64,000 nt of DNA, taken from positions 62,001 through 126,000 of the forward strand of contig NZ_JAAMQI010000011.1 of assembly GCF_013523165.1 (NCBI RefSeq). Reading direction: 5' to 3'. The translations under genes were made by a program, and so were the position numbers. Under the pieces are notes generated by a model. That model ran no database searches and was not told the DNA's origin. It saw nothing but the letters and a program-made list of their open reading frames with translations. Position 1 is the first letter of the stretch. Every line of letters begins with the position of its first letter. Positions 1-64,000 of this stretch are shown here, piece after piece. The stretch is from Pseudomonas entomophila (GTDB lineage: Bacteria > Pseudomonadota > Gammaproteobacteria > Pseudomonadales > Pseudomonadaceae).

Positions 1-1003
1 CCAGCGCCGTGAGGAAGGCCGACATGCTCTCGCCCGGTGCCAGCCACTGGTTGATGGTGCGGCCTTCGAGACGGCAATGGTCGGCATGCATGAACTGGCC
101 GAACACCCGTTTGCGCTCCAGGCTCGCCACCAGCTCGCCGTGCAGGTCGAACGCACCGATCAACGACGGTGTGTCGATGCCGAGGTCGTTGAGGCGATAG
201 CCCTGGCGCACGCGTTCGTAGAACGCTTCGGCCTCGTGCTCGGGGCACAGCTGGTGCAGCGCCTCGATGGCCTTGCGGGCATGCCCGCTGGCCGCGTTGT
301 CGATGGTGATGTGCAACTGGAAATAGAACCCGTCGATGCCCAGTTCGGCCAACTCGTACGTGGTGATCAGCAAGTGCAGCGGCGGCTGTTCGTAGCCCAG
401 GTTGTAGCCGATGACTTCCGGCAGGAATGCATCGCTGTGCAGGCCGAGCGCCAGCTGGATGCCACCTTGCAGGTAGCGCGCATCGTCCAACGGCACCGCT
501 TCGAGACACCCGAGACGGCTCATCAGACGCTGGTAGATCAAGACATGGTTGCTGCGCAGGTCGCCGTCACCCAGCTCTTCGAGGTAGGTGCGGATCAGCC
601 CGTGGTAGCGCGGGTCCTGCCAGTGGTGCAGCGTGCCATACAACCAGGCGCCATCGACCACCTTGGTCGGTGTCACCTGTTGGAGAAAATAGAGCGCTTG
701 GGAGCGATTGGCGAAATAACGGCGGGGTTCGCCGGCCTGACGGGCTTTCAGGTAGGCCGCATAGGCAGACGCGACACGGGCGGCGTGACGCGCGGTCCAG
801 TCGTCCAGGCCTGCAGCGGTCTCTGGCAGGTCGTCGGCCATGGCGCGTGTCCCTTCGAGCTGCTGCGCAAGCCAGCGCGCGCTGTCGACGGGGTTGCCGG
901 CCAACAGGGCCTGGTAGCGATCCTTGAGGGTAGTGGCCGTGACAGGCACGTTGATCGGAGCGGTGCTACGGGTGGCGGTCGCCTTGCGGGTCATGACGGT
1001 CAT
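1..1003 (-). CDS. Iron-containing redox enzyme family protein (heme-oxygenase-like fold), 3' part cut by window edge
   Basis: Reading leftwards from an ATG at 1003, an open frame continues past the window start, so at least 334 residues of the N-terminal part are present. Start choice: AGAGGG lies 7 bases upstream; a second in-frame ATG is at 994. The segment around residues 190-240 reads as a helix-rich stretch with E (GYEQPPLHLLITTYELAELG) followed by DGFYFQLHITIDNAASGHA, the spaced Glu/Asp/His pattern expected of the iron-ligand helices of heme-oxygenase-like diiron oxidases (Haem_oxygenase_2-type). The substrate cannot be told. It follows the lipoprotein gene by 19 bases, so the two are probably co-transcribed. 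The family assignment is from motif recognition only. Confidence 0.6.
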   Translation of the reverse strand, partial: MTVMTRKATATRSTAPINVPVTATTLKDRYQALLAGNPVDSARWLAQQLEGTRAMADDLPETAAGLDDWTARHAARVASAYAAYLKARQAGEPRRYFANRSQALYFLQQVTPTKVVDGAWLYGTLHHWQDPRYHGLIRTYLEELGDGDLRSNHVLIYQRLMSRLGCLEAVPLDDARYLQGGIQLALGLHSDAFLPEVIGYNLGYEQPPLHLLITTYELAELGIDGFYFQLHITIDNAASGHARKAIEALHQLCPEHEAEAFYERVRQGYRLNDLGIDTPSLIGAFDLHGELVASLERKRVFGQFMHADHCRLEGRTINQWLAPGESMSAFLTAL

Positions 1004-1022
1004 GGGGCTGCCCTCTTGGACG

Positions 1023-1214
1023 TCAATGGTCTTGTTCGGATGAAGGCGCCGGCTGGGTCTCAGCCGTAGGGCTCGTGATCGGCTTGTCAGGCTGTTTCAT
1101 CAACAGGGAAGGTTTGCTTTGATCAGCATCCTTGGCCGGATGGTCGCTGCGGTCGAAACAGCCACCCAACAGGATCAGGCTGGTCGACAGGCAAAGGATC
1201 GGGGCGATGCGCAT
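1023..1214 (-). CDS. Small predicted lipoprotein (63 aa)
   Basis: The start at 1214 is preferred over an upstream in-frame ATG at 1250 because AAGGAG sits 6 bases ahead of it and translation then begins directly with a signal peptide. Residues 1-19 form a hydrophobic leader ending in the lipobox LLGGC, so the mature protein would be lipidated at Cys19. The rest is short, polar and Pro/Ser/Gln-rich (TSPTAETQPAPSSEQDH) with no recognisable domain. It lies between the KGG stress gene (59 bases upstream) and the iron-enzyme gene (19 bases downstream), all on the minus strand, suggesting one small operon. Function unknown. Confidence 0.6.
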   Translation of the reverse strand: MRIAPILCLSTSLILLGGCFDRSDHPAKDADQSKPSLLMKQPDKPITSPTAETQPAPSSEQDH

Positions 1215-1273
1215 GAAGTGCTCCTTGGGGTCGACAACGCGCGGCGCCACAGGCGGGCGCCGCGCGTCGCACG

Positions 1274-1444
1274 TTAGGATCGACCGCCTTTGTGTCCGGA
1301 TTCCGAGGACTTGTCGTGAGAAGTCCCGGAGGCCTTCCCGCCTTTCTTGCCGGCTTCGGAAGCCTTCTGGCGGTCGTCTGCGAAGTTGCCACTACCTTTC
1401 TGACCGCTACTGCTCTGGCTGCCGCCTTGCTTGTTACTGGCCAT
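1274..1444 (-). CDS. KGG-repeat stress-induced protein (56 aa)
   Basis: A 56-residue hydrophilic protein starting MASNKQGGSQ and ending HKGGRS. It contains AGKKGGKASG and HKGG segments typical of the KGG/con-10 general-stress family, plus the DRQKASEAGKKGG core. AGGTGAACGATC precedes the ATG at 1444. The family is small, disordered and generally stress or stationary-phase induced; the molecular role is unclear. It is divergent from the adhesin gene across a 550-bp gap, so the two may share stationary-phase control. The reading frame, composition and ribosome site make it a convincing gene despite its size. Confidence 0.8.
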   Translation of the reverse strand: MASNKQGGSQSSSGQKGSGNFADDRQKASEAGKKGGKASGTSHDKSSESGHKGGRS

Positions 1445-1994
1445 GATCGTTCACCTCATGAGGGTTATAGGACACGGGCTTCGCACCGTGCATAGATTCC
1501 GATCGACACATTCGCGATAGATTCGATTTTTCTGCACCAGGTCGGATCAGCGGTCGCCCTTCTTCGAGGCAACGCCTCTTTCTCGGCGTGCTCATGGTGA
1601 CCTCTGGACCTGCCTGACAGCCACGTGTCGCCCTGGCGTCATGCAGTGGGCGAACGTGCTTGTGCAACGTGCCAAATTCTCGACATGACGCCTTGCCCGA
1701 CGAACGGTGTACCGTTTATCACACGCAGGTGTAACGCAACGTTTACAGGGGCTTATGGGATCCAATGCCCCGTTCTGGTGCCCTTTTTGACCCCCGGTCG
1801 AGTTTTTGACACCCCATCAAGTGAAATCCGCCGCGCTATACCCCTTTTCAGCCATAGGGCACAGATCGCTAGCTGACGTCAGGGAGTTATAGGGCGCTCT
1901 TCTCGGTAAAGGCACGACGCGCTTCACCGAATCTGCTTACAGAGTCGCCTGGTCTGACCTCAGCGGTATTCGAGGGAATTGGACAGGAGTTGTC
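1445..1994. other. Long divergent regulatory region between the KGG gene and the giant adhesin gene
   Basis: This 550-bp region has no convincing gene. It is less GC-rich than its surroundings and carries two near-identical TTTTTGAC boxes (1785-1811) and a GCTATAC box (1835-1841). The adhesin start codon is preceded by GGACAGGAGTTGTC, a strong ribosome-binding site. Confidence 0.6.
1806..1841 (+). promoter_or_regulatory. Candidate sigma-S-type promoter of the adhesin gene
   Basis: GCTATAC at 1835-1841 fits the extended -10 preferred by RpoS (KCTAYAC). A TTGACA lies at 1806-1811, but the 24-bp gap is too long for a normal sigma-70 -35/-10 pair. lapF of P. putida is reported to be RpoS-dependent, which agrees. 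The transcript would have a leader of about 145 nt. This is prediction by eye only. Confidence 0.35.
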
Positions 1995-4900
1995 ATGGAA
2001 AACATCGTCGTCGCCGATAAAGCCACTTCACAGATCAGCAACCTGCAGGGCAATTCCGTTCAACTCAGTGGGCCTGGCGTGGTGCAGATGCCCGTCTCGC
2101 CGTCCCAGGTCGCGTCGGTCAGCCGCAGCGGCCAGGACCTGACCATCAACCTGAAATCGGGCGAGCGCGTGCGCATCGGCAACTTCTTCACCGCCGATGC
2201 CGAGGGCAATCAGAGCGATGTCGTGTTCACCGGCGACGACGGTGTCATGTGGCAGGCCCAGTACAGCACCGAACCCTTCGACGGGTTCACCTTCAACGAA
2301 GTCGACTCGCTCGACGAGTTGCTGGCGAGCACCGACGTGATTTCCGCCAACCAGACCTTCGCCTTCGCCGGCCTTGGCCTGCTGGGCGCAGGGGGCGCAG
2401 CGGCAGCGGCCGGTGGGGGCGGCGGCGGCGGTGGCGGCGGTGGCGGCACGCCAACACCCGTCACGCCCACCGCACCGACCAACCTGGTCCTGTCCCCCGA
2501 TGGCCTGTCGCTGAGCGGCACGGGCCTTCCGGGCGCGACGGTGAACGTGCGCGGCCCGGACGGCACCCTGCTGGGCAGCACGGTGGTCGGCGCTGACGGC
2601 AGCTTCACCGTGCCGCTCGGCACGCCACAGAACAATGGCCAGACGGTGATCGTCGACCAGACCGACCCGACCGGCGCGACCTCCGACCCTGTGGTCATCA
2701 CCGCGCCGGATACCCAAGCGCCCGCCGCACCTGACAACCTCCAGCTGAGCGCCGACGGCCTGACCTTGACCGGCACGGGCGAACCGGGCGCCACCGTCAC
2801 CGTACGCAGTGCCGATGGCAGCGTGCTGGGCAGTGCCGTGGTGGCTACCGACGGGACGTTCAGCATCGGCCTGAGCGCGCCTCAGCTCGACGGCCAGACC
2901 TTGACGGTCGATCAGACCGACGCTGCGGGGAACACGTCCACAGACGCGTCGCTGACCGCCGCCGACGTGACCGCGCCTGCAGCGCCGGCCAACCTGGCGG
3001 TCAGTGCCGATGGCCTGTCCCTGACCGGTACTGGCGAACCCGGCGCCACGGTCACCGTGCGTGGCGCCAACGGGGCCGTGCTCGGCACCGCCGTGGTTGG
3101 CGCCGACGGCACCTTCAGCGTGCCCCTGGGCAGCGCACAGACCAACGGCCAGACCCTCAGCGTCGAACAGACCGACGCCGCCGGCAACGTCTCCCCGACC
3201 GCCTCGGCCCTTGCACCCACGGGGGTCGATGCCCCTCCAGCACCCACGGCGCTGGCCCTCAGCGCCGATGGCCTGACCCTGACCGGGCGCGGCGAACCCG
3301 GGGACACCGTCACCGTTCGTGGTGCCAATGGTGCCCTGCTGGGCACCGCCGTGGTCGCCACCGACGGCACCTTCAGCGTGTCGCTGGGCAGTGCACAGCT
3401 CAACGGTGAAACCTTGAGCGTGGTTCAGGCCAACCCTGAAGGGCTCGTTTCGCCTTCGGCCACCTTCGTCGCCGCCGACGTCACCGCCCCCGCCGCGCCC
3501 ACGGGCCTGCAAGTGGGCGCCGATGGCCTGACCCTGACCGGCACCGGCGAGCCTGGGGCCACGGTTACCGTGCGCGGCCCGGACGGCGCCGTGCTGGGCA
3601 CCGCCGTGGTCGCGGCCAATGGCAGCTTCACCGTCACCCTGGGCAGTGCCCAGCTCGACGGCCAGGCCTTGACCGTCACCCAGACCGACGCGGCCGGCAA
3701 CACGTCCGCCGGGGCCGTGGCGACCGCACCGACGAACGCGGACGCCCCACCAGCGCCTGCCGATCTGGCCTTGAGCGCCGACGGCCTGACCCTTACCGGG
3801 ACGGGCCAACCGGGCAACACGGTCACCGTCCGCGCCGCCGACGGCAGCGTGCTCGGCACGGCGGTAGTGGGCGCAGACGGCACCTTCACCCTCACCCTGT
3901 CGACCGCTCAGCTCAACGGCGAAACCCTGTCCGCCGTGCAGACCAATGCAGCTGGCCTCACCTCCACCGCCACGCCCTACACCGCCGCCGACCTCACCGC
4001 CCCGCAGGCGCCGACCGACGTGCAAGTGGCCAACGATGGCCTGAGCCTCAGTGGCCGCGGTGAGCCGGGCGCCACCGTGACCGTGCGCAACGCCAATGGC
4101 GCGGTCCTGGGCACCGCCGTGGTCGCGGCAGACGGCACCTTCACCGTGGGCCTGGGCACCGCCCAGCTCGACGGTCAATCCCTGAGCGTCGTGCAGACCG
4201 ACGCCGCCGGCAATGTGTCGCCCGTGGTCTCGGCCTTCGCCCCCATCGGGGCCGATGCCCCTGATGCCCCGACGAACCTGGCCCTGAGCACCGATGGCCT
4301 GACCCTGAGCGGTGTGGGCGCGCCCGGCAACACCGTCACGGTGCGCGGCGCCGATGGTGCGGTCCTCGGTACGGCCGTGGTCGGGGCCGACGGCACGTTC
4401 AGCGTGTCGCTGAGCAGTGCGCAACTCAACGGCGAAACCCTGTCCGCCGTGCAGACCAACGCCGACGGCGCGACGTCCCCTTCCGCAGCCTACACCGCAG
4501 CCGACGTGACCGCGCCGGAGGCACTCGCGGACCTGCAACTGGCCACCGACGGTGTGACGCTCACCGGCACCGGCGAACCCGGCGCCACGGTCAGCGTGCG
4601 CGACGCCTCGGGCAACCTGCTCGGCAGCGTCGTGGTGCAGGCCGATGGTACCTTCACGGTCACCCTGAGCGCCGCCCAATTGAATGGCCAGACCTTGTCG
4701 GTGGTACAGACCGACCGTGCTGGCAATGCATCGGTCTCGAGCGAGGTGGTGGCCGCCGACGTGACCGCGCCTGCAGCACCCGCCAACGTCTCGGTCGCCA
4801 ACGACGGCCTCAGCCTGAGCGGGACGGGCGAGCCAGGCGCCACCGTCACCGTGCGCGATGCCACGGGCACGGTGCTCGGGACGGCGATCGTCGCAGCCGA

Positions 4901-7900
4901 TGGCACCTTCACCGTCGGCCTGGGCACCGCACAACTCGAAGGCCAGGCACTGACCGTCGAGCAGCGCGATGCCGCCGGCAATGTGTCATCGACCGCCGCA
5001 GCCTTCGCGCCCATTGGCGCCGATGCGCCTGACGCCCCCACCGGCCTCTTGCTGAGCGCCGACGGCCTGACCTTGTCCGGCGTCGGGCAACCCGGCGCCA
5101 CGGTCACCGTTCGCGGTGCCGACGGGAGCGTGCTGGGCACGGCCGTGGTCGGCGCAGATGGCACCTTCGCCGTCACCCTGACCACGGCGCAACTCAACGG
5201 CGAAACCCTGACGGCGGTCCAGGCCGACGCCAACGGCGCCACCTCCCCTTCGGCGTCCTACACGGCCGCCGACGTCACCGCCCCGGACGCGCCAAGCGCC
5301 CTGCAACTGGCGGCTGATGGCGCGACCCTCACCGGCACCGGCGAGCCTGGCGCCACCGTCAACGTCCGTGATGCCTCGGGCACCTTGCTCGGCAGTGCCA
5401 TCGTGGGCGCTGACGGCACCTTCAGTGTCACCTTGAGCAGCGCGCAACTGAACGGCCAGACCCTGTCCGTGGATCAGGTCGATCGCGCCGGCAATGCCTC
5501 GACCGCCGCCGACGTACAGGCCCGGGACGTGACAGCGCCGCAGGCGCCGAGCGACGTCGCCGTGTCCAATGATGGCCTGAGCCTGAGCGGGGTCGGCGAA
5601 CCCGGCGCTACCGTGACGGTGCGCGACGCCAACGGCGCGGTCCTGGGCACCGCCGTGGTCGCGGCAGACGGCACCTTCACCGTGGGCCTGGGCACCGCCC
5701 AGCTCGAAGGCCAGCTGTTGAGCGTCGAACAGACCGACGCGGCCGGCAACGTCTCCCCGGTCACGTCGGCGTTCGCACCGGTGGGCGCCGATGCCCCCGA
5801 TGCCCCGACGAACCTGGCGCTCAGCGCCGATGGCCTGACGCTGTCCGGTGTCGGCCAACCGGGCGCCACGGTCACCGTGCGCAGCGCCAATGGCAACGTG
5901 CTGGGTACCGCCGTGGTCGGGGCCGACGGCACCTTCGCCGTCACCTTGACCACCGCGCAACTCGACGGCGAAACCCTGACGGCGGTCCAGGCCGACGCCG
6001 ACGGCGCCACCTCCCCGTCGGCGTCCTACACCGCTGCCGACGTGACGGCACCGCAGGCACCGACCGACCTGAGCCTCAGTGGCAATGGGCTGACCGTGAC
6101 CGGCACCGGTGAACCGGGCGCCACCGTCACCGTACGCGATGCGTCGGGCAGCGTGCTCGGCAATGCCGTGGTCGGTGCCGACGGCACGTTCAGCGTGACG
6201 CTGAGCAGCCCGCAACTGAACGGGCAGACCCTGTCCGTCGAACAGGCCGACCGGGCCGGCAATGTGTCGGCCAGCGTCGAACTGCCGGTCGCTGACGTGA
6301 CCGCGCCCCAGGCGCCCGGCAACGTCGTGGTCGCCAACGATGGCCTGAGCCTGAGCGGTACCGGCGAGCCGGGCGCCACCGTCAGCGTCCGTGATGCCAA
6401 CGGCGCCGTACTGGGCACCGCGGTGGTGGCTGCAGACGGTACCTTCACCGTGAACCTGGACGCTGCGCAACTCGACGGCCAGGCGCTGACGGTCGCCCAG
6501 ACCGACGCGGCCGGCAACGTCTCGCCAGTGACCTCGGCCTTCGCGCCCATCGGCGCCGATGCGCCTGCCGCGCCTGCGGGGCTGACCCTGAGCGCCGACG
6601 GCCTGACCTTGTCCGGCACCGGCGAGGCCGGCAGCACCGTGACCGTGCGCGCCGCTGATGGCAGCGTGCTGGGCACCGCCGTGGTGGCCGCCGACGGCAC
6701 CTTCGCCGTGACCCTCGCCGCGCCGCAGCTCAATGGCGAAACCCTGACCGCCGTGCAGGCCAACGCCGCAGGCACCTCGCCGTCGGCGTCCTACACCGCT
6801 GCCGACGTGACGGCGCCGGAGGCACCGGCCGACCTGGCCCTGAGTGGCGATGGCCTGACCGTGACCGGCACCGGCGAACCCGGCGCCACCGTCACCGTCC
6901 GTGGCGCCAATGGCAACGTGCTGGGCAGCGCGACGGTCGGCACCGATGGCACGTTCAGCGTCATCCTGAACAGCGCCCAGGTGGACGCGGTCACCCTGTC
7001 GGTCACCCAGGCCGATGCCGCTGGCAACGCCTCGCCTGCCAGTGAACTGGTCGTGGCCGACGTCACCGCCCCGGCCGCGCCGACTGCGCTGCAGGTGGCC
7101 ACCGATGGCCTGAGCCTGAGCGGCCTGGGCGAGCCGGGCGCCACCGTGACCGTCCGTGATGCTGCCGGTGCCACCCTGGGCACCGCCGTGGTGGCCGCCG
7201 ATGGCACCTTCACCGTCACCCTGGGCACCGCTCAGCTCGACGGCCAATCACTGTCCGTGGACCAGACCGATGCGGCCGGCAACGTCTCGCCGACGGCCTC
7301 GGCCTTCGCGCCGGTGGGTGCCGATGCGCCCGACGCGCCCACCGGCCTGGCGCTCAGCGCCGATGGCCTGACGCTCTCGGGCACCGGCGAGGCGGGTGAC
7401 GCCATCACCGTCCGGGGTGCCGATGGGCAGGTCCTGGGCCGTGCCGTGGTGGGCGCCGATGGCCGCTTCAGCGTGACCCTCGGCAGCGCCCAGCTCAATG
7501 GCGAGACGCTGAGCGTGGTGCAGAGCACCCCGGAGGGTGCCAGCTCCCCGTCCACGGCCCTGGTCGCCGCCGACGTCACCGCGCCCTCAGCGGTGACCGG
7601 CCTGCAACTGGCCGACGACGGTCGGACCCTCAGCGGCACCGGCGAGCCGGGCGCGCGGGTAACCGTGCGTGATACGGCCGGTACGGTGCTGGGCGTGGCC
7701 ACGGTCGCTGCCGACGGCACCTTCAGCGTGCCGCTCGGCAGCGTGCAGCAGAATGGCCAGGCCTTGTCCGTGGTCCAGGCCGACGCCGCTGGCAATGCCT
7801 CACCGGCAGCAGCGCTGACCGCGCCGGACGTCACGGCGCCCGTCGCGCCGAGTGCCCTGCAACTGGCAACCGATGGCGTGACCCTCACCGGCAGCGGCGA

Positions 7901-10900
7901 GCCTGGGGCGACCGTGAGCGTTCGCGACGCCCAAGGCACCTTGCTGGGCACGGGCCTGGTCGGTGCCGACGGTACCTTCAGCCTGACCCTCAATCGTCCG
8001 CAGCTGGATGGCCAGCGCCTGACCGTCCAGCAGGCCGACGCCGCTGGCAACCTGTCCTCGACCACCCCCCTGACCGTCGCCGACCTGACCGCGCCGAACG
8101 CACCGGCCGACCTGCGCGTGACCACCGATGGCCTGAGCCTGAGCGGCCGCGGCGAACCTGGCGCCACGGTCAACGTCCGCGCTGCCGACGGCACCCTGCT
8201 CGGCAGTGCCACGGTCGCGGCCAATGGCACCTTCACCGTCACCCTCACGGCGGCGCAACAGCAAGGCCAGCAGTTGAACGTCGAGCAAGTCGACGCGGCG
8301 GGCAACCTGTCGCCAAGCGCAGCGGCCTTCGCGCCCCAAGGCGCGCAAGCACCCGACGCCCCGACGGCCCTGGCCCTGAGCAGCAACGGCCTGATCCTGA
8401 CCGGTACCGGCGTCGCTGGCGCCACGGTGACCGTGCGCAGTGTCGGTGGCGCCGTAGTGGGCACTGCGCTCGTGGGCGCCGATGGCACCTTCAGCGTCAC
8501 CCTGACCACCGCGCAGCTCAATGGCGAGACCCTCGACGTGCGCCAGGCCACGGCCGGTGGCACCTCATCGTCCACTGCCCTGGTCGCTGCCGACGTGACC
8601 GCACCGGGCGCGCTCGATGACCTGGTGCTCGGCACGGATGGCCGCACCCTCACTGGCACCGGTGAGGCCGGCGCCACCGTCACCGCGCGCGCCGCCGATG
8701 GTCGCCTGCTCGGCAGCGCCCTGGTCGCCGCCGACGGCACCTTCACCCTGACGCTGAGCACACCGCAGCTCGACGGCCAGGCCTTGTCGTTGAGCCAGAC
8801 CGACGCGGCCGGCAACGCTTCGCCCAGCGTGGTACTCGACGCACCGGACGTCACCGCTCCGGCAGCGCCGACCGACGCCGTGCTCAATGCCGAAGGCCGC
8901 GTGGTCAGCGGGCGTGGCGAGCCGGGTGCCACGGTCACGGTCCGGGCTGCCGATGGCACCGCCCTGGGCAGTGCCGTGGTCGCGGCCAATGGTGTGTTCG
9001 ACGTCACGCTCGACGTGCCGCAACGCGCCGGTCAGCGCCTGACCCTCGAACAGACCGACGCCGCCGGCAACACCTCGGCGGTCATCGGCCTGACCGCTGC
9101 CGACACCACCGCGCCGGTGGCGCCGAGCAACCTGCAAGTGACCGCCGACGGCCTGAGCCTGACCGGTACCGGCGAGCCCGGTGCGCGCATCGAGGTGCGC
9201 AGCGCCGATGGCAGCCTGCTCGGCAGCGCCGTGGTCACGGCGAACGGCACCTTCACCGTCAGCTTGGGCGCTGCCCAGTTGGCCGGGCAGGTGCTGAGCG
9301 TGTCGCAGACCGATGCGGCGGGCAACCTTTCCCCGGCCGTCGCGGCCACCGCCCCCACAGGGGCCGATGCCCCGGCCGCACCCGCCGGCCTGCAACTGAG
9401 CCAGGATGGCCTGAGCGTGACCGGTACCGGCGAGGCCGGTGCCACCGTCACCGTGCGGGACGCCAATGGCGCCGTGCTGGGCACTGCCGTGGTCGGCGCC
9501 GATGGCGCCTTCACCCTGACGCTGGGCACCGCGCAGCTCGACGGCGAAGTGCTGCGTGTCACCCAGACCGCCGACGGTCAGACCTCGGCCTCGATCTCCC
9601 TGACCGCCCCTGACGTCACCGCCCCGGATGCACCGACCGGGCTGGCGCTCGGCGCCGATGGGCTGACGCTGACCGGGACAGGCGAACCAGGGGCGACGGT
9701 CACCGTGCGCGATGCCGAAGGCCGCTCCCTGGGCAGCGCCCAGGTCGCCGCCGATGGCAGCTTCCGCGTGACCCTGGACAGCCCGCAACTCAATGGTCAG
9801 ACCCTCGACGTCGAGCAGGTCGACCGGGCTGGCAACCTGTCACCAACGACCCCATTGGCCAGCGCCGACGTCACGGCACCGATCGCCCCGACCGACCTGC
9901 GGGTCAGCACCGATGGCCTGACCCTGGACGGGCGCGGCGAAGCCGGTGCCACAGTCACCGTGCGTGGGCCGGACGGCACCGCGCTGGGCACTGCTCAGGT
10001 CGGCACCGATGGCACCTTCAGCGTCTCGCTGAACGCACCGCAACGGGCTGGCCAGGCCCTGACCGTCGAGCAGGCCGATGCCGCTGGCAACCTGTCGCCT
10101 GCCGCGACCGCCTACGCGCCCCAGGCGCCGGTCGATGGCCAGGCGCCCACTGCGCCCGGCAATCTGCAGATCAGCGCCGATGGCCTGACCCTGCGCGGCA
10201 CCGGTGAAGCGGGCGCCACCGTCACCGTACGCGGTACGGATGGCGGCATCCTCGGCACCGCCGTGGTCGCGGCCAACGGCACCTTCAGCGTGCCGCTGGG
10301 CAGCGCTCAGCTCGATGGCCAGACCCTGGCCGTGGTGCAGACCGATGCCGCAGGCAACAGCTCACCGTCCAACGCCCTGAGCGTGCCGGACGTCAGCGCC
10401 CCGCTGGCGCCGGCTGGCCTGCAGGTGAGCGCTGACGGCCTGAGCCTGAACGGTACCGGCGAGGCCGGTGCCACGGTGATTGTGCGCAGCGCCGCGGGTG
10501 CCGTGCTCGGCACGGCGGTGGTGGCCGGCGACGGCACCTTCGTGGTCACCCTCAATGCCGCCCAGGTGGACGGCCAAGTCCTTGGCGTGACCCTGACCGA
10601 CCGTGCCGGCAACGTGTCGCCGGCTACCGCGGCCACGGCACCGATCGGCGTCGACGCGCCGGAAGCACCGGGCGGCCTGCAACTCAGCGCCAACGGCCTG
10701 GCCCTCACCGGGACCGGCGAGGTCGGCGCCACCGTCACCGTGCGCGCTGCCGATGGCAGCGTGCTGGGCAGTGCCGTGGTCGCCGCCGACGGGACGTTCA
10801 GCGTGCCGCTGAGCGCGCCGCAACTCGACGGCCAGGCCCTGACCGTCGCCCAGGTCGATGCCCAGGGCAACACCTCGCCATCGGTCGAACTCGTCGTCGC

Positions 10901-13900
10901 CGACGTGACTGCACCCGTGGCGCCGGCCAGCCTGCAGGTGAGCAGCGACGGCACCACCTTGAACGGCACCGGCGAGGTCGGTGCCATCGTCACCGTGCGT
11001 GGTCCGAACGGGGCCGTGCTCGGGACCGCCGTGGTGGGCGACGACGGCACCTTCAGCGTGCCGCTGGCAACCGTGCAGACAGGCGGCCAGAGCCTGTCGG
11101 TGCAGCAGGCCGATGCCGCTGGCAACGTCTCGAGCAGCGTGCAGGCCACAGCGCCGGCCGGTGCCGGGGCACCGCCTGCGCCAGCCGGCCTGCAACTGAG
11201 CGACAACGGCCTGACCCTGACCGGTACCGGGGCGCCAGGCACCCTGGTCACGGTGCGCGGACCGACCGGTGCGACCCTCGGCACGGCTGCCGTGGCCGCC
11301 GACGGCTCCTTCGTGGTCAACCTCGGCAGCGCGCAGCTCAATGGCGAGCGCCTGACCGCCGTGCTGACCGATGCTGCCGGCAACCGTTCGCCGTCGGCCG
11401 ACCTCACCGCGCCGGACGTCACCGCACCGGCAGCGCCTACCGATCTTTCCATCGACATCACCGGCCTGGCGCTGACCGGCGTCGGCGAGCCGGGTGCCCA
11501 AGTCACCGTACGCGCCGCCGATGGCAGCCCATTGGGCACCGCCCTGGTCGACGCCCAAGGGCGCTTCACGGTTGAGCTGAATACCCCGCAACTGGCAGGC
11601 CAGACGCTGTCGGTCGAACAGAGCGACCGTGCCGGTAACCTGTCCGGCACAGGCACTGCGACCGCCCCGTCCAGCCCGGATGCCCCAGACGCGCCCACCG
11701 GCCTGTTCCTCGGCACCACCGGCACGACCCTCAACGGCACCGGCCAGGCCGGTGCCACGGTCACCGTGCGCGATGCCGACGGCAACCTGCTCGGCAGCAC
11801 CGTGGTGGCCGCCGATGGCACCTTCAGCGTGCCGCTGAACCAGGCCCAGCTCGACGGGCAGACCCTGACCGTGGTGCAGGACGACGGGGCAGGCAACGTC
11901 TCGCCGTCCACCACCGTGCAGGCCAACGATGTCACGGCGCCCGTGGCCGCCGCCGGCGTGCAGGTCAGCGCCGATGGCGTCACCCTGAGCGGTACCGGCG
12001 AAGTCGGCGCCAGCGTCGCCGTTCGTGGCCCGGGCGGCGTGCTGCTGGGCACCGCCGTGGTCGCGGCCGACGGCAGCTTCAGCGTGCCACTGGGTACGCC
12101 GCAGACCGATGGCCAGACCCTGTCGGTCACCCTGACCGACCCCGCCGGCAACGTGTCGCCGCGCATCACTGCCCAGGCGCCGGACGGTGCCCAGGCACCT
12201 GCCGCGCCGAGCGCCCTGCAACTGAGCGAAGACGGGCTGACCCTCAGCGGCACTGGCGCGGCCGGGACCACCGTCAGCGTGCGCGGCACCGACGGCATCC
12301 TGCTGGGCAGCGCCACGGTCGGCACCGATGGGCGCTTCAGCGTCGCCTTGGGCAGCGCCCAGCTCGATGGCGAAACCCTCAACGTGGTCCTGACCGATGC
12401 CGGTGGCAACGCTTCGCCGTCCGCTGCCGTGGTCGCCGCCGACAGCACCGCGCCGACCCTGCCGATCGACCTGCAAGTGGCCAGCGATGGCCTGAGCCTG
12501 ACCGGCGCCGGCGAGGTCGGCGCCACGGTCACGGTGCGCGATGCCGACGGCACCGTGCTCGGCAGTGCCGTGGTGGCGGCCGACGGGCGCTTCGAGGTGC
12601 CTCTGGGCACCGCGCAACAGGAGGGCCAGACGCTGTCGGTCACGCTGACCGACCCTGCTGGCAATACGTCGGTGCCTGGCTCGGCCAGCGCACCGGCCGG
12701 TGCCGACGCGCCTGCCGCACCTGACGCCTTGCAATTGAACCTGGCCGGCACCGCCTTGAGCGGGACCGGTGTCGCTGGCGCCACGGTCACCGTGCGCGCC
12801 GCCGATGGCACCGTGCTGGGCACTGCCACGGTGGCTGGCGACGGTACGTTCCGTGTCGACCTGGCCTCGCCACAGCTGGACGGCGAAGTCCTCAGCGTGA
12901 CCCAGGCCACGGCCGACGGCACCTCGCCGTCGGTGCCGTTCACCAGTTCCGACGTCACCCCGCCGGCCGCGCCGACCGACCTGGTCTTCAACGATGACGG
13001 CACGCGTCTCACGGGCAGCGCCGAAGCCGGTGCCACCGTGCAGGTGCGCGGGCTGGGCAACAGCGTGCTGGGTACGGCGGTCGCCGGTGCCGATGGCAAC
13101 TTCACCCTGGTCCTGTCGCCGGCCCTGAACCCTGGCCAGACCGTCTCGGTGGTCGCCACCGACACCGCCGGCAATGCCTCGACGCCTGCGCCGGTCACCG
13201 CCCCTGGCACCCCGACCGACACCGTCGCCCCGGACGCCGCCGTGAACGTGGCGATCAACGCCAGCGGCAACCTGATCACCGGCAGCGGCGAGATCGGTAC
13301 CCTGGTCACCGTCACCAACGGTGCAGGCGTGCTGCTCGGCACCTCCGTCGTCGGCAGCGATGGCGCCTTCGCCGTGGTGCTGACGCCGGCCCAGGACATC
13401 GGCCAGCCCTTGAGCGTCACCCTGACCGACCTGGCCGGCAACGTCTCGACCGCCACTGCCCTGCTGGCGCCCAACCTGATCCAACCGCAAGCGCCGGCCG
13501 ACCTGGCGGTGTCTGCGGACGGCGCCTTCCTCACCGGCCGTGCCACGCCAGGCCTGCGCATCTTCGTGCGCAGCTTCGCCGGGCGCCTGCTCGGCTCGGC
13601 GGTGACCGCCGTGGATGGCACCTTCGTAGTCAGCCTCTCGCCCGGCCAGACCGACGGCCAGGCCCTCGACGTCACGGCCGTCGATGCACGGGGCAACGTC
13701 GCCCCGGCCGAAACCCTCACCGCACCTGACACCACGCCACCGTCAGCGGTCACTGCCCTGGTGATCAGCCCTGATGGCGGCAGCCTGGCCGGCAAGGGCC
13801 AGGCCGGTGCCGCGGTCACCGTGCGCGATCAGGCCGGGATCACCCTGGGCACCGGTGTCGTGGATGACACGGGCAGCTTCCTGGTCGCCCTTGCGCCACC

Positions 13901-16900
13901 CTTGGCCGAGGGCCAGGCCGTGACGGTGGTGCAGGTCGATACCTCGGGCCTGCCGTCCGACGAGGCCCCGGCCGAAGCGCCGAGCGCCGATGCGCCGACC
14001 CCGGCCACGGGCGTGGCCATCGACGCCCAGGGCACCACCGTCACCGGCACCGGTACCGTTGGCAGCACGGTGGAAGTGCGTGACGCTGCGGGCAACGTGC
14101 TCGGCAGTGCGGTGGTGGGCGACGACGGCACCTTCAGCGTGCCGATCGCCACGCCACAGACCAACGGCCAGGCCCTCGATGTCGTCGTGCTGAACCCCGT
14201 CGGCGAATCGCTGCCGACGCCGATCACCGCCACCGACAGCACGCCACCGGCGCCGGCCGATACCCTGGTCGTCAACCCCAACGGCCTGGTGCTGTCCGGG
14301 CAGGGCGAAGCCGGGGCGACGGTCACCGTGCGCGGTGCCGATGGCGCCGTCATCGCCACGGGCGACGTCGGGCCGACCGGCAGCTTCTCGATCACCCTGC
14401 CCGTGGCGCAGAACCAGGGCGAACGCCTGGAAGTGACGCTCACCGACGCCAGCGGCAATGCGTCGACGCCTGCGCCGGTCGATGCGCCCAATGTACTCAA
14501 CCCGCTGTTGCCAGGCGGCGTGACCCTCGATGTCGGCGGCACGCAACTGAGCGGCATCGGTCAGGCCGGCTCGACCATCACCGTCCGCGACGCTGACGGC
14601 GCGGTGCTCGGCAGCGCCACGGTCGGTGCCGACGGCGTCTTCACGGTGCCGCTGAACACGCCTCAGACCAACGGCGAATCGCTGTCGGTGGTCGGCACCT
14701 CGCCGGCCGGCCAGAGCAGCGACCCGGTCAACCTGGTGGCACCGGACACGACGATACCCGCACCGGTCACCGACCTCGTCGTCGAGGCATCCGGTGATCA
14801 GCTCAGTGGCACGGGCGAGCCGGGTGCTCAGGTCGTGGTGCGCGATGACAGCGGTGCCGTGGTCGGCACCACCACCGTGGCCGCCGACGGCAGCTTCGTC
14901 GTGCCCCTGACCGCGGCACCGGCAGCAGGCCAACCGCTGCAGGTGGTGCAGATCGACCCGGCCGGCAACCGCTCCGAGCCGGTCCTGGCCGTGGCGGCCG
15001 ACACCACGCCGCCTGAGGCGCTGGTGGACGTCGCCATCTCCGCGGATGGCTCGATCGCCTCGGGCACCGGTGAAGTCGGCGCGCGCGTCGAGGTTTTCGA
15101 CACCGATGGCCAGCGCGTGGGCACTGGCCAGGTGGGCGACAACGGTCGCTTCCAGATCACTCTGACGCCTGCCCAGGCCAATGGCCAGGCGCTGGTCCTC
15201 ACCCAGACCGACGCGGCCGGCAACGTCTCGCCGGACGCCACCGTCACCGCACCGGACATCCAGGCGCCGGAGGTCGTCACCGACCTGCTGCTGGCCGACG
15301 ATGGCCTGGGCCTGACCGGCGCCGGCGAGCCTGGCGCCACCGTGCAGGTGCGCGATGCCAGCGGCGCGATCATCGGCACCGGCACGGTCGAGGCCGACGG
15401 CCGCTTCGCGCTGACCCTGGACACCGCGCAGCTCGACGGCCAGGCCTTGAGCGTGACGCAGGTCGATGCCAGCGACAACGTCTCGCCCAGCGTGCCGTTG
15501 CAGGCGCGCGACATCACCCCACCGGAGCCGGTGCAGAACCTGGCCGTGTCGGCCAATGGCGCGACCTTGACCGGGACCGGCGAAGCCGGTGCGCGGGTCG
15601 CCGTCACTGGCGCCAATGGCGCCGCCCTGGGCAGTGCCATCGTCGCTGCCGACGGTCGCTTCAGCCTCGCCCTGGACACGGCCCAGGTCAGCGGCCAGAC
15701 CCTGACCGTGGTGCAGACCGATGCCGCCGACAATGTCTCGCCATCCGCGGACGTCGACGCACCGGTGGTGCTGCTGGCCCAACCGTCTGCCCTGCTCCTC
15801 GATGCCACCGGCACCGTGCTCAGCGGCAACGCGGCGGCGGGCGCCACGGTCGAGGTGCGCAGTGCCGACGGCACCCTGCTCGGCCGCGACACCGCTGCGG
15901 CCGACGGCACCTTCGACGTCACCTTGAGCGCCCCGCAACTGGACGGCGAGACGCTGCAAGTCGTGGCCATCGACGGTGCACGCACGTCTCTGCCCGTGAA
16001 CCTGGTGGCGGAGGACCTCACCCCGCCGGCACCCGTCACCGCCCTGCAGATCAGCGCCGATGGGACGACGGTGTCCGGTAATGGCGATCCGGGCAGCCTG
16101 GTCACCGTCACCCGTGGCGACGTGACGCTGGGCACCGCCACGGTCGATGACAATGGCGTGTTCGTGGTCACCCTCGATCCCCCGGCGGTCACTGGCGATG
16201 CCTTGTCGGTCGTCGCCAGCGACGAAGCCGGTAACGATGCACCGGGCGTTGCCCTGGACGGCCCACTGGGCACGGAACTGGCACCCCCGACGAACCTGCA
16301 ACTGTCCGCCGACGGCGTGACCCTCACCGGCAGCGCGACGGCCGGCGGCACGGTGACCGTGCTCGGGCTGGGCGGCGTGGTGCTCGGCACCTCGGCGGTG
16401 GTCGGTGCCGACGGCACTTTCAGCCTCACCCTGAGCCCTGCACAGACCAACGGCCAGACGCTCAACGCCAGCGTCACCCTTGGCGATCAGACCTCGGTCT
16501 CGACCGCGCTGGTCGCGGCCGACACCACGGCCCCTGAAGCGCCCATCATCACCGTGGTGGCCGCCGATGGCAGCGCGATCAGCGGGCGTGGCGAAGCCGG
16601 CGCCTCGGTGCGTGTCACCGATGCCAACGGCACCCTGCTCGGCACGGCCACGGTCAGCCCGGCCGGCGTCTTCACCGTCACGCTGGCCCCTGCCCAGGCC
16701 AATGGCCAGGCCTTGACGCTGACGCAGACCGACGCCGCCGGCAACGTGTCGGCCGGCGTCAACCAGACCGCACCGGACATCCAGCCACCGGCCGCACCGA
16801 CCGAGGTCGTGCTGAACGCTGCTGGCACCGTGGTCAGCGGGCGTGGCGAGGCCGGCGCCAGCGTCCAGGTACGCAACGCCGACGGCAGCCTGCTGGCCGA

Positions 16901-19900
16901 AGGCGTGGTCGATGCCAGCGGCGCCTTCCGCGTGACCTTGCCGGCCCCGCAATTGACCGGCGCCGCCTTGCGTGTCGAACTGACCGATGCCGCCGACAAC
17001 ACCTCGACTGCCACCACCCTGCTCACCCCCGACCGGACACCACCGGCGGCGGTCACCGACCTGTCGGTCAGCGGCGACGGCAGCGTGCTGGTCGGGCGCG
17101 GTGAAGCCGGGGCCCGGGTCGAAGTGCGTGACGCCAGTGGCACCCTGCTGGGCACTGCCACCGTCGCCGACAGTGGCGACTTCTCGGTCCGTCTCGCACC
17201 GGCACCGGCCAACGGCCAGACGGTCGAGGTGGTCCAGGTCGATGCGGCTGGCAACGTCTCCGTCGATGCCCTGGTCAACGCGCCGGACATCAGCGCACCG
17301 GCCGCCTTGACCAATGTGGTCATCAACGGTGACGGGCAGATCGTCACCGGCAAGGGCGAACCGGGGGCGACGGTGTTCGTGCGTGGTCTGGACGGCACCG
17401 AGCTGGGCTCGGCGCTGGTCACTGCCAATGGCTCGTTCAGCGTCACCTTGAACCCGGCGCAGATCAACGCCGAGCCGTTGACCATCAACCAAGAGGATCC
17501 ACCCGGCAACGAAGGGCCGGCCATCGACCTGATCGCGCCGGACCTGACGCCACCGGCCGCGCCCAGCGAACTGGCCCTCAGCGTCAACGGCCTGCAGTTC
17601 AGCGGCAGTGCCGAAGCCGGCAGCACCGTCACCGTCAGCGCGTTCGACGGGCGCGTCCTGGGCCGCACGGTGGTCAATGCCACGGGCCGGTTCCAGCTCA
17701 CCCTGGAGCAGGCGCAGCTCGATGGCCAGGTCCTGAGCGTGACGGCGCGCGATGCCGCCGGCAACGTCTCGCCATCGAGCCTGTTGACCGCTGTCGACCT
17801 CACGCCGCCAGGCATTCCGATGGACCTGTCGGTGTCGGTGGACGGCAGCACCCTCAGCGGTTTGGGCGAACCTGGCGCGCTGATCAGCGTGAGCAGTGCC
17901 TCGGGCGTGCCTTCGGGCAGCGCCACCGTCACCGCCAATGGCACCTTCAACATCCCGCTGATACCGCCGGTACTGGCCGGCACGGTGCTGAGCGTGACGC
18001 AGAGCGACGCGGCCGGCAACGTCTCCGGCCCCGTGGTGATCACCGCGCCGGGCGAACTGGCGCCGGATACGCCGAGCGACCTGGCCCTGAGCAGCAACGG
18101 CCTGGTGCTGACCGGGACCGGCACGCCGGGGTCGAGCATCGCCGTGCATGCGCTCGACGGCCAGTTGCTCGGCGTGGCCCAGGTCAACCCGGATGGCAGT
18201 TTCCGGGTGAACCTGACCACGGCCCAGCTCAATGGTGAGGTGCTCACCGTCAACGCCAGCAACGCCGACGGCATCAACTCGGGCCCCAACCAGTTGATCG
18301 CCGCCGACGTCACGCCACCGGCCGCCTTGACCGACTATCAATTGTCCCTCGATGGCCTGACCGTGATCGGGCGTGGCGAAACCGGAGCCCGCGTCATCGT
18401 CAGCGATGCCAACGGCCAGGACCTCGGCACCGCCGTGGTCGGGGCCGACGGGCGCTTCAGCGTCACGCTCGACAGCGCGCAACTCAACGGGCAGACCCTG
18501 AGCCTGACCCAGACCGACGGCGCCGGCAACGAGTCGGCCGCCGTCACGTTGGTCGCCGCCGATCGTCAGGCGCCGCTGGCGGCGACCGCCGTGGTGATCG
18601 ACCAGACCGGCACGCTGGTCACAGGGGTCGGTGAAGCAGGCAGCACGGTGAGGGTCACCAACGCCGCCGGCCTGGTGCTGGGCACCGGCGTGGTGCGGGT
18701 CGATGGCACCTTCGCCGTCACCCTAACCCCGCCACAGACCAACGGCCAGGCCCTGGACGTGACCCTGGCCGATGCGGCCGGCAACGTCTCGCCGATCACT
18801 GCAGCCACGGCCATCGACACCACCGCTCCGCTGGCGCTGAGCAACCTGGCGTTCACGGGCACCGGCACCAGCATCACCGGGCGCGGCGAAGCCGGGGCCG
18901 TGGTCACGGCGCGCAACGCGGCAGGCGCCAGCCTGGGCACCGTGGTGGTCGGCGCGACCGGCGCCTTCACCCTGGTGCTCACGACGCCGCAGGCCAATGG
19001 CGAGGCCGTCACCCTGGTGCAGGCCGATGCCAGCGGCAACGTCTCGCCGGTGTCGAACCTGGTGGCACCGGACATCACCGCGCCCCTGGCGCTGCAGAAC
19101 GTGGTCATCAACCCGGCCGGCAGCGTGGTCAGCGGCACCGGCGAGGTAGGCGCGCAGGTCACCGTGCGCGGTGCCACCGGTACCCTGCTCGGCAGCGGCA
19201 CGGTGCAGGCCGATGGCAGCTTCGCCATCACCCTGAACACGCCGCAGATCAACCTGCAGGCCTTGACCGTGCAGCAGGCCGATGGTCAGGGCAACCTGAG
19301 CCCGGTCACCGCCCTCACCGCCCCGGACCTGACGCCGCCGGCCGCTGCCGTCAACCTGGTGGTCGCCGGCAACGGCACCACCCTGACCGGCAGCGCCGAA
19401 GCCGGTGCGCAGGTGCGCGTCAGCCGGGTCGGTGGCGAGGTCATCGACACGGTGACGGTCGGCCCCAACGGCACCTTCAGCGTCACCCTCACCCCGGCCC
19501 TGGTCAACGGCGAAGCGCTCGCGGTCGTGGTCATCGACCCGGCAGGCAACCTTTCGCCGATCAGCAACCTGACGGCGCCCGACCTCACCGCCCCAGAGGC
19601 GGTGACGGGCCTGGCCATCAACCTGGCCGGTACCCAACTGTCGGGCCTCGGCGAGCCGGGCGCCACCGTCGAGGTGTTCCTGGGCGCCACGCGCCTGGGC
19701 ACCTCGACGGTCGATGCCAACGGCAACTTCACCGTGACCCTGAGCCCTGCGCAGGTCAACGGTCAGCTGCTGAGCGTGGTGCAGGCCGATGCGGCAGGCA
19801 ACCTCGCCGCCGCAGTCAACCTCGCCGCGCCCGACACCACGCCGCCGGCAGTGCCGACCAACCTCGCGCTGGCGGCCAATGGCCTGGCCGTGACCGGTTC

Positions 19901-22900
19901 CGGCGAAGTCGGTGCACGGGTGCAGGTCACGGGGGCCGACCAGACGGTCCTGGGCGTGGCCCAGGTCGGTACCGACGGGCGCTTCAGCGTCACCTTGTCG
20001 AGCGTGCAGGCCAACGGTCAGACCCTGACCGTGCGCCAGGTCGATGCGGCGGGCAACAGCTCGCCGACGGTGGCCTTGCAGGCGCCCGACACCACCGCGC
20101 CGATCGCCGTCGCCGACCTGACGCTGAGCGTCAACGGCCTGGTGCTGTCCGGCACGGGTGAGGCTGGCGCCACGGTCCGTGTGAACGGCGTCGGTGGTGT
20201 GCTGGGGACGGCCACGGTGGGCGGCGACGGGACCTTCGCGGTCACCCTGAGCAGCCCGCAGCTCAACGGCCAAGCCTTGTCCCTCGTGCAGGTCGATGCG
20301 GCCGGCAACGTGTCGCCATCGGCTACGTTGACCGCCCGCGACGTCACGCCACCTGGCGTGCCGGTGATCGAGACGAGCGAAGTCGGCTTCCTGATCGGCA
20401 CGGCCGAAGCCGGTGCCCGTGTCACCGTGGCCACGGCCAGTGGCGCGGTGGTGGGTACCGCCGTGGTCGAGGTCAACGGCAGCTTCGCGGTGATCTACAC
20501 CACGCCGCAGGACACCGGGGCGCCCCTGACCATCACGGTCCGCGACGCCGCCAATAACGTCTCCACGCCGCTGGTGATCACCTCGCCCGACGTCACACCG
20601 CCGCTGCCAGTGACCGACCTGTCGCTCAATGCGGGCTTCAATCAACTGTTCGGTCGTGGCGAAGCCGGGGCCACGGTGACGGTCCGCATCGGTAACGGTA
20701 CGGCGCTCGGCTCCGCGGTGGTCGGTGCCGACGGGACCTTCGTGGTGACCTTGTCGCCTGCGGCGTCGTTCCTGCAGGTGCTCAACGTGACGCAGGTCGA
20801 TGCGTCGAACAACCCTTCGTCCGTGGCGACCATCACCGTACCGCTGGTGCTGCCACCGGAAACACCGACCAACCTGGTCCTGGACCCGGCAGGCACCACG
20901 CTGACGGGACGTGCCACCGCAAACGTGCGGATCGACGTGTTCGGGGCCGATCGCACCACCTTGCTCGGCTCCACCACGGTGGCCGAAAACGGCACCTTCA
21001 GCGTGCAGTTGAGCGCGCCACAGACCAACGGCCAGAGCCTGACGGTGACCGCCAACATCGCGTTGGTGGGCCCTTCCCTGCCGGCCATCGTCATCGCCGC
21101 CGACACCACCCCACCGGTGGCCCTGACCAACCTGGCGCTCAACGGCGCAGGCACCACCGTCACCGGCAGCGGCGAAGCCGGCGCCACGGCGGTCATCAGC
21201 AACGCGGCCGGGGTGGAACTGGGCCGCGCGGTGGTCGGTGCCAACGGCCTCTTCAGTGTGACCCTGAGCAGCGCGCAAACCAACGGCCAGGTGCTGAGCG
21301 CCGTGCAGATCGATGGCGGTGCCAACCGCTCGCCGGTGGTGCAGCTCACCGCCGCCGACACCACGGCACCGGTGCTGGCCACCAACCTGGCGCTCAACGC
21401 AGCCGGTACTCGCCTGACCGGGACCGGCGAGGCCGGCGCGGTGGTACGGGTCACCAGCGGCACCACGCTGCTGGGCCTGGGCACGGTCGCGGCCGATGGC
21501 ACCTTCGCCATCACCCTGACGCCGCCGCAGACCAATGGCCAATCCCTGGGCGTGACCCTGACCGACGCGGCCGCCAACGTCTCCGGTGTGGCGACCTTGA
21601 TCGCTGCGGACACCACCCCACCGGTCGCGCCAGGCAACCTGGCGCTGGTCGGCAACGGCCTGCAACTGAACGGCACCGGTGAAGCGGGCGCGATCGTCTC
21701 GGTCAGCACGGCGGCCGGCGCGGCGCTGGGCAGCGCCCGGGTCGGCGCCGATGGCAACTTCAGCGTGCTGCTGGCCAGCCCGCAGACCAACGGCCAGGTG
21801 CTGACCGTGCGCCAGGCCGATGCGGCGGGCAACCTGTCGCCTGCGGTCACCACCACGGCGGGCGACACCACGCCACCGGCCCTGGCCGGCAACCTGGCCG
21901 TCACCGGCAATGGCGTCACCCTGAGCGGGACCGGCGAGATCGGCGCGCAGGTGACGGTGACCAACGCCGCCGGGCAGACCCTGGGCACCGCGACGGTCGG
22001 CGCCACGGGCCAGTTCAGCGTCACCCTGTCGCCGCCTCAGCTCGATGGCCAGTTGCTCAACGTGCGCCTGACCGATGCCGCGCAGAACGTCTCGGCCCCC
22101 GCCGTGATCACCGCGCCGGACACCACCCCACCGGTGGCACCGGCCAGCGCCACGGTCAATGCCCTGGGCACCCTGGTCAGCGGCACCGGCATCGCCGGCG
22201 ACCGTATCGTGGTCAAGAACGGCGCCACCGACCTGGGCACGGCCGTGGTGGCCGCCAATGGCAGCTGGTCGTTGGTGCTGAACCCACCGCTGACCAACTT
22301 CCAGGCCCTGACGCTGACCCAGCTGGACGCGGCCGGCAACGTCTCGCCTGCCCTGGTCGTCAACGCGCCGGACACGACGCCTCCAGTGGCCGCCAGCGGG
22401 CTGCAACTGAGCACCGACGGCCTGACCCTGTCCGGGGCCGCGGAAGTCGGAGCCACGGTCAGCGTGCGTGGCCTGGGCGGCACAGTGCTGGGCACGGCGG
22501 TGGCGCAGGCCAACGGCAGCTTCAGCGTCGGCCTGCGCGCCGCGCAGATCAACGGTGAGACCCTGACCGTGGTGGTCACCGATGGGCGCGGCAACGTTTC
22601 GCCGGCCGCGACCCTGGTGGCGCCGGACATCGACGCCGACCGTCCGGTGGTGGCCAGCGACAACCTGACCACCGCCACGGTGACCCTGGCGCCGGTGACC
22701 TCGGTGAGCAACCAGGCCGAGACCTTCCCGACGGTGATCGGCCTGGGCTTCACCCACACCTTCAACTTCACCGTGGCCGCCGGCACCACCGCCAGGCCGA
22801 CGCTGACCCTGACCAACGCCGGGGTACTCGACCTGAGCACCCAGGCGACCTACAACCTGCAGGTCAAGGATGCCAGTGGGGTCTGGCAGACCATCGGCAC

Positions 22901-24731
22901 CACCGGCAGCGGCGGCCTGCTAGACCTGCAACTGCTCAGCGGCACCGGCGTGCGCATCAGCGCCGGTACCCTGCAGGCCGGCGAGTACCGCCTCAACTTC
23001 GTCAGCAACAGCGTCAGCGTGATCACCAACATCGACTCCAACCTGCGCCTGGACGTCACCAGCCTGACCCAGTTCCAGGGCACGGCCGGTGCGGCGATCA
23101 CCGGCAACGTGATCACCGACCTGGGTACCGATGGCACGGCCGACATCACCGGCCCGGACAACGGCGCGGTGCTGCGCGTGCAGAGCGGCAGCACCTACGT
23201 CAACGCCGGGACCGGTACGGTGGTGCAAGGCCTGTACGGCACCCTGACCCTCGATGGTCAGGGCAACTACAGCTACCGCGCCACCGGCACGGCCAGCAGT
23301 GTCGGCAAGGTCGATGTGTTCAACTACCAGCTGGTGCACCCGAACGGCCTGTCCGACACCGCGACGCTCTATGTGCGGATCGACAGCCCGCAGGCGGTCG
23401 AAGTCTGGAACAACGCCAACCTGGCGGCTCCGGCCGTGGTGGTCGACGCCACCAACGACGTGACCAGCACCAGCATCAGCCTGGCCAACCTGGAAACCAC
23501 CACCACGACCAACCTGGGGACGGTCACCTCGGTCGCGCTCACCGGCGGTTCAGGGCAGTACGGCTTCACCGTCAGCCCCAACACCGTCAGTGACCTGACC
23601 TTGACCCTGTCGTCCACCAGCCTGGCGTCGCTGGCCGGCTCGCTCAACCTGAGCCTGTCCAAGCTCAACACGGCCACTGGGCAGTACGTGCTGGTCAAGA
23701 GCTGGAACGGCGCGGCACTGGTGACCCTGGGCGGCGGTGCCCGCGGCGTGGTCATCGATGACCAGACGCCGGGCACCTACCGGGTCAACGTCAGCGTGGG
23801 CGGCCTGGCGGTGCTGACCAGCCTCAACGTCAGCCTCACCAACGTGGCCACCTACACCAACCAGTTCGTGGTCGGCAGCTACACGCCGGTGACCGGCAAC
23901 CTGCTCACCGACACCGCCGGTGGCGGCGCCGACGTGCTCGGGTCGGCCTTTACCACGCTGTCGGTGCTGGCAGCCGCCAACACCTACGTGCAGCCGGGCT
24001 ACAACGGCACCAGCATCGCCGGGACCTACGGCACCTTGCTAGTCAAGGCCGACGGCGGCTATGCCTACACCTTGAACGCCGGGCTCAGCTCGACGGTGAT
24101 CGGCCAGACGGACACCTTCACCTACCGCCTGACACACCCCAACGGCACCAGCGACACCGCCACCCTGACGGTCGGGCTGAACCAGGCCGGTGCAGTGGCG
24201 GCGCGCATGGCCCTGGCCAGCGTCGAAAGCGACGACACCGCCCTGCATGCGCTGGCGGCGTCCGACGCGCACACGCTGCTGGGGACCGACGGCAACGACA
24301 CGCTCGACGGCAGCCAGGGCGGCGCGATCACGCTCAGTGGTGGCGACGGTGACGACACCTTGATCATCAGCGACCTGAACTTCGTCTCGGTCGATGGCGG
24401 CGCCGGTACCGACACCCTGCTCTGGGCCGGTGGCGATGCGGCGATCGACCTGGGCGAACTGCAGGACCGCCTGAGTCACATCGAGGTCATCGACCTGAAC
24501 GACACCAGCGCCGTGGACCTCACGGTCAGCCTGGCCGACCTGGTGTCGATCACCGACAGCGACGCGGGCACCCTGCTGATCAAGGGCAACGATCAGGACA
24601 GCGTGCACCTGTCTGGCGACTGGAAGGCAGATGGCCTACAGGTTGCTGAAGGTCTGACCTACACTCAATACACACCACAGGAGGATCCGACTCACCAACT
24701 CTGGGTACAGAACGGCATACACGTGGTTTGA
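1995..24731 (+). CDS. lapF: Giant Bap/LapF-type biofilm adhesin (7,578 aa)
   Basis: A secreted cell-surface adhesin for cell-cell attachment and biofilm. Residues 1-125 match the BapA/Bap/LapF prefix-like domain (MENIVVADKATSQIS start). A hydrophobic stretch (FAFAGLGLLGAGG) and an Ala5-Gly12 linker follow at 123-151. About 79 Ig-like repeats of about 85 residues (core GTGEPGATVTVR and AAGNVSP) fill residues 160-6880. Two related VCBS/Bap-like C-terminal modules occupy about 6880-7130 and 7130-7400. Three RTX-type nonapeptides (GTDGNDTLD, GGDGDDTLI, GGAGTDTLL) lie near 7427-7475, and the last 100 residues would be the type I secretion signal. There is no N-terminal Sec signal. The three exporter genes follow directly. 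Start: ATG with AGGAG 5 bases upstream. P. putida KT2440 LapF is, from memory, 6,310 residues, so this allele is larger. The lapF name rests on architecture and exporter linkage. Confidence 0.85.
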   Translation: MENIVVADKATSQISNLQGNSVQLSGPGVVQMPVSPSQVASVSRSGQDLTINLKSGERVRIGNFFTADAEGNQSDVVFTGDDGVMWQAQYSTEPFDGFTFNEVDSLDELLASTDVISANQTFAFAGLGLLGAGGAAAAAGGGGGGGGGGGGTPTPVTPTAPTNLVLSPDGLSLSGTGLPGATVNVRGPDGTLLGSTVVGADGSFTVPLGTPQNNGQTVIVDQTDPTGATSDPVVITAPDTQAPAAPDNLQLSADGLTLTGTGEPGATVTVRSADGSVLGSAVVATDGTFSIGLSAPQLDGQTLTVDQTDAAGNTSTDASLTAADVTAPAAPANLAVSADGLSLTGTGEPGATVTVRGANGAVLGTAVVGADGTFSVPLGSAQTNGQTLSVEQTDAAGNVSPTASALAPTGVDAPPAPTALALSADGLTLTGRGEPGDTVTVRGANGALLGTAVVATDGTFSVSLGSAQLNGETLSVVQANPEGLVSPSATFVAADVTAPAAPTGLQVGADGLTLTGTGEPGATVTVRGPDGAVLGTAVVAANGSFTVTLGSAQLDGQALTVTQTDAAGNTSAGAVATAPTNADAPPAPADLALSADGLTLTGTGQPGNTVTVRAADGSVLGTAVVGADGTFTLTLSTAQLNGETLSAVQTNAAGLTSTATPYTAADLTAPQAPTDVQVANDGLSLSGRGEPGATVTVRNANGAVLGTAVVAADGTFTVGLGTAQLDGQSLSVVQTDAAGNVSPVVSAFAPIGADAPDAPTNLALSTDGLTLSGVGAPGNTVTVRGADGAVLGTAVVGADGTFSVSLSSAQLNGETLSAVQTNADGATSPSAAYTAADVTAPEALADLQLATDGVTLTGTGEPGATVSVRDASGNLLGSVVVQADGTFTVTLSAAQLNGQTLSVVQTDRAGNASVSSEVVAADVTAPAAPANVSVANDGLSLSGTGEPGATVTVRDATGTVLGTAIVAADGTFTVGLGTAQLEGQALTVEQRDAAGNVSSTAAAFAPIGADAPDAPTGLLLSADGLTLSGVGQPGATVTVRGADGSVLGTAVVGADGTFAVTLTTAQLNGETLTAVQADANGATSPSASYTAADVTAPDAPSALQLAADGATLTGTGEPGATVNVRDASGTLLGSAIVGADGTFSVTLSSAQLNGQTLSVDQVDRAGNASTAADVQARDVTAPQAPSDVAVSNDGLSLSGVGEPGATVTVRDANGAVLGTAVVAADGTFTVGLGTAQLEGQLLSVEQTDAAGNVSPVTSAFAPVGADAPDAPTNLALSADGLTLSGVGQPGATVTVRSANGNVLGTAVVGADGTFAVTLTTAQLDGETLTAVQADADGATSPSASYTAADVTAPQAPTDLSLSGNGLTVTGTGEPGATVTVRDASGSVLGNAVVGADGTFSVTLSSPQLNGQTLSVEQADRAGNVSASVELPVADVTAPQAPGNVVVANDGLSLSGTGEPGATVSVRDANGAVLGTAVVAADGTFTVNLDAAQLDGQALTVAQTDAAGNVSPVTSAFAPIGADAPAAPAGLTLSADGLTLSGTGEAGSTVTVRAADGSVLGTAVVAADGTFAVTLAAPQLNGETLTAVQANAAGTSPSASYTAADVTAPEAPADLALSGDGLTVTGTGEPGATVTVRGANGNVLGSATVGTDGTFSVILNSAQVDAVTLSVTQADAAGNASPASELVVADVTAPAAPTALQVATDGLSLSGLGEPGATVTVRDAAGATLGTAVVAADGTFTVTLGTAQLDGQSLSVDQTDAAGNVSPTASAFAPVGADAPDAPTGLALSADGLTLSGTGEAGDAITVRGADGQVLGRAVVGADGRFSVTLGSAQLNGETLSVVQSTPEGASSPSTALVAADVTAPSAVTGLQLADDGRTLSGTGEPGARVTVRDTAGTVLGVATVAADGTFSVPLGSVQQNGQALSVVQADAAGNASPAAALTAPDVTAPVAPSALQLATDGVTLTGSGEPGATVSVRDAQGTLLGTGLVGADGTFSLTLNRPQLDGQRLTVQQADAAGNLSSTTPLTVADLTAPNAPADLRVTTDGLSLSGRGEPGATVNVRAADGTLLGSATVAANGTFTVTLTAAQQQGQQLNVEQVDAAGNLSPSAAAFAPQGAQAPDAPTALALSSNGLILTGTGVAGATVTVRSVGGAVVGTALVGADGTFSVTLTTAQLNGETLDVRQATAGGTSSSTALVAADVTAPGALDDLVLGTDGRTLTGTGEAGATVTARAADGRLLGSALVAADGTFTLTLSTPQLDGQALSLSQTDAAGNASPSVVLDAPDVTAPAAPTDAVLNAEGRVVSGRGEPGATVTVRAADGTALGSAVVAANGVFDVTLDVPQRAGQRLTLEQTDAAGNTSAVIGLTAADTTAPVAPSNLQVTADGLSLTGTGEPGARIEVRSADGSLLGSAVVTANGTFTVSLGAAQLAGQVLSVSQTDAAGNLSPAVAATAPTGADAPAAPAGLQLSQDGLSVTGTGEAGATVTVRDANGAVLGTAVVGADGAFTLTLGTAQLDGEVLRVTQTADGQTSASISLTAPDVTAPDAPTGLALGADGLTLTGTGEPGATVTVRDAEGRSLGSAQVAADGSFRVTLDSPQLNGQTLDVEQVDRAGNLSPTTPLASADVTAPIAPTDLRVSTDGLTLDGRGEAGATVTVRGPDGTALGTAQVGTDGTFSVSLNAPQRAGQALTVEQADAAGNLSPAATAYAPQAPVDGQAPTAPGNLQISADGLTLRGTGEAGATVTVRGTDGGILGTAVVAANGTFSVPLGSAQLDGQTLAVVQTDAAGNSSPSNALSVPDVSAPLAPAGLQVSADGLSLNGTGEAGATVIVRSAAGAVLGTAVVAGDGTFVVTLNAAQVDGQVLGVTLTDRAGNVSPATAATAPIGVDAPEAPGGLQLSANGLALTGTGEVGATVTVRAADGSVLGSAVVAADGTFSVPLSAPQLDGQALTVAQVDAQGNTSPSVELVVADVTAPVAPASLQVSSDGTTLNGTGEVGAIVTVRGPNGAVLGTAVVGDDGTFSVPLATVQTGGQSLSVQQADAAGNVSSSVQATAPAGAGAPPAPAGLQLSDNGLTLTGTGAPGTLVTVRGPTGATLGTAAVAADGSFVVNLGSAQLNGERLTAVLTDAAGNRSPSADLTAPDVTAPAAPTDLSIDITGLALTGVGEPGAQVTVRAADGSPLGTALVDAQGRFTVELNTPQLAGQTLSVEQSDRAGNLSGTGTATAPSSPDAPDAPTGLFLGTTGTTLNGTGQAGATVTVRDADGNLLGSTVVAADGTFSVPLNQAQLDGQTLTVVQDDGAGNVSPSTTVQANDVTAPVAAAGVQVSADGVTLSGTGEVGASVAVRGPGGVLLGTAVVAADGSFSVPLGTPQTDGQTLSVTLTDPAGNVSPRITAQAPDGAQAPAAPSALQLSEDGLTLSGTGAAGTTVSVRGTDGILLGSATVGTDGRFSVALGSAQLDGETLNVVLTDAGGNASPSAAVVAADSTAPTLPIDLQVASDGLSLTGAGEVGATVTVRDADGTVLGSAVVAADGRFEVPLGTAQQEGQTLSVTLTDPAGNTSVPGSASAPAGADAPAAPDALQLNLAGTALSGTGVAGATVTVRAADGTVLGTATVAGDGTFRVDLASPQLDGEVLSVTQATADGTSPSVPFTSSDVTPPAAPTDLVFNDDGTRLTGSAEAGATVQVRGLGNSVLGTAVAGADGNFTLVLSPALNPGQTVSVVATDTAGNASTPAPVTAPGTPTDTVAPDAAVNVAINASGNLITGSGEIGTLVTVTNGAGVLLGTSVVGSDGAFAVVLTPAQDIGQPLSVTLTDLAGNVSTATALLAPNLIQPQAPADLAVSADGAFLTGRATPGLRIFVRSFAGRLLGSAVTAVDGTFVVSLSPGQTDGQALDVTAVDARGNVAPAETLTAPDTTPPSAVTALVISPDGGSLAGKGQAGAAVTVRDQAGITLGTGVVDDTGSFLVALAPPLAEGQAVTVVQVDTSGLPSDEAPAEAPSADAPTPATGVAIDAQGTTVTGTGTVGSTVEVRDAAGNVLGSAVVGDDGTFSVPIATPQTNGQALDVVVLNPVGESLPTPITATDSTPPAPADTLVVNPNGLVLSGQGEAGATVTVRGADGAVIATGDVGPTGSFSITLPVAQNQGERLEVTLTDASGNASTPAPVDAPNVLNPLLPGGVTLDVGGTQLSGIGQAGSTITVRDADGAVLGSATVGADGVFTVPLNTPQTNGESLSVVGTSPAGQSSDPVNLVAPDTTIPAPVTDLVVEASGDQLSGTGEPGAQVVVRDDSGAVVGTTTVAADGSFVVPLTAAPAAGQPLQVVQIDPAGNRSEPVLAVAADTTPPEALVDVAISADGSIASGTGEVGARVEVFDTDGQRVGTGQVGDNGRFQITLTPAQANGQALVLTQTDAAGNVSPDATVTAPDIQAPEVVTDLLLADDGLGLTGAGEPGATVQVRDASGAIIGTGTVEADGRFALTLDTAQLDGQALSVTQVDASDNVSPSVPLQARDITPPEPVQNLAVSANGATLTGTGEAGARVAVTGANGAALGSAIVAADGRFSLALDTAQVSGQTLTVVQTDAADNVSPSADVDAPVVLLAQPSALLLDATGTVLSGNAAAGATVEVRSADGTLLGRDTAAADGTFDVTLSAPQLDGETLQVVAIDGARTSLPVNLVAEDLTPPAPVTALQISADGTTVSGNGDPGSLVTVTRGDVTLGTATVDDNGVFVVTLDPPAVTGDALSVVASDEAGNDAPGVALDGPLGTELAPPTNLQLSADGVTLTGSATAGGTVTVLGLGGVVLGTSAVVGADGTFSLTLSPAQTNGQTLNASVTLGDQTSVSTALVAADTTAPEAPIITVVAADGSAISGRGEAGASVRVTDANGTLLGTATVSPAGVFTVTLAPAQANGQALTLTQTDAAGNVSAGVNQTAPDIQPPAAPTEVVLNAAGTVVSGRGEAGASVQVRNADGSLLAEGVVDASGAFRVTLPAPQLTGAALRVELTDAADNTSTATTLLTPDRTPPAAVTDLSVSGDGSVLVGRGEAGARVEVRDASGTLLGTATVADSGDFSVRLAPAPANGQTVEVVQVDAAGNVSVDALVNAPDISAPAALTNVVINGDGQIVTGKGEPGATVFVRGLDGTELGSALVTANGSFSVTLNPAQINAEPLTINQEDPPGNEGPAIDLIAPDLTPPAAPSELALSVNGLQFSGSAEAGSTVTVSAFDGRVLGRTVVNATGRFQLTLEQAQLDGQVLSVTARDAAGNVSPSSLLTAVDLTPPGIPMDLSVSVDGSTLSGLGEPGALISVSSASGVPSGSATVTANGTFNIPLIPPVLAGTVLSVTQSDAAGNVSGPVVITAPGELAPDTPSDLALSSNGLVLTGTGTPGSSIAVHALDGQLLGVAQVNPDGSFRVNLTTAQLNGEVLTVNASNADGINSGPNQLIAADVTPPAALTDYQLSLDGLTVIGRGETGARVIVSDANGQDLGTAVVGADGRFSVTLDSAQLNGQTLSLTQTDGAGNESAAVTLVAADRQAPLAATAVVIDQTGTLVTGVGEAGSTVRVTNAAGLVLGTGVVRVDGTFAVTLTPPQTNGQALDVTLADAAGNVSPITAATAIDTTAPLALSNLAFTGTGTSITGRGEAGAVVTARNAAGASLGTVVVGATGAFTLVLTTPQANGEAVTLVQADASGNVSPVSNLVAPDITAPLALQNVVINPAGSVVSGTGEVGAQVTVRGATGTLLGSGTVQADGSFAITLNTPQINLQALTVQQADGQGNLSPVTALTAPDLTPPAAAVNLVVAGNGTTLTGSAEAGAQVRVSRVGGEVIDTVTVGPNGTFSVTLTPALVNGEALAVVVIDPAGNLSPISNLTAPDLTAPEAVTGLAINLAGTQLSGLGEPGATVEVFLGATRLGTSTVDANGNFTVTLSPAQVNGQLLSVVQADAAGNLAAAVNLAAPDTTPPAVPTNLALAANGLAVTGSGEVGARVQVTGADQTVLGVAQVGTDGRFSVTLSSVQANGQTLTVRQVDAAGNSSPTVALQAPDTTAPIAVADLTLSVNGLVLSGTGEAGATVRVNGVGGVLGTATVGGDGTFAVTLSSPQLNGQALSLVQVDAAGNVSPSATLTARDVTPPGVPVIETSEVGFLIGTAEAGARVTVATASGAVVGTAVVEVNGSFAVIYTTPQDTGAPLTITVRDAANNVSTPLVITSPDVTPPLPVTDLSLNAGFNQLFGRGEAGATVTVRIGNGTALGSAVVGADGTFVVTLSPAASFLQVLNVTQVDASNNPSSVATITVPLVLPPETPTNLVLDPAGTTLTGRATANVRIDVFGADRTTLLGSTTVAENGTFSVQLSAPQTNGQSLTVTANIALVGPSLPAIVIAADTTPPVALTNLALNGAGTTVTGSGEAGATAVISNAAGVELGRAVVGANGLFSVTLSSAQTNGQVLSAVQIDGGANRSPVVQLTAADTTAPVLATNLALNAAGTRLTGTGEAGAVVRVTSGTTLLGLGTVAADGTFAITLTPPQTNGQSLGVTLTDAAANVSGVATLIAADTTPPVAPGNLALVGNGLQLNGTGEAGAIVSVSTAAGAALGSARVGADGNFSVLLASPQTNGQVLTVRQADAAGNLSPAVTTTAGDTTPPALAGNLAVTGNGVTLSGTGEIGAQVTVTNAAGQTLGTATVGATGQFSVTLSPPQLDGQLLNVRLTDAAQNVSAPAVITAPDTTPPVAPASATVNALGTLVSGTGIAGDRIVVKNGATDLGTAVVAANGSWSLVLNPPLTNFQALTLTQLDAAGNVSPALVVNAPDTTPPVAASGLQLSTDGLTLSGAAEVGATVSVRGLGGTVLGTAVAQANGSFSVGLRAAQINGETLTVVVTDGRGNVSPAATLVAPDIDADRPVVASDNLTTATVTLAPVTSVSNQAETFPTVIGLGFTHTFNFTVAAGTTARPTLTLTNAGVLDLSTQATYNLQVKDASGVWQTIGTTGSGGLLDLQLLSGTGVRISAGTLQAGEYRLNFVSNSVSVITNIDSNLRLDVTSLTQFQGTAGAAITGNVITDLGTDGTADITGPDNGAVLRVQSGSTYVNAGTGTVVQGLYGTLTLDGQGNYSYRATGTASSVGKVDVFNYQLVHPNGLSDTATLYVRIDSPQAVEVWNNANLAAPAVVVDATNDVTSTSISLANLETTTTTNLGTVTSVALTGGSGQYGFTVSPNTVSDLTLTLSSTSLASLAGSLNLSLSKLNTATGQYVLVKSWNGAALVTLGGGARGVVIDDQTPGTYRVNVSVGGLAVLTSLNVSLTNVATYTNQFVVGSYTPVTGNLLTDTAGGGADVLGSAFTTLSVLAAANTYVQPGYNGTSIAGTYGTLLVKADGGYAYTLNAGLSSTVIGQTDTFTYRLTHPNGTSDTATLTVGLNQAGAVAARMALASVESDDTALHALAASDAHTLLGTDGNDTLDGSQGGAITLSGGDGDDTLIISDLNFVSVDGGAGTDTLLWAGGDAAIDLGELQDRLSHIEVIDLNDTSAVDLTVSLADLVSITDSDAGTLLIKGNDQDSVHLSGDWKADGLQVAEGLTYTQYTPQEDPTHQLWVQNGIHVV
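2472..22632 (+). repeat. About 79 tandem Ig-like coding repeats, period about 255 bp
   Basis: Counting by eye the unit start (A/P-P-x-A-P followed by a beta strand, then DGLTLTGTGEPG) gives 79 units. Units 1-41 all open with an AP linker. From unit 42 (near 12959) many open with PP (DTTPP or DVTPP). Units 7-21 form super-repeats of three. Length per unit varies slightly, with occasional longer linkers (for example near 10130 and 13210). The repeats encode protein and are not mobile DNA. Confidence 0.85.
4000..7590 (+). repeat. Higher-order three-domain super-repeats inside the adhesin (period about 766 bp)
   Basis: Unit types recur in the order NDGLSLSG, GADAPDAPT, then an APEAPADL/DAPSALQL type. 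The first member begins near 4000, 4762, 5529, 6296 and 7061, giving spacings of 762, 767, 767 and 765 bp. This points to block duplication of three Ig domains rather than single-unit growth. Confidence 0.65.
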
Positions 24732-24740
24732 CACAAGGAC

Positions 24741-24778
24741 GGCGTCGCACGCCAGACCGGGGGCCACCCCGGCCTGGC
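24741..24778 (+). terminator. Two consecutive hairpins between the adhesin gene and its exporter genes
   Basis: GGCGT-CGC-ACGCC (24741-24753) overlaps the foot of a second stem, GCCAGA-CCGGGG-GCCA-CCCCGG-CCTGGC (24751-24778). No T-tract follows, so this is not a classic intrinsic terminator. It could weaken read-through or act as an RNA stability/processing element that sets the adhesin:exporter ratio. Confidence 0.45.
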
Positions 24779-24811
24779 GCGCTGCGTCAGTATTATCAGT
24801 AAGGGAATAAT

Positions 24812-26257
24812 GTGATCTCAGCCTATGCCGGAAGTAACTGCCGTACCGTGCCTTTCGTTCTGCTGACGACCCTGGCACTGCTCATCCCTCGCGCCGCCTC
24901 GGCGGCCGACGACACGATAGACCCTGCGTTGCTCGACCTGAGCCCGCAACGACTTCACCAGGCGCCGGCCAGCCGTGCCGCCGCCGCCCCCCGGTTGCCG
25001 ACCGGCGCCGACGGCCCGCGCCTGAGCCTGGACCAGGCCATCGGCCAGGCCATCGCCTGGCACCCGGACATCGCCCAGGCGGTGGCCGACCTCTACCAGC
25101 AAGGCGAAGGCATCAACGTCGCCGAGGCGGGTTACTACCCCCAGATCAGCGGCGGCATCCGCACCGGCATGGACACCGGTTACGGCGGCGACCGCAACAC
25201 CCAGGCGCTGAACATCTCGCTCAAGCAGATGCTCTACGACTTCGGCAAGGTGGACAACACCGTCGAATCGGCCAAGGCCCGCGCCGCCCGCGCCCAGGCG
25301 CAGATCCTGCTGGCCATCGACCAGACCGGGCGCCAGACCGCCTATGCCTGGATCGAGGTGCAGCGCTACGCCCAGCTGATCGACATCGCCCGCCAGCAGA
25401 TCGACGGCGTCGGCCGCATCGTCGAGCTGGCTCGCCAGCGCAGTGAACTGGGCGCCAGCGCCCGTTCCGACTTCATCCAGGCCCAGTCCCGGGCCGACGG
25501 CGCGGTGGCCATGCTGCAGGACTACAAGGCCCAGTACGCCCGCTGGCAGGCCGCCCTGGGGGCCCTGATCGGCCGCACCACGGCCGTGGAGGTGACCGAC
25601 GACTTTCCGCCCGGGCCGACCGCGGCCTGCGAACGCCAGCCGCCGAACACCGACCTGCTGCCCGCCGTGCTGGTGGCCCAGGCGCAACGCAGCGAAGCCC
25701 AGGCGGACCTGGCCCGGGCACGGGCCGAGGCCTACCCGACGCTGTCGCTGGAGCCAAGCGTCAACCACTACCTGGACAGCAGCTACAACGACAACAACCC
25801 TGCCATCGACCGCACCCAGGCCGGGATCTACCTGAGCCTGGAGGTGCCGATCTACCAGGGCGGCGCGATCAGCGCCCGCAGCCGCGCAGCCGGCCATGCC
25901 CTGACCGCCGCCGATGCCGCCCAGGACACCGCCGTGCTGCAGGCCAGCCAGGGCCTGGCCGAAGCCCGGGTGCAGACCTCCAGCCTGGCGCGCCGCCAGG
26001 CCGCCTTGCGGCAGCGCCAGGAAGGCATTCGCCAGGCGCGGGTGCTGTATGGCCAGCAGTACCTGGACCTGGGCACCCGCCCGCTGCTCGACCTGCTCAA
26101 CGCCGAGCAGGAGATCTACCAGTCCCGATTCGAACTGGCCGGCACCCAGGCCGATCTGCGTCGCCTGCAGATCGACTGCCTGTACAACAGCGGTGGCTTT
26201 CGCCGCGCCTTCGGCCTTGAAGACCGCCTGGTACAAGGCGTGAGGATTCTGCCATGA
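24812..26257 (+). CDS. TolC-family outer membrane protein of a type I secretion system
   Basis: The outer-membrane channel of the adhesin exporter (LapE/TolC role). Start is GTG at 24812; the ATG two bases upstream is followed immediately by a stop. Residues 1-31 form a signal peptide with a long hydrophobic core ending ASA-A. The mature protein has the duplicated coiled-coil layout of outer membrane efflux proteins (LSLDQAIGQAIAWHPDIAQA near the N terminus; a repeated helical half after about residue 290), and its 481 residues fit the family. Its stop overlaps the ABC gene start by 4 bases, indicating translational coupling. It lies 80 bases after the adhesin gene, so adhesin secretion is the likely job. 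Confidence 0.85.
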   Translation: MISAYAGSNCRTVPFVLLTTLALLIPRAASAADDTIDPALLDLSPQRLHQAPASRAAAAPRLPTGADGPRLSLDQAIGQAIAWHPDIAQAVADLYQQGEGINVAEAGYYPQISGGIRTGMDTGYGGDRNTQALNISLKQMLYDFGKVDNTVESAKARAARAQAQILLAIDQTGRQTAYAWIEVQRYAQLIDIARQQIDGVGRIVELARQRSELGASARSDFIQAQSRADGAVAMLQDYKAQYARWQAALGALIGRTTAVEVTDDFPPGPTAACERQPPNTDLLPAVLVAQAQRSEAQADLARARAEAYPTLSLEPSVNHYLDSSYNDNNPAIDRTQAGIYLSLEVPIYQGGAISARSRAAGHALTAADAAQDTAVLQASQGLAEARVQTSSLARRQAALRQRQEGIRQARVLYGQQYLDLGTRPLLDLLNAEQEIYQSRFELAGTQADLRRLQIDCLYNSGGFRRAFGLEDRLVQGVRILP

Positions 26258-28413
26258 ACGACGCTGTGATCATCGCCCCGCCACCGGCCGGGCAGGCCGC
26301 CGAGCCGCCCGACGTGCAACCTTGGATGCAGGCCATCCTGCTGGTGGCGCAGCACTACCGCCTGGACGTTTCCGAAGAAAGCGTGCGCATCGCCGGGCAG
26401 CGCACCGACCGTGCCCTGGAAGACGTGGTGCGGCAGATGGCGCGCCAGGCCGGCCTGACGGTCAAGTTCAGCGGACGCCAGCGCCAGCCCCTGGGCAAGT
26501 GGCGCACCCCGCTGGTGGTCGAGCTGGACGACGGTCAGGTCGGCGTGGTGCAGAGCATCAGCGGCGAGGAACTGGGCATCGCCCTGAGCGGCGACCAGGG
26601 GCTGCAGCAGCGCATGCCGCTGGCCGACCTCGACCAGCGCGTACGCCGCACGGTGATCCTGCGCCCGGCCCGGCCGCTGTCGGACGTGCGCACCGACGAC
26701 TACGTGCAGCCGTTCGACGAGCACTGGTTCCGCCGCATCGTGCTGCGCGACCTGCGGCCCTATGGCAACGTGATGCTCGCCTCGCTGGTGGCCAACCTGC
26801 TGGGCATGGCCGGGGTGCTGTTCTCGATGCAGGTCTACGACCGGGTGGTGCCGGCCGAATCGCTGCCGACGCTGTACGTGCTGTTCGGCGGCGTGCTGCT
26901 GGCGGTGCTGTTCGACTTCACCTTGCGCATCATGCGCCTGCGCATCACCGACCTGCTGGGCAAGCGCGCCGACCTGCGCATCTCCGACCTGGTCTACGGC
27001 CATGCCTTGCGGCTGCGCAACTCGGTCAGGCCCAAGTCCACCGGCACGTTCATCTCGCAGCTGCGCGAACTCGAGCAGGTCCGTGACCTGATCACCTCGA
27101 GCACCGCCACGGCCCTGGCCGACCTGCCGTTCTTCTTCCTGTTCTTGTTCATCTTCTACCTGATCGGCGGGCCGCTGGTGGCCATCCCGGTGGTGGCGCT
27201 GGTGGTGATGCTGCTGCCAGGGCTGCTCTACCAGCGCAAGCTGGCGCGCCTGGCCAACGCCAACATGCGCGAATCGGCACTGCGCAACGCCATGCTGGTG
27301 GAAAGCGTGCAAGGCATGGACGACATCAAGGCGCTGCAGGCCGAACAGCGCTTCCAGGAACAGTGGAACCACTACAACGCCGCCACCGCCGACACGGCGC
27401 TGCAACTGCGCGGCCTGACCAACGGGCTGGTGACCTGGACCCAGACGGTGCAGAGCGCGGTGTTCGCCGTGGTGATCCTGTTCGGGGCGCCCATGGTGAT
27501 CGCCGGCGACCTGACCACCGGCAGCCTGGTGGCCGCCTCGATGCTGGCCTCGCGCATGATGGCGCCGATGGCCCAGCTCAACCATGTCCTGACCCGCTGG
27601 CAGCAGGCCAAGGTGGCGCTCAAGGGCCTGAACAACCTGATGGAACAACCGGTCGACCACCCGGACGGCAGCAAGCGCGTGCACCTTGCAGCCATCCAGG
27701 GGGATTTCCACCTCAAGCAGGCCGCGTTCCGCTACGCCGCCGATGGCCCGGCGGTGCTGGAGATCGCCGACCTGCGCATCCGTCCTGGCGAGCACATCGC
27801 CGTGCTGGGGCGCAACGGCGCGGGCAAGTCGACCCTGCTGCAGGCCTTGGCCGGGGCCATGGACGTCGCCACCGGCGAGGTCACCCTCGACGGCATCGCC
27901 CTGGCTCATCTGGACCCAGCCGACCTGCGCCGGGACGTCGGCCTGCTGCACCAGCAGGCGCGGCTGTTCCACGGCACCCTGCGCGACAACCTGGTGCTTG
28001 GCGCCGGTCGGGCCAGCGACCAGGAGATGCTCGCGGCATTGTCGATCACCGGCGCGCTGGACTTCGTCCGACGCCTGCCCAAGGGCCTGGACCACCTGGT
28101 GCTCGAAGGCGGCCTGGGCCTGTCCGGCGGCCAGCGCCAGAGCCTGTTGCTGTCGCGTCTGCTGCTGCGCCAGCCCCACGTGCTGCTGCTCGACGAGCCG
28201 ACCGCGTCGCTTGACGACGTCACCGAACGCCGCCTGCTCGACGAGCTCAAGCGCTGGTGCGACGGGCGCACGCTGGTGGTGGCCACGCACCGGCTCAGCG
28301 TGCTGCAAAAGGTCGACCGGATCATCGTGGTCGACAGCGGCCGGATCGTCATCGACGCACCCAGGGACGTCGCCCTGGCGCGCCTGAAAAACCCTGAAGG
28401 AGCCCAGGCATGA
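26254..28413 (+). CDS. Type I secretion ABC transporter, permease/ATPase (LapB-type)
   Basis: Inner-membrane ATPase that energises adhesin export. Residues 1-140 form a C39-peptidase-like domain without an obvious catalytic Cys/His pair, as in exporters of RTX adhesins that recognise but do not cleave the substrate. Residues about 165-440 are the membrane domain. The nucleotide-binding domain has Walker A GRNGAGKST (about 519), signature LSGGQRQ (about 623), Walker B VLLLDEPTASLD (about 645) and H-loop ATHRLS (about 678). The 719-residue length is typical. Four-base overlaps at both ends tie it to the TolC and HlyD genes. Confidence 0.9.
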   Translation: MNDAVIIAPPPAGQAAEPPDVQPWMQAILLVAQHYRLDVSEESVRIAGQRTDRALEDVVRQMARQAGLTVKFSGRQRQPLGKWRTPLVVELDDGQVGVVQSISGEELGIALSGDQGLQQRMPLADLDQRVRRTVILRPARPLSDVRTDDYVQPFDEHWFRRIVLRDLRPYGNVMLASLVANLLGMAGVLFSMQVYDRVVPAESLPTLYVLFGGVLLAVLFDFTLRIMRLRITDLLGKRADLRISDLVYGHALRLRNSVRPKSTGTFISQLRELEQVRDLITSSTATALADLPFFFLFLFIFYLIGGPLVAIPVVALVVMLLPGLLYQRKLARLANANMRESALRNAMLVESVQGMDDIKALQAEQRFQEQWNHYNAATADTALQLRGLTNGLVTWTQTVQSAVFAVVILFGAPMVIAGDLTTGSLVAASMLASRMMAPMAQLNHVLTRWQQAKVALKGLNNLMEQPVDHPDGSKRVHLAAIQGDFHLKQAAFRYAADGPAVLEIADLRIRPGEHIAVLGRNGAGKSTLLQALAGAMDVATGEVTLDGIALAHLDPADLRRDVGLLHQQARLFHGTLRDNLVLGAGRASDQEMLAALSITGALDFVRRLPKGLDHLVLEGGLGLSGGQRQSLLLSRLLLRQPHVLLLDEPTASLDDVTERRLLDELKRWCDGRTLVVATHRLSVLQKVDRIIVVDSGRIVIDAPRDVALARLKNPEGAQA

Positions 28414-29612
28414 GCCAGAACGTCGCGCTTCACCCGCCGGCCGCGCCGGCGTCGTACCTGGACGGCAGCGACGACCGTGCGGTCTTGCGGGCCAACCGGG
28501 TGGTCTGGGTCTGCGCCCTGATGCTCGCTGCCTTTCTGGTCTGGGCCGCGCTGTTCAGCGTGGTCGAGGTGTCCAGCGGCACGGGCAAGGTGGTGCCCAG
28601 CTCGCGTGAGCAGGTGATCATGTCGCTCGAAGGCGGGATCATCACCGAGATGAACGTGCGCGAAGGCTCGCGGGTCGAGCGCGGCGACGTGCTCGCCCAG
28701 CTCGACCCGATCAAGACCCAGTCCAACGTCGGCGAAAGCGAGGCCAAGTACCGCGCCGCCCTGGCCAGCGTGAGCCGGCTGCAGGCCGAAGTCACCGGCA
28801 AGCCGCTGACCTTCCCCAAGGCCCTGGAGGCCTGGCCGGAGCTGACGCGTGACGAGGCCGAACTGTACAAGACCCGCCGCCGTGGCCTGCAGGAGACCCT
28901 CGCCGGGATCGAGCAGTCGCTCAAGCTGGTGCGCAGCGAGCTGGCCATCACCGAGAAGCTGGCCCAGGCCGGGGCCTCGAGCCGGGTCGAGGTGATCCGC
29001 CTGAATCGCCAGCGCTCGGAACTGGAGCTCAAGGCCAGCGAGGCCCGCTCGGAGTACATGGTCCAGGCGCGCCAGGACCTGGCCAAGGCCAGCGCCGAGG
29101 CCGATTCGCTGGCCGAGGTGGTGCGCGGCCGGGCCGATTCGCTGTCGCGGCTGACCTTTCGTTCGCCGGTGCGTGGCATCGTCAAGGGCATCGAGGTGAC
29201 CACCATCGGCGGCGTGGTGCCGCCCAACGGGCAACTGATGCAGATCGTGCCGCAGGACGACAAGCTGCTGATCGAGGCGCGCATCAACCCGCGCGACATC
29301 GCCTTCATCCACCCGGACCAGACGGCCAAGGTCAAGATCACCGCCTACGACTACTCGATCTACGGCAGCCTGGACGGCAAGGTGGTGACCATCTCGCCCG
29401 ACACGATCCAGGACGAGGTCAAGCCGGAGGTCTACTACTACCGGGTCTACATCCAGACCGAGTCCGACGTGCTGCGCAACAAGGCCGGCACGGCGTTCTC
29501 GATCGTGCCGGGCATGGTGGCCACGGTGGACATCCGCACCGGCGAGAAGACCGTGCTCGACTACCTGATCAAACCGCTCAACCGTGCGCGCGAAGCCTTG
29601 CGCGAACGCTGA
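28410..29612 (+). CDS. HlyD-family periplasmic adaptor (membrane fusion) subunit of the type I secretion system
   Basis: Links the ABC exporter to the TolC channel. After a short cytoplasmic N terminus there is one membrane helix at about residues 34-55 (VWVCALMLAAFLVWAALF). A lipoyl-like half motif and a long Glu/Lys/Arg-rich coiled coil (about 100-235) come next, then the second lipoyl half (FRSPVRGIVKGIEV) and a beta-rich C terminus. Its 400 residues suit the LapC/HlyD family. Its ATG lies inside the end of the ABC gene. It is the last gene of the adhesin-secretion operon; the convergent gene ends only 6 bases away. Confidence 0.9.
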   Translation: MSQNVALHPPAAPASYLDGSDDRAVLRANRVVWVCALMLAAFLVWAALFSVVEVSSGTGKVVPSSREQVIMSLEGGIITEMNVREGSRVERGDVLAQLDPIKTQSNVGESEAKYRAALASVSRLQAEVTGKPLTFPKALEAWPELTRDEAELYKTRRRGLQETLAGIEQSLKLVRSELAITEKLAQAGASSRVEVIRLNRQRSELELKASEARSEYMVQARQDLAKASAEADSLAEVVRGRADSLSRLTFRSPVRGIVKGIEVTTIGGVVPPNGQLMQIVPQDDKLLIEARINPRDIAFIHPDQTAKVKITAYDYSIYGSLDGKVVTISPDTIQDEVKPEVYYYRVYIQTESDVLRNKAGTAFSIVPGMVATVDIRTGEKTVLDYLIKPLNRAREALRER

Positions 29613-29618
29613 TCGGCC

Positions 29619-30293
29619 TCAGTGCGCCGCTGCCACCGGCAAGCCGGTCGGTGCCGGCGTGCTCTTGATCCCGGCCTGCAGGTTGGCGAAGCGCTGCCAT
29701 TCGCGCTGGATCTGCGCATAGGGCAGGAAGATGCTGACCTGGTCACGGCCGGCCAGGTCGGGACGCTTGATCTTGCTCAGCGCGCCCTTGTCGAGGTTGG
29801 CGACGTTGATGCCGACCACCGAACCGTCGGCGGCGAACACCGGGCCACCGGACATGCCGACCACGGTCGGGCCATCATGGGTGGCGTACATCACGCCACC
29901 GTCCTTGGCGTCCAGGCGCACCAGCGCCGGCAGCGCCTGGCCATGCCCCTGCATCGGCAGGTAGAAGGCGTTGAAGCCCACTGCGGTGAGCGACTCGCCG
30001 GGTTGATAGCTGCGCCACAAGGGCAATGCCTGCTTGGCCTTGTGACGGAAGAACTGCACGTCCCCCCGCCCCTGAAACTCCGACCCGCCCACGAACGGCA
30101 AGTGCTTGACGGTGATGGCGTAGTCCTCGTTCCACTGCACGGCACTGCCCATCATCAGCAAAGGGACGGGGCCGCCGGAGTGGACGACGAAGGCTTGGTC
30201 TTGAAGGGAGGGGTCCTGATGTGAAGCGAGGGGCATTCCGTTGCACCCGCTGAGCAGCATGGTGGCTGCCAGGAGCGACTTGAGTGGGCGCAT
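29619..30293 (-). CDS. Trypsin-like (S1-family) serine peptidase, predicted lipoprotein
   Basis: The start at 30293 is chosen because it opens directly with a signal peptide ending in the lipobox LLSGC (Cys near residue 17); an in-frame ATG at 30335 would put extra polar residues ahead of it. The 224-residue protein has a chymotrypsin-fold pattern: His in AITVKHL, an Asp in GRGDVQFF, and the nucleophile motif GMSGGPVFAADGSVVGIN near residue 150. It would act at the cell envelope. It is convergent with the adhesin exporter operon. Whether it trims the adhesin or another surface protein cannot be told. Full catalytic-triad geometry is inferred from motifs. Confidence 0.7.
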   Translation of the reverse strand: MRPLKSLLAATMLLSGCNGMPLASHQDPSLQDQAFVVHSGGPVPLLMMGSAVQWNEDYAITVKHLPFVGGSEFQGRGDVQFFRHKAKQALPLWRSYQPGESLTAVGFNAFYLPMQGHGQALPALVRLDAKDGGVMYATHDGPTVVGMSGGPVFAADGSVVGINVANLDKGALSKIKRPDLAGRDQVSIFLPYAQIQREWQRFANLQAGIKSTPAPTGLPVAAAH

Positions 30294-30374
30294 GAAATCA
30301 CGAGGGTGGTGGTTGGATGGCGCGCAATACACCATGCCGGCACAGGTGAAAGCAATGTGCCATCACTACCGCTG

Positions 30375-30492
30375 GTCGAGTTTATATAAAAATTTACTTA
30401 ATATTCGGATCCAAGTTCCAAATCGTTATATAGCCAAATGTTAGATAATATTTCTTGGATACATTTCAAGCACTTGGATCCAATAGCTCGAC
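30375..30492. repeat. AT-rich patch with nested inverted repeats
   Basis: Between the peptidase and MFS genes lies a strikingly AT-rich stretch (about 30378-30520) in otherwise GC-rich DNA. It contains an inverted pair GGATCCAAGT (30407-30416) / ACTTGGATCC (30472-30481) and an outer pair GTCGAG (30375-30380) / CTCGAC (30487-30492). It could be a regulatory region, a terminator zone for the MFS transcript, or a remnant of inserted DNA. No gene is visible. Confidence 0.4.
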
Positions 30493-30519
30493 TCAAATTA
30501 ATCTTTTTTATCGAGGCTA

Positions 30520-31791
30520 TTACTCCATTTTCGCCCTGGCCTGACCCAATCGGTATCCTGTCATTGCCCACATTGCAGCCAGTCCCGCACCAATCCACAA
30601 GGCCAACTGCGGGTGCTCGCCCAGCAGATCGAGCGCTCGCTTGAGCCACCCGCTCACCGCATCGCCGCCGCGGTAGACCACGGTGTCGATGAAGCTCTTG
30701 GCCTTGTACTTGTCTTCGGCCGGTAGCACGGTGAACAACATTTCCCGGCCAGGCCGTACCAGCGCGTATTCACCCGCGCGGCGTGCCACCATCACCACTA
30801 CGAACACGGCGAAGACCGGGGCCAGGGCCAGCCAGACGAAGCCCACGGCCATGGCCAGCGGCACCCCCAGCAGCAACGCCCCCACACCCAGGCGCTTGGC
30901 CAGGCGCCCGGTGAAGAACACCTGCGTCAGGATCGCCAGGGCCTGTACCCCGGCGTCGATCAGCCCGAACACCTGGGTCTGTCGAGCGCGGTCGGTGAAG
31001 GTTTCGCTGACGAGGCGCGCCTGCTCGACGTACAGGAAGGTGCTGACGCTGGCCAACAGCACCACGAACAGCGACAGGCCCAGCAGGTAGCGTGACCGCA
31101 GCACGGCCACCGCCCCAGCGAATGGATTGCCGCCCAGGGGCCGCGACGGCGGATGCCGGGCATCGTCGGGCAAGGGGTACCGGGCACGCCAGTGCCGCAG
31201 GTAGCGTGCAGCCGCGATACTGCCCGACAGCATCAGCGCCGCCAGCACCAGCAGCCCGGCATGCCCGAGCGGTGCCACCAGCGTCACGCCCAGCAACGGC
31301 CCGCTGAGGCCACCCAGGCTGGCCCCGGCCGCCAGCAGCCCGAACAGGCGCTTGCCCTGCTCGTTGGAGAACAGGTCGGCCAGCACGCTCCAGGCCAGCG
31401 AGATGCTCAGCAGGTTGAACACCGACAACCAGATGTAGAACGCTCGGGCGCTCCAGACACTCTCGGGGTCGTGTGCGAGCACCCCGGCGAAGAGCAGCAA
31501 GTTGATGACGAAGAAACCGTAGGCCCAAGGCAGGATGCGCTGGCGTGGCACCCGCGAGGCCAGCCAGCCGAACAGCGGCAGGCAGGCCAGGGTCACCACG
31601 AAGGTGCCGGTGAACAGCCAGTGCAGGTTGTCCACGCCCCCGGCCACACCCAGGGTTTCGCGCACCGGGCGCAGCATGAAGTAGCCGGTGAACAGCAGGT
31701 AGAACAGCGCCAGGCCCGCGGCTACGGCAGGCCCCTCACCGGCCTGCAGGTCCAGCCCCCTGGCCAGGCGACCTGCCCAAGTGCGGGCCAT
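30520..31791 (-). CDS. MFS protein resembling nucleotide (NTP/NDP) exchange transporters
   Basis: A 423-residue polytopic membrane protein with about 12 hydrophobic helices. The N-terminal region (FYLLFTGYFMLRPVRETLGVAGG) is characteristic of bacterial relatives of the ATP/ADP (Npt/Tlc) translocase family, often annotated simply as MFS; the C-terminal half carries VMVARRAGEYALVRPGREMLF. The real substrate in free-living bacteria is unknown. Its ATG is one base after the stop of the aldo/keto reductase gene, so the pair is translationally coupled. Its 3' end falls in the AT-rich patch. Confidence 0.65.
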   Translation of the reverse strand: MARTWAGRLARGLDLQAGEGPAVAAGLALFYLLFTGYFMLRPVRETLGVAGGVDNLHWLFTGTFVVTLACLPLFGWLASRVPRQRILPWAYGFFVINLLLFAGVLAHDPESVWSARAFYIWLSVFNLLSISLAWSVLADLFSNEQGKRLFGLLAAGASLGGLSGPLLGVTLVAPLGHAGLLVLAALMLSGSIAAARYLRHWRARYPLPDDARHPPSRPLGGNPFAGAVAVLRSRYLLGLSLFVVLLASVSTFLYVEQARLVSETFTDRARQTQVFGLIDAGVQALAILTQVFFTGRLAKRLGVGALLLGVPLAMAVGFVWLALAPVFAVFVVVMVARRAGEYALVRPGREMLFTVLPAEDKYKAKSFIDTVVYRGGDAVSGWLKRALDLLGEHPQLALWIGAGLAAMWAMTGYRLGQARAKME

Positions 31792-31792
31792 G

Positions 31793-32701
31793 TCAGGCGA
31801 ACTGGGCGATGAGCGCGCGCTGTCGCTCGACGCTCAGGAGTGGCCCATGGCCTGCCTCGAGCTGGTCGCGCTGGCGGTCTGGGCGACCGGTGGCCGGGAT
31901 CACGGCGGTCACGGCCGGGTGGCTGAGGGCGAACTTGAGAAACAGCTGCGCCCAGCTCGTCACGTCGACCTCGGCGGCCCAGGCCGGCAAGGGGCGATCC
32001 TTGACCTGGCTGAACAATCGACCGTCGTCGAAGGCGCGGTTGATCAACACGGCCACGCCCTTGTCCTGGGCCAGGGGCAGCAACGTGTCGGCGGCCTGCG
32101 GGGCGTTGACGGCGTAGTTGATCTGGATGAAGTCCAGTGGCTCCTTGCGCAGGATGTCGATCATCGGCGCATGGCCGCTGGCCAGGTAATGGGTGATGCC
32201 GACGTGGCGCGTCTTGCCCTGGGCCTTGAGTTCGCGGGCGTAGGCCAGCTGTGTGCGCCAGTCGCGCAGGTTGTGCACCTGCAGCAGGTCGACGCGGTCG
32301 GTGCGCAGGTCGCGCAGGCTCTGGGCCCATTGCCGCTCGGCAGCCTCGCGGCTGTCGGCGGCGATCTTGGTCGCCAGGAAGCATCTCGAGCGCCAGCCAC
32401 CCGCCTCCAGCAACTGCCCGAGGATGGCGTCGGCGCCGTGGTAGTTGGGCGAGGTGTCGATGACCGAGCCGCCACCGTCGAAGAAGATCCGCAGGGCCTG
32501 GGCCAGGCGTTCGTAGGCGGTCGACCCGGCCTCGACCTCGAAGCTGCCAGAGGTGCCGGCGCCGATGACCGGCAAGGCTTCGCCCGTGCCTGGAAGGGTA
32601 CGGGTGAGCAATGCCGTCGAGGGTGCGGCGCGCAGCCAAGGGCTCGCCGCGAGCAGCGCCAGCGCGGCACTGGTGCGTAGGACTTCGCGACGTCCGTACA
32701 T
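31793..32701 (-). CDS. Aldo/keto reductase with a Tat-type leader
   Basis: An NADPH-dependent oxidoreductase of the aldo/keto reductase fold, 302 residues. The N terminus MYGRREVLRTSAALALLAASPWLRA has twin arginines plus a hydrophobic segment and an Ala-rich end, so periplasmic export by Tat is likely. Fold markers include IDTSPNYH (the Asp and Tyr of the active site), ATKI (Lys) and LLQVHN (His). Substrate unknown. It is the first gene of a two-gene unit with the MFS protein one base downstream. Confidence 0.75.
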   Translation of the reverse strand: MYGRREVLRTSAALALLAASPWLRAAPSTALLTRTLPGTGEALPVIGAGTSGSFEVEAGSTAYERLAQALRIFFDGGGSVIDTSPNYHGADAILGQLLEAGGWRSRCFLATKIAADSREAAERQWAQSLRDLRTDRVDLLQVHNLRDWRTQLAYARELKAQGKTRHVGITHYLASGHAPMIDILRKEPLDFIQINYAVNAPQAADTLLPLAQDKGVAVLINRAFDDGRLFSQVKDRPLPAWAAEVDVTSWAQLFLKFALSHPAVTAVIPATGRPDRQRDQLEAGHGPLLSVERQRALIAQFA

Positions 32702-32854
32702 GGGAAGTTTCCTGTCATCCAGTGGAAGTATTCAATTTAGTGGCTGAGGAAAAGACCGCTGGAAGAGAATGTTTCTGGATGTGAAAAGTGTGGGGCAAGG
32801 CTGTGAAAGCTGATCGAGGTTTGCGCCAAGGGTGAGCGCGCCGATGTCTGAGCT

Positions 32855-32883
32855 GCCGCTATCGCGGGCAAGCCCGCTCCCAC
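32855..32883. repeat. REP element
   Basis: GCTATCGCGGGCAAGCCCGC followed by TCCCAC is the familiar Pseudomonas REP palindrome. It pairs in inverted orientation with the copy at 33034-33055. Confidence 0.8.
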
Positions 32884-32962
32884 AAGGGCCAATGCAGCCT
32901 GACCGTACATTCAGGATGCCTGCTACTGTGCTCTGTTATCTGTGCAAAATACCAAGTGTGAT

Positions 32963-33034
32963 GTGGGCCCTGCGGGCCCACAAAGCTTTATAATTAATTG
33001 ATTTTAAATCAACAATTTATTTTATTTTCTATGA
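32963..33034. repeat. 72-bp intergenic element, copy A
   Basis: A perfect hairpin GTGGGCCC-TGC-GGGCCCAC (32963-32981) is followed by an AT-rich tail that begins AAAGCTTTATAATTAATTG and ends TTATTTTCTATGA. A second copy (48559-48630) has the same layout; the 53-nt tails differ at about 8 positions. It is flanked by REP sequences here. Confidence 0.6.
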
Positions 33035-33055
33035 AGGCGGGCTTGCCCGCGATAG
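33034..33055. repeat. REP element (inverted copy)
   Basis: AAGGCGGGCTTGCCCGCGAT is the reverse-orientation REP core, 37 bases downstream of the pdxY stop on the minus strand. It may double as a transcript end or stabiliser. Confidence 0.75.
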
Positions 33056-33091
33056 GGCCGGGACACACCCTGCTGATCTCTCAGCCCACCC

Positions 33092-33964
33092 TCAACCTAC
33101 CTTCACCGCCTCACAGACGAACCCCGGCGCGACGATCTGCTCCTGGGCCGCCACCAGGGGCAGGTCACGCGACCCCACGACCGTCGCCTGCACCAGCCCA
33201 TACAGCGTCGAGGTCGTGCGCTCCAGCGCCTCGGCCAACGGCACGTCGTTCAGCAGGTGCGCCAGCACGGTGGCCGAGAACACATCGCCCATGCCATTGG
33301 GCAGAGGGTGCAGCGCCAGGCGCGGCGTGTTCACCAGCCAGGCGCCCTCGCCATTGATGGCCAGCGTGCCCAGGCGGTCGAGTGGCATGTCGTCGGTGGC
33401 CAGGCTGGTGATCACCACGATGTCCGGCCCTCGCCCACGCAACTGCTGCGCCACGCGTACCGCTTCGGCGACGCTGGCCAGCTTGCTGCCGGTCAGCAGC
33501 TCGAACTCGAACTGGTTGGGGGTGATGATGTTCGCGCAGGGCAAGGCCAGGTTGCGGAAGAAGTCCGGGATCGCCGCCTGCACGAAGATCCCACGGCCCA
33601 CGTCGCCAATGACCGGGTCGCACAGGTAGCGCACCTGGAGGTTATCGCGACGAATCTCTTCCACGGTCTCCAGGATCACCTCGCCGATGGTCGCATCGCC
33701 GACATAACCCGACAGCACCCCGGCCACCTGCGCCAGCACCCCGCGCTCACGCAGCCCCTGCAGTACCTCGCGCACGTGCTCGGCGCCGAACACCTGGCCA
33801 CGGTACTGCCCATAGCCGGTGTGATTGGAGAACTGCACGGTGTGAATCGGCAGGACTTCGAACCCCAGTCGCTGCAGCGGGAACACCGCGGCAGCGTTGC
33901 CAACGTGGCCGAAGGCGACGTGCGATTGGATCGAGAGAACGTAGGATGGGCTGCGACCGTTCAT
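33092..33964 (-). CDS. pdxY: Pyridoxal kinase
   Basis: Phosphorylates pyridoxal to pyridoxal 5'-phosphate in the vitamin B6 salvage pathway, in the cytosol. The start at 33964 (MNGRSPSYVLSIQSHVAFGHVGN) is chosen because it aligns with the family N terminus and has GAAGG about 7 bases upstream; the open frame extends further but as low-complexity sequence. PdxY markers are SIQSHVAFGHVGNAAAVFP, HTVQFSNHTGYG, the central YLCDPVIGD, and the C-terminal NGMGDVFSA (anion hole and catalytic Asp of the ribokinase-like fold). The 290 residues match E. coli PdxY (287). It stands alone. Confidence 0.9.
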   Translation of the reverse strand: MNGRSPSYVLSIQSHVAFGHVGNAAAVFPLQRLGFEVLPIHTVQFSNHTGYGQYRGQVFGAEHVREVLQGLRERGVLAQVAGVLSGYVGDATIGEVILETVEEIRRDNLQVRYLCDPVIGDVGRGIFVQAAIPDFFRNLALPCANIITPNQFEFELLTGSKLASVAEAVRVAQQLRGRGPDIVVITSLATDDMPLDRLGTLAINGEGAWLVNTPRLALHPLPNGMGDVFSATVLAHLLNDVPLAEALERTTSTLYGLVQATVVGSRDLPLVAAQEQIVAPGFVCEAVKVG

Positions 33965-34322
33965 GGGAGTGCCTTCTGTCGAGTCGTGAAACCGCGCGGG
34001 CCGACGCAAGGGCGGCGCGGCGTGCAAGGTGCACACGTTACACCATTCTGACCTCACGACGGCCGTCTGCCAGGCAGGTGCGGCGCGACCGTCGCTGCCG
34101 TCGTGCCAGTCCTGGATGTGCGCCCTGCGTGCCGACATCCGCCTGGACGAAGGTCGAGGAATTCGGATTCGACATCAGTGCGCCACCGACGGCACCTAAC
34201 CGCGTGGGCCGGGTCTGTGAAAGAACGTCCGCGCCACAGGGCCCGTGTTCGACTCGACACGCCCCAAGGGGTTGTCTACCCTCGCGCCTTTATCGTTTCA
34301 GCCTCTTGTCAGAAGGATCCCG
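33965..34322. other. Divergent intergenic region pdxY / MFS exporter
   Basis: This 358-bp region has no convincing gene. Promoters of both genes must lie here. A possible TTGTCT...TTTATC pair (about 34273-34295) precedes the MFS start. Nothing else stands out. Confidence 0.5.
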
Positions 34323-35510
34323 ATGTCCGCTTCTCTTCCTCCCCTGTCGACCCCATCGAAACCTGCCATCGCCAAGATGGAAGCGTCCATGGCCTTGGGT
34401 AGCTTCGCCATCGGTACTGGCGAATTCGCCATCATGGGCCTGATGCCCGACATCGCCGGCAACCTCAACCTGAGCGAGCCGCAGGTCGGTCATGCGATCA
34501 GTGCCTACGCCCTGGGCGTGGTGGTCGGCGCGCCGGCGTTGGCGATCCTGGGCGCCAAGCTGCTGCGCAAGCACATGCTGCTGTTGCTCATGCTGCTGTA
34601 CACCCTGGGCAACCTGGCCACGGCGTTCGCGCCGTCGTTTTCCAGCCTGGTGGCGTTCCGCTTCGTCAGCGGCCTGCCCCATGGGGCCTACTTCGGTATC
34701 GCGGCCGTGGTCGCCTCGAGCATGGTCCCGAGCAACCAGCGCGCCGGCGCCGTGGCGAGGGTGATGCTGGGGTTGACCCTGGCCATGTTGCTGGGCAACC
34801 CGATCGCCACGTTCCTGGGGCAGTTCTTCGGCTGGCGCTCGGCCTTCGTGCTGGTCGGTGTCCTGGCCCTGTGCACCGTCGCGCTGGTGGCACGCTATGT
34901 GCCGCAACCCCATGACGAAGTGCGCAGCGACCCACGCCGTGAACTGCACGCCTTCACCAAACCGCAGGTGTGGATGGCGCTGGGCATCGCCTCGATCGGC
35001 TTTGCCGGCATGTTCTGCGTGTTCAGCTACCTGGCGCCGACCATGCTCGAGGTGACCCGGGTGTCGCCGCAGTGGATTCCGTTCGGGCTGGCCGCCTTCG
35101 GGCTCGGCGGCATCGTCGGCAACATCGCGGGCGGCAAGCTGTTCGACCGGCTGGGCTTCCGGGCCGTGGGGCTGGTGCTGGTCTGGTCGATGCTGGTGCT
35201 GGTGTTCTTCTCGTTCGCGGCGCAGTCGCTGTGGACCTTGCTGCCGTCCGTTGCGTTGGTGGGCACCATGATCGCCTTGGCCGCACCCCTGCAGATCCGC
35301 CTGATGGACATCGCCCATGAGGCGCCCAGCCTGGCGGCGGCGTCGAACCATGCGGCCTTCAACCTGGCCAACGCACTGGGCCCCTGGCTCGGCGGGCTGG
35401 CCATCACGGCGGGCTGGGGCTGGACCAGCACGGGTTACATCGGTGCGGCGGCGGCCCTGGGTGGGCTGGTGCTGTTCCTCATCGCGCGCCGGATGAAGGA
35501 CGGGCATTGA
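34323..35510 (+). CDS. MFS efflux transporter, AraJ/arabinose-exporter-like
   Basis: A 12-helix major facilitator of the drug:H+ antiporter-1 type, 395 residues from the ATG at 34323 (AGAAGGATCC ribosome site). The N terminus contains GSFAIGTGEFAIMGLMPDIA, a hallmark of AraJ/SotB/YdhP-like exporters, then the motif-A-like loop GAKLLRKHMLL and helix-4 FRFVSGLPHGAYFGIAA. It probably exports sugars or small drug-like molecules; the substrate is not deducible. It is convergent with the Tus-like gene. Confidence 0.8.
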   Translation: MSASLPPLSTPSKPAIAKMEASMALGSFAIGTGEFAIMGLMPDIAGNLNLSEPQVGHAISAYALGVVVGAPALAILGAKLLRKHMLLLLMLLYTLGNLATAFAPSFSSLVAFRFVSGLPHGAYFGIAAVVASSMVPSNQRAGAVARVMLGLTLAMLLGNPIATFLGQFFGWRSAFVLVGVLALCTVALVARYVPQPHDEVRSDPRRELHAFTKPQVWMALGIASIGFAGMFCVFSYLAPTMLEVTRVSPQWIPFGLAAFGLGGIVGNIAGGKLFDRLGFRAVGLVLVWSMLVLVFFSFAAQSLWTLLPSVALVGTMIALAAPLQIRLMDIAHEAPSLAAASNHAAFNLANALGPWLGGLAITAGWGWTSTGYIGAAAALGGLVLFLIARRMKDGH

Positions 35511-35517
35511 GATCTTC

Positions 35518-35552
35518 CTGGCCTGGAGGACATCCCCTGTCGTTCAGGCCAG
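35518..35552. terminator. Possible bidirectional terminator hairpin
   Basis: CTGGCCTG (35518-35525) and CAGGCCAG (35545-35552) form an 8-bp perfect stem with a 19-nt loop in the 45-bp gap between two convergent genes. There is no T-tract, so confidence is low. Confidence 0.3.
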
Positions 35553-35555
35553 CCC

Positions 35556-36530
35556 TCAGGTGGGTTCGTAGACGACGCCGCCGAGCCGGTAGGTCGAATG
35601 CAAGGCGCCCTCCTTCACGGGCGCTTCGGGCTGGGTCGATTGCCCTTTCGGCCCTGGCAGGTACATGTGGCGCTGTGGCCACACCTCCTGCCGAGCCTTG
35701 ACGTCACGGCGCCGCTCACCACGCACGGCCTTGTCGAAGCGCTTCAAGTCACTCAGTTTCATCTGCCCTTCCCCGGCCAGCACGAAGACCGGCAGGTTGG
35801 CCTTGGGCTGCGCGTCCCATTTCATGCCGGTGGGGCCGAACCACAGCGTGCACCGGGGATGGGGCGCGATCTGCTTGTGCTTGATCAGGACGTCGGCGTC
35901 ATCGAGCCGGATGATCGCGGCCAGGTCCAGGTACTCGGGCGTCTGTTGCACGGGAATGTCTTCGGCGGCCGCGCGTAGCTTGGCCGCATGGGCCAGCTGT
36001 TCGCGAACCTTGGCCACCCGAATGCGCTCGGTGCTGGTGGTGTGCCCGGCCCAGGTGAACGAGAGGCGCCGGGGCGCGCCGTCGAACACGTGCAGGGTGC
36101 GCTGCAGCTGCTTGGTGCTGAACAGCGAGGAGCCCAAGGCCTTGCGCATCAGCTTCGGGCGCATTTCCGGCGCCAGGTTCTGGGCCACCCGCTCCGCTTC
36201 GATGGCATCCATCAGCGCGAGCTTGGCCGTGTTGACGGCCATGGCCAGCGGCAGCACCGACGCGCTGAGCTGAAAGTACCCCGGCAGGCGCATCACCGTG
36301 CCAGGTGCCTGGTCGATGTCCCGCTGGAACGTGCGCAGCGCAGTGATCGTCGCATCGATCGCCTGTTGCCCGGTCAGGGCTTCGACCTCGATGACGTCGG
36401 GTGTGCGCTGTTCCTGCAGGACAGGCAGCTGCCAGACCTTCCCGGCGACCACCAACGACGGCCAGGCCTCGTTGAACTGGGTGACTTCGGCGACCAGCCG
36501 TTGATAGGCGGCCTGAATGGCGTCGTACAT
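35556..36530 (-). CDS. tus: Tus-like DNA replication terminus site-binding protein
   Basis: A 324-residue basic protein with the sequence plan of the Ter-binding (Tus) family; E. coli Tus is 309 residues. Recognisable landmarks in order: RLPGYFQLS (compare RLPGVLCYQ), LQRTLHVFDGAPRRLSFTWA (compare YRTLTVLHDPATLRFGWA), the basic helix RIRVAKVREQLAHAAKLR, the interdomain strands RCTLWFGPTGMKW...LPVFVL (compare IARVWYKGQQ...TPLIALI), and a C-terminal RHMYLPG (compare RLHLYV). Such proteins bind Ter sites and block replication forks from one side. The ATG at 36530 has GAGGA 7 bases upstream. A strong promoter at 36671-36699 overlaps a repeated 19-bp motif, suggesting autoregulation. Family call by remembered motifs; no alignment was run. 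Confidence 0.7.
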   Translation of the reverse strand: MYDAIQAAYQRLVAEVTQFNEAWPSLVVAGKVWQLPVLQEQRTPDVIEVEALTGQQAIDATITALRTFQRDIDQAPGTVMRLPGYFQLSASVLPLAMAVNTAKLALMDAIEAERVAQNLAPEMRPKLMRKALGSSLFSTKQLQRTLHVFDGAPRRLSFTWAGHTTSTERIRVAKVREQLAHAAKLRAAAEDIPVQQTPEYLDLAAIIRLDDADVLIKHKQIAPHPRCTLWFGPTGMKWDAQPKANLPVFVLAGEGQMKLSDLKRFDKAVRGERRRDVKARQEVWPQRHMYLPGPKGQSTQPEAPVKEGALHSTYRLGGVVYEPT

Positions 36531-36654
36531 GGCTGCGTCCTCATGGCGTATGGAGCGGGAGATGGCGAAGGTCGCCTTTTACACCCCTCTTCTTGTTGAC
36601 TGCTTTTCACGTCACTGCGGTAGCTCATTGGGTGGTGCAATGTGATTCTTCAAT

Positions 36655-36673
36655 GACGGGGTGGTATAAAAAT
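36655..36673 (+). promoter_or_regulatory. Candidate Ter-like binding site, copy 1 (over the tus promoter)
   Basis: GACGGGGTGGTATAAAAAT. It overlaps the predicted -10/start region of the tus-like gene and recurs with one change at 36838-36856. It loosely resembles E. coli Ter (GTTGTAACTAAA against GTGGTATAAAAA, 8 of 12). Binding by the adjacent protein is inferred. Confidence 0.4.
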
Positions 36674-36699
36674 GTAGGGTGTTGAAGGGCCTTTGTCAA
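36671..36699 (-). promoter_or_regulatory. Predicted sigma-70 promoter of the tus-like gene
   Basis: On the minus strand TTGACA (36699-36694) and TACATT (36676-36671) are separated by exactly 17 bp, giving transcription toward the gene at 36530 with a leader of roughly 130 nt. The -10 abuts and overlaps the 19-bp motif at 36655-36673. Confidence 0.6.
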
Positions 36700-36837
36700 A
36701 GGGCTGTAGGTTTTTTGACCTGCGAAAGAGCACATCCGTACTCCACAGTATAGAGAGGTTGATTTTGTGCTGTCACTTGGCGGAGGTACGCCTACCCCTT
36801 CAGGGGTGGCGTCGCTGGATCACTGCGGCATGATTTC

Positions 36838-36856
36838 GACGGGGTGGTATATAAAT
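36838..36856 (+). promoter_or_regulatory. Candidate Ter-like binding site, copy 2
   Basis: GACGGGGTGGTATATAAAT, 18 of 19 identical to copy 1, same orientation, 183 bp to its right. The flanks also share TGATT a few bases upstream. Confidence 0.4.
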
Positions 36857-36884
36857 CGGTCCGCCATGGCTTGCGATGCCCATG

Positions 36885-36909
36885 AAAAAAGAGCACGGAT
36901 GTGCTCTTT
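36885..36909 (-). terminator. Rho-independent terminator of the fdh-type gene
   Basis: Read on the minus strand, AAAGAGCAC-ATCC-GTGCTCTTT is a 9-bp perfect stem whose 3' arm runs into six T residues. It lies 47 bases after the stop codon at 36956. Confidence 0.85.
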
Positions 36910-36955
36910 CGTCGAACCGGCAGCGGCAGCGCCGTGGCGCTGCCCTCCCCTGTCG

Positions 36956-38095
36956 TCATTGCCCAGGCTTGAGCACCACCTTGGTCCAGCCGTCGTCACG
37001 CGCGTCGAAATGGCGGTAGGCCTCCGGCCCCTGCTCCAGCCCCAGGCTGTGCGAGATGATCTGCGAGGGCTTGGCCCGTCCGTGGTGGATCAGCTCGGCG
37101 AGACGCCGGTTGTAGGCCTTCACGTTCGCCTGCCCCGTGCGGATCTGCTGGCCCTTGAACCAGAAGGCGCCGAAGTCGAAGGCCATCTTCCCTTCTTTGG
37201 CCAGATCGCTCTGCGCGCCAGGATCCTGCGGCACGAAGACGCCAACGACACCGATGCCGCCGGTGGCCCGCGTCGAGGCCACCAGATTGTTCATGGTCAG
37301 GTGGTTGGCTTCATGGCCATGGCGATCGCAGCATTGGTAGCCGACGCACTCGCACCCACGGTCGGTACCTTTGCCATGGGTCAGGTTGAGGATCTGCTCG
37401 ACGGCCTTGTCCTCGGCCGAGTTGATCGGCGTGGCGCCCAGTTGCGCAGCCAGTTTCAGGCGGTCTGGCTGGTGATCGACCACGAACACCTGGGCGGCAC
37501 CCTTGATCATTGCTGCGTGGGCGGCCATCAGGCCCACCGGGCCGGCGCCGTAGATGGCGATGCTCTCCCCCGGTTGCAGGCCTGCCAGTTCGGTGGCGTG
37601 CCAGCCGGTGGGGAAGATGTCCGACAGCATCACGTAGTCGTCTTCACGCTCCTGGGCGTCTTCCGGCAGCACCAGGCAGTTGAAGTCGCCATAGGGCACG
37701 CGCAGCAGTTCGGCCTGGCCGCCTGCGAAGGTGCCCATGTCGGCGAAGCCATAGGCCGCGCCTGCCGAACCGGGGTTCACGGTCAGGCAATAGCCGGTCA
37801 GGCCGCGCTCGCAGTTGTCGCAGAAGCCACAGCCGATGTTGAACGGCAGGCAGACGCGGTCGCCGACCTTGACCCGGTCGACCCCGACGCCGACCTCGAT
37901 GACTTCACCCATGTTTTCATGCCCGAAGATGCGACCTTGCTCGAAGGAGGTGCGGCCTTCGTACATGTGCAGGTCCGAGCCACAGATATTGGTGGTGGTG
38001 ACCCTGACCAGCACGTCGGTAGGTTTTTCGATCTTCGCGTCCGGTACGTTCTGGACGGAAACGTCACGAGGGCCGTTGTAGACGATCGCTTTCAT
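36956..38095 (-). CDS. Zinc-dependent MDR dehydrogenase, glutathione-independent formaldehyde dehydrogenase type
   Basis: A medium-chain dehydrogenase/reductase of 379 residues, close in plan to Pseudomonas FdhA (about 399). Catalytic-zinc residues are in TNICGSDLHMYEG and FGHENMGEV; the structural-zinc lobe has CGFCDNCERGLTGYC. The family-typical VNPGSAGAAYGFADMG and DIFPTGWHATELAG follow, then the NAD-binding AIYGAGPVGLMAAHAAMIKGA and a late GHEA insert. Expected reaction: NAD-linked oxidation of formaldehyde or related aldehydes without glutathione. It is a single-gene unit with its own terminator. Substrate specificity is uncertain because this clade also includes general alcohol dehydrogenases. 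Confidence 0.8.
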   Translation of the reverse strand: MKAIVYNGPRDVSVQNVPDAKIEKPTDVLVRVTTTNICGSDLHMYEGRTSFEQGRIFGHENMGEVIEVGVGVDRVKVGDRVCLPFNIGCGFCDNCERGLTGYCLTVNPGSAGAAYGFADMGTFAGGQAELLRVPYGDFNCLVLPEDAQEREDDYVMLSDIFPTGWHATELAGLQPGESIAIYGAGPVGLMAAHAAMIKGAAQVFVVDHQPDRLKLAAQLGATPINSAEDKAVEQILNLTHGKGTDRGCECVGYQCCDRHGHEANHLTMNNLVASTRATGGIGVVGVFVPQDPGAQSDLAKEGKMAFDFGAFWFKGQQIRTGQANVKAYNRRLAELIHHGRAKPSQIISHSLGLEQGPEAYRHFDARDDGWTKVVLKPGQ

Positions 38096-38286
38096 TACAG
38101 ACTCCTGGAAATATGGGTGGCGAGCAGCTCGCCGTCACTAGGTCAGGCGGACCCAGGCCAGGAGGGTTCAGCGCCCGGCCCGTGCAACTGACCGGTGGCG
38201 CTAATGACTGGAGGGACAGTGTCTGGGCGGCTTGGCAATCGGCTTGTGTTCGTCTCGCTGCCACGCGGCGGTTGCACCACGACGAC

Positions 38287-38320
38287 CGCGGGCAGGCCTA
38301 CCGAGGTGGGCCTGCCCGCG
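38287..38320. repeat. REP-like palindrome
   Basis: CGCGGGCAGGCC (38287-38298) and GGCCTGCCCGCG (38309-38320) form a 12-bp perfect stem with a 10-nt loop. It resembles a REP variant with GCAGGCC in place of GCAAGCC. It is 27 bases downstream of the permease gene's stop codon and may serve as its transcript end. Confidence 0.65.
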
Positions 38321-38347
38321 ATGGGCTGCACGCCGGCCCGTTCAGGT

Positions 38348-39757
38348 TCAGTCGTGAGCGCTCGCTACTCGCCCTGCCTTGATAGCCGCCGCCTGCTCGC
38401 GTGTCGCCAGGCAGTAGTACAGCGGCACCGTCACCAGCAACCCGAACAGCCAGGACAGGTCGGCGCCTTCGATCAGGTTCGAATAGGGCCCCACGTACAG
38501 CGCCGTATTGGCGAATGGCAGCTGCACCAGGATCCCGCAGGCGTAGGCGATGATCGCATGGTGATTGAAGCGGCCGTAGATGCCGCCGTCGGCACTGAAG
38601 ATCGAGGCGATGTCGTAGTGGCCTTTCTTGATCAGGTAGAAGTCGATCAGGTTGATCGACGCCCACGGCACCAGGACCAGCAACAGCGCCAGAATCAGCC
38701 CGATGAACTGGCCGATGAAGTCCGCCGACGCGTTCAGTGCCACGATCCCGCACCCGATCAGGATCAGCGAGGCCAGCACCACGCGCACCTTCACGCTGGG
38801 CGTCCAGTGGGCGAAGAAGGTCTGGATCGCGGTGACGATCGACAGCACCGCACCGTACAGGTTGAGGGCGTTGTGGCTGATGATGTTGAGCAGGAACAGC
38901 ACCATCAGCACCGGCCCGAGCCAACCGGTGGCCTGCTTGACCGCCTCCATCGCATCGGTACCCTGCGGCACACACAGCACCGCCACCGCGCCGAAGCTGA
39001 AGCACAGGATCGTGCCCAGGGTCGCACCGAAATAAGTGGCCCAGAACGGCTTGGCGATGCCGATCTCCTTGGGCAGGTAGCGCGAGTAATCGGAGGTGTA
39101 GGGCGAGAAGCTGATCTGCCAGATGGTGCCCAGCGACACGGTGGCGACGAACCCTGACAGGTTGAAGGCGCCGCGGCTGAAGAAGTCGGCTGGCAGCTCC
39201 TGGCTGAACATCATGATGAAGCCGGCCAGCAAGGCCGAGCCCATCACCCAGGTGCCGATGCGATTCAGGCCATGGATGAAGCGGTAGCCGATCACGCCGA
39301 TGGCCGTGGCGCTCAGGGCACCAATGACGATGGCGGTCGGCATGGGCACGCCGGGGGCGATGCCATGGATCGACTTGCCCGCCAGGACGATGTTGGAGAT
39401 GAAGAAGCCGACGTAGATCAAGGCGGTGAAGAAGACGATCAGCAAGGCGCCATAGCGGCCGAACTGCCCACGGCTCTGCACCATCTGCGGAATGCCCAGC
39501 TGCGGTCCCTGCGCAGAGGCCAGGGCGATGACCACGCCCCCGATGAGGTGCCCGAGTGCGATGGCGATCAACCCCCAGAGCAGGTTCAGGTTGAACACCT
39601 GGACCACCATGGCGCCGGTCACGATGGGCAGGGGCGCGATGTTGGTGCTGAACCAGAGGGTGAACAGGTCGCGCGCCTTCCCGTGGCGCTCGGCAGGTGG
39701 AACGTAATCGACCGTGTGATTCTCGACAAGCTGGTGCTGCGAAGACGGCTGGGACAT
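38348..39757 (-). CDS. NCS1-family purine/cytosine-type permease
   Basis: Imports a nucleobase, hydantoin or similar N-heterocycle through the inner membrane. The 469 residues form about 12 hydrophobic helices. Family markers are FTLWFSTNIAPLPIVTGA in helix 1, GHLIGGVVIALASAQGPQLGIPQM (helix 2 substrate region), SFSPYTSDYSRYLP, and LIDFYLIKKGHYDI near the end, as in CodB/NCS1 proteins. It is transcribed away from the flavin reductase/monooxygenase pair; the shared intergenic region carries operator-like sites, which ties transport to the catabolic genes. Confidence 0.85.
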   Translation of the reverse strand: MSQPSSQHQLVENHTVDYVPPAERHGKARDLFTLWFSTNIAPLPIVTGAMVVQVFNLNLLWGLIAIALGHLIGGVVIALASAQGPQLGIPQMVQSRGQFGRYGALLIVFFTALIYVGFFISNIVLAGKSIHGIAPGVPMPTAIVIGALSATAIGVIGYRFIHGLNRIGTWVMGSALLAGFIMMFSQELPADFFSRGAFNLSGFVATVSLGTIWQISFSPYTSDYSRYLPKEIGIAKPFWATYFGATLGTILCFSFGAVAVLCVPQGTDAMEAVKQATGWLGPVLMVLFLLNIISHNALNLYGAVLSIVTAIQTFFAHWTPSVKVRVVLASLILIGCGIVALNASADFIGQFIGLILALLLVLVPWASINLIDFYLIKKGHYDIASIFSADGGIYGRFNHHAIIAYACGILVQLPFANTALYVGPYSNLIEGADLSWLFGLLVTVPLYYCLATREQAAAIKAGRVASAHD

Positions 39758-39826
39758 AGGATTTTAGCTCGAAAGGTCGTTTTTATCGTTGTACGGAAAC
39801 CGCTCTGGGCGGCCTCTCAGCTGAGG

Positions 39827-39847
39827 ACCATATTATGGTATTCCAAA
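39827..39847. promoter_or_regulatory. Operator O1 (GntR-type) on the permease promoter
   Basis: ACCATA-T-TATGGT (39827-39839) is a perfect inverted repeat that runs into TATGGTATTCCAAA, a degenerate form of the TATGGTATACCATA site at O3. It covers the predicted -10 of the permease promoter. Confidence 0.6.
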
Positions 39848-39857
39848 CTTTTGACAA
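39830..39857 (-). promoter_or_regulatory. Predicted promoter of the permease gene
   Basis: On the minus strand TTGTCA (39857-39852), 16-bp spacer, TAATAT (39835-39830). Operator O1 overlaps the -10, consistent with repression. Confidence 0.5.
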
Positions 39858-40005
39858 CACTGATCCGCCGTAAATCGCGCGTTCTGATCTGTTCAGGATC
39901 ACCTTCGCCGCTTTCGCTGAATCCATTCAGGCCTTGAATTACGTGGCCTCCAGCCGCTCATCCTGTTTTTTTACGCCCTGCAAAAAGCGCTTGCAAATCG
40001 AGTAT

Positions 40006-40019
40006 TACGGTATACCATC
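40006..40019. promoter_or_regulatory. Operator O2 (GntR-type) upstream of the flavin reductase/monooxygenase unit
   Basis: TACGGTATACCATC contains the GGTATACC core found at O3. A TTGCAA box (39991-39996) stands 20 bases left of the TATACC core, the same geometry as at O3, so a promoter-overlapping operator is likely. Confidence 0.6.
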
Positions 40020-40064
40020 AGACACATCAACTATAAAAAACGGCCCCCAATCGAGGATCACGCC

Positions 40065-40550
40065 ATGATTGACGCAACCGTCTACAAGAACGTCCTGGGC
40101 TCGTTCCCCTCCGGCGTCACGGTCATCACTACCCTGGACGACGACGGCTCGATCGTCGGCCTGACCGCCAGCGCGTTCTCCTCCCTGTCGATGGACCCGC
40201 CCCTGGTGCTGTTCTGCCCGAACTACACCTCCGACTCCTACCCGGTGCTGATCCGCAACAAGCGTTTCGCCATCCACCTGCTCTCCGGTGACCAGCAGGC
40301 CGAAGCCTATGCTTTCGCCCGCAAGGGCAAGGACAAGGCCGCCGGCATCGAGTGGACCTTGAGCGAGCGCGGCAACCCGCTGCTGGCCAACGCCACCGCC
40401 ATCATCGAATGCGAACTGTGGCGCGAATACGAAGGGGGCGATCACGCCATCATGGTCGGCAAGGTCGACAACCTGATCGTGCCGGCCGATGCACCGAACC
40501 CCATGATCTATTGCCGCGGCAAGATGGCCAGCCTGCCAGCCTTCAGCTGA
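40065..40550 (+). CDS. Flavin reductase-like protein 1 (two-component monooxygenase reductase)
   Basis: A 161-residue protein of the HpaC/RutF/NtaB-like flavin reductase family: FPSGVTVITT, GLTASAFSSLSMDPPLVLFC (flavin phosphate-binding region) and late GDHAIMVGKVDNL. It would supply reduced FMN or FAD to the luciferase-like monooxygenase encoded 87 bases downstream. A second copy of the same family lies at 44840-45325, about two-thirds identical by eye. Its promoter region carries operator O2. Confidence 0.85.
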   Translation: MIDATVYKNVLGSFPSGVTVITTLDDDGSIVGLTASAFSSLSMDPPLVLFCPNYTSDSYPVLIRNKRFAIHLLSGDQQAEAYAFARKGKDKAAGIEWTLSERGNPLLANATAIIECELWREYEGGDHAIMVGKVDNLIVPADAPNPMIYCRGKMASLPAFS

Positions 40551-40637
40551 GCCAGAGGTCGCTCGCGGGCCCGCGCCCGCCCTGCCCGCCCCAGCCTGCC
40601 CGGCAGGCCACTCCGACAATTCTCAGAGGAAAGCCCC

Positions 40638-41681
40638 ATGAAGTTTTCGTTGTTCGTGCACATGGAACGTTGGGATGACCAGGTCAGCCATCGCCAGCTG
40701 TTCGAAGACCTGACCGAACTGACCCTGATGGCCGAAGACGGCGGTTTCAGTACTGTCTGGATCGGCGAACACCACGCCATGGAATACACCATCTCGCCCA
40801 GCCCGATGCCCTTGCTGGCCTACCTGGCGGCGCGCACCGAAACGATTCGCCTGGGTGCCGGCACCATCATCGCGCCGTTCTGGAACCCGATCCGCGTGGC
40901 GGGTGAATGCGCCCTGCTGGACGTGATCAGCAACGGGCGCATGGAGGTCGGGCTGGCCCGGGGCGCCTACCAGTTCGAGTTCGACCGCATGGCCAACGGC
41001 ATGCCGGCGACCGAGGGCGGCAAGGCCCTGCGCGAGATGGTCCCGGCGGTGCGTGAACTGTGGAAAGGCGACTACGCCCACGAGGGCGAGGTGTACAACT
41101 TCCCCACCTCGACCAGCGTCCCCAAGCCGGTGCAGAACGGCATGCCGCCCATGTGGATCGCCGCCCGCGACCCCGACTCGCACAACTTCGCGGTCAAGCA
41201 TGGTTGCAACGTGATGGTCACGCCGCTGATGAAGGGCGACGAGGAAGTGCTGGACCTGAAGAACAAGTTCCAGGCCGCGCTCGACAACAACCCGGACGTC
41301 CCCCGCCCTCAGCTGATGGTGCTGCGCCACACCCACGTGCACAGCCCGGCAGACCCCGAGGGCTGGAAGGTGGGCGCCGAGGCGATCTCGCGCTTCTACC
41401 GCACCTTCGACGCCTGGTTCGGCAACAAGACCACGCCGGTCAATGGCTTCCTGGCACCGAGCCCGGAATCCAAGTTCGCCGAAGTGCCCGCCTTTGCGCT
41501 GGAGAACATCCGCAAGAACACCATGATCGGCACGCCGGAAGAGATCATCGCGCGGATCAGGTACTACCAGGAACTGGGCGTCGACGAGTTCAGCTTCTGG
41601 TGCGACAACAGTCTGCCCCATGCCGAGAAGAAGAAGTCGCTGGAGCTGTTCATCAAGGAAGTGGTGCCGGCGTTTCGTTGA
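40638..41681 (+). CDS. Luciferase-like (LLM) flavin-dependent monooxygenase
   Basis: A TIM-barrel class F3/bacterial-luciferase-type oxygenase of 347 residues that uses reduced flavin and O2. Recognisable segments: MKFSLFVHMERWDD at strand 1, FSTVWIGEHHAMEYTISPSPM, RLGAGTIIAPFWNPIRVAGECALLD, NGRMEVGLARGAYQFEF and the C-terminal IGTPEEIIARIRYYQELGVDEF. AGAGGAAAG precedes the ATG. With the neighbouring reductase and NCS1 permease it resembles the logic of RutA/RutF in uracil ring opening or PyrA/PyrE in pyridine degradation. The substrate is unknown. Confidence 0.85.
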   Translation: MKFSLFVHMERWDDQVSHRQLFEDLTELTLMAEDGGFSTVWIGEHHAMEYTISPSPMPLLAYLAARTETIRLGAGTIIAPFWNPIRVAGECALLDVISNGRMEVGLARGAYQFEFDRMANGMPATEGGKALREMVPAVRELWKGDYAHEGEVYNFPTSTSVPKPVQNGMPPMWIAARDPDSHNFAVKHGCNVMVTPLMKGDEEVLDLKNKFQAALDNNPDVPRPQLMVLRHTHVHSPADPEGWKVGAEAISRFYRTFDAWFGNKTTPVNGFLAPSPESKFAEVPAFALENIRKNTMIGTPEEIIARIRYYQELGVDEFSFWCDNSLPHAEKKKSLELFIKEVVPAFR

Positions 41682-41804
41682 GTGCGCCAGGGCAGCTCTA
41701 ACTACCCGGTAGCCCCTGGGCCGCGACCCGCCCCACCGCGGCCTAGCCCTTACGGGACCACGATCCAGCCCGACGTCTTTTCCGCATCCCCTGTTGCAGT
41801 TATC

Positions 41805-41826
41805 GTCTTATGGTATACCATAAGAC
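41805..41826. promoter_or_regulatory. Operator O3: perfect 22-bp palindrome before the second catabolic unit
   Basis: Half-site GTCTTATGGTA followed by its exact reverse complement. The TGGTATACCA centre fits GntR/FCD-type operators. A TTGCAG box (41794-41799) sits 20 bases left of TATACC, as at O2. The site is about 34 bases ahead of the DUF1185 gene start. Confidence 0.75.
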
Positions 41827-41859
41827 AACAAGCCCCGAGCAATCGCCATGGAGCCGCTC

Positions 41860-42456
41860 ATGAGTTTCGAAATCCGCAAGATCGTCACCTACTCCGAAGA
41901 AACCCGCATCGAAGGCGGCAAGGCCACCGACACCCCAGTGACCATGGTCGGCCTGGCCGTCGTGATCAAGAACCCATGGGCCGGCCGTGGCTTCGTCGAA
42001 GACCTCAAGCCTGAGATCCGTGAGCACTGCTCCGACCTCGGCGCGCTGATGGTCGAGCGCCTGATCGCGGCCATCGGTGGCGCGGACAAGATCCAAGCCT
42101 ACGGCAAGGCCGCCGTGGTCGGTGCCGACGGTGAGATCGAGCACGCCTCTGCGGTGATCCACACCCTGCGTTTCGGCAACCACTACCGCGAAGCGGTGCA
42201 GGCCAAGAGCTACCTGAGCTTCACCAACAAGCGTGGCGGCCCAGGCACGTCGATCCAGATCCCGATGATGCAGAAGGACGACGAAGGCCAGCGCTCGCAC
42301 TACATCACCCTGGAAATGCAGATCGAAGACGCGCCGCGTGCCGACGAGATCGTCGTGGTCCTGGGTGCGTCCGACGGTGGCCGCCTGCACCCGCGCATCG
42401 GCAACCGCTACATCGATCTCGAAGAGATCGCCGCCGAGAAAGCCAACGCTCAATAA
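41860..42456 (+). CDS. Amino acid synthesis family protein (DUF1185/AA_synth)
   Basis: A 198-residue protein that begins MSFEIRKIVTYSEETRIEGGK, the usual N terminus of DUF1185 proteins. The ATG at 41860 is chosen over the one at 41848 because GGAG lies 6 bases upstream of it. Conserved-looking blocks are NPWAGRGFVEDLKPEI, YGKAAVVGADGEIEHASAVIH, FTNKRGGPGTSIQIP and SDGGRLHPRIGNRYID. The family name reflects a loose early annotation; its reaction is not established as far as I know. Placement between an oxygenase and a hydrolase under operator O3 suggests a hydrolytic or isomerising step in the catabolic pathway (inference). Confidence 0.75.
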   Translation: MSFEIRKIVTYSEETRIEGGKATDTPVTMVGLAVVIKNPWAGRGFVEDLKPEIREHCSDLGALMVERLIAAIGGADKIQAYGKAAVVGADGEIEHASAVIHTLRFGNHYREAVQAKSYLSFTNKRGGPGTSIQIPMMQKDDEGQRSHYITLEMQIEDAPRADEIVVVLGASDGGRLHPRIGNRYIDLEEIAAEKANAQ

Positions 42457-42514
42457 CAATGATCAGAGGAAACGGGCGCGCCGTCGGCCGCCCTGCCCTC
42501 AAGGAGCGCCGTCC

Positions 42515-43348
42515 ATGATTCAGCCTGCTGCTGAACGTACACCGGCCGGGACCAGTTACCTGAGCCTCGGCCAGGGTCAACCCGTGGTGCTGATCCACGG
42601 TGTGGGCCTGAACAAGGAAATGTGGGGCGGGCAGTTCGTCGGCCTGGCCAACGACTACCGCGTCATCGCCTACGACATGCTGGGCCACGGCATGAGCCCA
42701 CGCCCGGCGGTCGACACCGATCTGGCAGGCTATGCCGCGCAGTTGGTCGAACTGCTCGACCACCTGCAGATCCAGCAGGCGACGGTGATCGGCTTCTCCA
42801 TGGGCGGCCTGGTGGCCCGGGCCTTCGCCCTGCACTACCCGCAGCGCCTGAGCGCGCTGGTCGTGCTCAACAGCGTCTTCAACCGCACGCCCGAGCAGAG
42901 CGCCGGGGTCATCGCGCGGGCCGCACAAGCGGCCGAGCTGGGCCCGGACGCCAACGTCGACGCCGCCTTGGAGCGCTGGTTCAGCCCTGAATACAAGGCC
43001 GCCAACCCGGCCCAGGTCGCAGCCATCCGCCAGGTGCTGGGCGACAACGACCCCCAGGGTTACCACACCACCTATTCGCTGTTCGCCACCCAGGACATGT
43101 ACCGCGCCGATGACCTGGATGCGATCCAGGCGCCGACGCTGATCGCCACCGGCGAGCTGGACACCGGCTCCACCCCGGCCATGACGCGCCAGCTGGCGGC
43201 CCGCATCCCCGGCGCCCGGAGCGTGATCCTCGCCGAACAACGCCACATGATGCCGGTGGAAGCGCCGCGTGAAGTCAACCGCATGCTGCTGGACTTCCTC
43301 GGCCACGCTCGCACGCTTACCGAATCTGCCAAGGGGATAGTCGCATGA
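42515..43348 (+). CDS. Alpha/beta-fold hydrolase
   Basis: A 277-residue alpha/beta hydrolase like RutD, PcaD or aromatic meta-cleavage hydrolases. The start at 42515 has AAGGAG 8 bases upstream; longer in-frame starts would overlap the previous gene. Markers: oxyanion loop VLIHGVGLNKEMWG, YDMLGHGMS, nucleophile elbow GFSMGGLVAR, the acid probably in TGELDTGS, and catalytic His in EQRHMMPVEAP. Expected to hydrolyse the amide or ester product left by the oxygenase. Its stop overlaps the aldehyde dehydrogenase start by 4 bases. Confidence 0.85.
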   Translation: MIQPAAERTPAGTSYLSLGQGQPVVLIHGVGLNKEMWGGQFVGLANDYRVIAYDMLGHGMSPRPAVDTDLAGYAAQLVELLDHLQIQQATVIGFSMGGLVARAFALHYPQRLSALVVLNSVFNRTPEQSAGVIARAAQAAELGPDANVDAALERWFSPEYKAANPAQVAAIRQVLGDNDPQGYHTTYSLFATQDMYRADDLDAIQAPTLIATGELDTGSTPAMTRQLAARIPGARSVILAEQRHMMPVEAPREVNRMLLDFLGHARTLTESAKGIVA

Positions 43349-44826
43349 CCCTCGTTCGTTTCCAGATGTGCATCGACGGCCAATGGCGCGATGCGCAGAG
43401 CGGCAAGACCTTCGACAGCCTCGACCCGGCCACCGCCCAGGCCTGGGCCCAGCTGCCCGACGCCGACGAGGCCGATGTCGAGCAGGCCGTGCAGGCCGCC
43501 CAGCGCGCCTTCGAGGCCCCGGCCTGGCGCGGCCTGACCGCCACGGCGCGGGGCAAGCTGCTGCGCCGCCTGGGCGACCTGATCGCCGAGAACAATGAGC
43601 ACCTGGCCCAGCTGGAAAGCCGCGACAACGGCAAGCTGATCCGCGAGACCCGTGGCCAGGTCGGTTACCTGCCAGAGTTCTTCCACTACACCGCGGGCCT
43701 GGCCGACAAGCTCGAAGGGGGCACGCTGCCGCTGGACAAGCCGGACCTGTTCGCCTACACCGTGCACGAGCCGATCGGCGTGGTGGCCGGGATCATCCCG
43801 TGGAACAGCCCGCTGTACCTGACCTCGATCAAGCTGGCACCGGCCCTGGCCGCCGGCAACACCATCGTGCTCAAGCCCTCCGAGCATGCCTCGGCGACCA
43901 TTCTCGAGCTGGCCCGCCTGGCCCTGGAAGCCGGCTTCCCGCCGGGCGTGGTCAACGTGGTCACCGGCTTCGGCCCGAGCACCGGCGCTGCCCTCACCCG
44001 CCACCCCCTGGTACGCAAGATCGCCTTCACCGGCGGCGCGGCCACGGCGCGTCATGTGGTGCGCAGCAGCGCCGAGAACTTTGCCAAGCTGTCGCTGGAG
44101 CTGGGCGGCAAGTCGCCGAACATCATCTTCGCCGATGCCGACCTGGACAGCGCCATCAACGGCGCCGTGGCCGGGATCTATGCCGCCTCCGGGCAGAGCT
44201 GCGTGGCCGGCTCGCGCCTGCTGGTGCAGGACGAGATCTTCGACGAGTTCGTCGAGCGCCTGATCGCCCGCGCCCAGCGCATCCGCATCGGCAACCCCCA
44301 GCACGACGACAGCGAGATGGGCCCGATGGCCACCGCGCAACAGCTGGCCGTGGTCGAGCAGCTGGTCGCCGCCGCCCAGGCCGAAGGCGCCACGCTGCGC
44401 ATGGGCGGCAAGCGTGCCGAGGTCGAGGGTGACGGCTGGTTCTACGAGCCGACGCTGTTCGAATGCGACAGCAACGCCATGACCATCATGCAGGAAGAGG
44501 TCTTCGGCCCGGTGGCGGCGGTGATCCGCTTCAAGACCGAAGAAGAGGCGCTGGCGATTGCCAACGACTCGCAGTTCGGCCTGGCCGCCGGCATCTGGAC
44601 CCGCGACCTGGGCCGTGCGCACCGGCTGGCGCGCGATGTCCGCTCGGGTATCATCTGGGTCAACACCTACCGCGCGGTCTCGGCCATGGCGCCGATCGGC
44701 GGTTTCAAGAACAGCGGCTATGGCCGCGAGAGCGGCATCGATTCGGTGCTCGCCTATACCGAGCTGAAGACCGTGTGGATCAACCTGTCCACCGCGCCGA
44801 TGCCCGACCCCTTCGTGATGCGTTGA
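43345..44826 (+). CDS. NAD(P)-dependent aldehyde dehydrogenase
   Basis: A 493-residue member of the ALDH superfamily. Markers: IIPWNSPLYLTSIKLAPALAAG and KPSEHAS (cofactor Lys), FTGGAATARHV, general-base Glu in LELGGKSPN, catalytic Cys in ASGQSCVAGSR, and EEVFGPVAAVI. It most likely oxidises a semialdehyde generated by ring opening. Translationally coupled to the hydrolase gene; 13 bases separate it from the second flavin reductase. Confidence 0.9.
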   Translation: MTLVRFQMCIDGQWRDAQSGKTFDSLDPATAQAWAQLPDADEADVEQAVQAAQRAFEAPAWRGLTATARGKLLRRLGDLIAENNEHLAQLESRDNGKLIRETRGQVGYLPEFFHYTAGLADKLEGGTLPLDKPDLFAYTVHEPIGVVAGIIPWNSPLYLTSIKLAPALAAGNTIVLKPSEHASATILELARLALEAGFPPGVVNVVTGFGPSTGAALTRHPLVRKIAFTGGAATARHVVRSSAENFAKLSLELGGKSPNIIFADADLDSAINGAVAGIYAASGQSCVAGSRLLVQDEIFDEFVERLIARAQRIRIGNPQHDDSEMGPMATAQQLAVVEQLVAAAQAEGATLRMGGKRAEVEGDGWFYEPTLFECDSNAMTIMQEEVFGPVAAVIRFKTEEEALAIANDSQFGLAAGIWTRDLGRAHRLARDVRSGIIWVNTYRAVSAMAPIGGFKNSGYGRESGIDSVLAYTELKTVWINLSTAPMPDPFVMR

Positions 44827-44839
44827 GAGGTGCACTGAG

Positions 44840-45325
44840 ATGATCGAACCCGGCATCTACAAAGACGTGATGGGCTCGTTCCCATCCGGCGTGACGGTGG
44901 TCACCACCCTGGATGCCGACGGCGGCATCGTCGGCATCACCGCCAGTGCGTTCAGCGCATTGTCGATCGATCCGGCGCTGGTGCTGTTCTGCCCCAACTA
45001 CAGCTCGGACACCTACCCGGTCCTGCGCGACAGCAAGTCCTTTGCCATCCACCTGCTGTCGGCCGAGCAGACCCGGGAAGCCTATGCCTTCGCCGGCAAG
45101 GGCAAGGACAAGGCCAAGGGCATCGACTGGCAGCTGAGCGAACGGGGCAACCCCATCCTGCCCAACGCCACGGCGGTGATCGAATGCGAGCTGTGGCGCG
45201 AATACGACGGTGGCGACCACGCCATCATCGTCGGGGCGGTCAAGCACCTGATCCTGCCGGACGAGCCGGTGCCACCGATGCTCTACCACAAAGGCAAGCT
45301 CGGCGCCCTGCCGCCGCTTGGCTGA
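44840..45325 (+). CDS. Flavin reductase-like protein 2
   Basis: A 161-residue paralogue of the protein at 40065-40550, with the same length and the same blocks (GSFPSGVTVVTTLDADG, GITASAFSALSIDPALVLFC, ERGNPILPNATAVIECELWREY). It could be an alternative reductase for the same oxygenase, serve another oxygenase elsewhere, or have drifted to another flavin or pyridoxal-phosphate chemistry. It ends the tight part of the operon: a terminator-like hairpin follows at 45335. Confidence 0.85.
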   Translation: MIEPGIYKDVMGSFPSGVTVVTTLDADGGIVGITASAFSALSIDPALVLFCPNYSSDTYPVLRDSKSFAIHLLSAEQTREAYAFAGKGKDKAKGIDWQLSERGNPILPNATAVIECELWREYDGGDHAIIVGAVKHLILPDEPVPPMLYHKGKLGALPPLG

Positions 45326-45334
45326 AACGTGTTT

Positions 45335-45378
45335 GGGGTCGTGCCGCACTCACCCTCGGTTGCGGCCCCGTTTTCTTT
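45335..45378 (+). terminator. Intrinsic terminator or attenuator inside the catabolic operon
   Basis: GGGGTCG (45335-45341) pairs with CGGCCCC (45363-45369; seven pairs including one G-U), followed by GTTTTCTTT. It separates the enzyme genes from the decarboxylase-like, regulator and NUDIX genes, which share the strand. Confidence 0.55.
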
Positions 45379-45393
45379 CCAGGAGCCTGCAGC

Positions 45394-45783
45394 ATGAGCC
45401 GCGAGAAGTACGAGAAAGGCCTGGCGATCCGCACCCAGGTGCTGGGCGAGGACTACGTCAACCGTTCGATCCAGAACGCCGATGCGTTCACCCAACCCTT
45501 GCAGGAACTGGTCACCGAGTACTGCTGGGGCCACGTCTGGGGCCGTGATGGTTTGTCGCTCCAGGAGCGCAGCATGATAAACTTGGCCATGATTTCCGCG
45601 CTCAACCGGCCCCATGAGCTCAAGCTGCATATCCGCGGCGCCTTGCGCAATGGGCTGAGCCGTGAACAGATTCGCGAAATTCTGCTCCAGGTCGGCATCT
45701 ATTGCGGCGTGCCTGCGGCGGTGGACAGCTTCCGCCTGGCCCGCGAAGCGTTCGCCGAGGCCGACGCGGAGTCAACCCGTTAA
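45394..45783 (+). CDS. Carboxymuconolactone decarboxylase-family protein
   Basis: A 129-residue all-helical protein resembling PcaC (4-carboxymuconolactone decarboxylase): MSREKYEKGLAIRTQVLG at the N terminus, LQERSMINLAMISALNRPHELKLHIRGALRNG and ILLQVGIYCGVPAAVDSFRLA. It has the PcaC-like His region rather than the CxxC of AhpD peroxidase relatives. It probably performs a decarboxylation or lactone step in this pathway; the substrate is unknown. AGGAG lies 8 bases before the ATG. Confidence 0.8.
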   Translation: MSREKYEKGLAIRTQVLGEDYVNRSIQNADAFTQPLQELVTEYCWGHVWGRDGLSLQERSMINLAMISALNRPHELKLHIRGALRNGLSREQIREILLQVGIYCGVPAAVDSFRLAREAFAEADAESTR

Positions 45784-45870
45784 CAACGGGCCAGTCGAAC
45801 CTTGCAGGACGCACCCAGGTTCGGGGTGCCCGGCATCCGGGGTTCGATGGCCTCTCTCAGAGCGCACTCG

Positions 45871-46623
45871 ATGAAACGCCAGCCCCTCGACGACAGCTTC
45901 AAGGTCAACCGCAACCCCGTTACCCTGCGTGAAATCGTGCTCGACAAGCTGCGCGCCGCGATCATGAACTTTCATCTGCTGCCCGGCGACCGCCTGGTCG
46001 AGCGCGACCTCTGCGAGCGGCTGGGCGTCAGCCGTACCTCGGTGCGCGAGGCCTTGCGCCACCTGGAGTCCGAGGGGTTGGTGGAGTTCGCCGACGCCAA
46101 GGGGCCGCGGGTCGCCATCATCACCCTGGAGGACGCCCGCGACATCTACGAGCTGCGCTGCGTGCTCGAAGGCCTGATCGTCCAGCTGTTCACCCTCAAC
46201 GCCAAGGCCAAGCACATCCGCGCCCTGGAACGGGCGCTCGAGGAAAACCGCGAAGCCCTGGAGCAAGGCGAACTGCAGCAGGTGCTCGAGTCGGTCCAAG
46301 GGTTCTACGACGTGCTGCTCGAAGGCTCGGGCAACCATGTCGCCGCGACCCAGTTGCGCCAGTTGCAGGCACGCATCAGCTACCTGCGCGCCACCTCGGT
46401 GTCGCAGGTCAACCGCCGAGGCGCCAGCAACCTGGAGATGGAAAAGATGGTCGAGGCGATCAAGAGCGGCGATCCGCTGGTCGCTCACCAGGCCTCGGTC
46501 GACCATGTGCGCGCTGCCGCCAAGGTGGCCTTGGAGTACCTGCGCCAGAAGCAGGATGACACGGCCAAGGTGCGCGATCTGGTCGCCCCGGTGGCACTCA
46601 AGGACCCTCGCATAGGCCGCTGA
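45871..46623 (+). CDS. GntR-family (FadR/FCD) transcriptional regulator
   Basis: A one-component ligand-responsive regulator, 250 residues from the ATG at 45871; in-frame ATGs at 45847 and 45802 are possible and no ribosome site is decisive. The N-terminal winged helix (LREIVLDKLRAAIMNFHLLPGDRLVERDLCERLGVSRTSVREALRHLESEGLVEF in outline) is followed by an all-helical FCD ligand domain (DARDIYELRCVLEGLIVQL, HVRAAAKVALEYL). FCD regulators typically repress catabolic operons until a pathway acid binds. The three TGGTATACCA-type sites (O1-O3) are the obvious targets. Confidence 0.85.
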   Translation: MKRQPLDDSFKVNRNPVTLREIVLDKLRAAIMNFHLLPGDRLVERDLCERLGVSRTSVREALRHLESEGLVEFADAKGPRVAIITLEDARDIYELRCVLEGLIVQLFTLNAKAKHIRALERALEENREALEQGELQQVLESVQGFYDVLLEGSGNHVAATQLRQLQARISYLRATSVSQVNRRGASNLEMEKMVEAIKSGDPLVAHQASVDHVRAAAKVALEYLRQKQDDTAKVRDLVAPVALKDPRIGR

Positions 46624-46625
46624 CC

Positions 46626-47189
46626 ATGCCCAACGCCCCGCGCTACTGCCCCCATTGCACCCTGGAACTGGCTCGGGGCGTTCCGCCCGGCGATACCCAT
46701 GAACGCCTGCACTGCACCGGCTGCGGGTACATTCATTACGTGAACCCGAAGATCATCGCCGGTTGCATCATCGAACGCGATGGCAAGTACCTGCTCTGCC
46801 GCCGCGCCATCCCGCCGCGCCCTGGCACCTGGACGCTGCCTGCCGGCTTCATGGAGGCGGGCGAAACCACCGAAGAGGCCGCCCTACGCGAAGTGTGGGA
46901 AGAGACCGGCGTGCGCGCCGACATCTTCGCGCCCTATTCGGTGTTCAGCGTGCCCCGCATCAGCGAGGTCTACATCATCTTCCGCGCCACCGTCATCGAG
47001 GAAACCGGACAGTTCGGTGCCGAGACGCTGGAATACCGGTTCTTCGAACCGGCGGACATCCCCTGGGACGACATCTACTACCCGGCCATCCGGCAGATCC
47101 TGGAGCGGTACATCCTCGAGCGCCAGGCAGGGGTGTACGGCATCTACATGGGCAACGACGATTCGGGCAAGGTGCACTTCATTCGCTGA
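46626..47189 (+). CDS. NUDIX hydrolase with N-terminal zinc ribbon
   Basis: A 187-residue NudC-like pyrophosphohydrolase. The N terminus has a zinc ribbon CPHC...CTGCG, followed by HYVNPKIIAGCIIE and the Nudix box beginning GFMEAGETTEEAALREVWEE, which satisfies GX5EX7REUXEEXGU when the next residues TGV are included. Substrate unpredictable (NADH, ADP-ribose or flavin nucleotides are all plausible). It starts 2 bases after the regulator stop, so it is probably co-transcribed; a link to flavin or NAD turnover in the pathway is only a guess. A short GC hairpin (47193-47206) follows the gene. Confidence 0.85.
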   Translation: MPNAPRYCPHCTLELARGVPPGDTHERLHCTGCGYIHYVNPKIIAGCIIERDGKYLLCRRAIPPRPGTWTLPAGFMEAGETTEEAALREVWEETGVRADIFAPYSVFSVPRISEVYIIFRATVIEETGQFGAETLEYRFFEPADIPWDDIYYPAIRQILERYILERQAGVYGIYMGNDDSGKVHFIR

Positions 47190-47448
47190 AGCGCGAGCGT
47201 GCTCGCCTTGTCGACAGACGACCGTCGATCAGGCCGCCTGGAAGATCTTTGAATTAACAACCCTGTCACTTGACCACTGAGGCACCCTTTGCCACCCTCA
47301 ATGAACCGAGCCTTCCCACACCGCGCTCGGTACCTGTCGCGCAAATGTATTGAACACTTGAAGCCGGGAGGCTTCGAACAGGGACTTTCGCCTGCCCTCC
47401 TGGGTCATTCGCCGTGTGACCCCGAACTCTGTCGATGGAGTGAGTCCC

Positions 47449-47736
47449 ATGAAGTCACCTTGCCGTGCCCCCAGCGCTTGCCTCGAACTGGACTATGTCC
47501 GCGATACGCTCTTCGGCCCCCTGTCGCAGCGGGTCGAATGCGAAGTACAGCTTGCCCCGCTGCAATTGGGCGGCCGACAGGGCCTGCAGCTGCACATCGC
47601 GCCGCCCCTGCCCAAGAAACTCGACCGATCCCACAGCCTTGCGTTCGTCTGGGAAGGCAAGGCCTACCATGGGGTGGTGCGCCATCATGGCAAGTGCGGG
47701 GATGGCGGCATCAAGCTGCTGCTGGAACTCCAGTGA
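47449..47736 (+). CDS. Hypothetical protein (95 aa)
   Basis: Start at 47449 with GGAGTG about 8 bases upstream; an earlier in-frame ATG at 47416 lacks a good site. The product has no signal peptide or membrane segment. Visible features are a Leu/Gln-rich middle and an HHGKCGDGGIKLLLEL C terminus, vaguely reminiscent of a PilZ-like beta barrel but not recognisable. It is convergent with the DUF1652 gene 12 bases away. Codon use looks native. Confidence 0.5.
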   Translation: MKSPCRAPSACLELDYVRDTLFGPLSQRVECEVQLAPLQLGGRQGLQLHIAPPLPKKLDRSHSLAFVWEGKAYHGVVRHHGKCGDGGIKLLLELQ

Positions 47737-47748
47737 TCCTGCGCAGCG

Positions 47749-48036
47749 TCAGGTGCCGGCTCGCATGGCCGGGGCGGACACCCCAGGCCAGACTTCCTTG
47801 GCCGGGGGATGCTGTTGGTGGCGCAACTGCATGATGAGCCCCAGCACGTCCCGGGTACTGTTCAAGCTGTCGAGCGGCACGTCACAGAGCATCACGCACT
47901 CCTCGAGCGACTCGCCCTTGCCCAGGCGGATCGTCAGGTATCCGTCCTCCGAACAGCTGACTTCGCACCGATCGGGCAGGCAGGCCCGTTCGATGATCTG
48001 ACGCAATTCCAGCGTCGACAATCCTAGCAGTGGCAT
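47749..48036 (-). CDS. DUF1652 domain-containing protein
   Basis: A 95-residue protein with the typical DUF1652 start, LSTLELRQIIERACLPDRCEVSC, then a strand DGYLTIRL and the C-terminal helix LNSTRDVLGLIMQLR. I know the family mainly from Pseudomonas and no function is known. GAGGT lies just ahead of the ATG at 48036. A Pro/Ala tail of about 20 residues extends beyond the domain. Confidence 0.75.
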   Translation of the reverse strand: MPLLGLSTLELRQIIERACLPDRCEVSCSEDGYLTIRLGKGESLEECVMLCDVPLDSLNSTRDVLGLIMQLRHQQHPPAKEVWPGVSAPAMRAGT

Positions 48037-48638
48037 ACCTCGACCCTCTTGTCATGATCCGTGAGTGCGAAGGTAGGCCTGACCGCAGTCGAGCGCCGAT
48101 TGGTAGATGACCAGCCCAGCAATGGGTCATTCGCTCGTGGATGAATGCGTGCTTCGCTCCTTCACCATAACCGAAGAAACGCCCTGCACCGGTCTTGTGC
48201 GATTAACGGAGCGACTTGAACGACAAGCGGTCTCTGGCGCCGCCTGGACGACCCGCCTGTAGCGCCAGGGTTGAACCCTTCGCCCGGCGTGCGATTCGAA
48301 GTCGGAAGGCTCTGGTACGGGGCTTTGCGGATCGATTGCCCTGGGAGTCCGCCCGCCGCCTTGGCGCCGCGCTGTCGCGCAGAGAACATGACAATAGTTA
48401 GCAGGGTCCGGGGCTTTACCGCTAATCGATTTTAGGGCCGCTTTGCGGCCCATCGCGGCCGGTCCGGCGCCCCGGCAGGGGCCGATCCACCCGTAGCCCC
48501 ACCGCGCGGAGTTGCAGGCTATCGCGGTCACCTGTGGGAGCGGCCCCTGTGCCGCGATTGGGCCCGCAGGGCCCACAAAGCTCTGTAATTAATTAATTTA
48601 AAATCAAAAACTTAACTTATTTTCTATGAGAGGCGCGC
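48037..48638. other. 602-bp intergenic region with repeat remnants
   Basis: No convincing gene; open frames here look like non-coding GC-rich shadow. It contains a GGGCCGCTTTGCGGCCC hairpin (about 48435-48451), a REP-like segment CTGTGGGAGCGGCCCCTGTG (from about 48532), and copy B of the 72-bp element directly upstream of a frameshifted Tat-leader gene. Confidence 0.55.
48559..48630. repeat. 72-bp intergenic element, copy B
   Basis: Hairpin TGGGCCC-GCA-GGGCCCA (48559-48575), then CAAAGCTCTGTAATTAATTA and an AT-rich tail ending TTATTTTCTATGA, matching copy A at 32963-33034. The hairpin loop is GCA here and TGC in copy A, that is, the reverse complement. Confidence 0.6.
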
Positions 48639-48904
48639 ATGCAACGTCGTGAATTTCTGATCAAGTCCCCGTGACCACGGCCGGCATGGTGCTTGCGCAC
48701 AGCGCGTGGGCCAAACGAGGGCATGAACGTCGGTTCACGCTGTCGCTGCGCGACACGGTAGCGTGGGTCGATCAGGTCATTTCCCAGTTGACCGGCGCGG
48801 CGCTGACCTATGCCAGCATCGGCCAGGCCTCGGCACCTGGGCAGCTGGAGGTCAGCGCGGTGCGCGAGGTGCTGGGCATCGTCCAGCGCGGGGCTCAGGG
48901 CTGA
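48639..48904 (+). pseudogene. Frameshifted remnant with a twin-arginine (Tat) leader
   Basis: ATG at 48639 opens MQRREFLIKS, an excellent Tat motif, but stops at 48674. Shifting frame by removing two C residues (48669-48670) joins it to VTTAGMVLAHSAWAKRG and about 60 more residues ending at 48904, which completes a typical Tat leader with an A-x-A-like end. The remaining domain is short and unrecognised; it could be the C-terminal scrap of a periplasmic oxidoreductase. Its end overlaps the convergent TIM-barrel gene by 10 bases. A sequencing error in the C run is the alternative. Confidence 0.5.
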
Positions 48905-49752
48905 ACCGAGCGCTCAAGTGTCGCCGCCAGTGCATCGAAGGCGCCTTGGCTGGCCTCTACCGCGCGCACCAGCGTGGCCTTGTCGGCCCATAGCGAGTCG
49001 GGTACGGATTCGGAGAAGATCTCCAGCACGTAATCACCCGCATAACCGCACGCGACGATCGCGCGCAGCAGTTCGCCGAGCGGGATCGCACCCTCCCCCA
49101 AGGCGCGGCGGTCGTGCAACGAACGTGGCCGGCGCCAGTCGGCCAGCTGCACCAGAAACAGCTTGTCGGCGCTGATCGCCTCGACCAACGCGCGGTCCTG
49201 CCAGCTGTTGTAGAGGTCCAGGCACACGCCGAACGCCGGGTGATCCACCTGCGCGGCCAGCTCCCGCGCCTGGCTGAATGAAAACAGGATCGAGTTGCGG
49301 TTCATCAGCGACGGCCCCAACGCCTCCAGCGCGATCTTCAGGCCGTGGGCCTGGGCATGCCGTGCCAGGGTCGGGTAGTGCTCGAGGCAACCGTCCCAGA
49401 CCCGCGCTTCGTTACCCTCGGCATCGGCCCCCGTGTTGGTCACCAGCGGAATGCCCTGCCAGAAGCCTGCGAACAGCTCGACCGTGCCCATCAGCGCCTC
49501 CAGGCGGGCCTGCGGCGCGTGTGGCTCGGGGGCCGAGTGCGTGGGGTAGATCGACAGGGTGCGTGGCTGGATCGAGGTGACGCGCACCCCGCTGTCCTTG
49601 ATCATCGCAAGCTGGTCACGCGCCTGCTGCGGGTCGCTGGACAGCTTCTTTTCGGCAAGTTCCAGCGCGCACCCCAGGCGCCTGCACAGGTGCAGGTCGT
49701 CCTCGATGGACAACGGCTGGGTGGTGATCTGGCTGATGGACAGGCGTTGCAT
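48895..49752 (-). CDS. Sugar phosphate isomerase/epimerase-like TIM-barrel protein
   Basis: A 285-residue xylose-isomerase-like (AP_endonuc_2) TIM barrel. The start at 49752 has GAGGTG 4-5 bases upstream and gives MQRLSISQITTQPLS; an earlier ATG at 49785 is less likely. Landmarks are CALELAEKKL, TNTGADAEGNE, KIALEALGPSLMNRNSILFSF (metal-ligand Glu), FGVCLDLYNSW (Asp), KLFLVQLADWRRPR (His/Asp position) and YVLEIFSES (Glu). Such enzymes isomerise or epimerise keto-sugars or inositol derivatives; the substrate is unknown. It lies alone, downstream of the serine dehydratase gene on the same strand with a 126-bp gap. Confidence 0.75.
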   Translation of the reverse strand: MQRLSISQITTQPLSIEDDLHLCRRLGCALELAEKKLSSDPQQARDQLAMIKDSGVRVTSIQPRTLSIYPTHSAPEPHAPQARLEALMGTVELFAGFWQGIPLVTNTGADAEGNEARVWDGCLEHYPTLARHAQAHGLKIALEALGPSLMNRNSILFSFSQARELAAQVDHPAFGVCLDLYNSWQDRALVEAISADKLFLVQLADWRRPRSLHDRRALGEGAIPLGELLRAIVACGYAGDYVLEIFSESVPDSLWADKATLVRAVEASQGAFDALAATLERSVQP

Positions 49753-49878
49753 CGGCACCTCGGTGAACTGACGGCAAAAGGGCATGCACTGTCAGAACGA
49801 CCCGCCCCGAGGGAAGTTCAGGCGGTGAGCGGGCACCCATCTGCTCTCTGCCTGGCGTTCAGCTCGCTCACGTCGTGC

Positions 49879-51255
49879 TCAGCACTCCACGAAGGCGACG
49901 GCCAGACCGCCACGGGAGGTTTCCTTGTACTTGTCGTGCATGTCCGCGCCGGTGTCACGCAGGGTACGGATCACCTGGTCCAGCGAGATGAAGTGCTCAC
50001 CGTCGCCACGCAAGGCCATCTGCACGGCGTTGATGGCCTTGACCGCGGCGATCGCGTTGCGCTCGATGCACGGCACCTGGACCAGGCCGCCGACCGGGTC
50101 GCACGTCAGGCCAAGGTTGTGCTCCAGGGCGATCTCGGCGGCGTTCTCCAGTTGCGGCGGTGTCGCGCCCAGCACTTCGGCCAGACCGGCCGCCGCCATC
50201 GAGCAGGCCGAGCCGACCTCGCCCTGGCAACCGACCTCGGCGCCGGAAATCGAGGCGTTCTTCTTGCACAGGATGCCCACGGAGGCGGCGGCCAGGAGAA
50301 ACGCGACCACATCGTCGTCGCAAGCGTCGGGGTTGAACTTCATGTAGTAGTGCAGCACGGCGGGGATGATGCCGGCAGCGCCATTGGTCGGTGCGGTGAC
50401 CATGCGCCCACCGGCGGCGTTTTCCTCGTTGACCGCCAGGGCGAACAGGTTGACCCACTCCATGGCGCTGAGCGTGGAGCCGATGACGTTGGGCTTGCCC
50501 AGCTCCTGAAGGCTGCGGTGCAGTCGGGCCGCACGGCGCCGGACGTTGAGGCCGCCTGGCAGAACGCCTTCGTTTTTCAGGCCATTGACGACGCACTCGC
50601 GCATGGCCGCCCAGATCTTCAGCAGGCCGTCGCGGATGTCCTGTTCGCTGCGCCAGGCCCGTTCGTTGGCCATCATCAACTGACCGACGCTCAGGCCGTG
50701 GGCCTTGCACAGGGCCAGCAACTCGGCGGCCGTCGAAAACTCATAGGGCAACGTCACCTGGGCGTCGCCCTGGTCCGGCGCATCGACTTCGGCCTGCTCG
50801 ACGATGAAGCCACCGCCCACCGAGTAATAGGTGTGCGACAGCAGGCTGCCGTCAGCCCCGAGGGCCTCCAGGCGCATGGCATTGGGGTGGTAGAGCAGGT
50901 TCTCGTCCAGCAACAGCATGTCGCGGGTGTAATGGAAGTCGACCGGGTGACGACCATCGAGCATCAGGCAATGCTCTTGCATCAGCTGGTCGATGCGCGG
51001 GCCGATGCTGTGCGGGTCGATCTGGTCGGGCCATTGCCCCATCAGCCCGAGCAAGGTGGCGCGATCGGTCGCGTGGCCAATACCGGTGGCCGACAGGGAC
51101 CCGTACAGGCGGGTTTCGACCCGCTCGACCTGCTCCAGCAGGCCTTGCTCACGCAAAGCCTTGGCGAAGGTCGCCGCGGCGCGCATGGGGCCGACGGTAT
51201 GCGAACTGGAAGGGCCGATGCCGATCTTGAACAAGTCGAACACACTGATAGCCAT
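49879..51255 (-). CDS. sdaA: L-serine ammonia-lyase (iron-sulfur L-serine dehydratase)
   Basis: Converts L-serine to pyruvate and ammonia using a 4Fe-4S cluster, in the cytosol. The 458 residues match single-chain bacterial SdaA/SdaB. The N-terminal beta domain opens [24 protein letters not shown], the family signature. The catalytic alpha domain carries cluster cysteines in [25 protein letters not shown] and [20 protein letters not shown] precedes the ATG at 51255. It is divergent from a LysR regulator with 145 bp between. The paralogue assignment (sdaA rather than sdaB/tdcG) is conventional. Confidence 0.92.
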
Positions 51256-51400
51256 GCTAATACCTCACCGTCGGTCACGAGATGCGATCGATGAATTCCG
51301 GATGAAGGAAGCGCTCGATGCCGTTGTGATGCGATGGTGACGCGATTGCCCTACACTGACCAACGAAAGTTCCTAACCAAGCCTTTAGCAGGACTAAACC

Positions 51401-52348
51401 GTGCATCGACAACTCGCTGGCCCCCTGTTCGTCTGGCTGCACGTGTTTTCCTGCGCGGCGCGGCACTTGTCCTTCACCCGCTGCGCCGAGGAGCTGCACA
51501 TCACCCCCGGCGCGGTCAGCCAGCAGATGCGCCAGCTGGAAGAGCGGCTCGGCTTTCGGCTGTTCCTGCGTCGCGCCCGTGGCGTCGAGCTGACGGCCGA
51601 GGGCCAGCGCCTGGCGCAGACGGTCACCGAGGCCTACGGCAGCATCGAGTCCGAACTGGTGCGGCTGAACGCGGGCGACATTCGCGGCACAGTGCGCCTG
51701 CGCTCGATCCCCTCGTTCCTCGCCAAGTGGCTCACCCCTCGCCTGCCGCGCCTCCAGCAACGCTACCCGGACATCGAACTGCGCCTGGTAGCCGAAGACA
51801 GCAACCAGCCGCTGCACGAAGGCGACTTCGACCTGGCGGTCGACCTGAACGACGGCAGTTATCCGGGCATGCTCTCCACTCCCCTGCTGGACGAGCAGAT
51901 CTTTCCGGTCTGCTCGCCGGCCCTGCTGCGCGGACGGCCGCCGCTGCACGGGCCGGCGGACCTGGTGCACTACCCGCTGCTGCACGACATCACCGCCTGG
52001 CGGGGCAGCTCGGAGTATTCGGAGTGGGCGTTCTACCTGGACAAGATCGGCGCTAGCGGGCTGGACGTGCGCCGTGGCCACACCTTCAACCGCAACCACC
52101 TGACCATCGAGGCCGCCATCGCTGGCATCGGCGTGGCCATCGCCCGGCGCACCCTGCTCAACGACGAACTGGAGCGTGGCGCCCTGATCGTGCCGTTCGG
52201 CACGCCGATCCCCAACCACAAGCGCTACGTGCTGCTCTATCCGCCCGCCGGCTTGATGCGCCCAGGCCCGCGTGCCGTGCACGACTGGCTGGTGTCGGAG
52301 GCGCAGAGCTTTCGTGCGCTGCACCCCCTGACCCCTGCGCCCGCCTGA
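51401..52348 (+). CDS. LysR-family regulator, DsdC/GcvA-like
   Basis: A 315-residue LysR regulator: helix-turn-helix in FSCAARHLSFTRCAEELHITPGAVSQQMRQLEERLG, then the periplasmic-binding-like effector domain (GTVRLRSIPSFLAKWLTPRLP; FDLAVDLNDG; IFPVCSPALL; PLLHD...W). These blocks resemble DsdC, the D-serine-responsive activator. The start is GTG at 51401 with AGGA upstream. Divergent placement beside serine dehydratase makes control of serine catabolism the natural inference. The 145-bp gap should contain a T-N11-A site, but none is unambiguous by eye. Confidence 0.85.
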   Translation: MHRQLAGPLFVWLHVFSCAARHLSFTRCAEELHITPGAVSQQMRQLEERLGFRLFLRRARGVELTAEGQRLAQTVTEAYGSIESELVRLNAGDIRGTVRLRSIPSFLAKWLTPRLPRLQQRYPDIELRLVAEDSNQPLHEGDFDLAVDLNDGSYPGMLSTPLLDEQIFPVCSPALLRGRPPLHGPADLVHYPLLHDITAWRGSSEYSEWAFYLDKIGASGLDVRRGHTFNRNHLTIEAAIAGIGVAIARRTLLNDELERGALIVPFGTPIPNHKRYVLLYPPAGLMRPGPRAVHDWLVSEAQSFRALHPLTPAPA

Positions 52349-52362
52349 AGCACGCGGCGGCC

Positions 52363-53355
52363 TCAGCGGGTGATGGCCGCACCGTCGAGGGGGGCTTCAC
52401 GGCGCGCGTAACGCTGCGCGAGCACGGCACAGACCATCAGCTGGATCTGATGGAACAGCATCAGCGGCAGAATCATCGCGCCGATGCCACTGCCGACGAA
52501 CAGCACCTGGGCCATTGGCACGCCGGTGGCCAGGCTCTTCTTCGAACCGGCGAACAGGATCGTGATGCGGTCCTCGAGGTTGAAGCCGAACAGCCGGCCG
52601 ACCAGGTGCGTCACCAAGAGGATCGCCGCCAGCAGGATCGCGCAGACCGCGAACAACCCGGCCAGGTGCTGGGGCGACACGCTCTGCCAGAGCCCGGTGA
52701 CCACGGCGTCGCTGAAGGCGGTGTAGACCACCAGTAGGATCGAGCCCTGGTCGACGACCTTGAGCCAGCGCGCATGGCGCTTGACCCAGCCACCGATCCA
52801 GCGACGCGCCAGCTGACCCGCGACGAACGGCACCAGCAGCTGCAAGGTGATCTTCAACACGGCATCCAGCCCCGAGCCGGTCTCACCGTCCGCGCCCAGC
52901 AGCAGCATCACCAGCAACGGGGTCAGGAAGATGCCCAGCAGGCTGGACGCCGCCGCGCTGCAGATCGCCGCCGGTACGTTGCCTCGGGCCAGCGAGGTGA
53001 AGGCGATGGCCGATTGCACCGTGGCCGGCAGTGCACACAGGTACAACACCCCCAAGTACAGCTCGTTGCCCACCAACGGCAGGAACAACGGCTTGAAAGC
53101 CAACCCGATCAGAGGGAACAACGCGAACGTGCAGCTGAACACCACCAGGTGCAGGCGCCAGTGCCCGGCGCCGGCGATGATCGCCTCACGGGACAGCTTG
53201 GCGCCATGCAGGAAGAACAGCAGGCCGATGGCCAGGTTGGTGAGCCAGCCGAACACGTAGGCGCCCTGCCCCTGGCAAGGCAGCACGGTGGCCGTGGCGA
53301 CCACGGCCAGCAGGGTCAACGTGAAGGGATCGAAGAGCATGCGCAGGTATTTCAT
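52363..53355 (-). CDS. Bile acid:sodium symporter family (SBF-like/YfeH-type) transporter
   Basis: A 330-residue polytopic membrane protein with about 10 helices. Family blocks are FLHGAKLSREAII, LPATVQSAIAFTSLARGNVPAAICSAAASSLLGIFLTPLL (the crossover region of the SBF fold) and FAGSKKSLATGVPMAQVLF. Such proteins move organic anions with sodium; bile acids themselves are unlikely in this host. The gene is convergent with the LysR gene 14 bases away. Substrate unknown. Confidence 0.85.
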   Translation of the reverse strand: MKYLRMLFDPFTLTLLAVVATATVLPCQGQGAYVFGWLTNLAIGLLFFLHGAKLSREAIIAGAGHWRLHLVVFSCTFALFPLIGLAFKPLFLPLVGNELYLGVLYLCALPATVQSAIAFTSLARGNVPAAICSAAASSLLGIFLTPLLVMLLLGADGETGSGLDAVLKITLQLLVPFVAGQLARRWIGGWVKRHARWLKVVDQGSILLVVYTAFSDAVVTGLWQSVSPQHLAGLFAVCAILLAAILLVTHLVGRLFGFNLEDRITILFAGSKKSLATGVPMAQVLFVGSGIGAMILPLMLFHQIQLMVCAVLAQRYARREAPLDGAAITR

Positions 53356-53500
53356 GGCAACCGGTCTCGAGCGGCGAGGAAGAACGGCACAGCATAGGGC
53401 GATCGCTGCTGTCCTGCTAACGCCAACACCCCGTCACGTATCGGTGAAAGGACACCGTGGCAGCGTGCGACAAGGCCTGTGAAGACGCGACCCACCAGTC

Positions 53501-53528
53501 TTGTAGTGACTTTTATTTTTCACTACAA
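53501..53528. promoter_or_regulatory. Inverted repeat upstream of predicted promoter
   Basis: TTGTAGTGA (53501-53509) and TCACTACAA (53520-53528) with a T-rich 10-nt centre. It lies 6 bases left of the TTGACG -35 box, a position suited to an operator; a terminator for leftward or rightward RNA is the alternative. Confidence 0.45.
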
Positions 53529-53533
53529 AATAG

Positions 53534-53563
53534 TTGACGGGTGGTTTGCGGCTTATGCATGAT
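53534..53563 (+). promoter_or_regulatory. Predicted sigma-70 promoter
   Basis: TTGACG (53534-53539) with an 18-bp spacer to CATGAT (53558-53563). It would drive the small gene at 53763 with a leader of about 190 nt, or a separate small RNA. Confidence 0.35.
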
Positions 53564-53762
53564 GAGGCCGTCTTCCTGATCGGAGGCAGGCAAGGGTAGT
53601 CCAGGTGGTCTTTTCAGTCGGAAACGGCCACTCGTGGAGCAGGAACTGTCCAAAAGACAGGTGACAAAGCCCCTGTGGTGACGCTGCGGTAGCAGCCTGG
53701 GTAACGCGCTACATCTCTGAAGCGCCGGGAATCACTTCATACTGGATAGAAGGGGCTTGACC

Positions 53763-54074
53763 ATGAACTTGAACGATCAACTCACGCTCGACCAACTGGC
53801 TCGTCTGTTCGCCACGCGCAAGGACAGCCACGATGACCATGTCCTGTGGATCAGCCAAGCCGGCGACGTTCGACTCGACCGCCTGCCGCCGAACATCGGC
53901 GAGGGCGAGATCGATGCGCACATGCCCAGCATGAAGGCCTGCCTCAAGGTCTTCCGCCGAGGCCAGGGCTATGTCGGCAAGAAGGCCGCCGCCGATGCCG
54001 CTTTCGTCGGCGGTGTGCTGGAGTCACTCAAGGCACTGGCACCTGAAGGCGCAGGCCGTCATCTGGCACGCTGA
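53763..54074 (+). CDS. Hypothetical protein (103 aa)
   Basis: ATG at 53763 with AAGGGG 8 bases upstream. It is a soluble, mixed-charge protein (MNLNDQLTLDQLARLFATRK; RLPPNIGEGEIDAHMPSMKACLKVFRRGQGYVG) ending in a helical Ala-rich tail. No domain recognised. The well-formed ribosome site, native codon use and upstream promoter support a real gene with a long leader. Confidence 0.6.
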   Translation: MNLNDQLTLDQLARLFATRKDSHDDHVLWISQAGDVRLDRLPPNIGEGEIDAHMPSMKACLKVFRRGQGYVGKKAAADAAFVGGVLESLKALAPEGAGRHLAR

Positions 54075-54126
54075 AGCCTTGCACGAGGCCGGCCATCCCT
54101 GGCAGGGGCGGCCGGCCTCGTCGTTC

Positions 54127-54423
54127 CTACGCACGTCGTTGCTCGGGGCCGCGGGCGTTCTCGCAGGTCGCCATGGCCCTGGCACGGTTCACGCCCCAGA
54201 CCATCGCACGCGTCATGCTCTCGCCCGGTCGCGAGGGGTAGTACTCCTCCAGCATGGCCTTGCCCGAGCGGTCGTATACCCCCAGGAACAACTGGGCGGC
54301 GCCCAGCCGTGACAGGCGCACCTGCACGTCGAGGGTGGTGCCATCGCTCAGCACTTCGTCATGGCAACGGCTGTGCAGCTGGGCATCGGCCCACGTCCAA
54401 TAGGTCTCTTCCCTGATGCGCAT
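54127..54423 (-). CDS. Hypothetical protein (98 aa)
   Basis: The start at 54423 (MRIREETYWTWADAQL) is supported by AGGAGAT about 10 bases upstream; an in-frame ATG at 54474 has none. The product alternates strands and turns (TLDVQVRLSRLGAAQLFLGVYDRSG) and ends with a helical RAMVWGVNRARAMATCENARG tail. No signal peptide or membrane helix. Unrecognised; probably a small cytosolic protein. Convergent with the gene at 53763. Confidence 0.55.
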   Translation of the reverse strand: MRIREETYWTWADAQLHSRCHDEVLSDGTTLDVQVRLSRLGAAQLFLGVYDRSGKAMLEEYYPSRPGESMTRAMVWGVNRARAMATCENARGPEQRRA

Positions 54424-54601
54424 GGCTTCGATCTCCTGTGCCGAAAAGCGGGCACAGTAAGGCACAGCGCGCACGCCATGGCGAGGCGTACCTGCCCTTC
54501 ACTTGAGCCTGATCAACAAACTTAGGGAAATTCCTACACAGAAATGCCAATCGTCTGATTGATTTGCTGTGCAGGATACTCTAACGCCTAGGCAGTGGCC
54601 T

Positions 54602-54922
54602 TCAGCTCAGCCGCACTGCCGTCCCCGTCGCGAAGACCACCACCATGCCGCCCTGCACCGAGGGCATGCTGATCTCGAAATCGACACCGACCACCGCGTC
54701 CGCCTTGAGTGACCGAGCCCGCTCGATCAATTCGGCCGTGGCCTGCTCGCGGGCCAGACGCAAGGCGCTTTCCAGCGTTTGCGAGCGGCCGCCGAACACA
54801 TCGCGAAAGCGGGCGAAGAAGTCTCTGACGAAGTTGACGCCTTGTACCGATTCGGCGCTGACGATGCCCAGATAAGCGGCGACCGAGCGGCCTTCGACAT
54901 GGTGGGTGGTGGTCACGATCAT
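54602..54922 (-). CDS. YbjQ family (UPF0145/DUF74) protein
   Basis: A 106-residue protein with the family pattern IVTTTHHVEGRSVAAYLGIVSAESVQG, an internal AREQATAELIERARSLKADAVVGVDFEIS helix-strand, and a C-terminal VVFATGTAVRL. The family forms pentameric rings, sometimes called heavy-metal-binding domain proteins; its biological role is unsettled. GAGGAGA precedes the ATG at 54922. It follows the DMT exporter gene on the same strand with a 75-bp gap. Confidence 0.85.
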   Translation of the reverse strand: MIVTTTHHVEGRSVAAYLGIVSAESVQGVNFVRDFFARFRDVFGGRSQTLESALRLAREQATAELIERARSLKADAVVGVDFEISMPSVQGGMVVVFATGTAVRLS

Positions 54923-54997
54923 GGGGCGTCTCCTCGTACGAGGGCGGCGGCGTTCGGCCGCCATCCCTTTCAGGCAAGATGAACGGAAGTGCCCATC

Positions 54998-55882
54998 CTA
55001 GCAAAAGGCCGCGCGCAGACGCTGACCTAGACGCGCCCCGAACACGTTGATCAGCAGGCCCAGCATGACCAGCAGCGCCCCCCACCCCTGGATCGCGCTC
55101 AGCCGCTCCCCCAGCAGCCAGGCCGAGGAACTCAGGCCGATCACCGGCACCAGCAGGGAAAACGGCGCCACCTTGCCGGCAGGATGCCGAGACAACAGCG
55201 TGCTCCACAGGCTGTAGCCGAGCATGGTGGCGATGAACGCCAGGTAGGCCAAGGCGCCGATCGAGTGCCAGCCAATGCCCATCAGCGCCTGGCCGATCAG
55301 GGCCGGCCCTTCGAGCCAGTACGACAAGGCCAGGAACGGCAGTGGCGGGATCAAGCCACCCCAGATCACCAGGGCTACCAGGTCCACCGAACCGAACCGC
55401 CGGGTGATGATGTTGCCCATGCCCCACATGGCCCCGGCGCACAAGGTCAGCAGCAGTGCCAGCACCGGGACGTGGCTGCTGTCCTCGCTGCCGATCAGCG
55501 CCAGCCCGCTTGCGGCCACCAGCAAGCCGGCCAGGCTGGCCGGGCGCAGTGGCTCGCGCAGGAACAAGGCGGCGAAGAACAAGGTGAAGAACGCCTGGGA
55601 CTGCAGCACCAGCGAGGCCAGGCCCGGCGGCATGCCGCTGTACATGGCCTGGAACAGGAAGGCGAACTGGCCGAGCGAGATGGTCGCGCCGTAGGCGATC
55701 AGCCAGCGCCACGGCAGCTTGGGGCGCTTGATGAAGAACACCGCGGGGAACGCCACCAAGGCAAAGCGCAACGCCCCCAGCAGCATGGGCGGCAGGCCGT
55801 CGAGACCGATCTTGATCACCACGAAGTTCAGCCCCCACACCACGATGACCACCAGGGCCAGCAGCAGGTCTCTCAATGGCAT
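54998..55882 (-). CDS. EamA/DMT-family transporter (RhaT/YdcZ-like exporter)
   Basis: A 10-helix drug/metabolite transporter of 294 residues. The start at 55882 (MPLRDLLLALVVIVVWGLNFVVIK) has AAGGAGGG upstream and matches the EamA first helix. Two EamA repeats are visible: the first includes LRFALVAFPAVFF and SLVLQSQAFFTLFFAALFLREPL, the second ALAYLAFIATMLGYSLWSTLLSRHPAGKVAPFSLLVPVIGLSSSAWLLGERL in outline. It resembles the amino-acid-metabolite exporter EamA (O-acetylserine/cysteine). Substrate inferred only at family level. Confidence 0.85.
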   Translation of the reverse strand: MPLRDLLLALVVIVVWGLNFVVIKIGLDGLPPMLLGALRFALVAFPAVFFIKRPKLPWRWLIAYGATISLGQFAFLFQAMYSGMPPGLASLVLQSQAFFTLFFAALFLREPLRPASLAGLLVAASGLALIGSEDSSHVPVLALLLTLCAGAMWGMGNIITRRFGSVDLVALVIWGGLIPPLPFLALSYWLEGPALIGQALMGIGWHSIGALAYLAFIATMLGYSLWSTLLSRHPAGKVAPFSLLVPVIGLSSSAWLLGERLSAIQGWGALLVMLGLLINVFGARLGQRLRAAFC

Positions 55883-56012
55883 CGTGCCCTCCTTGTCCGG
55901 TTTGTTAGAAATATTTCGTAACAGCATAAGCGCTGGAGGGTTCTGCCGGCCAGTCATGCACCTGTCATCCGTACCCGGTAGCGTATCGGCATCCACCCAA
56001 GAACACGTTCAC

Positions 56013-57374
56013 ATGCGTCGTCTGTGCCTTTTGCTGCTGTTGTCGTCGAGCATTGCCTGGGCAGCCGAGGCGCCACTGCGCCTGGCAGGGTCCAACACGC
56101 TTGGCGCTGCCGTCCTGCCCACGCTGGTGCGCGGCTGGCTGGCCGGCCAGGGCGCTTCGCACATCCGCACCCAGGTGAGTCCGGTGCTCAACGAAGTCGC
56201 CATCACGGCACGGGGCGCCGATGGCCAGCCGTTGCGTGTCGAGATCGCCGCTCACGGCACCCAGACCGGCTTCGAGGCCTTGGCGAGCGCCCGTGCCGAC
56301 CTCGCAGCTGCCTCGCGCCCGCTGGACGCCGCCACGGCCGAGCGGCTGCAGGCGCTGGGCGACCTGCGTTCGGCCGAGGCCGAGCACGTCATCGGCCTGG
56401 ACGCTGTGGCCGTGGTCGTTCATCCGGCCAACCCCCTGAAAGCGCTGAGCCTCGACCAGCTCACGGCGGTCTTCGCCGGACGCCTGACGCACTGGGCGCA
56501 GCTGGGCTTGCCGGGCGGCGAGATCCACGTGCTGGCACGCGATGCGCGCTCAGGCACGTTCGAGACCTTCCGAACAGTGGTGCTCGATGACTCCTCGGCG
56601 GCCTTGACCACCCACGCCAAGCGCTTCGAATCCAACGAAGCGCTGGTCGCACAGGTGGCGAACGATCGGCAGGCCATCGGTTTCAGCAGCCTGGCCGTCG
56701 TGCGCCATGCCAAGGTCCTGGCGATCGCCGACGGCAGTGCCGCTGCTCTGCAGCCGTCGCCGACCAGCGTGGCCAACGAGGACTATCCGCTCACCCGGCG
56801 CCTGTACGTCTACCAACCGACGTCCGTGCAACGCCCCATGGCCACGGCCCTGGTGGCCTTCATGCAGAGCCCGGCCGGCCAGGCCATCGTCGCGCGACAA
56901 GGCTTCGTGTCGCAGCAGGTGCTCGCCTTGCCGACACGCCGCGCGGGCAAGGTACCGCCTCGTTACCAGGCCTTGCAGGACAACGCGCTGCGGTTGAACG
57001 TGAGCCTGCGCTTTCAGCCCTCGAGCGCGACGCTGGACAACAAGGCGCTGCGCGATGTCCAGCGCATCGCGGCCTACGTGCGCGGACGGGGCGCAGGCAC
57101 CACGCCGGTGACGCTGGTCGGCTTCGGCGACCCCAAGCAGGCACCTGGGCGCGCCGCCTTGCTCTCGCGCCTGCGGGCGATGGCCGTACGCCGTGCGTTG
57201 GCCCGCACCGGCGTGGAGGTGCGCGACGTGCTGGGCCTGGGCGATCAATTGCCGGTCGCCGACAACGCGCGCGCCAACGGGCGTCAGCGAAACCGTCGGG
57301 TCGAAGTCTGGGTGCGTTGGGGCGGGGCGAAGGAGGCGTTCGTGAAGAAGCGCCCCGCTGGAAAAACGCTGTAA
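56013..57374 (+). CDS. PstS-like phosphate-type substrate-binding domain fused to an OmpA-like domain
   Basis: A 453-residue exported protein. Signal peptide at residues 1-20 (MRRLCLLLLLSSSIAWAAE). Residues about 20-310 are a PBP-like domain of the phosphate-binding type: LAGSNTLGAAVLPTLVRGWL, ARDARSGTFETFRTVVL and QAIGFSSLAVVRHAK match the PstS fold's ligand loops. Residues about 325-440 are an OmpA/MotB C-terminal domain (SLRFQPSSATLDNKALRDVQRIA; GFGDPKQAP; NGRQRNRRVEVWV), which binds peptidoglycan. The fusion would anchor a ligand-binding domain to the cell wall. The ATG at 56013 begins the signal peptide directly. Divergent from the DMT exporter. Confidence 0.8.
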   Translation: MRRLCLLLLLSSSIAWAAEAPLRLAGSNTLGAAVLPTLVRGWLAGQGASHIRTQVSPVLNEVAITARGADGQPLRVEIAAHGTQTGFEALASARADLAAASRPLDAATAERLQALGDLRSAEAEHVIGLDAVAVVVHPANPLKALSLDQLTAVFAGRLTHWAQLGLPGGEIHVLARDARSGTFETFRTVVLDDSSAALTTHAKRFESNEALVAQVANDRQAIGFSSLAVVRHAKVLAIADGSAAALQPSPTSVANEDYPLTRRLYVYQPTSVQRPMATALVAFMQSPAGQAIVARQGFVSQQVLALPTRRAGKVPPRYQALQDNALRLNVSLRFQPSSATLDNKALRDVQRIAAYVRGRGAGTTPVTLVGFGDPKQAPGRAALLSRLRAMAVRRALARTGVEVRDVLGLGDQLPVADNARANGRQRNRRVEVWVRWGGAKEAFVKKRPAGKTL

Positions 57375-57512
57375 CACCCTGCCCGCTCACCGCCTGAGCA
57401 ACTGCAGCTAGGCTTGAATTCAAGTGATTACCGGGCCCCTCTGACGGCTGCCAGGCCGCCATGTCGGAATCACGGTTGCCCATGCAACGACGACATTCAT
57501 CAGGAGGGGCTC

Positions 57513-58622
57513 ATGACAGCTCTGCAGACGTTCTTGACAACGCCCGTACTGGGCACCAGCACCTGGTTGTGGCTGGTGTTCGTCGCCATCGTCATCGGCT
57601 TGCTGGTGCTCGACCTCGGTGTGCTGCACCGCCAGGAGCGCGAGATCGAGATGCGCGAAAGCCTCTTGCTCTATTCAGGGTACTTCAGCGTCGGCGTGCT
57701 GTTCGGCGTGTGGATCTGGGTACAGCTGGGCGCTCAATCGGCCATGGAGTTCTACACGGGCTTTCTGGTCGAACAATCGCTGTCGATGGACAACGTGTTC
57801 GTCATGGCGATGATCTTCAGCTACTTCGCCATCCCCCGTCGCTACCAGCACCGCGTGCTGTTCTGGGGCATCCTGGGGGTGGTGGTCCTGCGTGCGATCA
57901 TGATCGGCGTGGGGGCCGCGCTGGTGCAGAACTTTGCCTGGGTACTGTATCTCTTCGGTGCGTTCCTGCTGTTCACCGGGGTGAAGATGGCGCTGTCCAG
58001 GGACGACAGCCAGCCCGATCTGGCCAACAACCCCATGCTGCGGTTCGTCCGGCGGCACCTGCGCGTCACCGACGAGCTGCATGGCGCCCGCTTCTTCGTG
58101 CACCAGACGCCGCCTGGCCAGTCGCGGGCGCTGCGCCATGCCACCCCGCTGTTTCTGGCCCTGGTACTGATCGAGCTGGCCGACCTGGTGTTTGCGGTGG
58201 ACAGCGTCCCGGCGATCTTCGCGATCACCCAGGACCCCTTCATCGTGTACACCTCGAACATCTTCGCGATCCTGGGCCTGCGCTCGCTGTATTTCGCCCT
58301 GGCCGCGCTGATGCACCGCTTCGTCTACCTCAAGTACGCGCTGGCCCTGGTGCTGGTGTTCATCGGCTGCAAGATCTTCTACCACGGGCTGATCGGCAAG
58401 GTGCCGGCGCTGCTTTCGCTCGGCGTGACCCTGGGGCTGCTGGTGGGCGGCGTGGTGCTGTCGCTGATCAAGACGCGCGGCCAGCCGGCCGTGCCCCTGC
58501 CCCCTGGAGACACGGCGCCGGCACCCTCGGTACGGCAGCACGCCGACGCGAGGGGCGTGGTCGATGGTACTACGCCCTCTTCTTATAACCAAAATATCGA
58601 TCGAAATCGAAGCTCGCCATAA
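57513..58622 (+). CDS. TerC/Alx family integral membrane protein
   Basis: A 369-residue TerC-family membrane protein, linked in other bacteria to tellurite resistance, alkaline response and manganese export. Start ATG at 57513 has AGGAGGGG upstream. Family hallmarks: LLVLDLGVLHR in helix 1, QSLSMDNVFVMAMIFSYFAIP, and ELADLVFAVDSVPAIFAITQDPFIVYTSNIFAILGLRSLYF in outline, with acidic residues inside membrane helices. The C-terminal 50 residues are Pro/Ala/Asn-rich and non-conserved. The 138-bp upstream gap showed no clear yybP-ykoY manganese riboswitch. Confidence 0.88.
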   Translation: MTALQTFLTTPVLGTSTWLWLVFVAIVIGLLVLDLGVLHRQEREIEMRESLLLYSGYFSVGVLFGVWIWVQLGAQSAMEFYTGFLVEQSLSMDNVFVMAMIFSYFAIPRRYQHRVLFWGILGVVVLRAIMIGVGAALVQNFAWVLYLFGAFLLFTGVKMALSRDDSQPDLANNPMLRFVRRHLRVTDELHGARFFVHQTPPGQSRALRHATPLFLALVLIELADLVFAVDSVPAIFAITQDPFIVYTSNIFAILGLRSLYFALAALMHRFVYLKYALALVLVFIGCKIFYHGLIGKVPALLSLGVTLGLLVGGVVLSLIKTRGQPAVPLPPGDTAPAPSVRQHADARGVVDGTTPSSYNQNIDRNRSSP

Positions 58623-58651
58623 GGCTTGAATATAATTTCCAGTTATCAAAG

Positions 58652-58678
58652 TTTTGTGGAATTTATTTTCACAAAACG
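58652..58678 (+). terminator. Inverted repeat after terC (possible terminator)
   Basis: GTTTTGTG (58652-58659) and CACAAAAC (58671-58678) in an AT-rich gap 30 bases after the terC stop. No clean T-run follows on the plus strand, so termination is uncertain. Confidence 0.35.
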
Positions 58679-58739
58679 AAGTGATTACCAGGATAAAAAA
58701 TAATATTTTTCCTCTACGCCATTAGTACCATTCTGACAG

Positions 58740-58760
58740 GGGCATCGACGGTCGATGCCC
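58740..58760. promoter_or_regulatory. Perfect 21-bp palindrome before the cysteine desulfurase-like gene
   Basis: GGGCATCGAC-G-GTCGATGCCC: two 10-bp arms around a single base, ending 22 bases before the ATG at 58783. The tiny centre favours a protein-binding site over an RNA hairpin. Confidence 0.5.
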
Positions 58761-58782
58761 GTTGTCACAATGGGTTGCCGAC

Positions 58783-59937
58783 ATGCCACGTACACCTCTG
58801 TATTTCGACTACGCCGCCACCACTCCAGTCGACGACCGTGTCATCGAGGCCATGATGGGCTGCCTGGGCAGCCAGGCCACGTTCGGCAACCCTGCCTCGA
58901 CAGGTCACGCCTATGGCCAGGCCGCGCGCACGGCCGTCGAGCAGGCCAGGCAGCACGTGGCCGAACGCGTGGGCGCACCGGCCGGCGACATCGTCTGGAC
59001 GTCGGGTGCCACCGAGTCGAACAACCTGGCGCTCAAGGGCATCGCCCTCACCTCAGGCACGCCTGGCCATGTGATCACCAGCGTGCTCGAGCACAAGGCC
59101 GTGCTCGACACCGTCGCCGAACTCGAGCGCCAGGGCCATGCCATCACCCGGCTGCAGCCCGATGCCCATGGGCTGATCCAGCCCGACGCGGTGGAGGCGG
59201 CCTTGAGGCCCGACACCGTGCTGGTGTCGCTGATGGCCGTCAACAACGAACTGGGGACCTGGACCGACATCGCCGCGATCGGCGAGCGGGTCCGGCGCCA
59301 TGGCGCGCTGCTGCACGTCGATGCCGCGCAGGCCATCGGCCGCCGCGGGCTCGACGTGCAGCGCGATGCGGTTGACATGATATCGTTCTCGGCGCACAAG
59401 GTGTATGGCCCCAAGGGCATCGGCGCACTGTACGTCGGGCCGCGCGCGCGGCCGGCCCTGCGTGCCCAGATCCACGGCGGCGGGCATGAAGGCGGCCTGC
59501 GCTCGGGTACCCTGGCAACGCACCAGATCGTCGGCATGGGCCGTGCCTTCGCACTGGCCAGCGTGCCGGGCGATGCCGAGCACCAGCGCCTGGAGCGGCT
59601 GAGCCAGCGCCTGCGCGAAGGGCTGCTGGCCCTGCCAGGCGTCTCGCTCAACGGTTGTCCGTACCAGCGCATTCCCCATACCTTGAACCTGCGCATCGAG
59701 ACCCCCGGTTTCAACAGCGCAGCCCTTGCCGGTGACCTGGCCCTGTCCTCGACCTCGGCCTGCAACTCCGCCAGCCAGGCAGCTTCCCACGTCTTGCTGG
59801 GCCTGGGCCTGACCCCGGCACAGGCACGCAGCAGCGTGCGCCTGAGCCTGGGTCGCCAGACCACCGAGGCCGATGTCGAACGGGCCCTCGAGGTCTTCGA
59901 GCGTACCCTCGCGACCGCCACACCTGCACTGTGGTGA
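58783..59937 (+). CDS. Cysteine desulfurase-like PLP aminotransferase (class V)
   Basis: A 384-residue IscS/NifS-type enzyme that would remove sulfur from cysteine (cysteine to alanine plus persulfide). Start at 58783 gives MPRTPLYFDYAATTPVDDRV, the canonical opening; an in-frame ATG at 58762 is possible. Landmarks: FGNPASTGHAYG, TSGATESNNLALKG, SVLEHKAVLD (PLP-stacking His), MAVNNELGT, SFSAHKVYGPKGIGALY (Schiff-base Lys), GGGHEGGLRSGT, and the catalytic-Cys loop SSTSACNS. There are no isc/suf scaffold genes nearby, so this is a stand-alone desulfurase serving another sulfur pathway or a redundant copy. Confidence 0.88.
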   Translation: MPRTPLYFDYAATTPVDDRVIEAMMGCLGSQATFGNPASTGHAYGQAARTAVEQARQHVAERVGAPAGDIVWTSGATESNNLALKGIALTSGTPGHVITSVLEHKAVLDTVAELERQGHAITRLQPDAHGLIQPDAVEAALRPDTVLVSLMAVNNELGTWTDIAAIGERVRRHGALLHVDAAQAIGRRGLDVQRDAVDMISFSAHKVYGPKGIGALYVGPRARPALRAQIHGGGHEGGLRSGTLATHQIVGMGRAFALASVPGDAEHQRLERLSQRLREGLLALPGVSLNGCPYQRIPHTLNLRIETPGFNSAALAGDLALSSTSACNSASQAASHVLLGLGLTPAQARSSVRLSLGRQTTEADVERALEVFERTLATATPALW

Positions 59938-60075
59938 ATGCGCCTGTGGCGTCGCTCGTCCTGAACGCCTGAGACGAGCGCGCCCCGACGGGTACGCCAG
60001 CCCCTGGCTGGCCGGAACTCTTGCCGCCCTGCGCTGCTCCATCGGTTGAAGGCTTGTCAGCGAACAGGAGTTGCC

Positions 60076-61542
60076 ATGACCACCCGAGCCCTGCGCGAAC
60101 CCTCGGCCTCCCCACAGGAGCGCCATTTCGCCACCGACATCCCGGCACGCCTCGACCGTCTGCCCTGGACACGTTTTCATACCCTGCTGGTGTTCGCGCT
60201 GGGCATCACCTGGCTGCTCGATGGGCTGGAGGTCACACTGGCAGGGTCAGTGTCCGGCGCCTTGAAAGACAGCCCGGCCCTGCGGATGAGCAACACCGAC
60301 ATCGGCCTGGCCGGCGCCGTCTACATCGCCGGCGCCGTGCTGGGCGCGCTGTTCTTCGGCTGGCTCACCGATCGCCTGGGCCGGCGCAAACTGTTCTTCA
60401 TCACCTTGTTCCTGTACATCGCCGCCACGGCCGCGACGGCGCTGTCGTGGAACCTGTGGAGTTTCCTGCTGTTTCGCTTTCTGACCGGGGCGGGCATCGG
60501 GGGCGAATACACGGCCATCAACTCGACCATCCAGGAGTTCACGCCTGCGCGCTTTCGCGGCTGGGTGGACCTGACCGTCAACGGCACTTTCTGGATCGGC
60601 GCTGCCCTCGGCGCGGTCGGCGCGATCGTGCTGCTGGATGCCGACTGGGTGGGGACCGAACTGGGCTGGCGGCTGTGCTTCGGCATCGGCGCCGTGCTGG
60701 GGCTGATCATCGTCTGGATGCGCCTGTGGATTCCGGAAAGCCCACGGTGGCTGATGATCCACGATCGCCCCGAGGAAGCCGAGCGCATCGTCGCCGCCAT
60801 CGAACAGCGCTACCGGGCACACGGGATCGACCTGCCGCCCGTCACCAGCGCGCCCTTGCGCCTGCGCGCGCGGGATCACACGCCGATTCGCGAGGTGTTC
60901 TCGACCCTGTTCATCGGCCACCGCCAACGGGCGTTGGTGGGGCTCACGCTGCTCACCGCCCAGGCCTTTTTCTACAACGCGATCTTCTTCACCTATGCCC
61001 TGGTGCTGACGGACTTCTACGACGTGCCTTCGGCCCACGTGGGCTGGTACGTGCTGCCTTTCGCACTGGGCAACTTCTGTGGGCCATTGCTGCTAGGGCG
61101 TCTGTTCGACGTGGTCGGACGGCGGATCATGATCAGCACCACGTTCCTGCTGTCTGGCGTGCTGCTGGCCGCCAGTGGCTACGGTTTCCAGCAGGGCCTG
61201 CTGGACGTGACCGAGCAGACCCTCTGCTGGATGGTGATCTTCTTCTTCGCCTCGGCCGCCGCCAGCTCGGCCTACCTCACCGTCGCCGAGACCTTCCCGT
61301 TGGAAATCCGCGCATTGGCCATTGCGGTGTTCTACGCCTTCGGCACCGGGCTGGGCGGGATCGTCGGCCCTACCCTGTTCGGGGCGCTGATCGACACCGG
61401 GGACCGGACGTTCGTGTTCTACGGCTACCTGCTCGGCGCGACGCTGATGGTGCTGGCCGCCGTGGTCCAGGCCGTGTGGGGCGCTGCAGCGGAGCGCAAG
61501 TCGCTGGAAGAAGTCGCCCGGCCCTTGTCGCAGGTGTCCTGA
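60076..61542 (+). CDS. MFS transporter of the sugar porter type
   Basis: A 488-residue 12-helix MFS permease; the ATG at 60076 has CAGGAG 7 bases upstream. Signature loops are GWLTDRLGRRKLFF (motif A between helices 2 and 3), RFLTGAGIGGEYTAINSTIQEF and the post-helix-6 WIPESPRWLMIHDRPEEAERIV typical of sugar and aromatic-acid porters, then LFDVVGRRIMIS in the second half. Likely a proton symporter for an organic acid or sugar; the substrate cannot be specified. 138 bp after the desulfurase gene and 203 bp before the amidase gene, same strand. Confidence 0.85.
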   Translation: MTTRALREPSASPQERHFATDIPARLDRLPWTRFHTLLVFALGITWLLDGLEVTLAGSVSGALKDSPALRMSNTDIGLAGAVYIAGAVLGALFFGWLTDRLGRRKLFFITLFLYIAATAATALSWNLWSFLLFRFLTGAGIGGEYTAINSTIQEFTPARFRGWVDLTVNGTFWIGAALGAVGAIVLLDADWVGTELGWRLCFGIGAVLGLIIVWMRLWIPESPRWLMIHDRPEEAERIVAAIEQRYRAHGIDLPPVTSAPLRLRARDHTPIREVFSTLFIGHRQRALVGLTLLTAQAFFYNAIFFTYALVLTDFYDVPSAHVGWYVLPFALGNFCGPLLLGRLFDVVGRRIMISTTFLLSGVLLAASGYGFQQGLLDVTEQTLCWMVIFFFASAAASSAYLTVAETFPLEIRALAIAVFYAFGTGLGGIVGPTLFGALIDTGDRTFVFYGYLLGATLMVLAAVVQAVWGAAAERKSLEEVARPLSQVS

Positions 61543-61745
61543 AACGGCAAGCAGAAGGCAGTGCAGTTGATCAGGTCTTCACACACCCTCCCGTCGGCGC
61601 GGCACGCACACGCTTGAAGCGTGCCGCTGCCGCTCACTGCTCCACTGCAAAGACCCATTGCCCCCACGCCAGCCTGCGAGGCGTCGTGCCTTGTTGGTAC
61701 ACTGCCGCCCTTTATCACCCACCTGCACACAGACTGGTGAATGCA

Positions 61746-63452
61746 ATGATCGAGGTAACCGAGGTTTCCATCGCCGCGCTGCGCGAGGCGCTCGTCAGTG
61801 GCCGTACGACGGCGGTCGAGCTGGTCGAGGCCTACCAGGCACGTATCGCGGCCTACGATGGCGCCACGACCGACACGGCCTTGAACGCCGTGGTGGTGCA
61901 CAACCCTGAAGCACTCGACGAGGCGCGGGCGTCGGATGCACGCAGGGCACGGGGCGAGAGCCTGGGGCCGCTGGACGGCATCCCGTACACGGCCAAGGAC
62001 AGCTACCTGGTCAAAGGGTTGACCGCCGCCTCCGGCAGCCCGGCGTTCGCTGACCTGGTCGCGCAACGGGATGCCTTCACCATCGAGCGCCTGCGCGCCG
62101 CCGGAGCCATCTGCCTGGGCAAGACCAACATGCCGCCCATGGCCAACGGTGGCATGCAGCGCGGTGTCTACGGCCGTGCCGAAAGCCCGTACAACGCCCG
62201 CTACCTGACCGCACCTTTCGCCTCCGGCTCGTCCAATGGTGCCGGCACGGCGACGGCAGCCAGCTTTGCAGCCTTTGGCCTGGCCGAGGAAACCTGGTCC
62301 AGCGGGCGTGGCCCGGCGTCGAACAATGGCTTGTGCGCCTACACCCCCTCGCGTGGCGTGATCTCGGTCCGTGGCAACTGGCCGTTGACGCCGACCATGG
62401 ACGTGGTGGTGCCCTATGCCCGCACCATGGCCGACCTGTTGCAGGTGCTCGACGTGGTGGTGGCCGACGACCCGGACACCCGTGGCGACCTCTGGCGCCT
62501 GCAGCCTTGGGTGCCGCTTCCACGGGCCTCCAGCGTACGCCCGGCCAGCTACCTGGCGCTGGCGACCGATGCCAGCGCCCTGCGCGACAAGCGTTTCGGT
62601 GTCCCGCGCATGTACATCAATGCCGATGCCGAAGCCGGCACCTCCGACACGCCTGGGATCGGCGGCCCGACCGGCCAGCGCATCCACACCCGTGAAAGTG
62701 TCATGGCCCTGTGGCACGACGCGCGCCAGGCCCTGGAGGCCGCCGGTGCGCAGGTCATCGAGGTGGACTTCCCGCTGGTGTCCAACTGCGAAGGCGATCG
62801 CCCGGGCGCGCCGACCGTGTTCAACCGCGGCCTCGTGTCGCCCGAATTCCTGCATGACGAACTGTGGGAGCTGTCGGGCTGGGCCTTCGACGATTTCCTG
62901 CGCGCCAACGACGACCCACGGCTGAACCGCCTGGCGGACGTCGACGGCCCGAAGATCTTCCCCCATGACCCAGGCACCCTGCCCAACCGCGAAGACGACC
63001 TGGCCGCCGGGATGGACGAATACGTGAACATGGCCAAGCGCGGGCTCAAGCGCTGGGACGAGATCGCCAGTGTGCCGGACGGCCTGCGCGGCCTGGAGCG
63101 CACGCGCAAGCTGGACCTGGAAGACTGGATGGACGCGCACGGGCTCGACGCGGTGATCTTCCCCACCGTGGCCGACGTCGGCCCGGCGGACGCCGACGTC
63201 AACCCGGCCAGTGCCGACATCGCCTGGAGCAATGGCGTGTGGGTGGCCAACGGCAACCTGGCGATTCGTCACCTGGGCGTCCCGACCGTGACCGTGCCGA
63301 TGGGCGTGATGGCCGATATCGGCATGCCGGTGGGGCTGACCCTGGCAGGTCGCGCCTATGACGATTCGGCGCTGCTGCGCTATGGCGCAGCGTTCGAAGC
63401 GACCGGCCAGCGCCGCCAGGTGCCGCCCCGCACGCCACCGCTGGCGGGTTGA
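61746..63452 (+). CDS. Amidase-signature family hydrolase
   Basis: A 568-residue amidase-signature enzyme starting MIEVTEVSIAALREALVSGR. The Ser-cis-Ser-Lys triad can be placed: Lys84 in PYTAKDSY, the cis-Ser in FASGSSNGAGT (162/163), and the nucleophile near Ser186 in EETWSSGRGPASNNG. It would hydrolyse a carboxamide to acid plus ammonia. The GG-SS-G motif is varied to GSSNGAG, and the usual TGGSIR to WSSGRG, so substrate preference may be unusual. The preceding MFS transporter could supply the substrate, but they are 203 bp apart. The open frame extends upstream without a plausible start. Confidence 0.82.
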   Translation: MIEVTEVSIAALREALVSGRTTAVELVEAYQARIAAYDGATTDTALNAVVVHNPEALDEARASDARRARGESLGPLDGIPYTAKDSYLVKGLTAASGSPAFADLVAQRDAFTIERLRAAGAICLGKTNMPPMANGGMQRGVYGRAESPYNARYLTAPFASGSSNGAGTATAASFAAFGLAEETWSSGRGPASNNGLCAYTPSRGVISVRGNWPLTPTMDVVVPYARTMADLLQVLDVVVADDPDTRGDLWRLQPWVPLPRASSVRPASYLALATDASALRDKRFGVPRMYINADAEAGTSDTPGIGGPTGQRIHTRESVMALWHDARQALEAAGAQVIEVDFPLVSNCEGDRPGAPTVFNRGLVSPEFLHDELWELSGWAFDDFLRANDDPRLNRLADVDGPKIFPHDPGTLPNREDDLAAGMDEYVNMAKRGLKRWDEIASVPDGLRGLERTRKLDLEDWMDAHGLDAVIFPTVADVGPADADVNPASADIAWSNGVWVANGNLAIRHLGVPTVTVPMGVMADIGMPVGLTLAGRAYDDSALLRYGAAFEATGQRRQVPPRTPPLAG

Positions 63453-64000
63453 GACCAACGCGCTCCGTAGCGGCCTGCCAGCGACAGGAAGCCCTGTACT
63501 GGTGGTCATGCCGCTGCGGTACAGGCTGTCGCGATCCTCTGTGGGGTCGCTTCAACAAGGGTCTGTGGGGATGCAGGCGGCGCCTGGCCGGGCGTTATCG
63601 TTGGCACGCCAGCTCCCACTGGCCCTCATTCCAAGTCACTACCACGGCATCAGCCTACTGACTGGGCCACTGTGAGAGCGGGCTTGCCCGCGATACAGGC
63701 GGCGCCTGACCGGGCGCTATCGCTGGCAAGCCCGCTTCCACTGGCCCTCATTCCAAGCCACTACCACGGCATTAGCCTACTGACTGGCCACTGTGGAAGC
63801 GGGCTTGCCCGCGATACAGGCGGCGCCTGACCGGGCGCTATCGCTGGCAAGCCCACCGGCCCTCATTCCAGGCCACTACCTTGCATCAGCCTACTGACTG
63901 GCTACTGTGGGAGCGGGCTTGCCCGCGATGGCGGCAGCGCAGACAACATTGCACCCTCTGTGACTTGACGCCCACCTCTCGATTCAACACTATGTTGCAA
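63453..64000. other. Right-end intergenic region dominated by REP repeats
   Basis: No gene is visible to the window edge. Most of the region is the tandem REP-pair array (63574-63940); the last 60 bases are unique. Confidence 0.7.
63574..63940. repeat. Three tandem REP-pair (BIME-like) units, period about 121 bp
   Basis: Each unit starts CAGGCGGCGCCTG (63574, 63696, 63817), passes an inverted REP (CTATCGCTGGCAAGCCCGC or variant), then GGCCCTCATTCCAAGCCACT and a forward REP (GCGGGCTTGCCCGCGAT). The first unit is most diverged and the third has lost about 8 bases at the inverted REP. A last forward REP ends near 63930. Confidence 0.8.

Follow-up and report, generated by a model that had tools for sequence, protein, structure and literature searches.

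A probable Pseudomonas form of the trigonelline catabolic cluster and its predicted operator

Which compound is degraded by the products of ten adjacent genes of Pseudomonas entomophila that combine a permease, a two-component flavin-dependent monooxygenase and a DUF1185 protein? The window analysed here was the whole stretch of 64,000 nucleotides, and the ten intact open frames occupy positions 38348–47189. An earlier note had named these genes correctly; they passed the Pfam cut-offs for an NCS1 permease, two flavin reductases, a luciferase-like monooxygenase, AA_synth (DUF1185), an alpha/beta hydrolase, an aldehyde dehydrogenase, a carboxymuconolactone decarboxylase (CMD), an FCD/GntR regulator and a NUDIX protein. 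It did not recognise them as a named pathway, but they make up the gene set of the tgn cluster, which in Acinetobacter reportedly degrades trigonelline (N-methylnicotinate). The locus is very probably the Pseudomonas form of this cluster, under a GntR/FCD regulator predicted to bind TATGGTATACCATA; we infer its substrate and enzyme steps. The reference was the annotated tgn cluster of Acinetobacter sp. PK01 (L111), in which the names are homology-based annotations. The features were as follows.

38348..39757, minus strand: NCS1-family permease, probable trigonelline importer (PF02133, 151 bits; 56% to the NCS1 permease of the PK01 tgn cluster)
39835..39846, plus strand: weak operator-like site (2 mismatches) ahead of the permease gene
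40007..40018, plus strand: operator-like site before FR1, ACGGTATACCAT (1 mismatch; identical in the window and 51 loci)
40065..40550, plus strand: flavin reductase 1 (FR1), short TgnA type without the C-terminal domain (PF01613, 148 bits)
40638..41681, plus strand: luciferase-like monooxygenase (LLM), TgnB-type oxygenase (PF00296, 193 bits; 50% over 346 residues to annotated TgnB)
41805..41826, no strand: perfect 22-bp palindrome GTCTTATGGTATACCATAAGAC, putative operator for the genes from DUF1185 to NUDIX (12-bp core identical in the window and 50 loci)
41848..42456 (alternative start 41860), plus strand: DUF1185/AA_synth protein, TgnF type (PF06684, 241 bits)
42515..43348, plus strand: alpha/beta hydrolase, TgnD type (PF00561, 106 bits)
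43345..44826, plus strand: aldehyde dehydrogenase, TgnC type (52% to PK01 TgnC, 37% to PK01 SSADH)
44840..45325, plus strand: flavin reductase 2 (FR2; PF01613, 147 bits; 70% identity to FR1)
45394..45783, plus strand: PcaC-like protein of the CMD family (TIGR02425, 152.3 bits; 77% to PK01 CMD)
45871..46623, plus strand: GntR/FCD regulator, TgnR type (PF07729 and PF00392; Pfam scan from 45874, with the ATG at 45871 taken from the open frame)
46626..47189, plus strand: NUDIX protein with intact Nudix box (PF00293 and PF14803), homologue of the TgnA C-terminal domain

The order LLM-DUF1185-hydrolase-ALDH-FR2-CMD-GntR-NUDIX was kept in 52 of 80 Pseudomonas loci, which indicated a conserved cluster and no chance run of genes. 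Among the remaining 28, some ended at a contig edge and some had different genes past the LLM. The fdhA-like neighbour at 36956–38095 was rejected as a member, as it reached 335 of 637 bits, below the FdhA cut-off, and its sole match among the Pseudomonas loci was 28% in L052. A promoter scan gave one promoter-like match, facing the permease, compared with 0.5 expected, and was not used as evidence.

The locus was matched gene by gene to the PK01 cluster and to clusters of Sinorhizobium, Mesorhizobium, Leisingera and Arthrobacter. The DUF1185 protein, which has the solved relatives 2qtp and 3byq, showed 55% identity to that of PK01, 55–61% to those of four proteobacterial tgn-type clusters, and 44 and 48% to two Arthrobacter copies. 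The regulator was 37% identical to that of PK01 and 37–43% to those of the four proteobacterial clusters, and FR1 matched the N-terminal part of PK01 TgnA with 39% over 130 residues. The hydrolase, whose fold family is broad, was the weakest match (36% to that of PK01, ~41% to those of Mesorhizobium and Arthrobacter, and 34–41% across five tgn-type clusters). The DUF1185 protein and the decarboxylase had been thought foreign to pathways of this kind; the former is of the TgnF type, and the CMD and the NCS1 permease are also found in the annotated tgn cluster. The locus contained no SSADH (TgnE), and a 62% relative was located on contig 84. SSADH was present in only 5 of 43 tabulated loci. L150, a fuller Pseudomonas locus, had one with 71% identity to the PK01 enzyme. 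In other Pseudomonas, an SBP_bac_8-type ABC importer was found in place of, or alongside, the NCS1 permease.

In the proposed route, trigonelline would be imported by the NCS1 permease. FR1 and FR2 would provide reduced FMN, with which the LLM would open the pyridine ring between C5 and C6 to yield N-methylformamido-methylene hydroxybutyrolactone, the chemistry reportedly performed by the tgn oxygenase. The DUF1185 protein might aid the opening of the cyclic hydroxylactone, letting the aldehyde be oxidised; the TgnC-type dehydrogenase would then form the methylidene-succinate, from which the hydrolase would free formate and methylamine and leave 2-formylsuccinate. The PcaC-like protein might speed the decarboxylation of 2-formylsuccinate to succinic semialdehyde, and an SSADH encoded elsewhere would deliver succinate to the TCA cycle. 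FMN may be supplied with the help of the NUDIX protein and, possibly, of ribBA, which has the same operator and is located on a different contig. The earlier idea of an N-heterocycle pathway with two-component flavin-dependent ring opening is still the best reading, and its logic of import, ring opening, oxidation and hydrolysis fits; its order of steps differs, because in tgn the aldehyde (hydroxylactone) is said to be oxidised before the hydrolase acts. Methylamine-type genes were found near the LLM in 8 of 80 Pseudomonas loci, as a release of methylamine would lead one to expect. L056, L062, L068 and L074 carried a type III glutamine synthetase (GMAS-like) gene together with mgs-like genes, L008 carried part of this set, and L055, L059 and L061 had N-demethylase and TMA monooxygenase genes. 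This genome had no close GMAS (best match 39%), so the methylamine may go unused here.

In a midpoint-rooted tree, the LLM and the annotated TgnB clade formed a joint group (support 100/100), within which the window clade stood apart from that of TgnB. The two clades had 29 positions in common that were not conserved in a third, outlying clade, and 10 fixed differences between them; Glu44-His45-His46 was kept across all three. The third clade occurred in Pseudomonas with nearly the same gene set, and genomes G048 and G129 carried both types. The window-type oxygenase was present in 112 of 199 sampled Pseudomonas genomes (two with broken frames), which points to a common trait among Pseudomonas. 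It occurred together with a strong DUF1185 match in 111 of the 199 and apart in 2; in a 398-genome sample of the phylum, 36 of the 59 DUF1185-bearing genomes had no such LLM. The AlphaFold model of the LLM (mean pLDDT 67) was too poor for use. Among the literature matches listed for tgn terms, none concerned Pseudomonas trigonelline genes, and among those listed for pyridine degradation and for homarine, none appeared by title and abstract to be a usable pathway study. Table 2 of one study gives trigonelline as a sole carbon source for 53 of 53 P. syringae isolates (PMC10890144), and a passage of that paper notes that its own isolates differ in trigonelline use from other authors' reports. The window-type LLM was present in P. 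viridiflava and P. cichorii.

The palindrome TATGGTATACCATA was found upstream of the DUF1185 gene, with an imperfect copy upstream of FR1, and the exact sequence occurred in both PK01 and the window. We took the operator and the regulator family as marks of tgn membership, a rule set in this analysis and not a published one, and the locus had both. The window contained three sites with ≤2 mismatches, compared with 0.30 expected. The occurrence of operator-like palindromes at two or three positions in the window favours the earlier description of one regulated locus. Of 20 TgnB-clade loci, 15 had the operator ≤350 bases upstream of DUF1185, compared with none of 8 outlying-clade loci; it was not found upstream of DUF1185 in L127, L134, L136–L138 and the Arthrobacter locus L112. 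In this genome it also occurred on another contig, between ribBA and DUF1330. When sites with ≤3 mismatches and ≤200 bp upstream were counted, the operator-like sequence preceded NCS1 in 64/68 cases, pooled FR1/FR2 in 65/123, ribBA in 8/10 (without L072, where the ribBA start was outside the fetched stretch), DUF1330 in 7/7 and ABC binding-protein genes in 9/11. The low count for DUF1185 (10/53) was caused by the script placing its starts too far upstream. Four control matches belonged to ORFs c78 (two), c204 and c218, which adjoin FR1 on the opposite strand, and these probably see the real FR1 site. Two further places in the genome with one mismatch each, C9:17199 and C22:76932, fell within or next to unrelated genes and were regarded as chance matches. 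In 25 of 46 loci a 3-mismatch site also preceded the CMD gene; it probably belongs to the coding sequence of FR2 and was left out of the count.

Several other explanations were considered. As the LLM is just 50% identical to TgnB and the two clades are separate, with 10 fixed differences, its substrate may have shifted, and the Pseudomonas clade could attack another N-methylated pyridine, such as homarine, N-methylnicotinamide or N-methylpyridinium, by a tgn-like route; the third clade beside the window clade in G048 and G129 indicated that paralogous pathways exist. We regard this as unlikely. The operator, the permease (56%), the CMD (77%) and the L150 SSADH (71%) are common with annotated tgn, and the third clade, which lacked the operator in 8 of 8 loci, is a better candidate for another substrate. 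For homarine, a passage of PMC8269262 argues that action of TgnA/TgnB is unlikely for steric reasons.

An NCS1 permease and an LLM with flavin reductase would also fit a pathway of the Rut or Pyr kind, acting on uracil, pyridine or some other simple N-heterocycle, and the hydrolase scored 96 bits on the RutD model (cut-off 238.5). However, the LLM falls outside RutA: the RutA model TIGR03612 (cut-off 498.3 bits) gave four weak matches in the genome, all under the cut-off, and at E 0.001 it did not match the window LLM. The reductases (66.5 and 63.7 of 254.75 bits) were far below the RutF cut-off, and the methylamine-type neighbours in relatives also argue against such a pathway, which is highly improbable. 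Even less credible is that the genes are adjacent without forming one pathway, with, for example, permease, CMD and NUDIX as passengers. Parts of the locus do occur separately elsewhere in Pseudomonas: of 38 genomes hand-picked from the 111 with both genes, 7 had the LLM and DUF1185 ≤4 kb apart and 22 had them ≤25 kb apart, while in 16 the distance was greater. Yet their co-occurrence was near-perfect even when they were apart, operator-like sites preceded many of the NCS1, FR1/FR2, ribBA, DUF1330 and ABC binding-protein genes, and the same partners recurred in further classes and on a plasmid of an actinobacterium.

If the locus is a trigonelline cluster, candidate roles can be proposed for its less familiar proteins. 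The CMD scored just under the PcaC cut-off (152.3 vs. 155.7 bits for TIGR02425), had no CxxC motif and was the sole PcaC-model match in the genome at E 1e-10. A search of the genome for a protocatechuate dioxygenase beta subunit gave no match, so that a moonlighting role of the CMD in protocatechuate breakdown is unlikely. Judged from its sequence, the NUDIX protein is homologous to the C-terminal domain of TgnA (26%, E 3e-9 to the PK01 C-terminus; hhalign probability 99.4), and it matched the C-terminal part of 3rh7 directly but weakly (E 3e-5). Thus the homologue of this domain is a separate gene here, and the two reductases have 161 aa each. The Nudix box GX5EX7REUXEEXGU was intact in 10 of 10 separate Pseudomonas-type proteins and absent in 24 of 24 long reductases; the count excluded the Arthrobacter NUDIX protein, whose box departs at the first Glu. 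A constant pairing of short reductase and NUDIX gene was rejected, as the L123 and L141 reductases (189 and 177 residues) had no NUDIX gene. The AlphaFold model of the NUDIX protein (mean pLDDT 55) was too poor for use.

A wider model can be put forward tentatively, and we lean somewhat against its holding in full. One operator, TATGGTATACCATA, might mark a conserved trigonelline regulon across proteobacterial classes, with a Pseudomonas flavin arm of dedicated RibBA and NUDIX (FMN from FAD) that would raise FMN upon induction of the FMNH2-consuming oxygenase. The PcaC-like protein would be a dedicated 2-formylsuccinate decarboxylase, with a tautomerase-superfamily protein instead in Arthrobacter, and the DUF1185 protein a hydroxylactone-opening enzyme. 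Trigonelline is an abundant plant betaine and is found in the sea too. The operator offers a direct way to map its regulon, the operator-bearing ribBA suggests that flavin synthesis can be adjusted by a catabolic regulon to serve a two-component monooxygenase, and the locus points to functions that can be tested for three little-understood proteins (DUF1185, CMD and NUDIX).

Compared with known systems, the locus shared with the Acinetobacter tgn cluster the regulator, DUF1185, hydrolase, reductase and LLM, TgnC-type dehydrogenase, NCS1 permease, CMD and operator. It differed in having, instead of one fused TgnA, two short reductases plus an intact NUDIX protein encoded by its own gene, in lacking SSADH, in having the permease and FR1-LLM in divergent units, and in that ribBA and DUF1330, with the operator between them, were on another contig of this genome. 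The clusters of Sinorhizobium (L114), Mesorhizobium (L113) and Leisingera (L116) had the same GntR-DUF1185-hydrolase-reductase-LLM-ALDH core, and S. meliloti TgnA was nearly identical to the solved 3rh7. Unlike the locus, L113 and L114 had an ABC importer adjoining the core; no CMD was counted in the core of the three, and L116 had an annotated CMD-family gene ~5 kb away. Plasmid pDCT5 of Arthrobacter dokdonellae (L112) shared the LLM (76%), DUF1185 (two copies), hydrolase, ALDH, NCS1-type permease and NUDIX, but had a tautomerase, a riboflavin kinase gene and SSADH, and no CMD or operator was found there. The RutA pyrimidine oxygenase system has the same logic of LLM and flavin reductase, but the window LLM fell outside the RutA model. 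The Pyr pyridine pathway of Arthrobacter proceeds by flavin-dependent ring opening and aldehyde oxidation, as proposed for the locus.

The ten-gene reading of window positions 38348-47189 in the earlier note was borne out: all ten named genes were intact open frames at their coordinates, and every one of the ten proteins reached the Pfam cut-off of the family assigned there. The NCS1 permease gene runs leftward and the genes of one flavin reductase (FR1) and the luciferase-like monooxygenase (LLM) run rightward, both from one gap; a 166-base gap after LLM is followed on one strand by DUF1185, an alpha/beta hydrolase, an aldehyde dehydrogenase (ALDH), a second flavin reductase (FR2), a carboxymuconolactone-decarboxylase-family protein (CMD), a GntR/FCD regulator and a NUDIX protein. 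The window sits on contig 2 of a draft genome (4.39 Mb, 85 contigs) that its relatives place in Pseudomonas. Among the matches listed, the top named relative of LLM was the oxygenase of P. entomophila 6C6 (97%), and the order from LLM to NUDIX was kept in 52 of 80 Pseudomonas loci taken from 475 relatives. The note had proposed an N-heterocycle oxygenase locus, which was right in kind, and had recognised no named pathway in it; the pathway does have a name, the trigonelline (tgn) pathway.

The link to tgn first came from the mention of TgnF in a paper on 7-hydroxycoumarin, in which TgnF is a DUF1185 homologue that stimulates TgnE (PMC7913881); another paper states that the trigonelline ring is opened by TgnA/TgnB (PMC8269262). 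When annotated plasmids were searched with the window LLM (345 records), one plasmid record, from Acinetobacter sp. PK01, carried tgnB, "flavin-dependent trigonelline monooxygenase oxygenase component", with 50% identity to LLM. Its neighbours encoded DUF1330, GntR, an amino acid synthesis family protein (DUF1185), an alpha/beta hydrolase, tgnA and tgnC; the cluster also held an NCS1 "cytosine permease", a hypothetical protein weakly matching a porin family, a succinic semialdehyde dehydrogenase (SSADH) and a CMD protein, and was adjoined by purU, folD and sarcosine-oxidase-like genes. The window ALDH was closer to PK01 TgnC (52%) than to PK01 SSADH (37%), and FR1 shared 39% identity with the reductase part of PK01 TgnA. 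The remaining identities, which like these refer to PK01 proteins with homology-based tgn names and not to the original ADP1 ones, were 55% for DUF1185, 36% for the hydrolase, 56% for NCS1, 77% for CMD and 37% for GntR.

In a midpoint-rooted tree of 46 oxygenases, the window LLM fell in a clade of 13 rows (Pseudomonadaceae, Arthrobacter and locus L124), adjoined by a 22-row clade with the annotated TgnB, S. meliloti, Leisingera, Mesorhizobium and Caballeronia. These 35 rows jointly had support of 100/100, the midpoint root leaving sister relations unproved; locus L117 and a clade of 10 lay outside. Alignment of 12 window-clade, 22 TgnB-clade and 10 outlying rows, with conservation set at 90% or more, gave 59 positions conserved across all three clades, 29 fixed in both the window clade and the TgnB clade but not in the outlying one, and 10 clean differences between the window and TgnB clades. 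Because 59 were conserved and 29 shared against 10 differing, the window oxygenase is TgnB-like at most fixed positions, and a shift of substrate may have occurred. Identity with RutA was rejected: the RutA model gave four weak matches in the genome, none at the window LLM. A cluster on an Arthrobacter plasmid (L112:4342-15068) carried an LLM that shares 76% identity with its Pseudomonas counterpart, two DUF1185 genes, a riboflavin kinase and a tautomerase, and likely reflects transfer between phyla. In two genomes (G046, locus L148, and G080) the LLM match came in two overlapping pieces, as would result from a frameshift in the gene or from an error in sequencing.

Among 199 Pseudomonas genomes, counted irrespective of kinship, the window-type LLM was present in 112 and a strong DUF1185 match (E below 1e-66) in 112; 111 had both, one had LLM alone, one DUF1185 alone and 86 neither. 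The LLM-only genome (G153) had a partial DUF1185 match just below the threshold; it was one of 13 genomes with only a weaker match, all scored as without strong DUF1185, and two more of these (G044 and G119), having only 43-44% LLM, were scored as without the window-type LLM. In 38 genomes hand-picked from the 111, the two genes lay at most 4 kb apart in 7 and at most 25 kb apart in 22, with a greater distance in the other 16: LLM and DUF1185 are retained in one genome yet often not adjacent on the DNA. In a phylum sample of 398 genomes, LLM was found in 23 and DUF1185 in 59, all 23 LLM genomes being among the 59, and no oxygenase without DUF1185 was seen in this sample. Since 59 genomes held DUF1185 and only 23 LLM, DUF1185 has other settings as well.

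Gene content was tabulated for 43 loci, in stretches of up to 29 kb, some cut by contig ends. DUF1185 and the TgnC-type dehydrogenase were each seen in 39 and the hydrolase in 40; CMD was present in 17 and SSADH in 5, and 10 had NUDIX as a gene of its own. By these counts, DUF1185 is tied more to the oxygenase, dehydrogenase and hydrolase than to SSADH. Of the Pseudomonas loci seen, L150 was the fullest; it comprised DUF1185, hydrolase, TgnC-type dehydrogenase, FR2, SSADH (71% to PK01 SSADH), CMD, GntR and NUDIX, and after NUDIX came DUF1330 (opposite), ribBA, an ABC importer, FR1 and LLM. The window locus resembles a compact version of L150. In Mesorhizobium (L113:10205-12004), the hydrolase and a TgnA-type reductase were fused in one protein of 599 residues.

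The tgn chemistry used here is reportedly that of the founding paper of Perchat et al. in 2018. In the proposed route, the compound would first be imported, and LLM with reduced FMN would open the ring at C5-C6; a TgnC-type enzyme would oxidise the hydroxylactone, and hydrolysis would give formate, methylamine and, by our own reasoning, 2-formylsuccinate. The last would lose CO2 to yield succinic semialdehyde, which would be oxidised by an SSADH encoded elsewhere; an SSADH relative (62%) was found on contig 84 of the genome. We propose that the PcaC-like protein (CMD), which was without the CxxC motif, may catalyse the decarboxylation of 2-formylsuccinate. CMD was the most conserved part between the window and PK01, and its presence in only 17 of the 43 loci counts against this role. 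No CMD was found in the Arthrobacter cluster, which had a tautomerase-family protein with proline as its second residue; the tautomerase superfamily contains a malonate semialdehyde decarboxylase. DUF1185, again by our own proposal, may open 5-hydroxybutyrolactones. The ring-opening product and cyclic succinic semialdehyde both have this form. A lactone is likewise processed by the DUF1185-bearing 7-hydroxycoumarin locus, although the authors of that work saw no effect of HcdD (PMC7913881).

Methylamine-type genes were found near LLM in 8 of 80 loci, the stretches ending at most 9 kb from LLM; family searches were run on members from L056, L059 and L062, and the rest were assigned by 55%-identity clustering. 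Methylamine is expected from the opening of the trigonelline ring. Four loci (L056, L062, L068 and L074) had genes for a type III glutamine synthetase family protein (GMAS-like), GATase, GXGXG, a glutamate-synthase-like protein and PurU, and all save L056 also had FolD; part of the GMAS-like gene set occurred in L008, and L055, L059 and L061 had a haem N-demethylase and a trimethylamine monooxygenase. The presence of such genes in 8 of 80 loci supports an N-methylated substrate. There was no close GMAS in the window genome (best match 39%), and for this reason methylamine may here be left unused or dealt with otherwise.

LLM was present in P. viridiflava, P. cichorii and P. capsici, which we take to be members or neighbours of the P. 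syringae group. According to Table 2 of PMC10890144, trigonelline was a sole carbon source for 53 of 53 P. syringae isolates from kiwifruit (33 + 2 + 18); the same paper notes that several characters of its pathovar actinidiae group, including trigonelline use, do not agree with what other authors have described. In P. putida-type loci (e.g., L004:5016-6683), a gene for a methyl-accepting chemotaxis protein shared the stretch with that of the NCS1 permease in 39 of 66 loci, and in 36 of those 39 its end lay less than 160 bases from the permease gene; the chemotaxis protein is a candidate chemoreceptor for the same compound. In the window, the gene for such a protein did not adjoin the permease. 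The window also encoded a Ter (replication terminus site-binding) family protein (35556-36530, PF05472) and one open frame of 7578 codons (1995-24731), after which come secretion genes of the outer-membrane, ABC and HlyD types; this region looks like a giant secreted protein with its type I exporter.

A palindrome, the proposed operator, emerged from the alignment of the two intergenic gaps, before DUF1185 and before FR1. In alignments to which 52 loci were submitted, those not counted having been removed by a length filter, ATGGTATACCAT before DUF1185 was identical in the window and 50 loci, and ACGGTATACCAT before FR1 in the window and 51 loci. Allowing up to two mismatches, ATGGTATACCAT matched at three places in the window, where 0.30 would be expected. 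A scan for TATGGTATACCATA (at most two mismatches, within 350 bases upstream of DUF1185), with counts leaving out L142 and four TgnB- or outlying-clade loci without DUF1185 in their stretch, found it in 15 of 20 TgnB-clade loci showing DUF1185, in 3 of 5 further window-clade loci and in none of 8 outlying-clade loci. It was exact in Acinetobacter PK01, L129, L130 and L131; the loci without it at this threshold were L127, L134, L136, L137, L138, L112, L143 (3 mismatches) and L117 (4). The regulators shared 37-43% identity among four proteobacterial clusters and were alike around the helix-turn-helix.

A third LLM clade (L144-L147, L139-L141 and L123; e.g., L145:5762-11888) had nearly the same gene set, namely DUF1185, TgnA-like, ALDH, LLM and hydrolase, with CMD too in L144-L147, and was without the TATGGTATACCATA operator. 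Genomes G048 and G129 held a third-clade LLM beside a window-type one. This clade possibly represents a paralogous pathway for another pyridine betaine.

Across the whole genome, five places matched the 12-mer operator with at most one mismatch, and the pattern read backwards gave none. Two were those of the locus itself and two lay within or next to unrelated genes; the fifth (C33:10390) was between ribBA and DUF1330 genes facing away from each other, on another contig of the 85-contig draft. RibBA scored 797 bits with the bifunctional-synthase model (cut-off 693), and both domains were found by Pfam. In relatives ribBA was often within the cluster, and the operator (at most two mismatches) lay 44-69 bases upstream of ribBA in all 16 usable cases (the relatives' in-cluster genes and the window genome's own, L167); among 889 windows upstream of other ORFs, which served as the control, 4 matched. 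The riboflavin kinase gene was carried within the Arthrobacter cluster.

The NUDIX protein shared 26% identity (E 3e-9) with the C-terminal domain of TgnA, and hhalign gave a probability of 99.4 over 99 columns, reaching a common end motif like GIYxGNxxSGxV. S. meliloti TgnA was nearly identical to the solved chain 3rh7, the C-terminal part of which the window NUDIX protein matched directly (E 3e-5). The Nudix box was intact in 10 of 10 separate Pseudomonas-type NUDIX proteins and absent from 24 of 24 long reductases; the Arthrobacter NUDIX, outside the count of ten, departs from it. From these motifs we infer catalytic activity for the separate protein; given its gene neighbours, it may convert FAD to FMN and so supply the oxygenase. 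Known Nudix activities include that of FAD diphosphatase (PMC5389931), but the same paper lists the best solved relative, 3cng, as a protein of undetermined function.

In the window type, the reductase and NUDIX parts of TgnA stand as separate proteins. The present analysis adds this split, the proposed operator and its extension to a flavin gene on a different contig, and the proposals for CMD and DUF1185.
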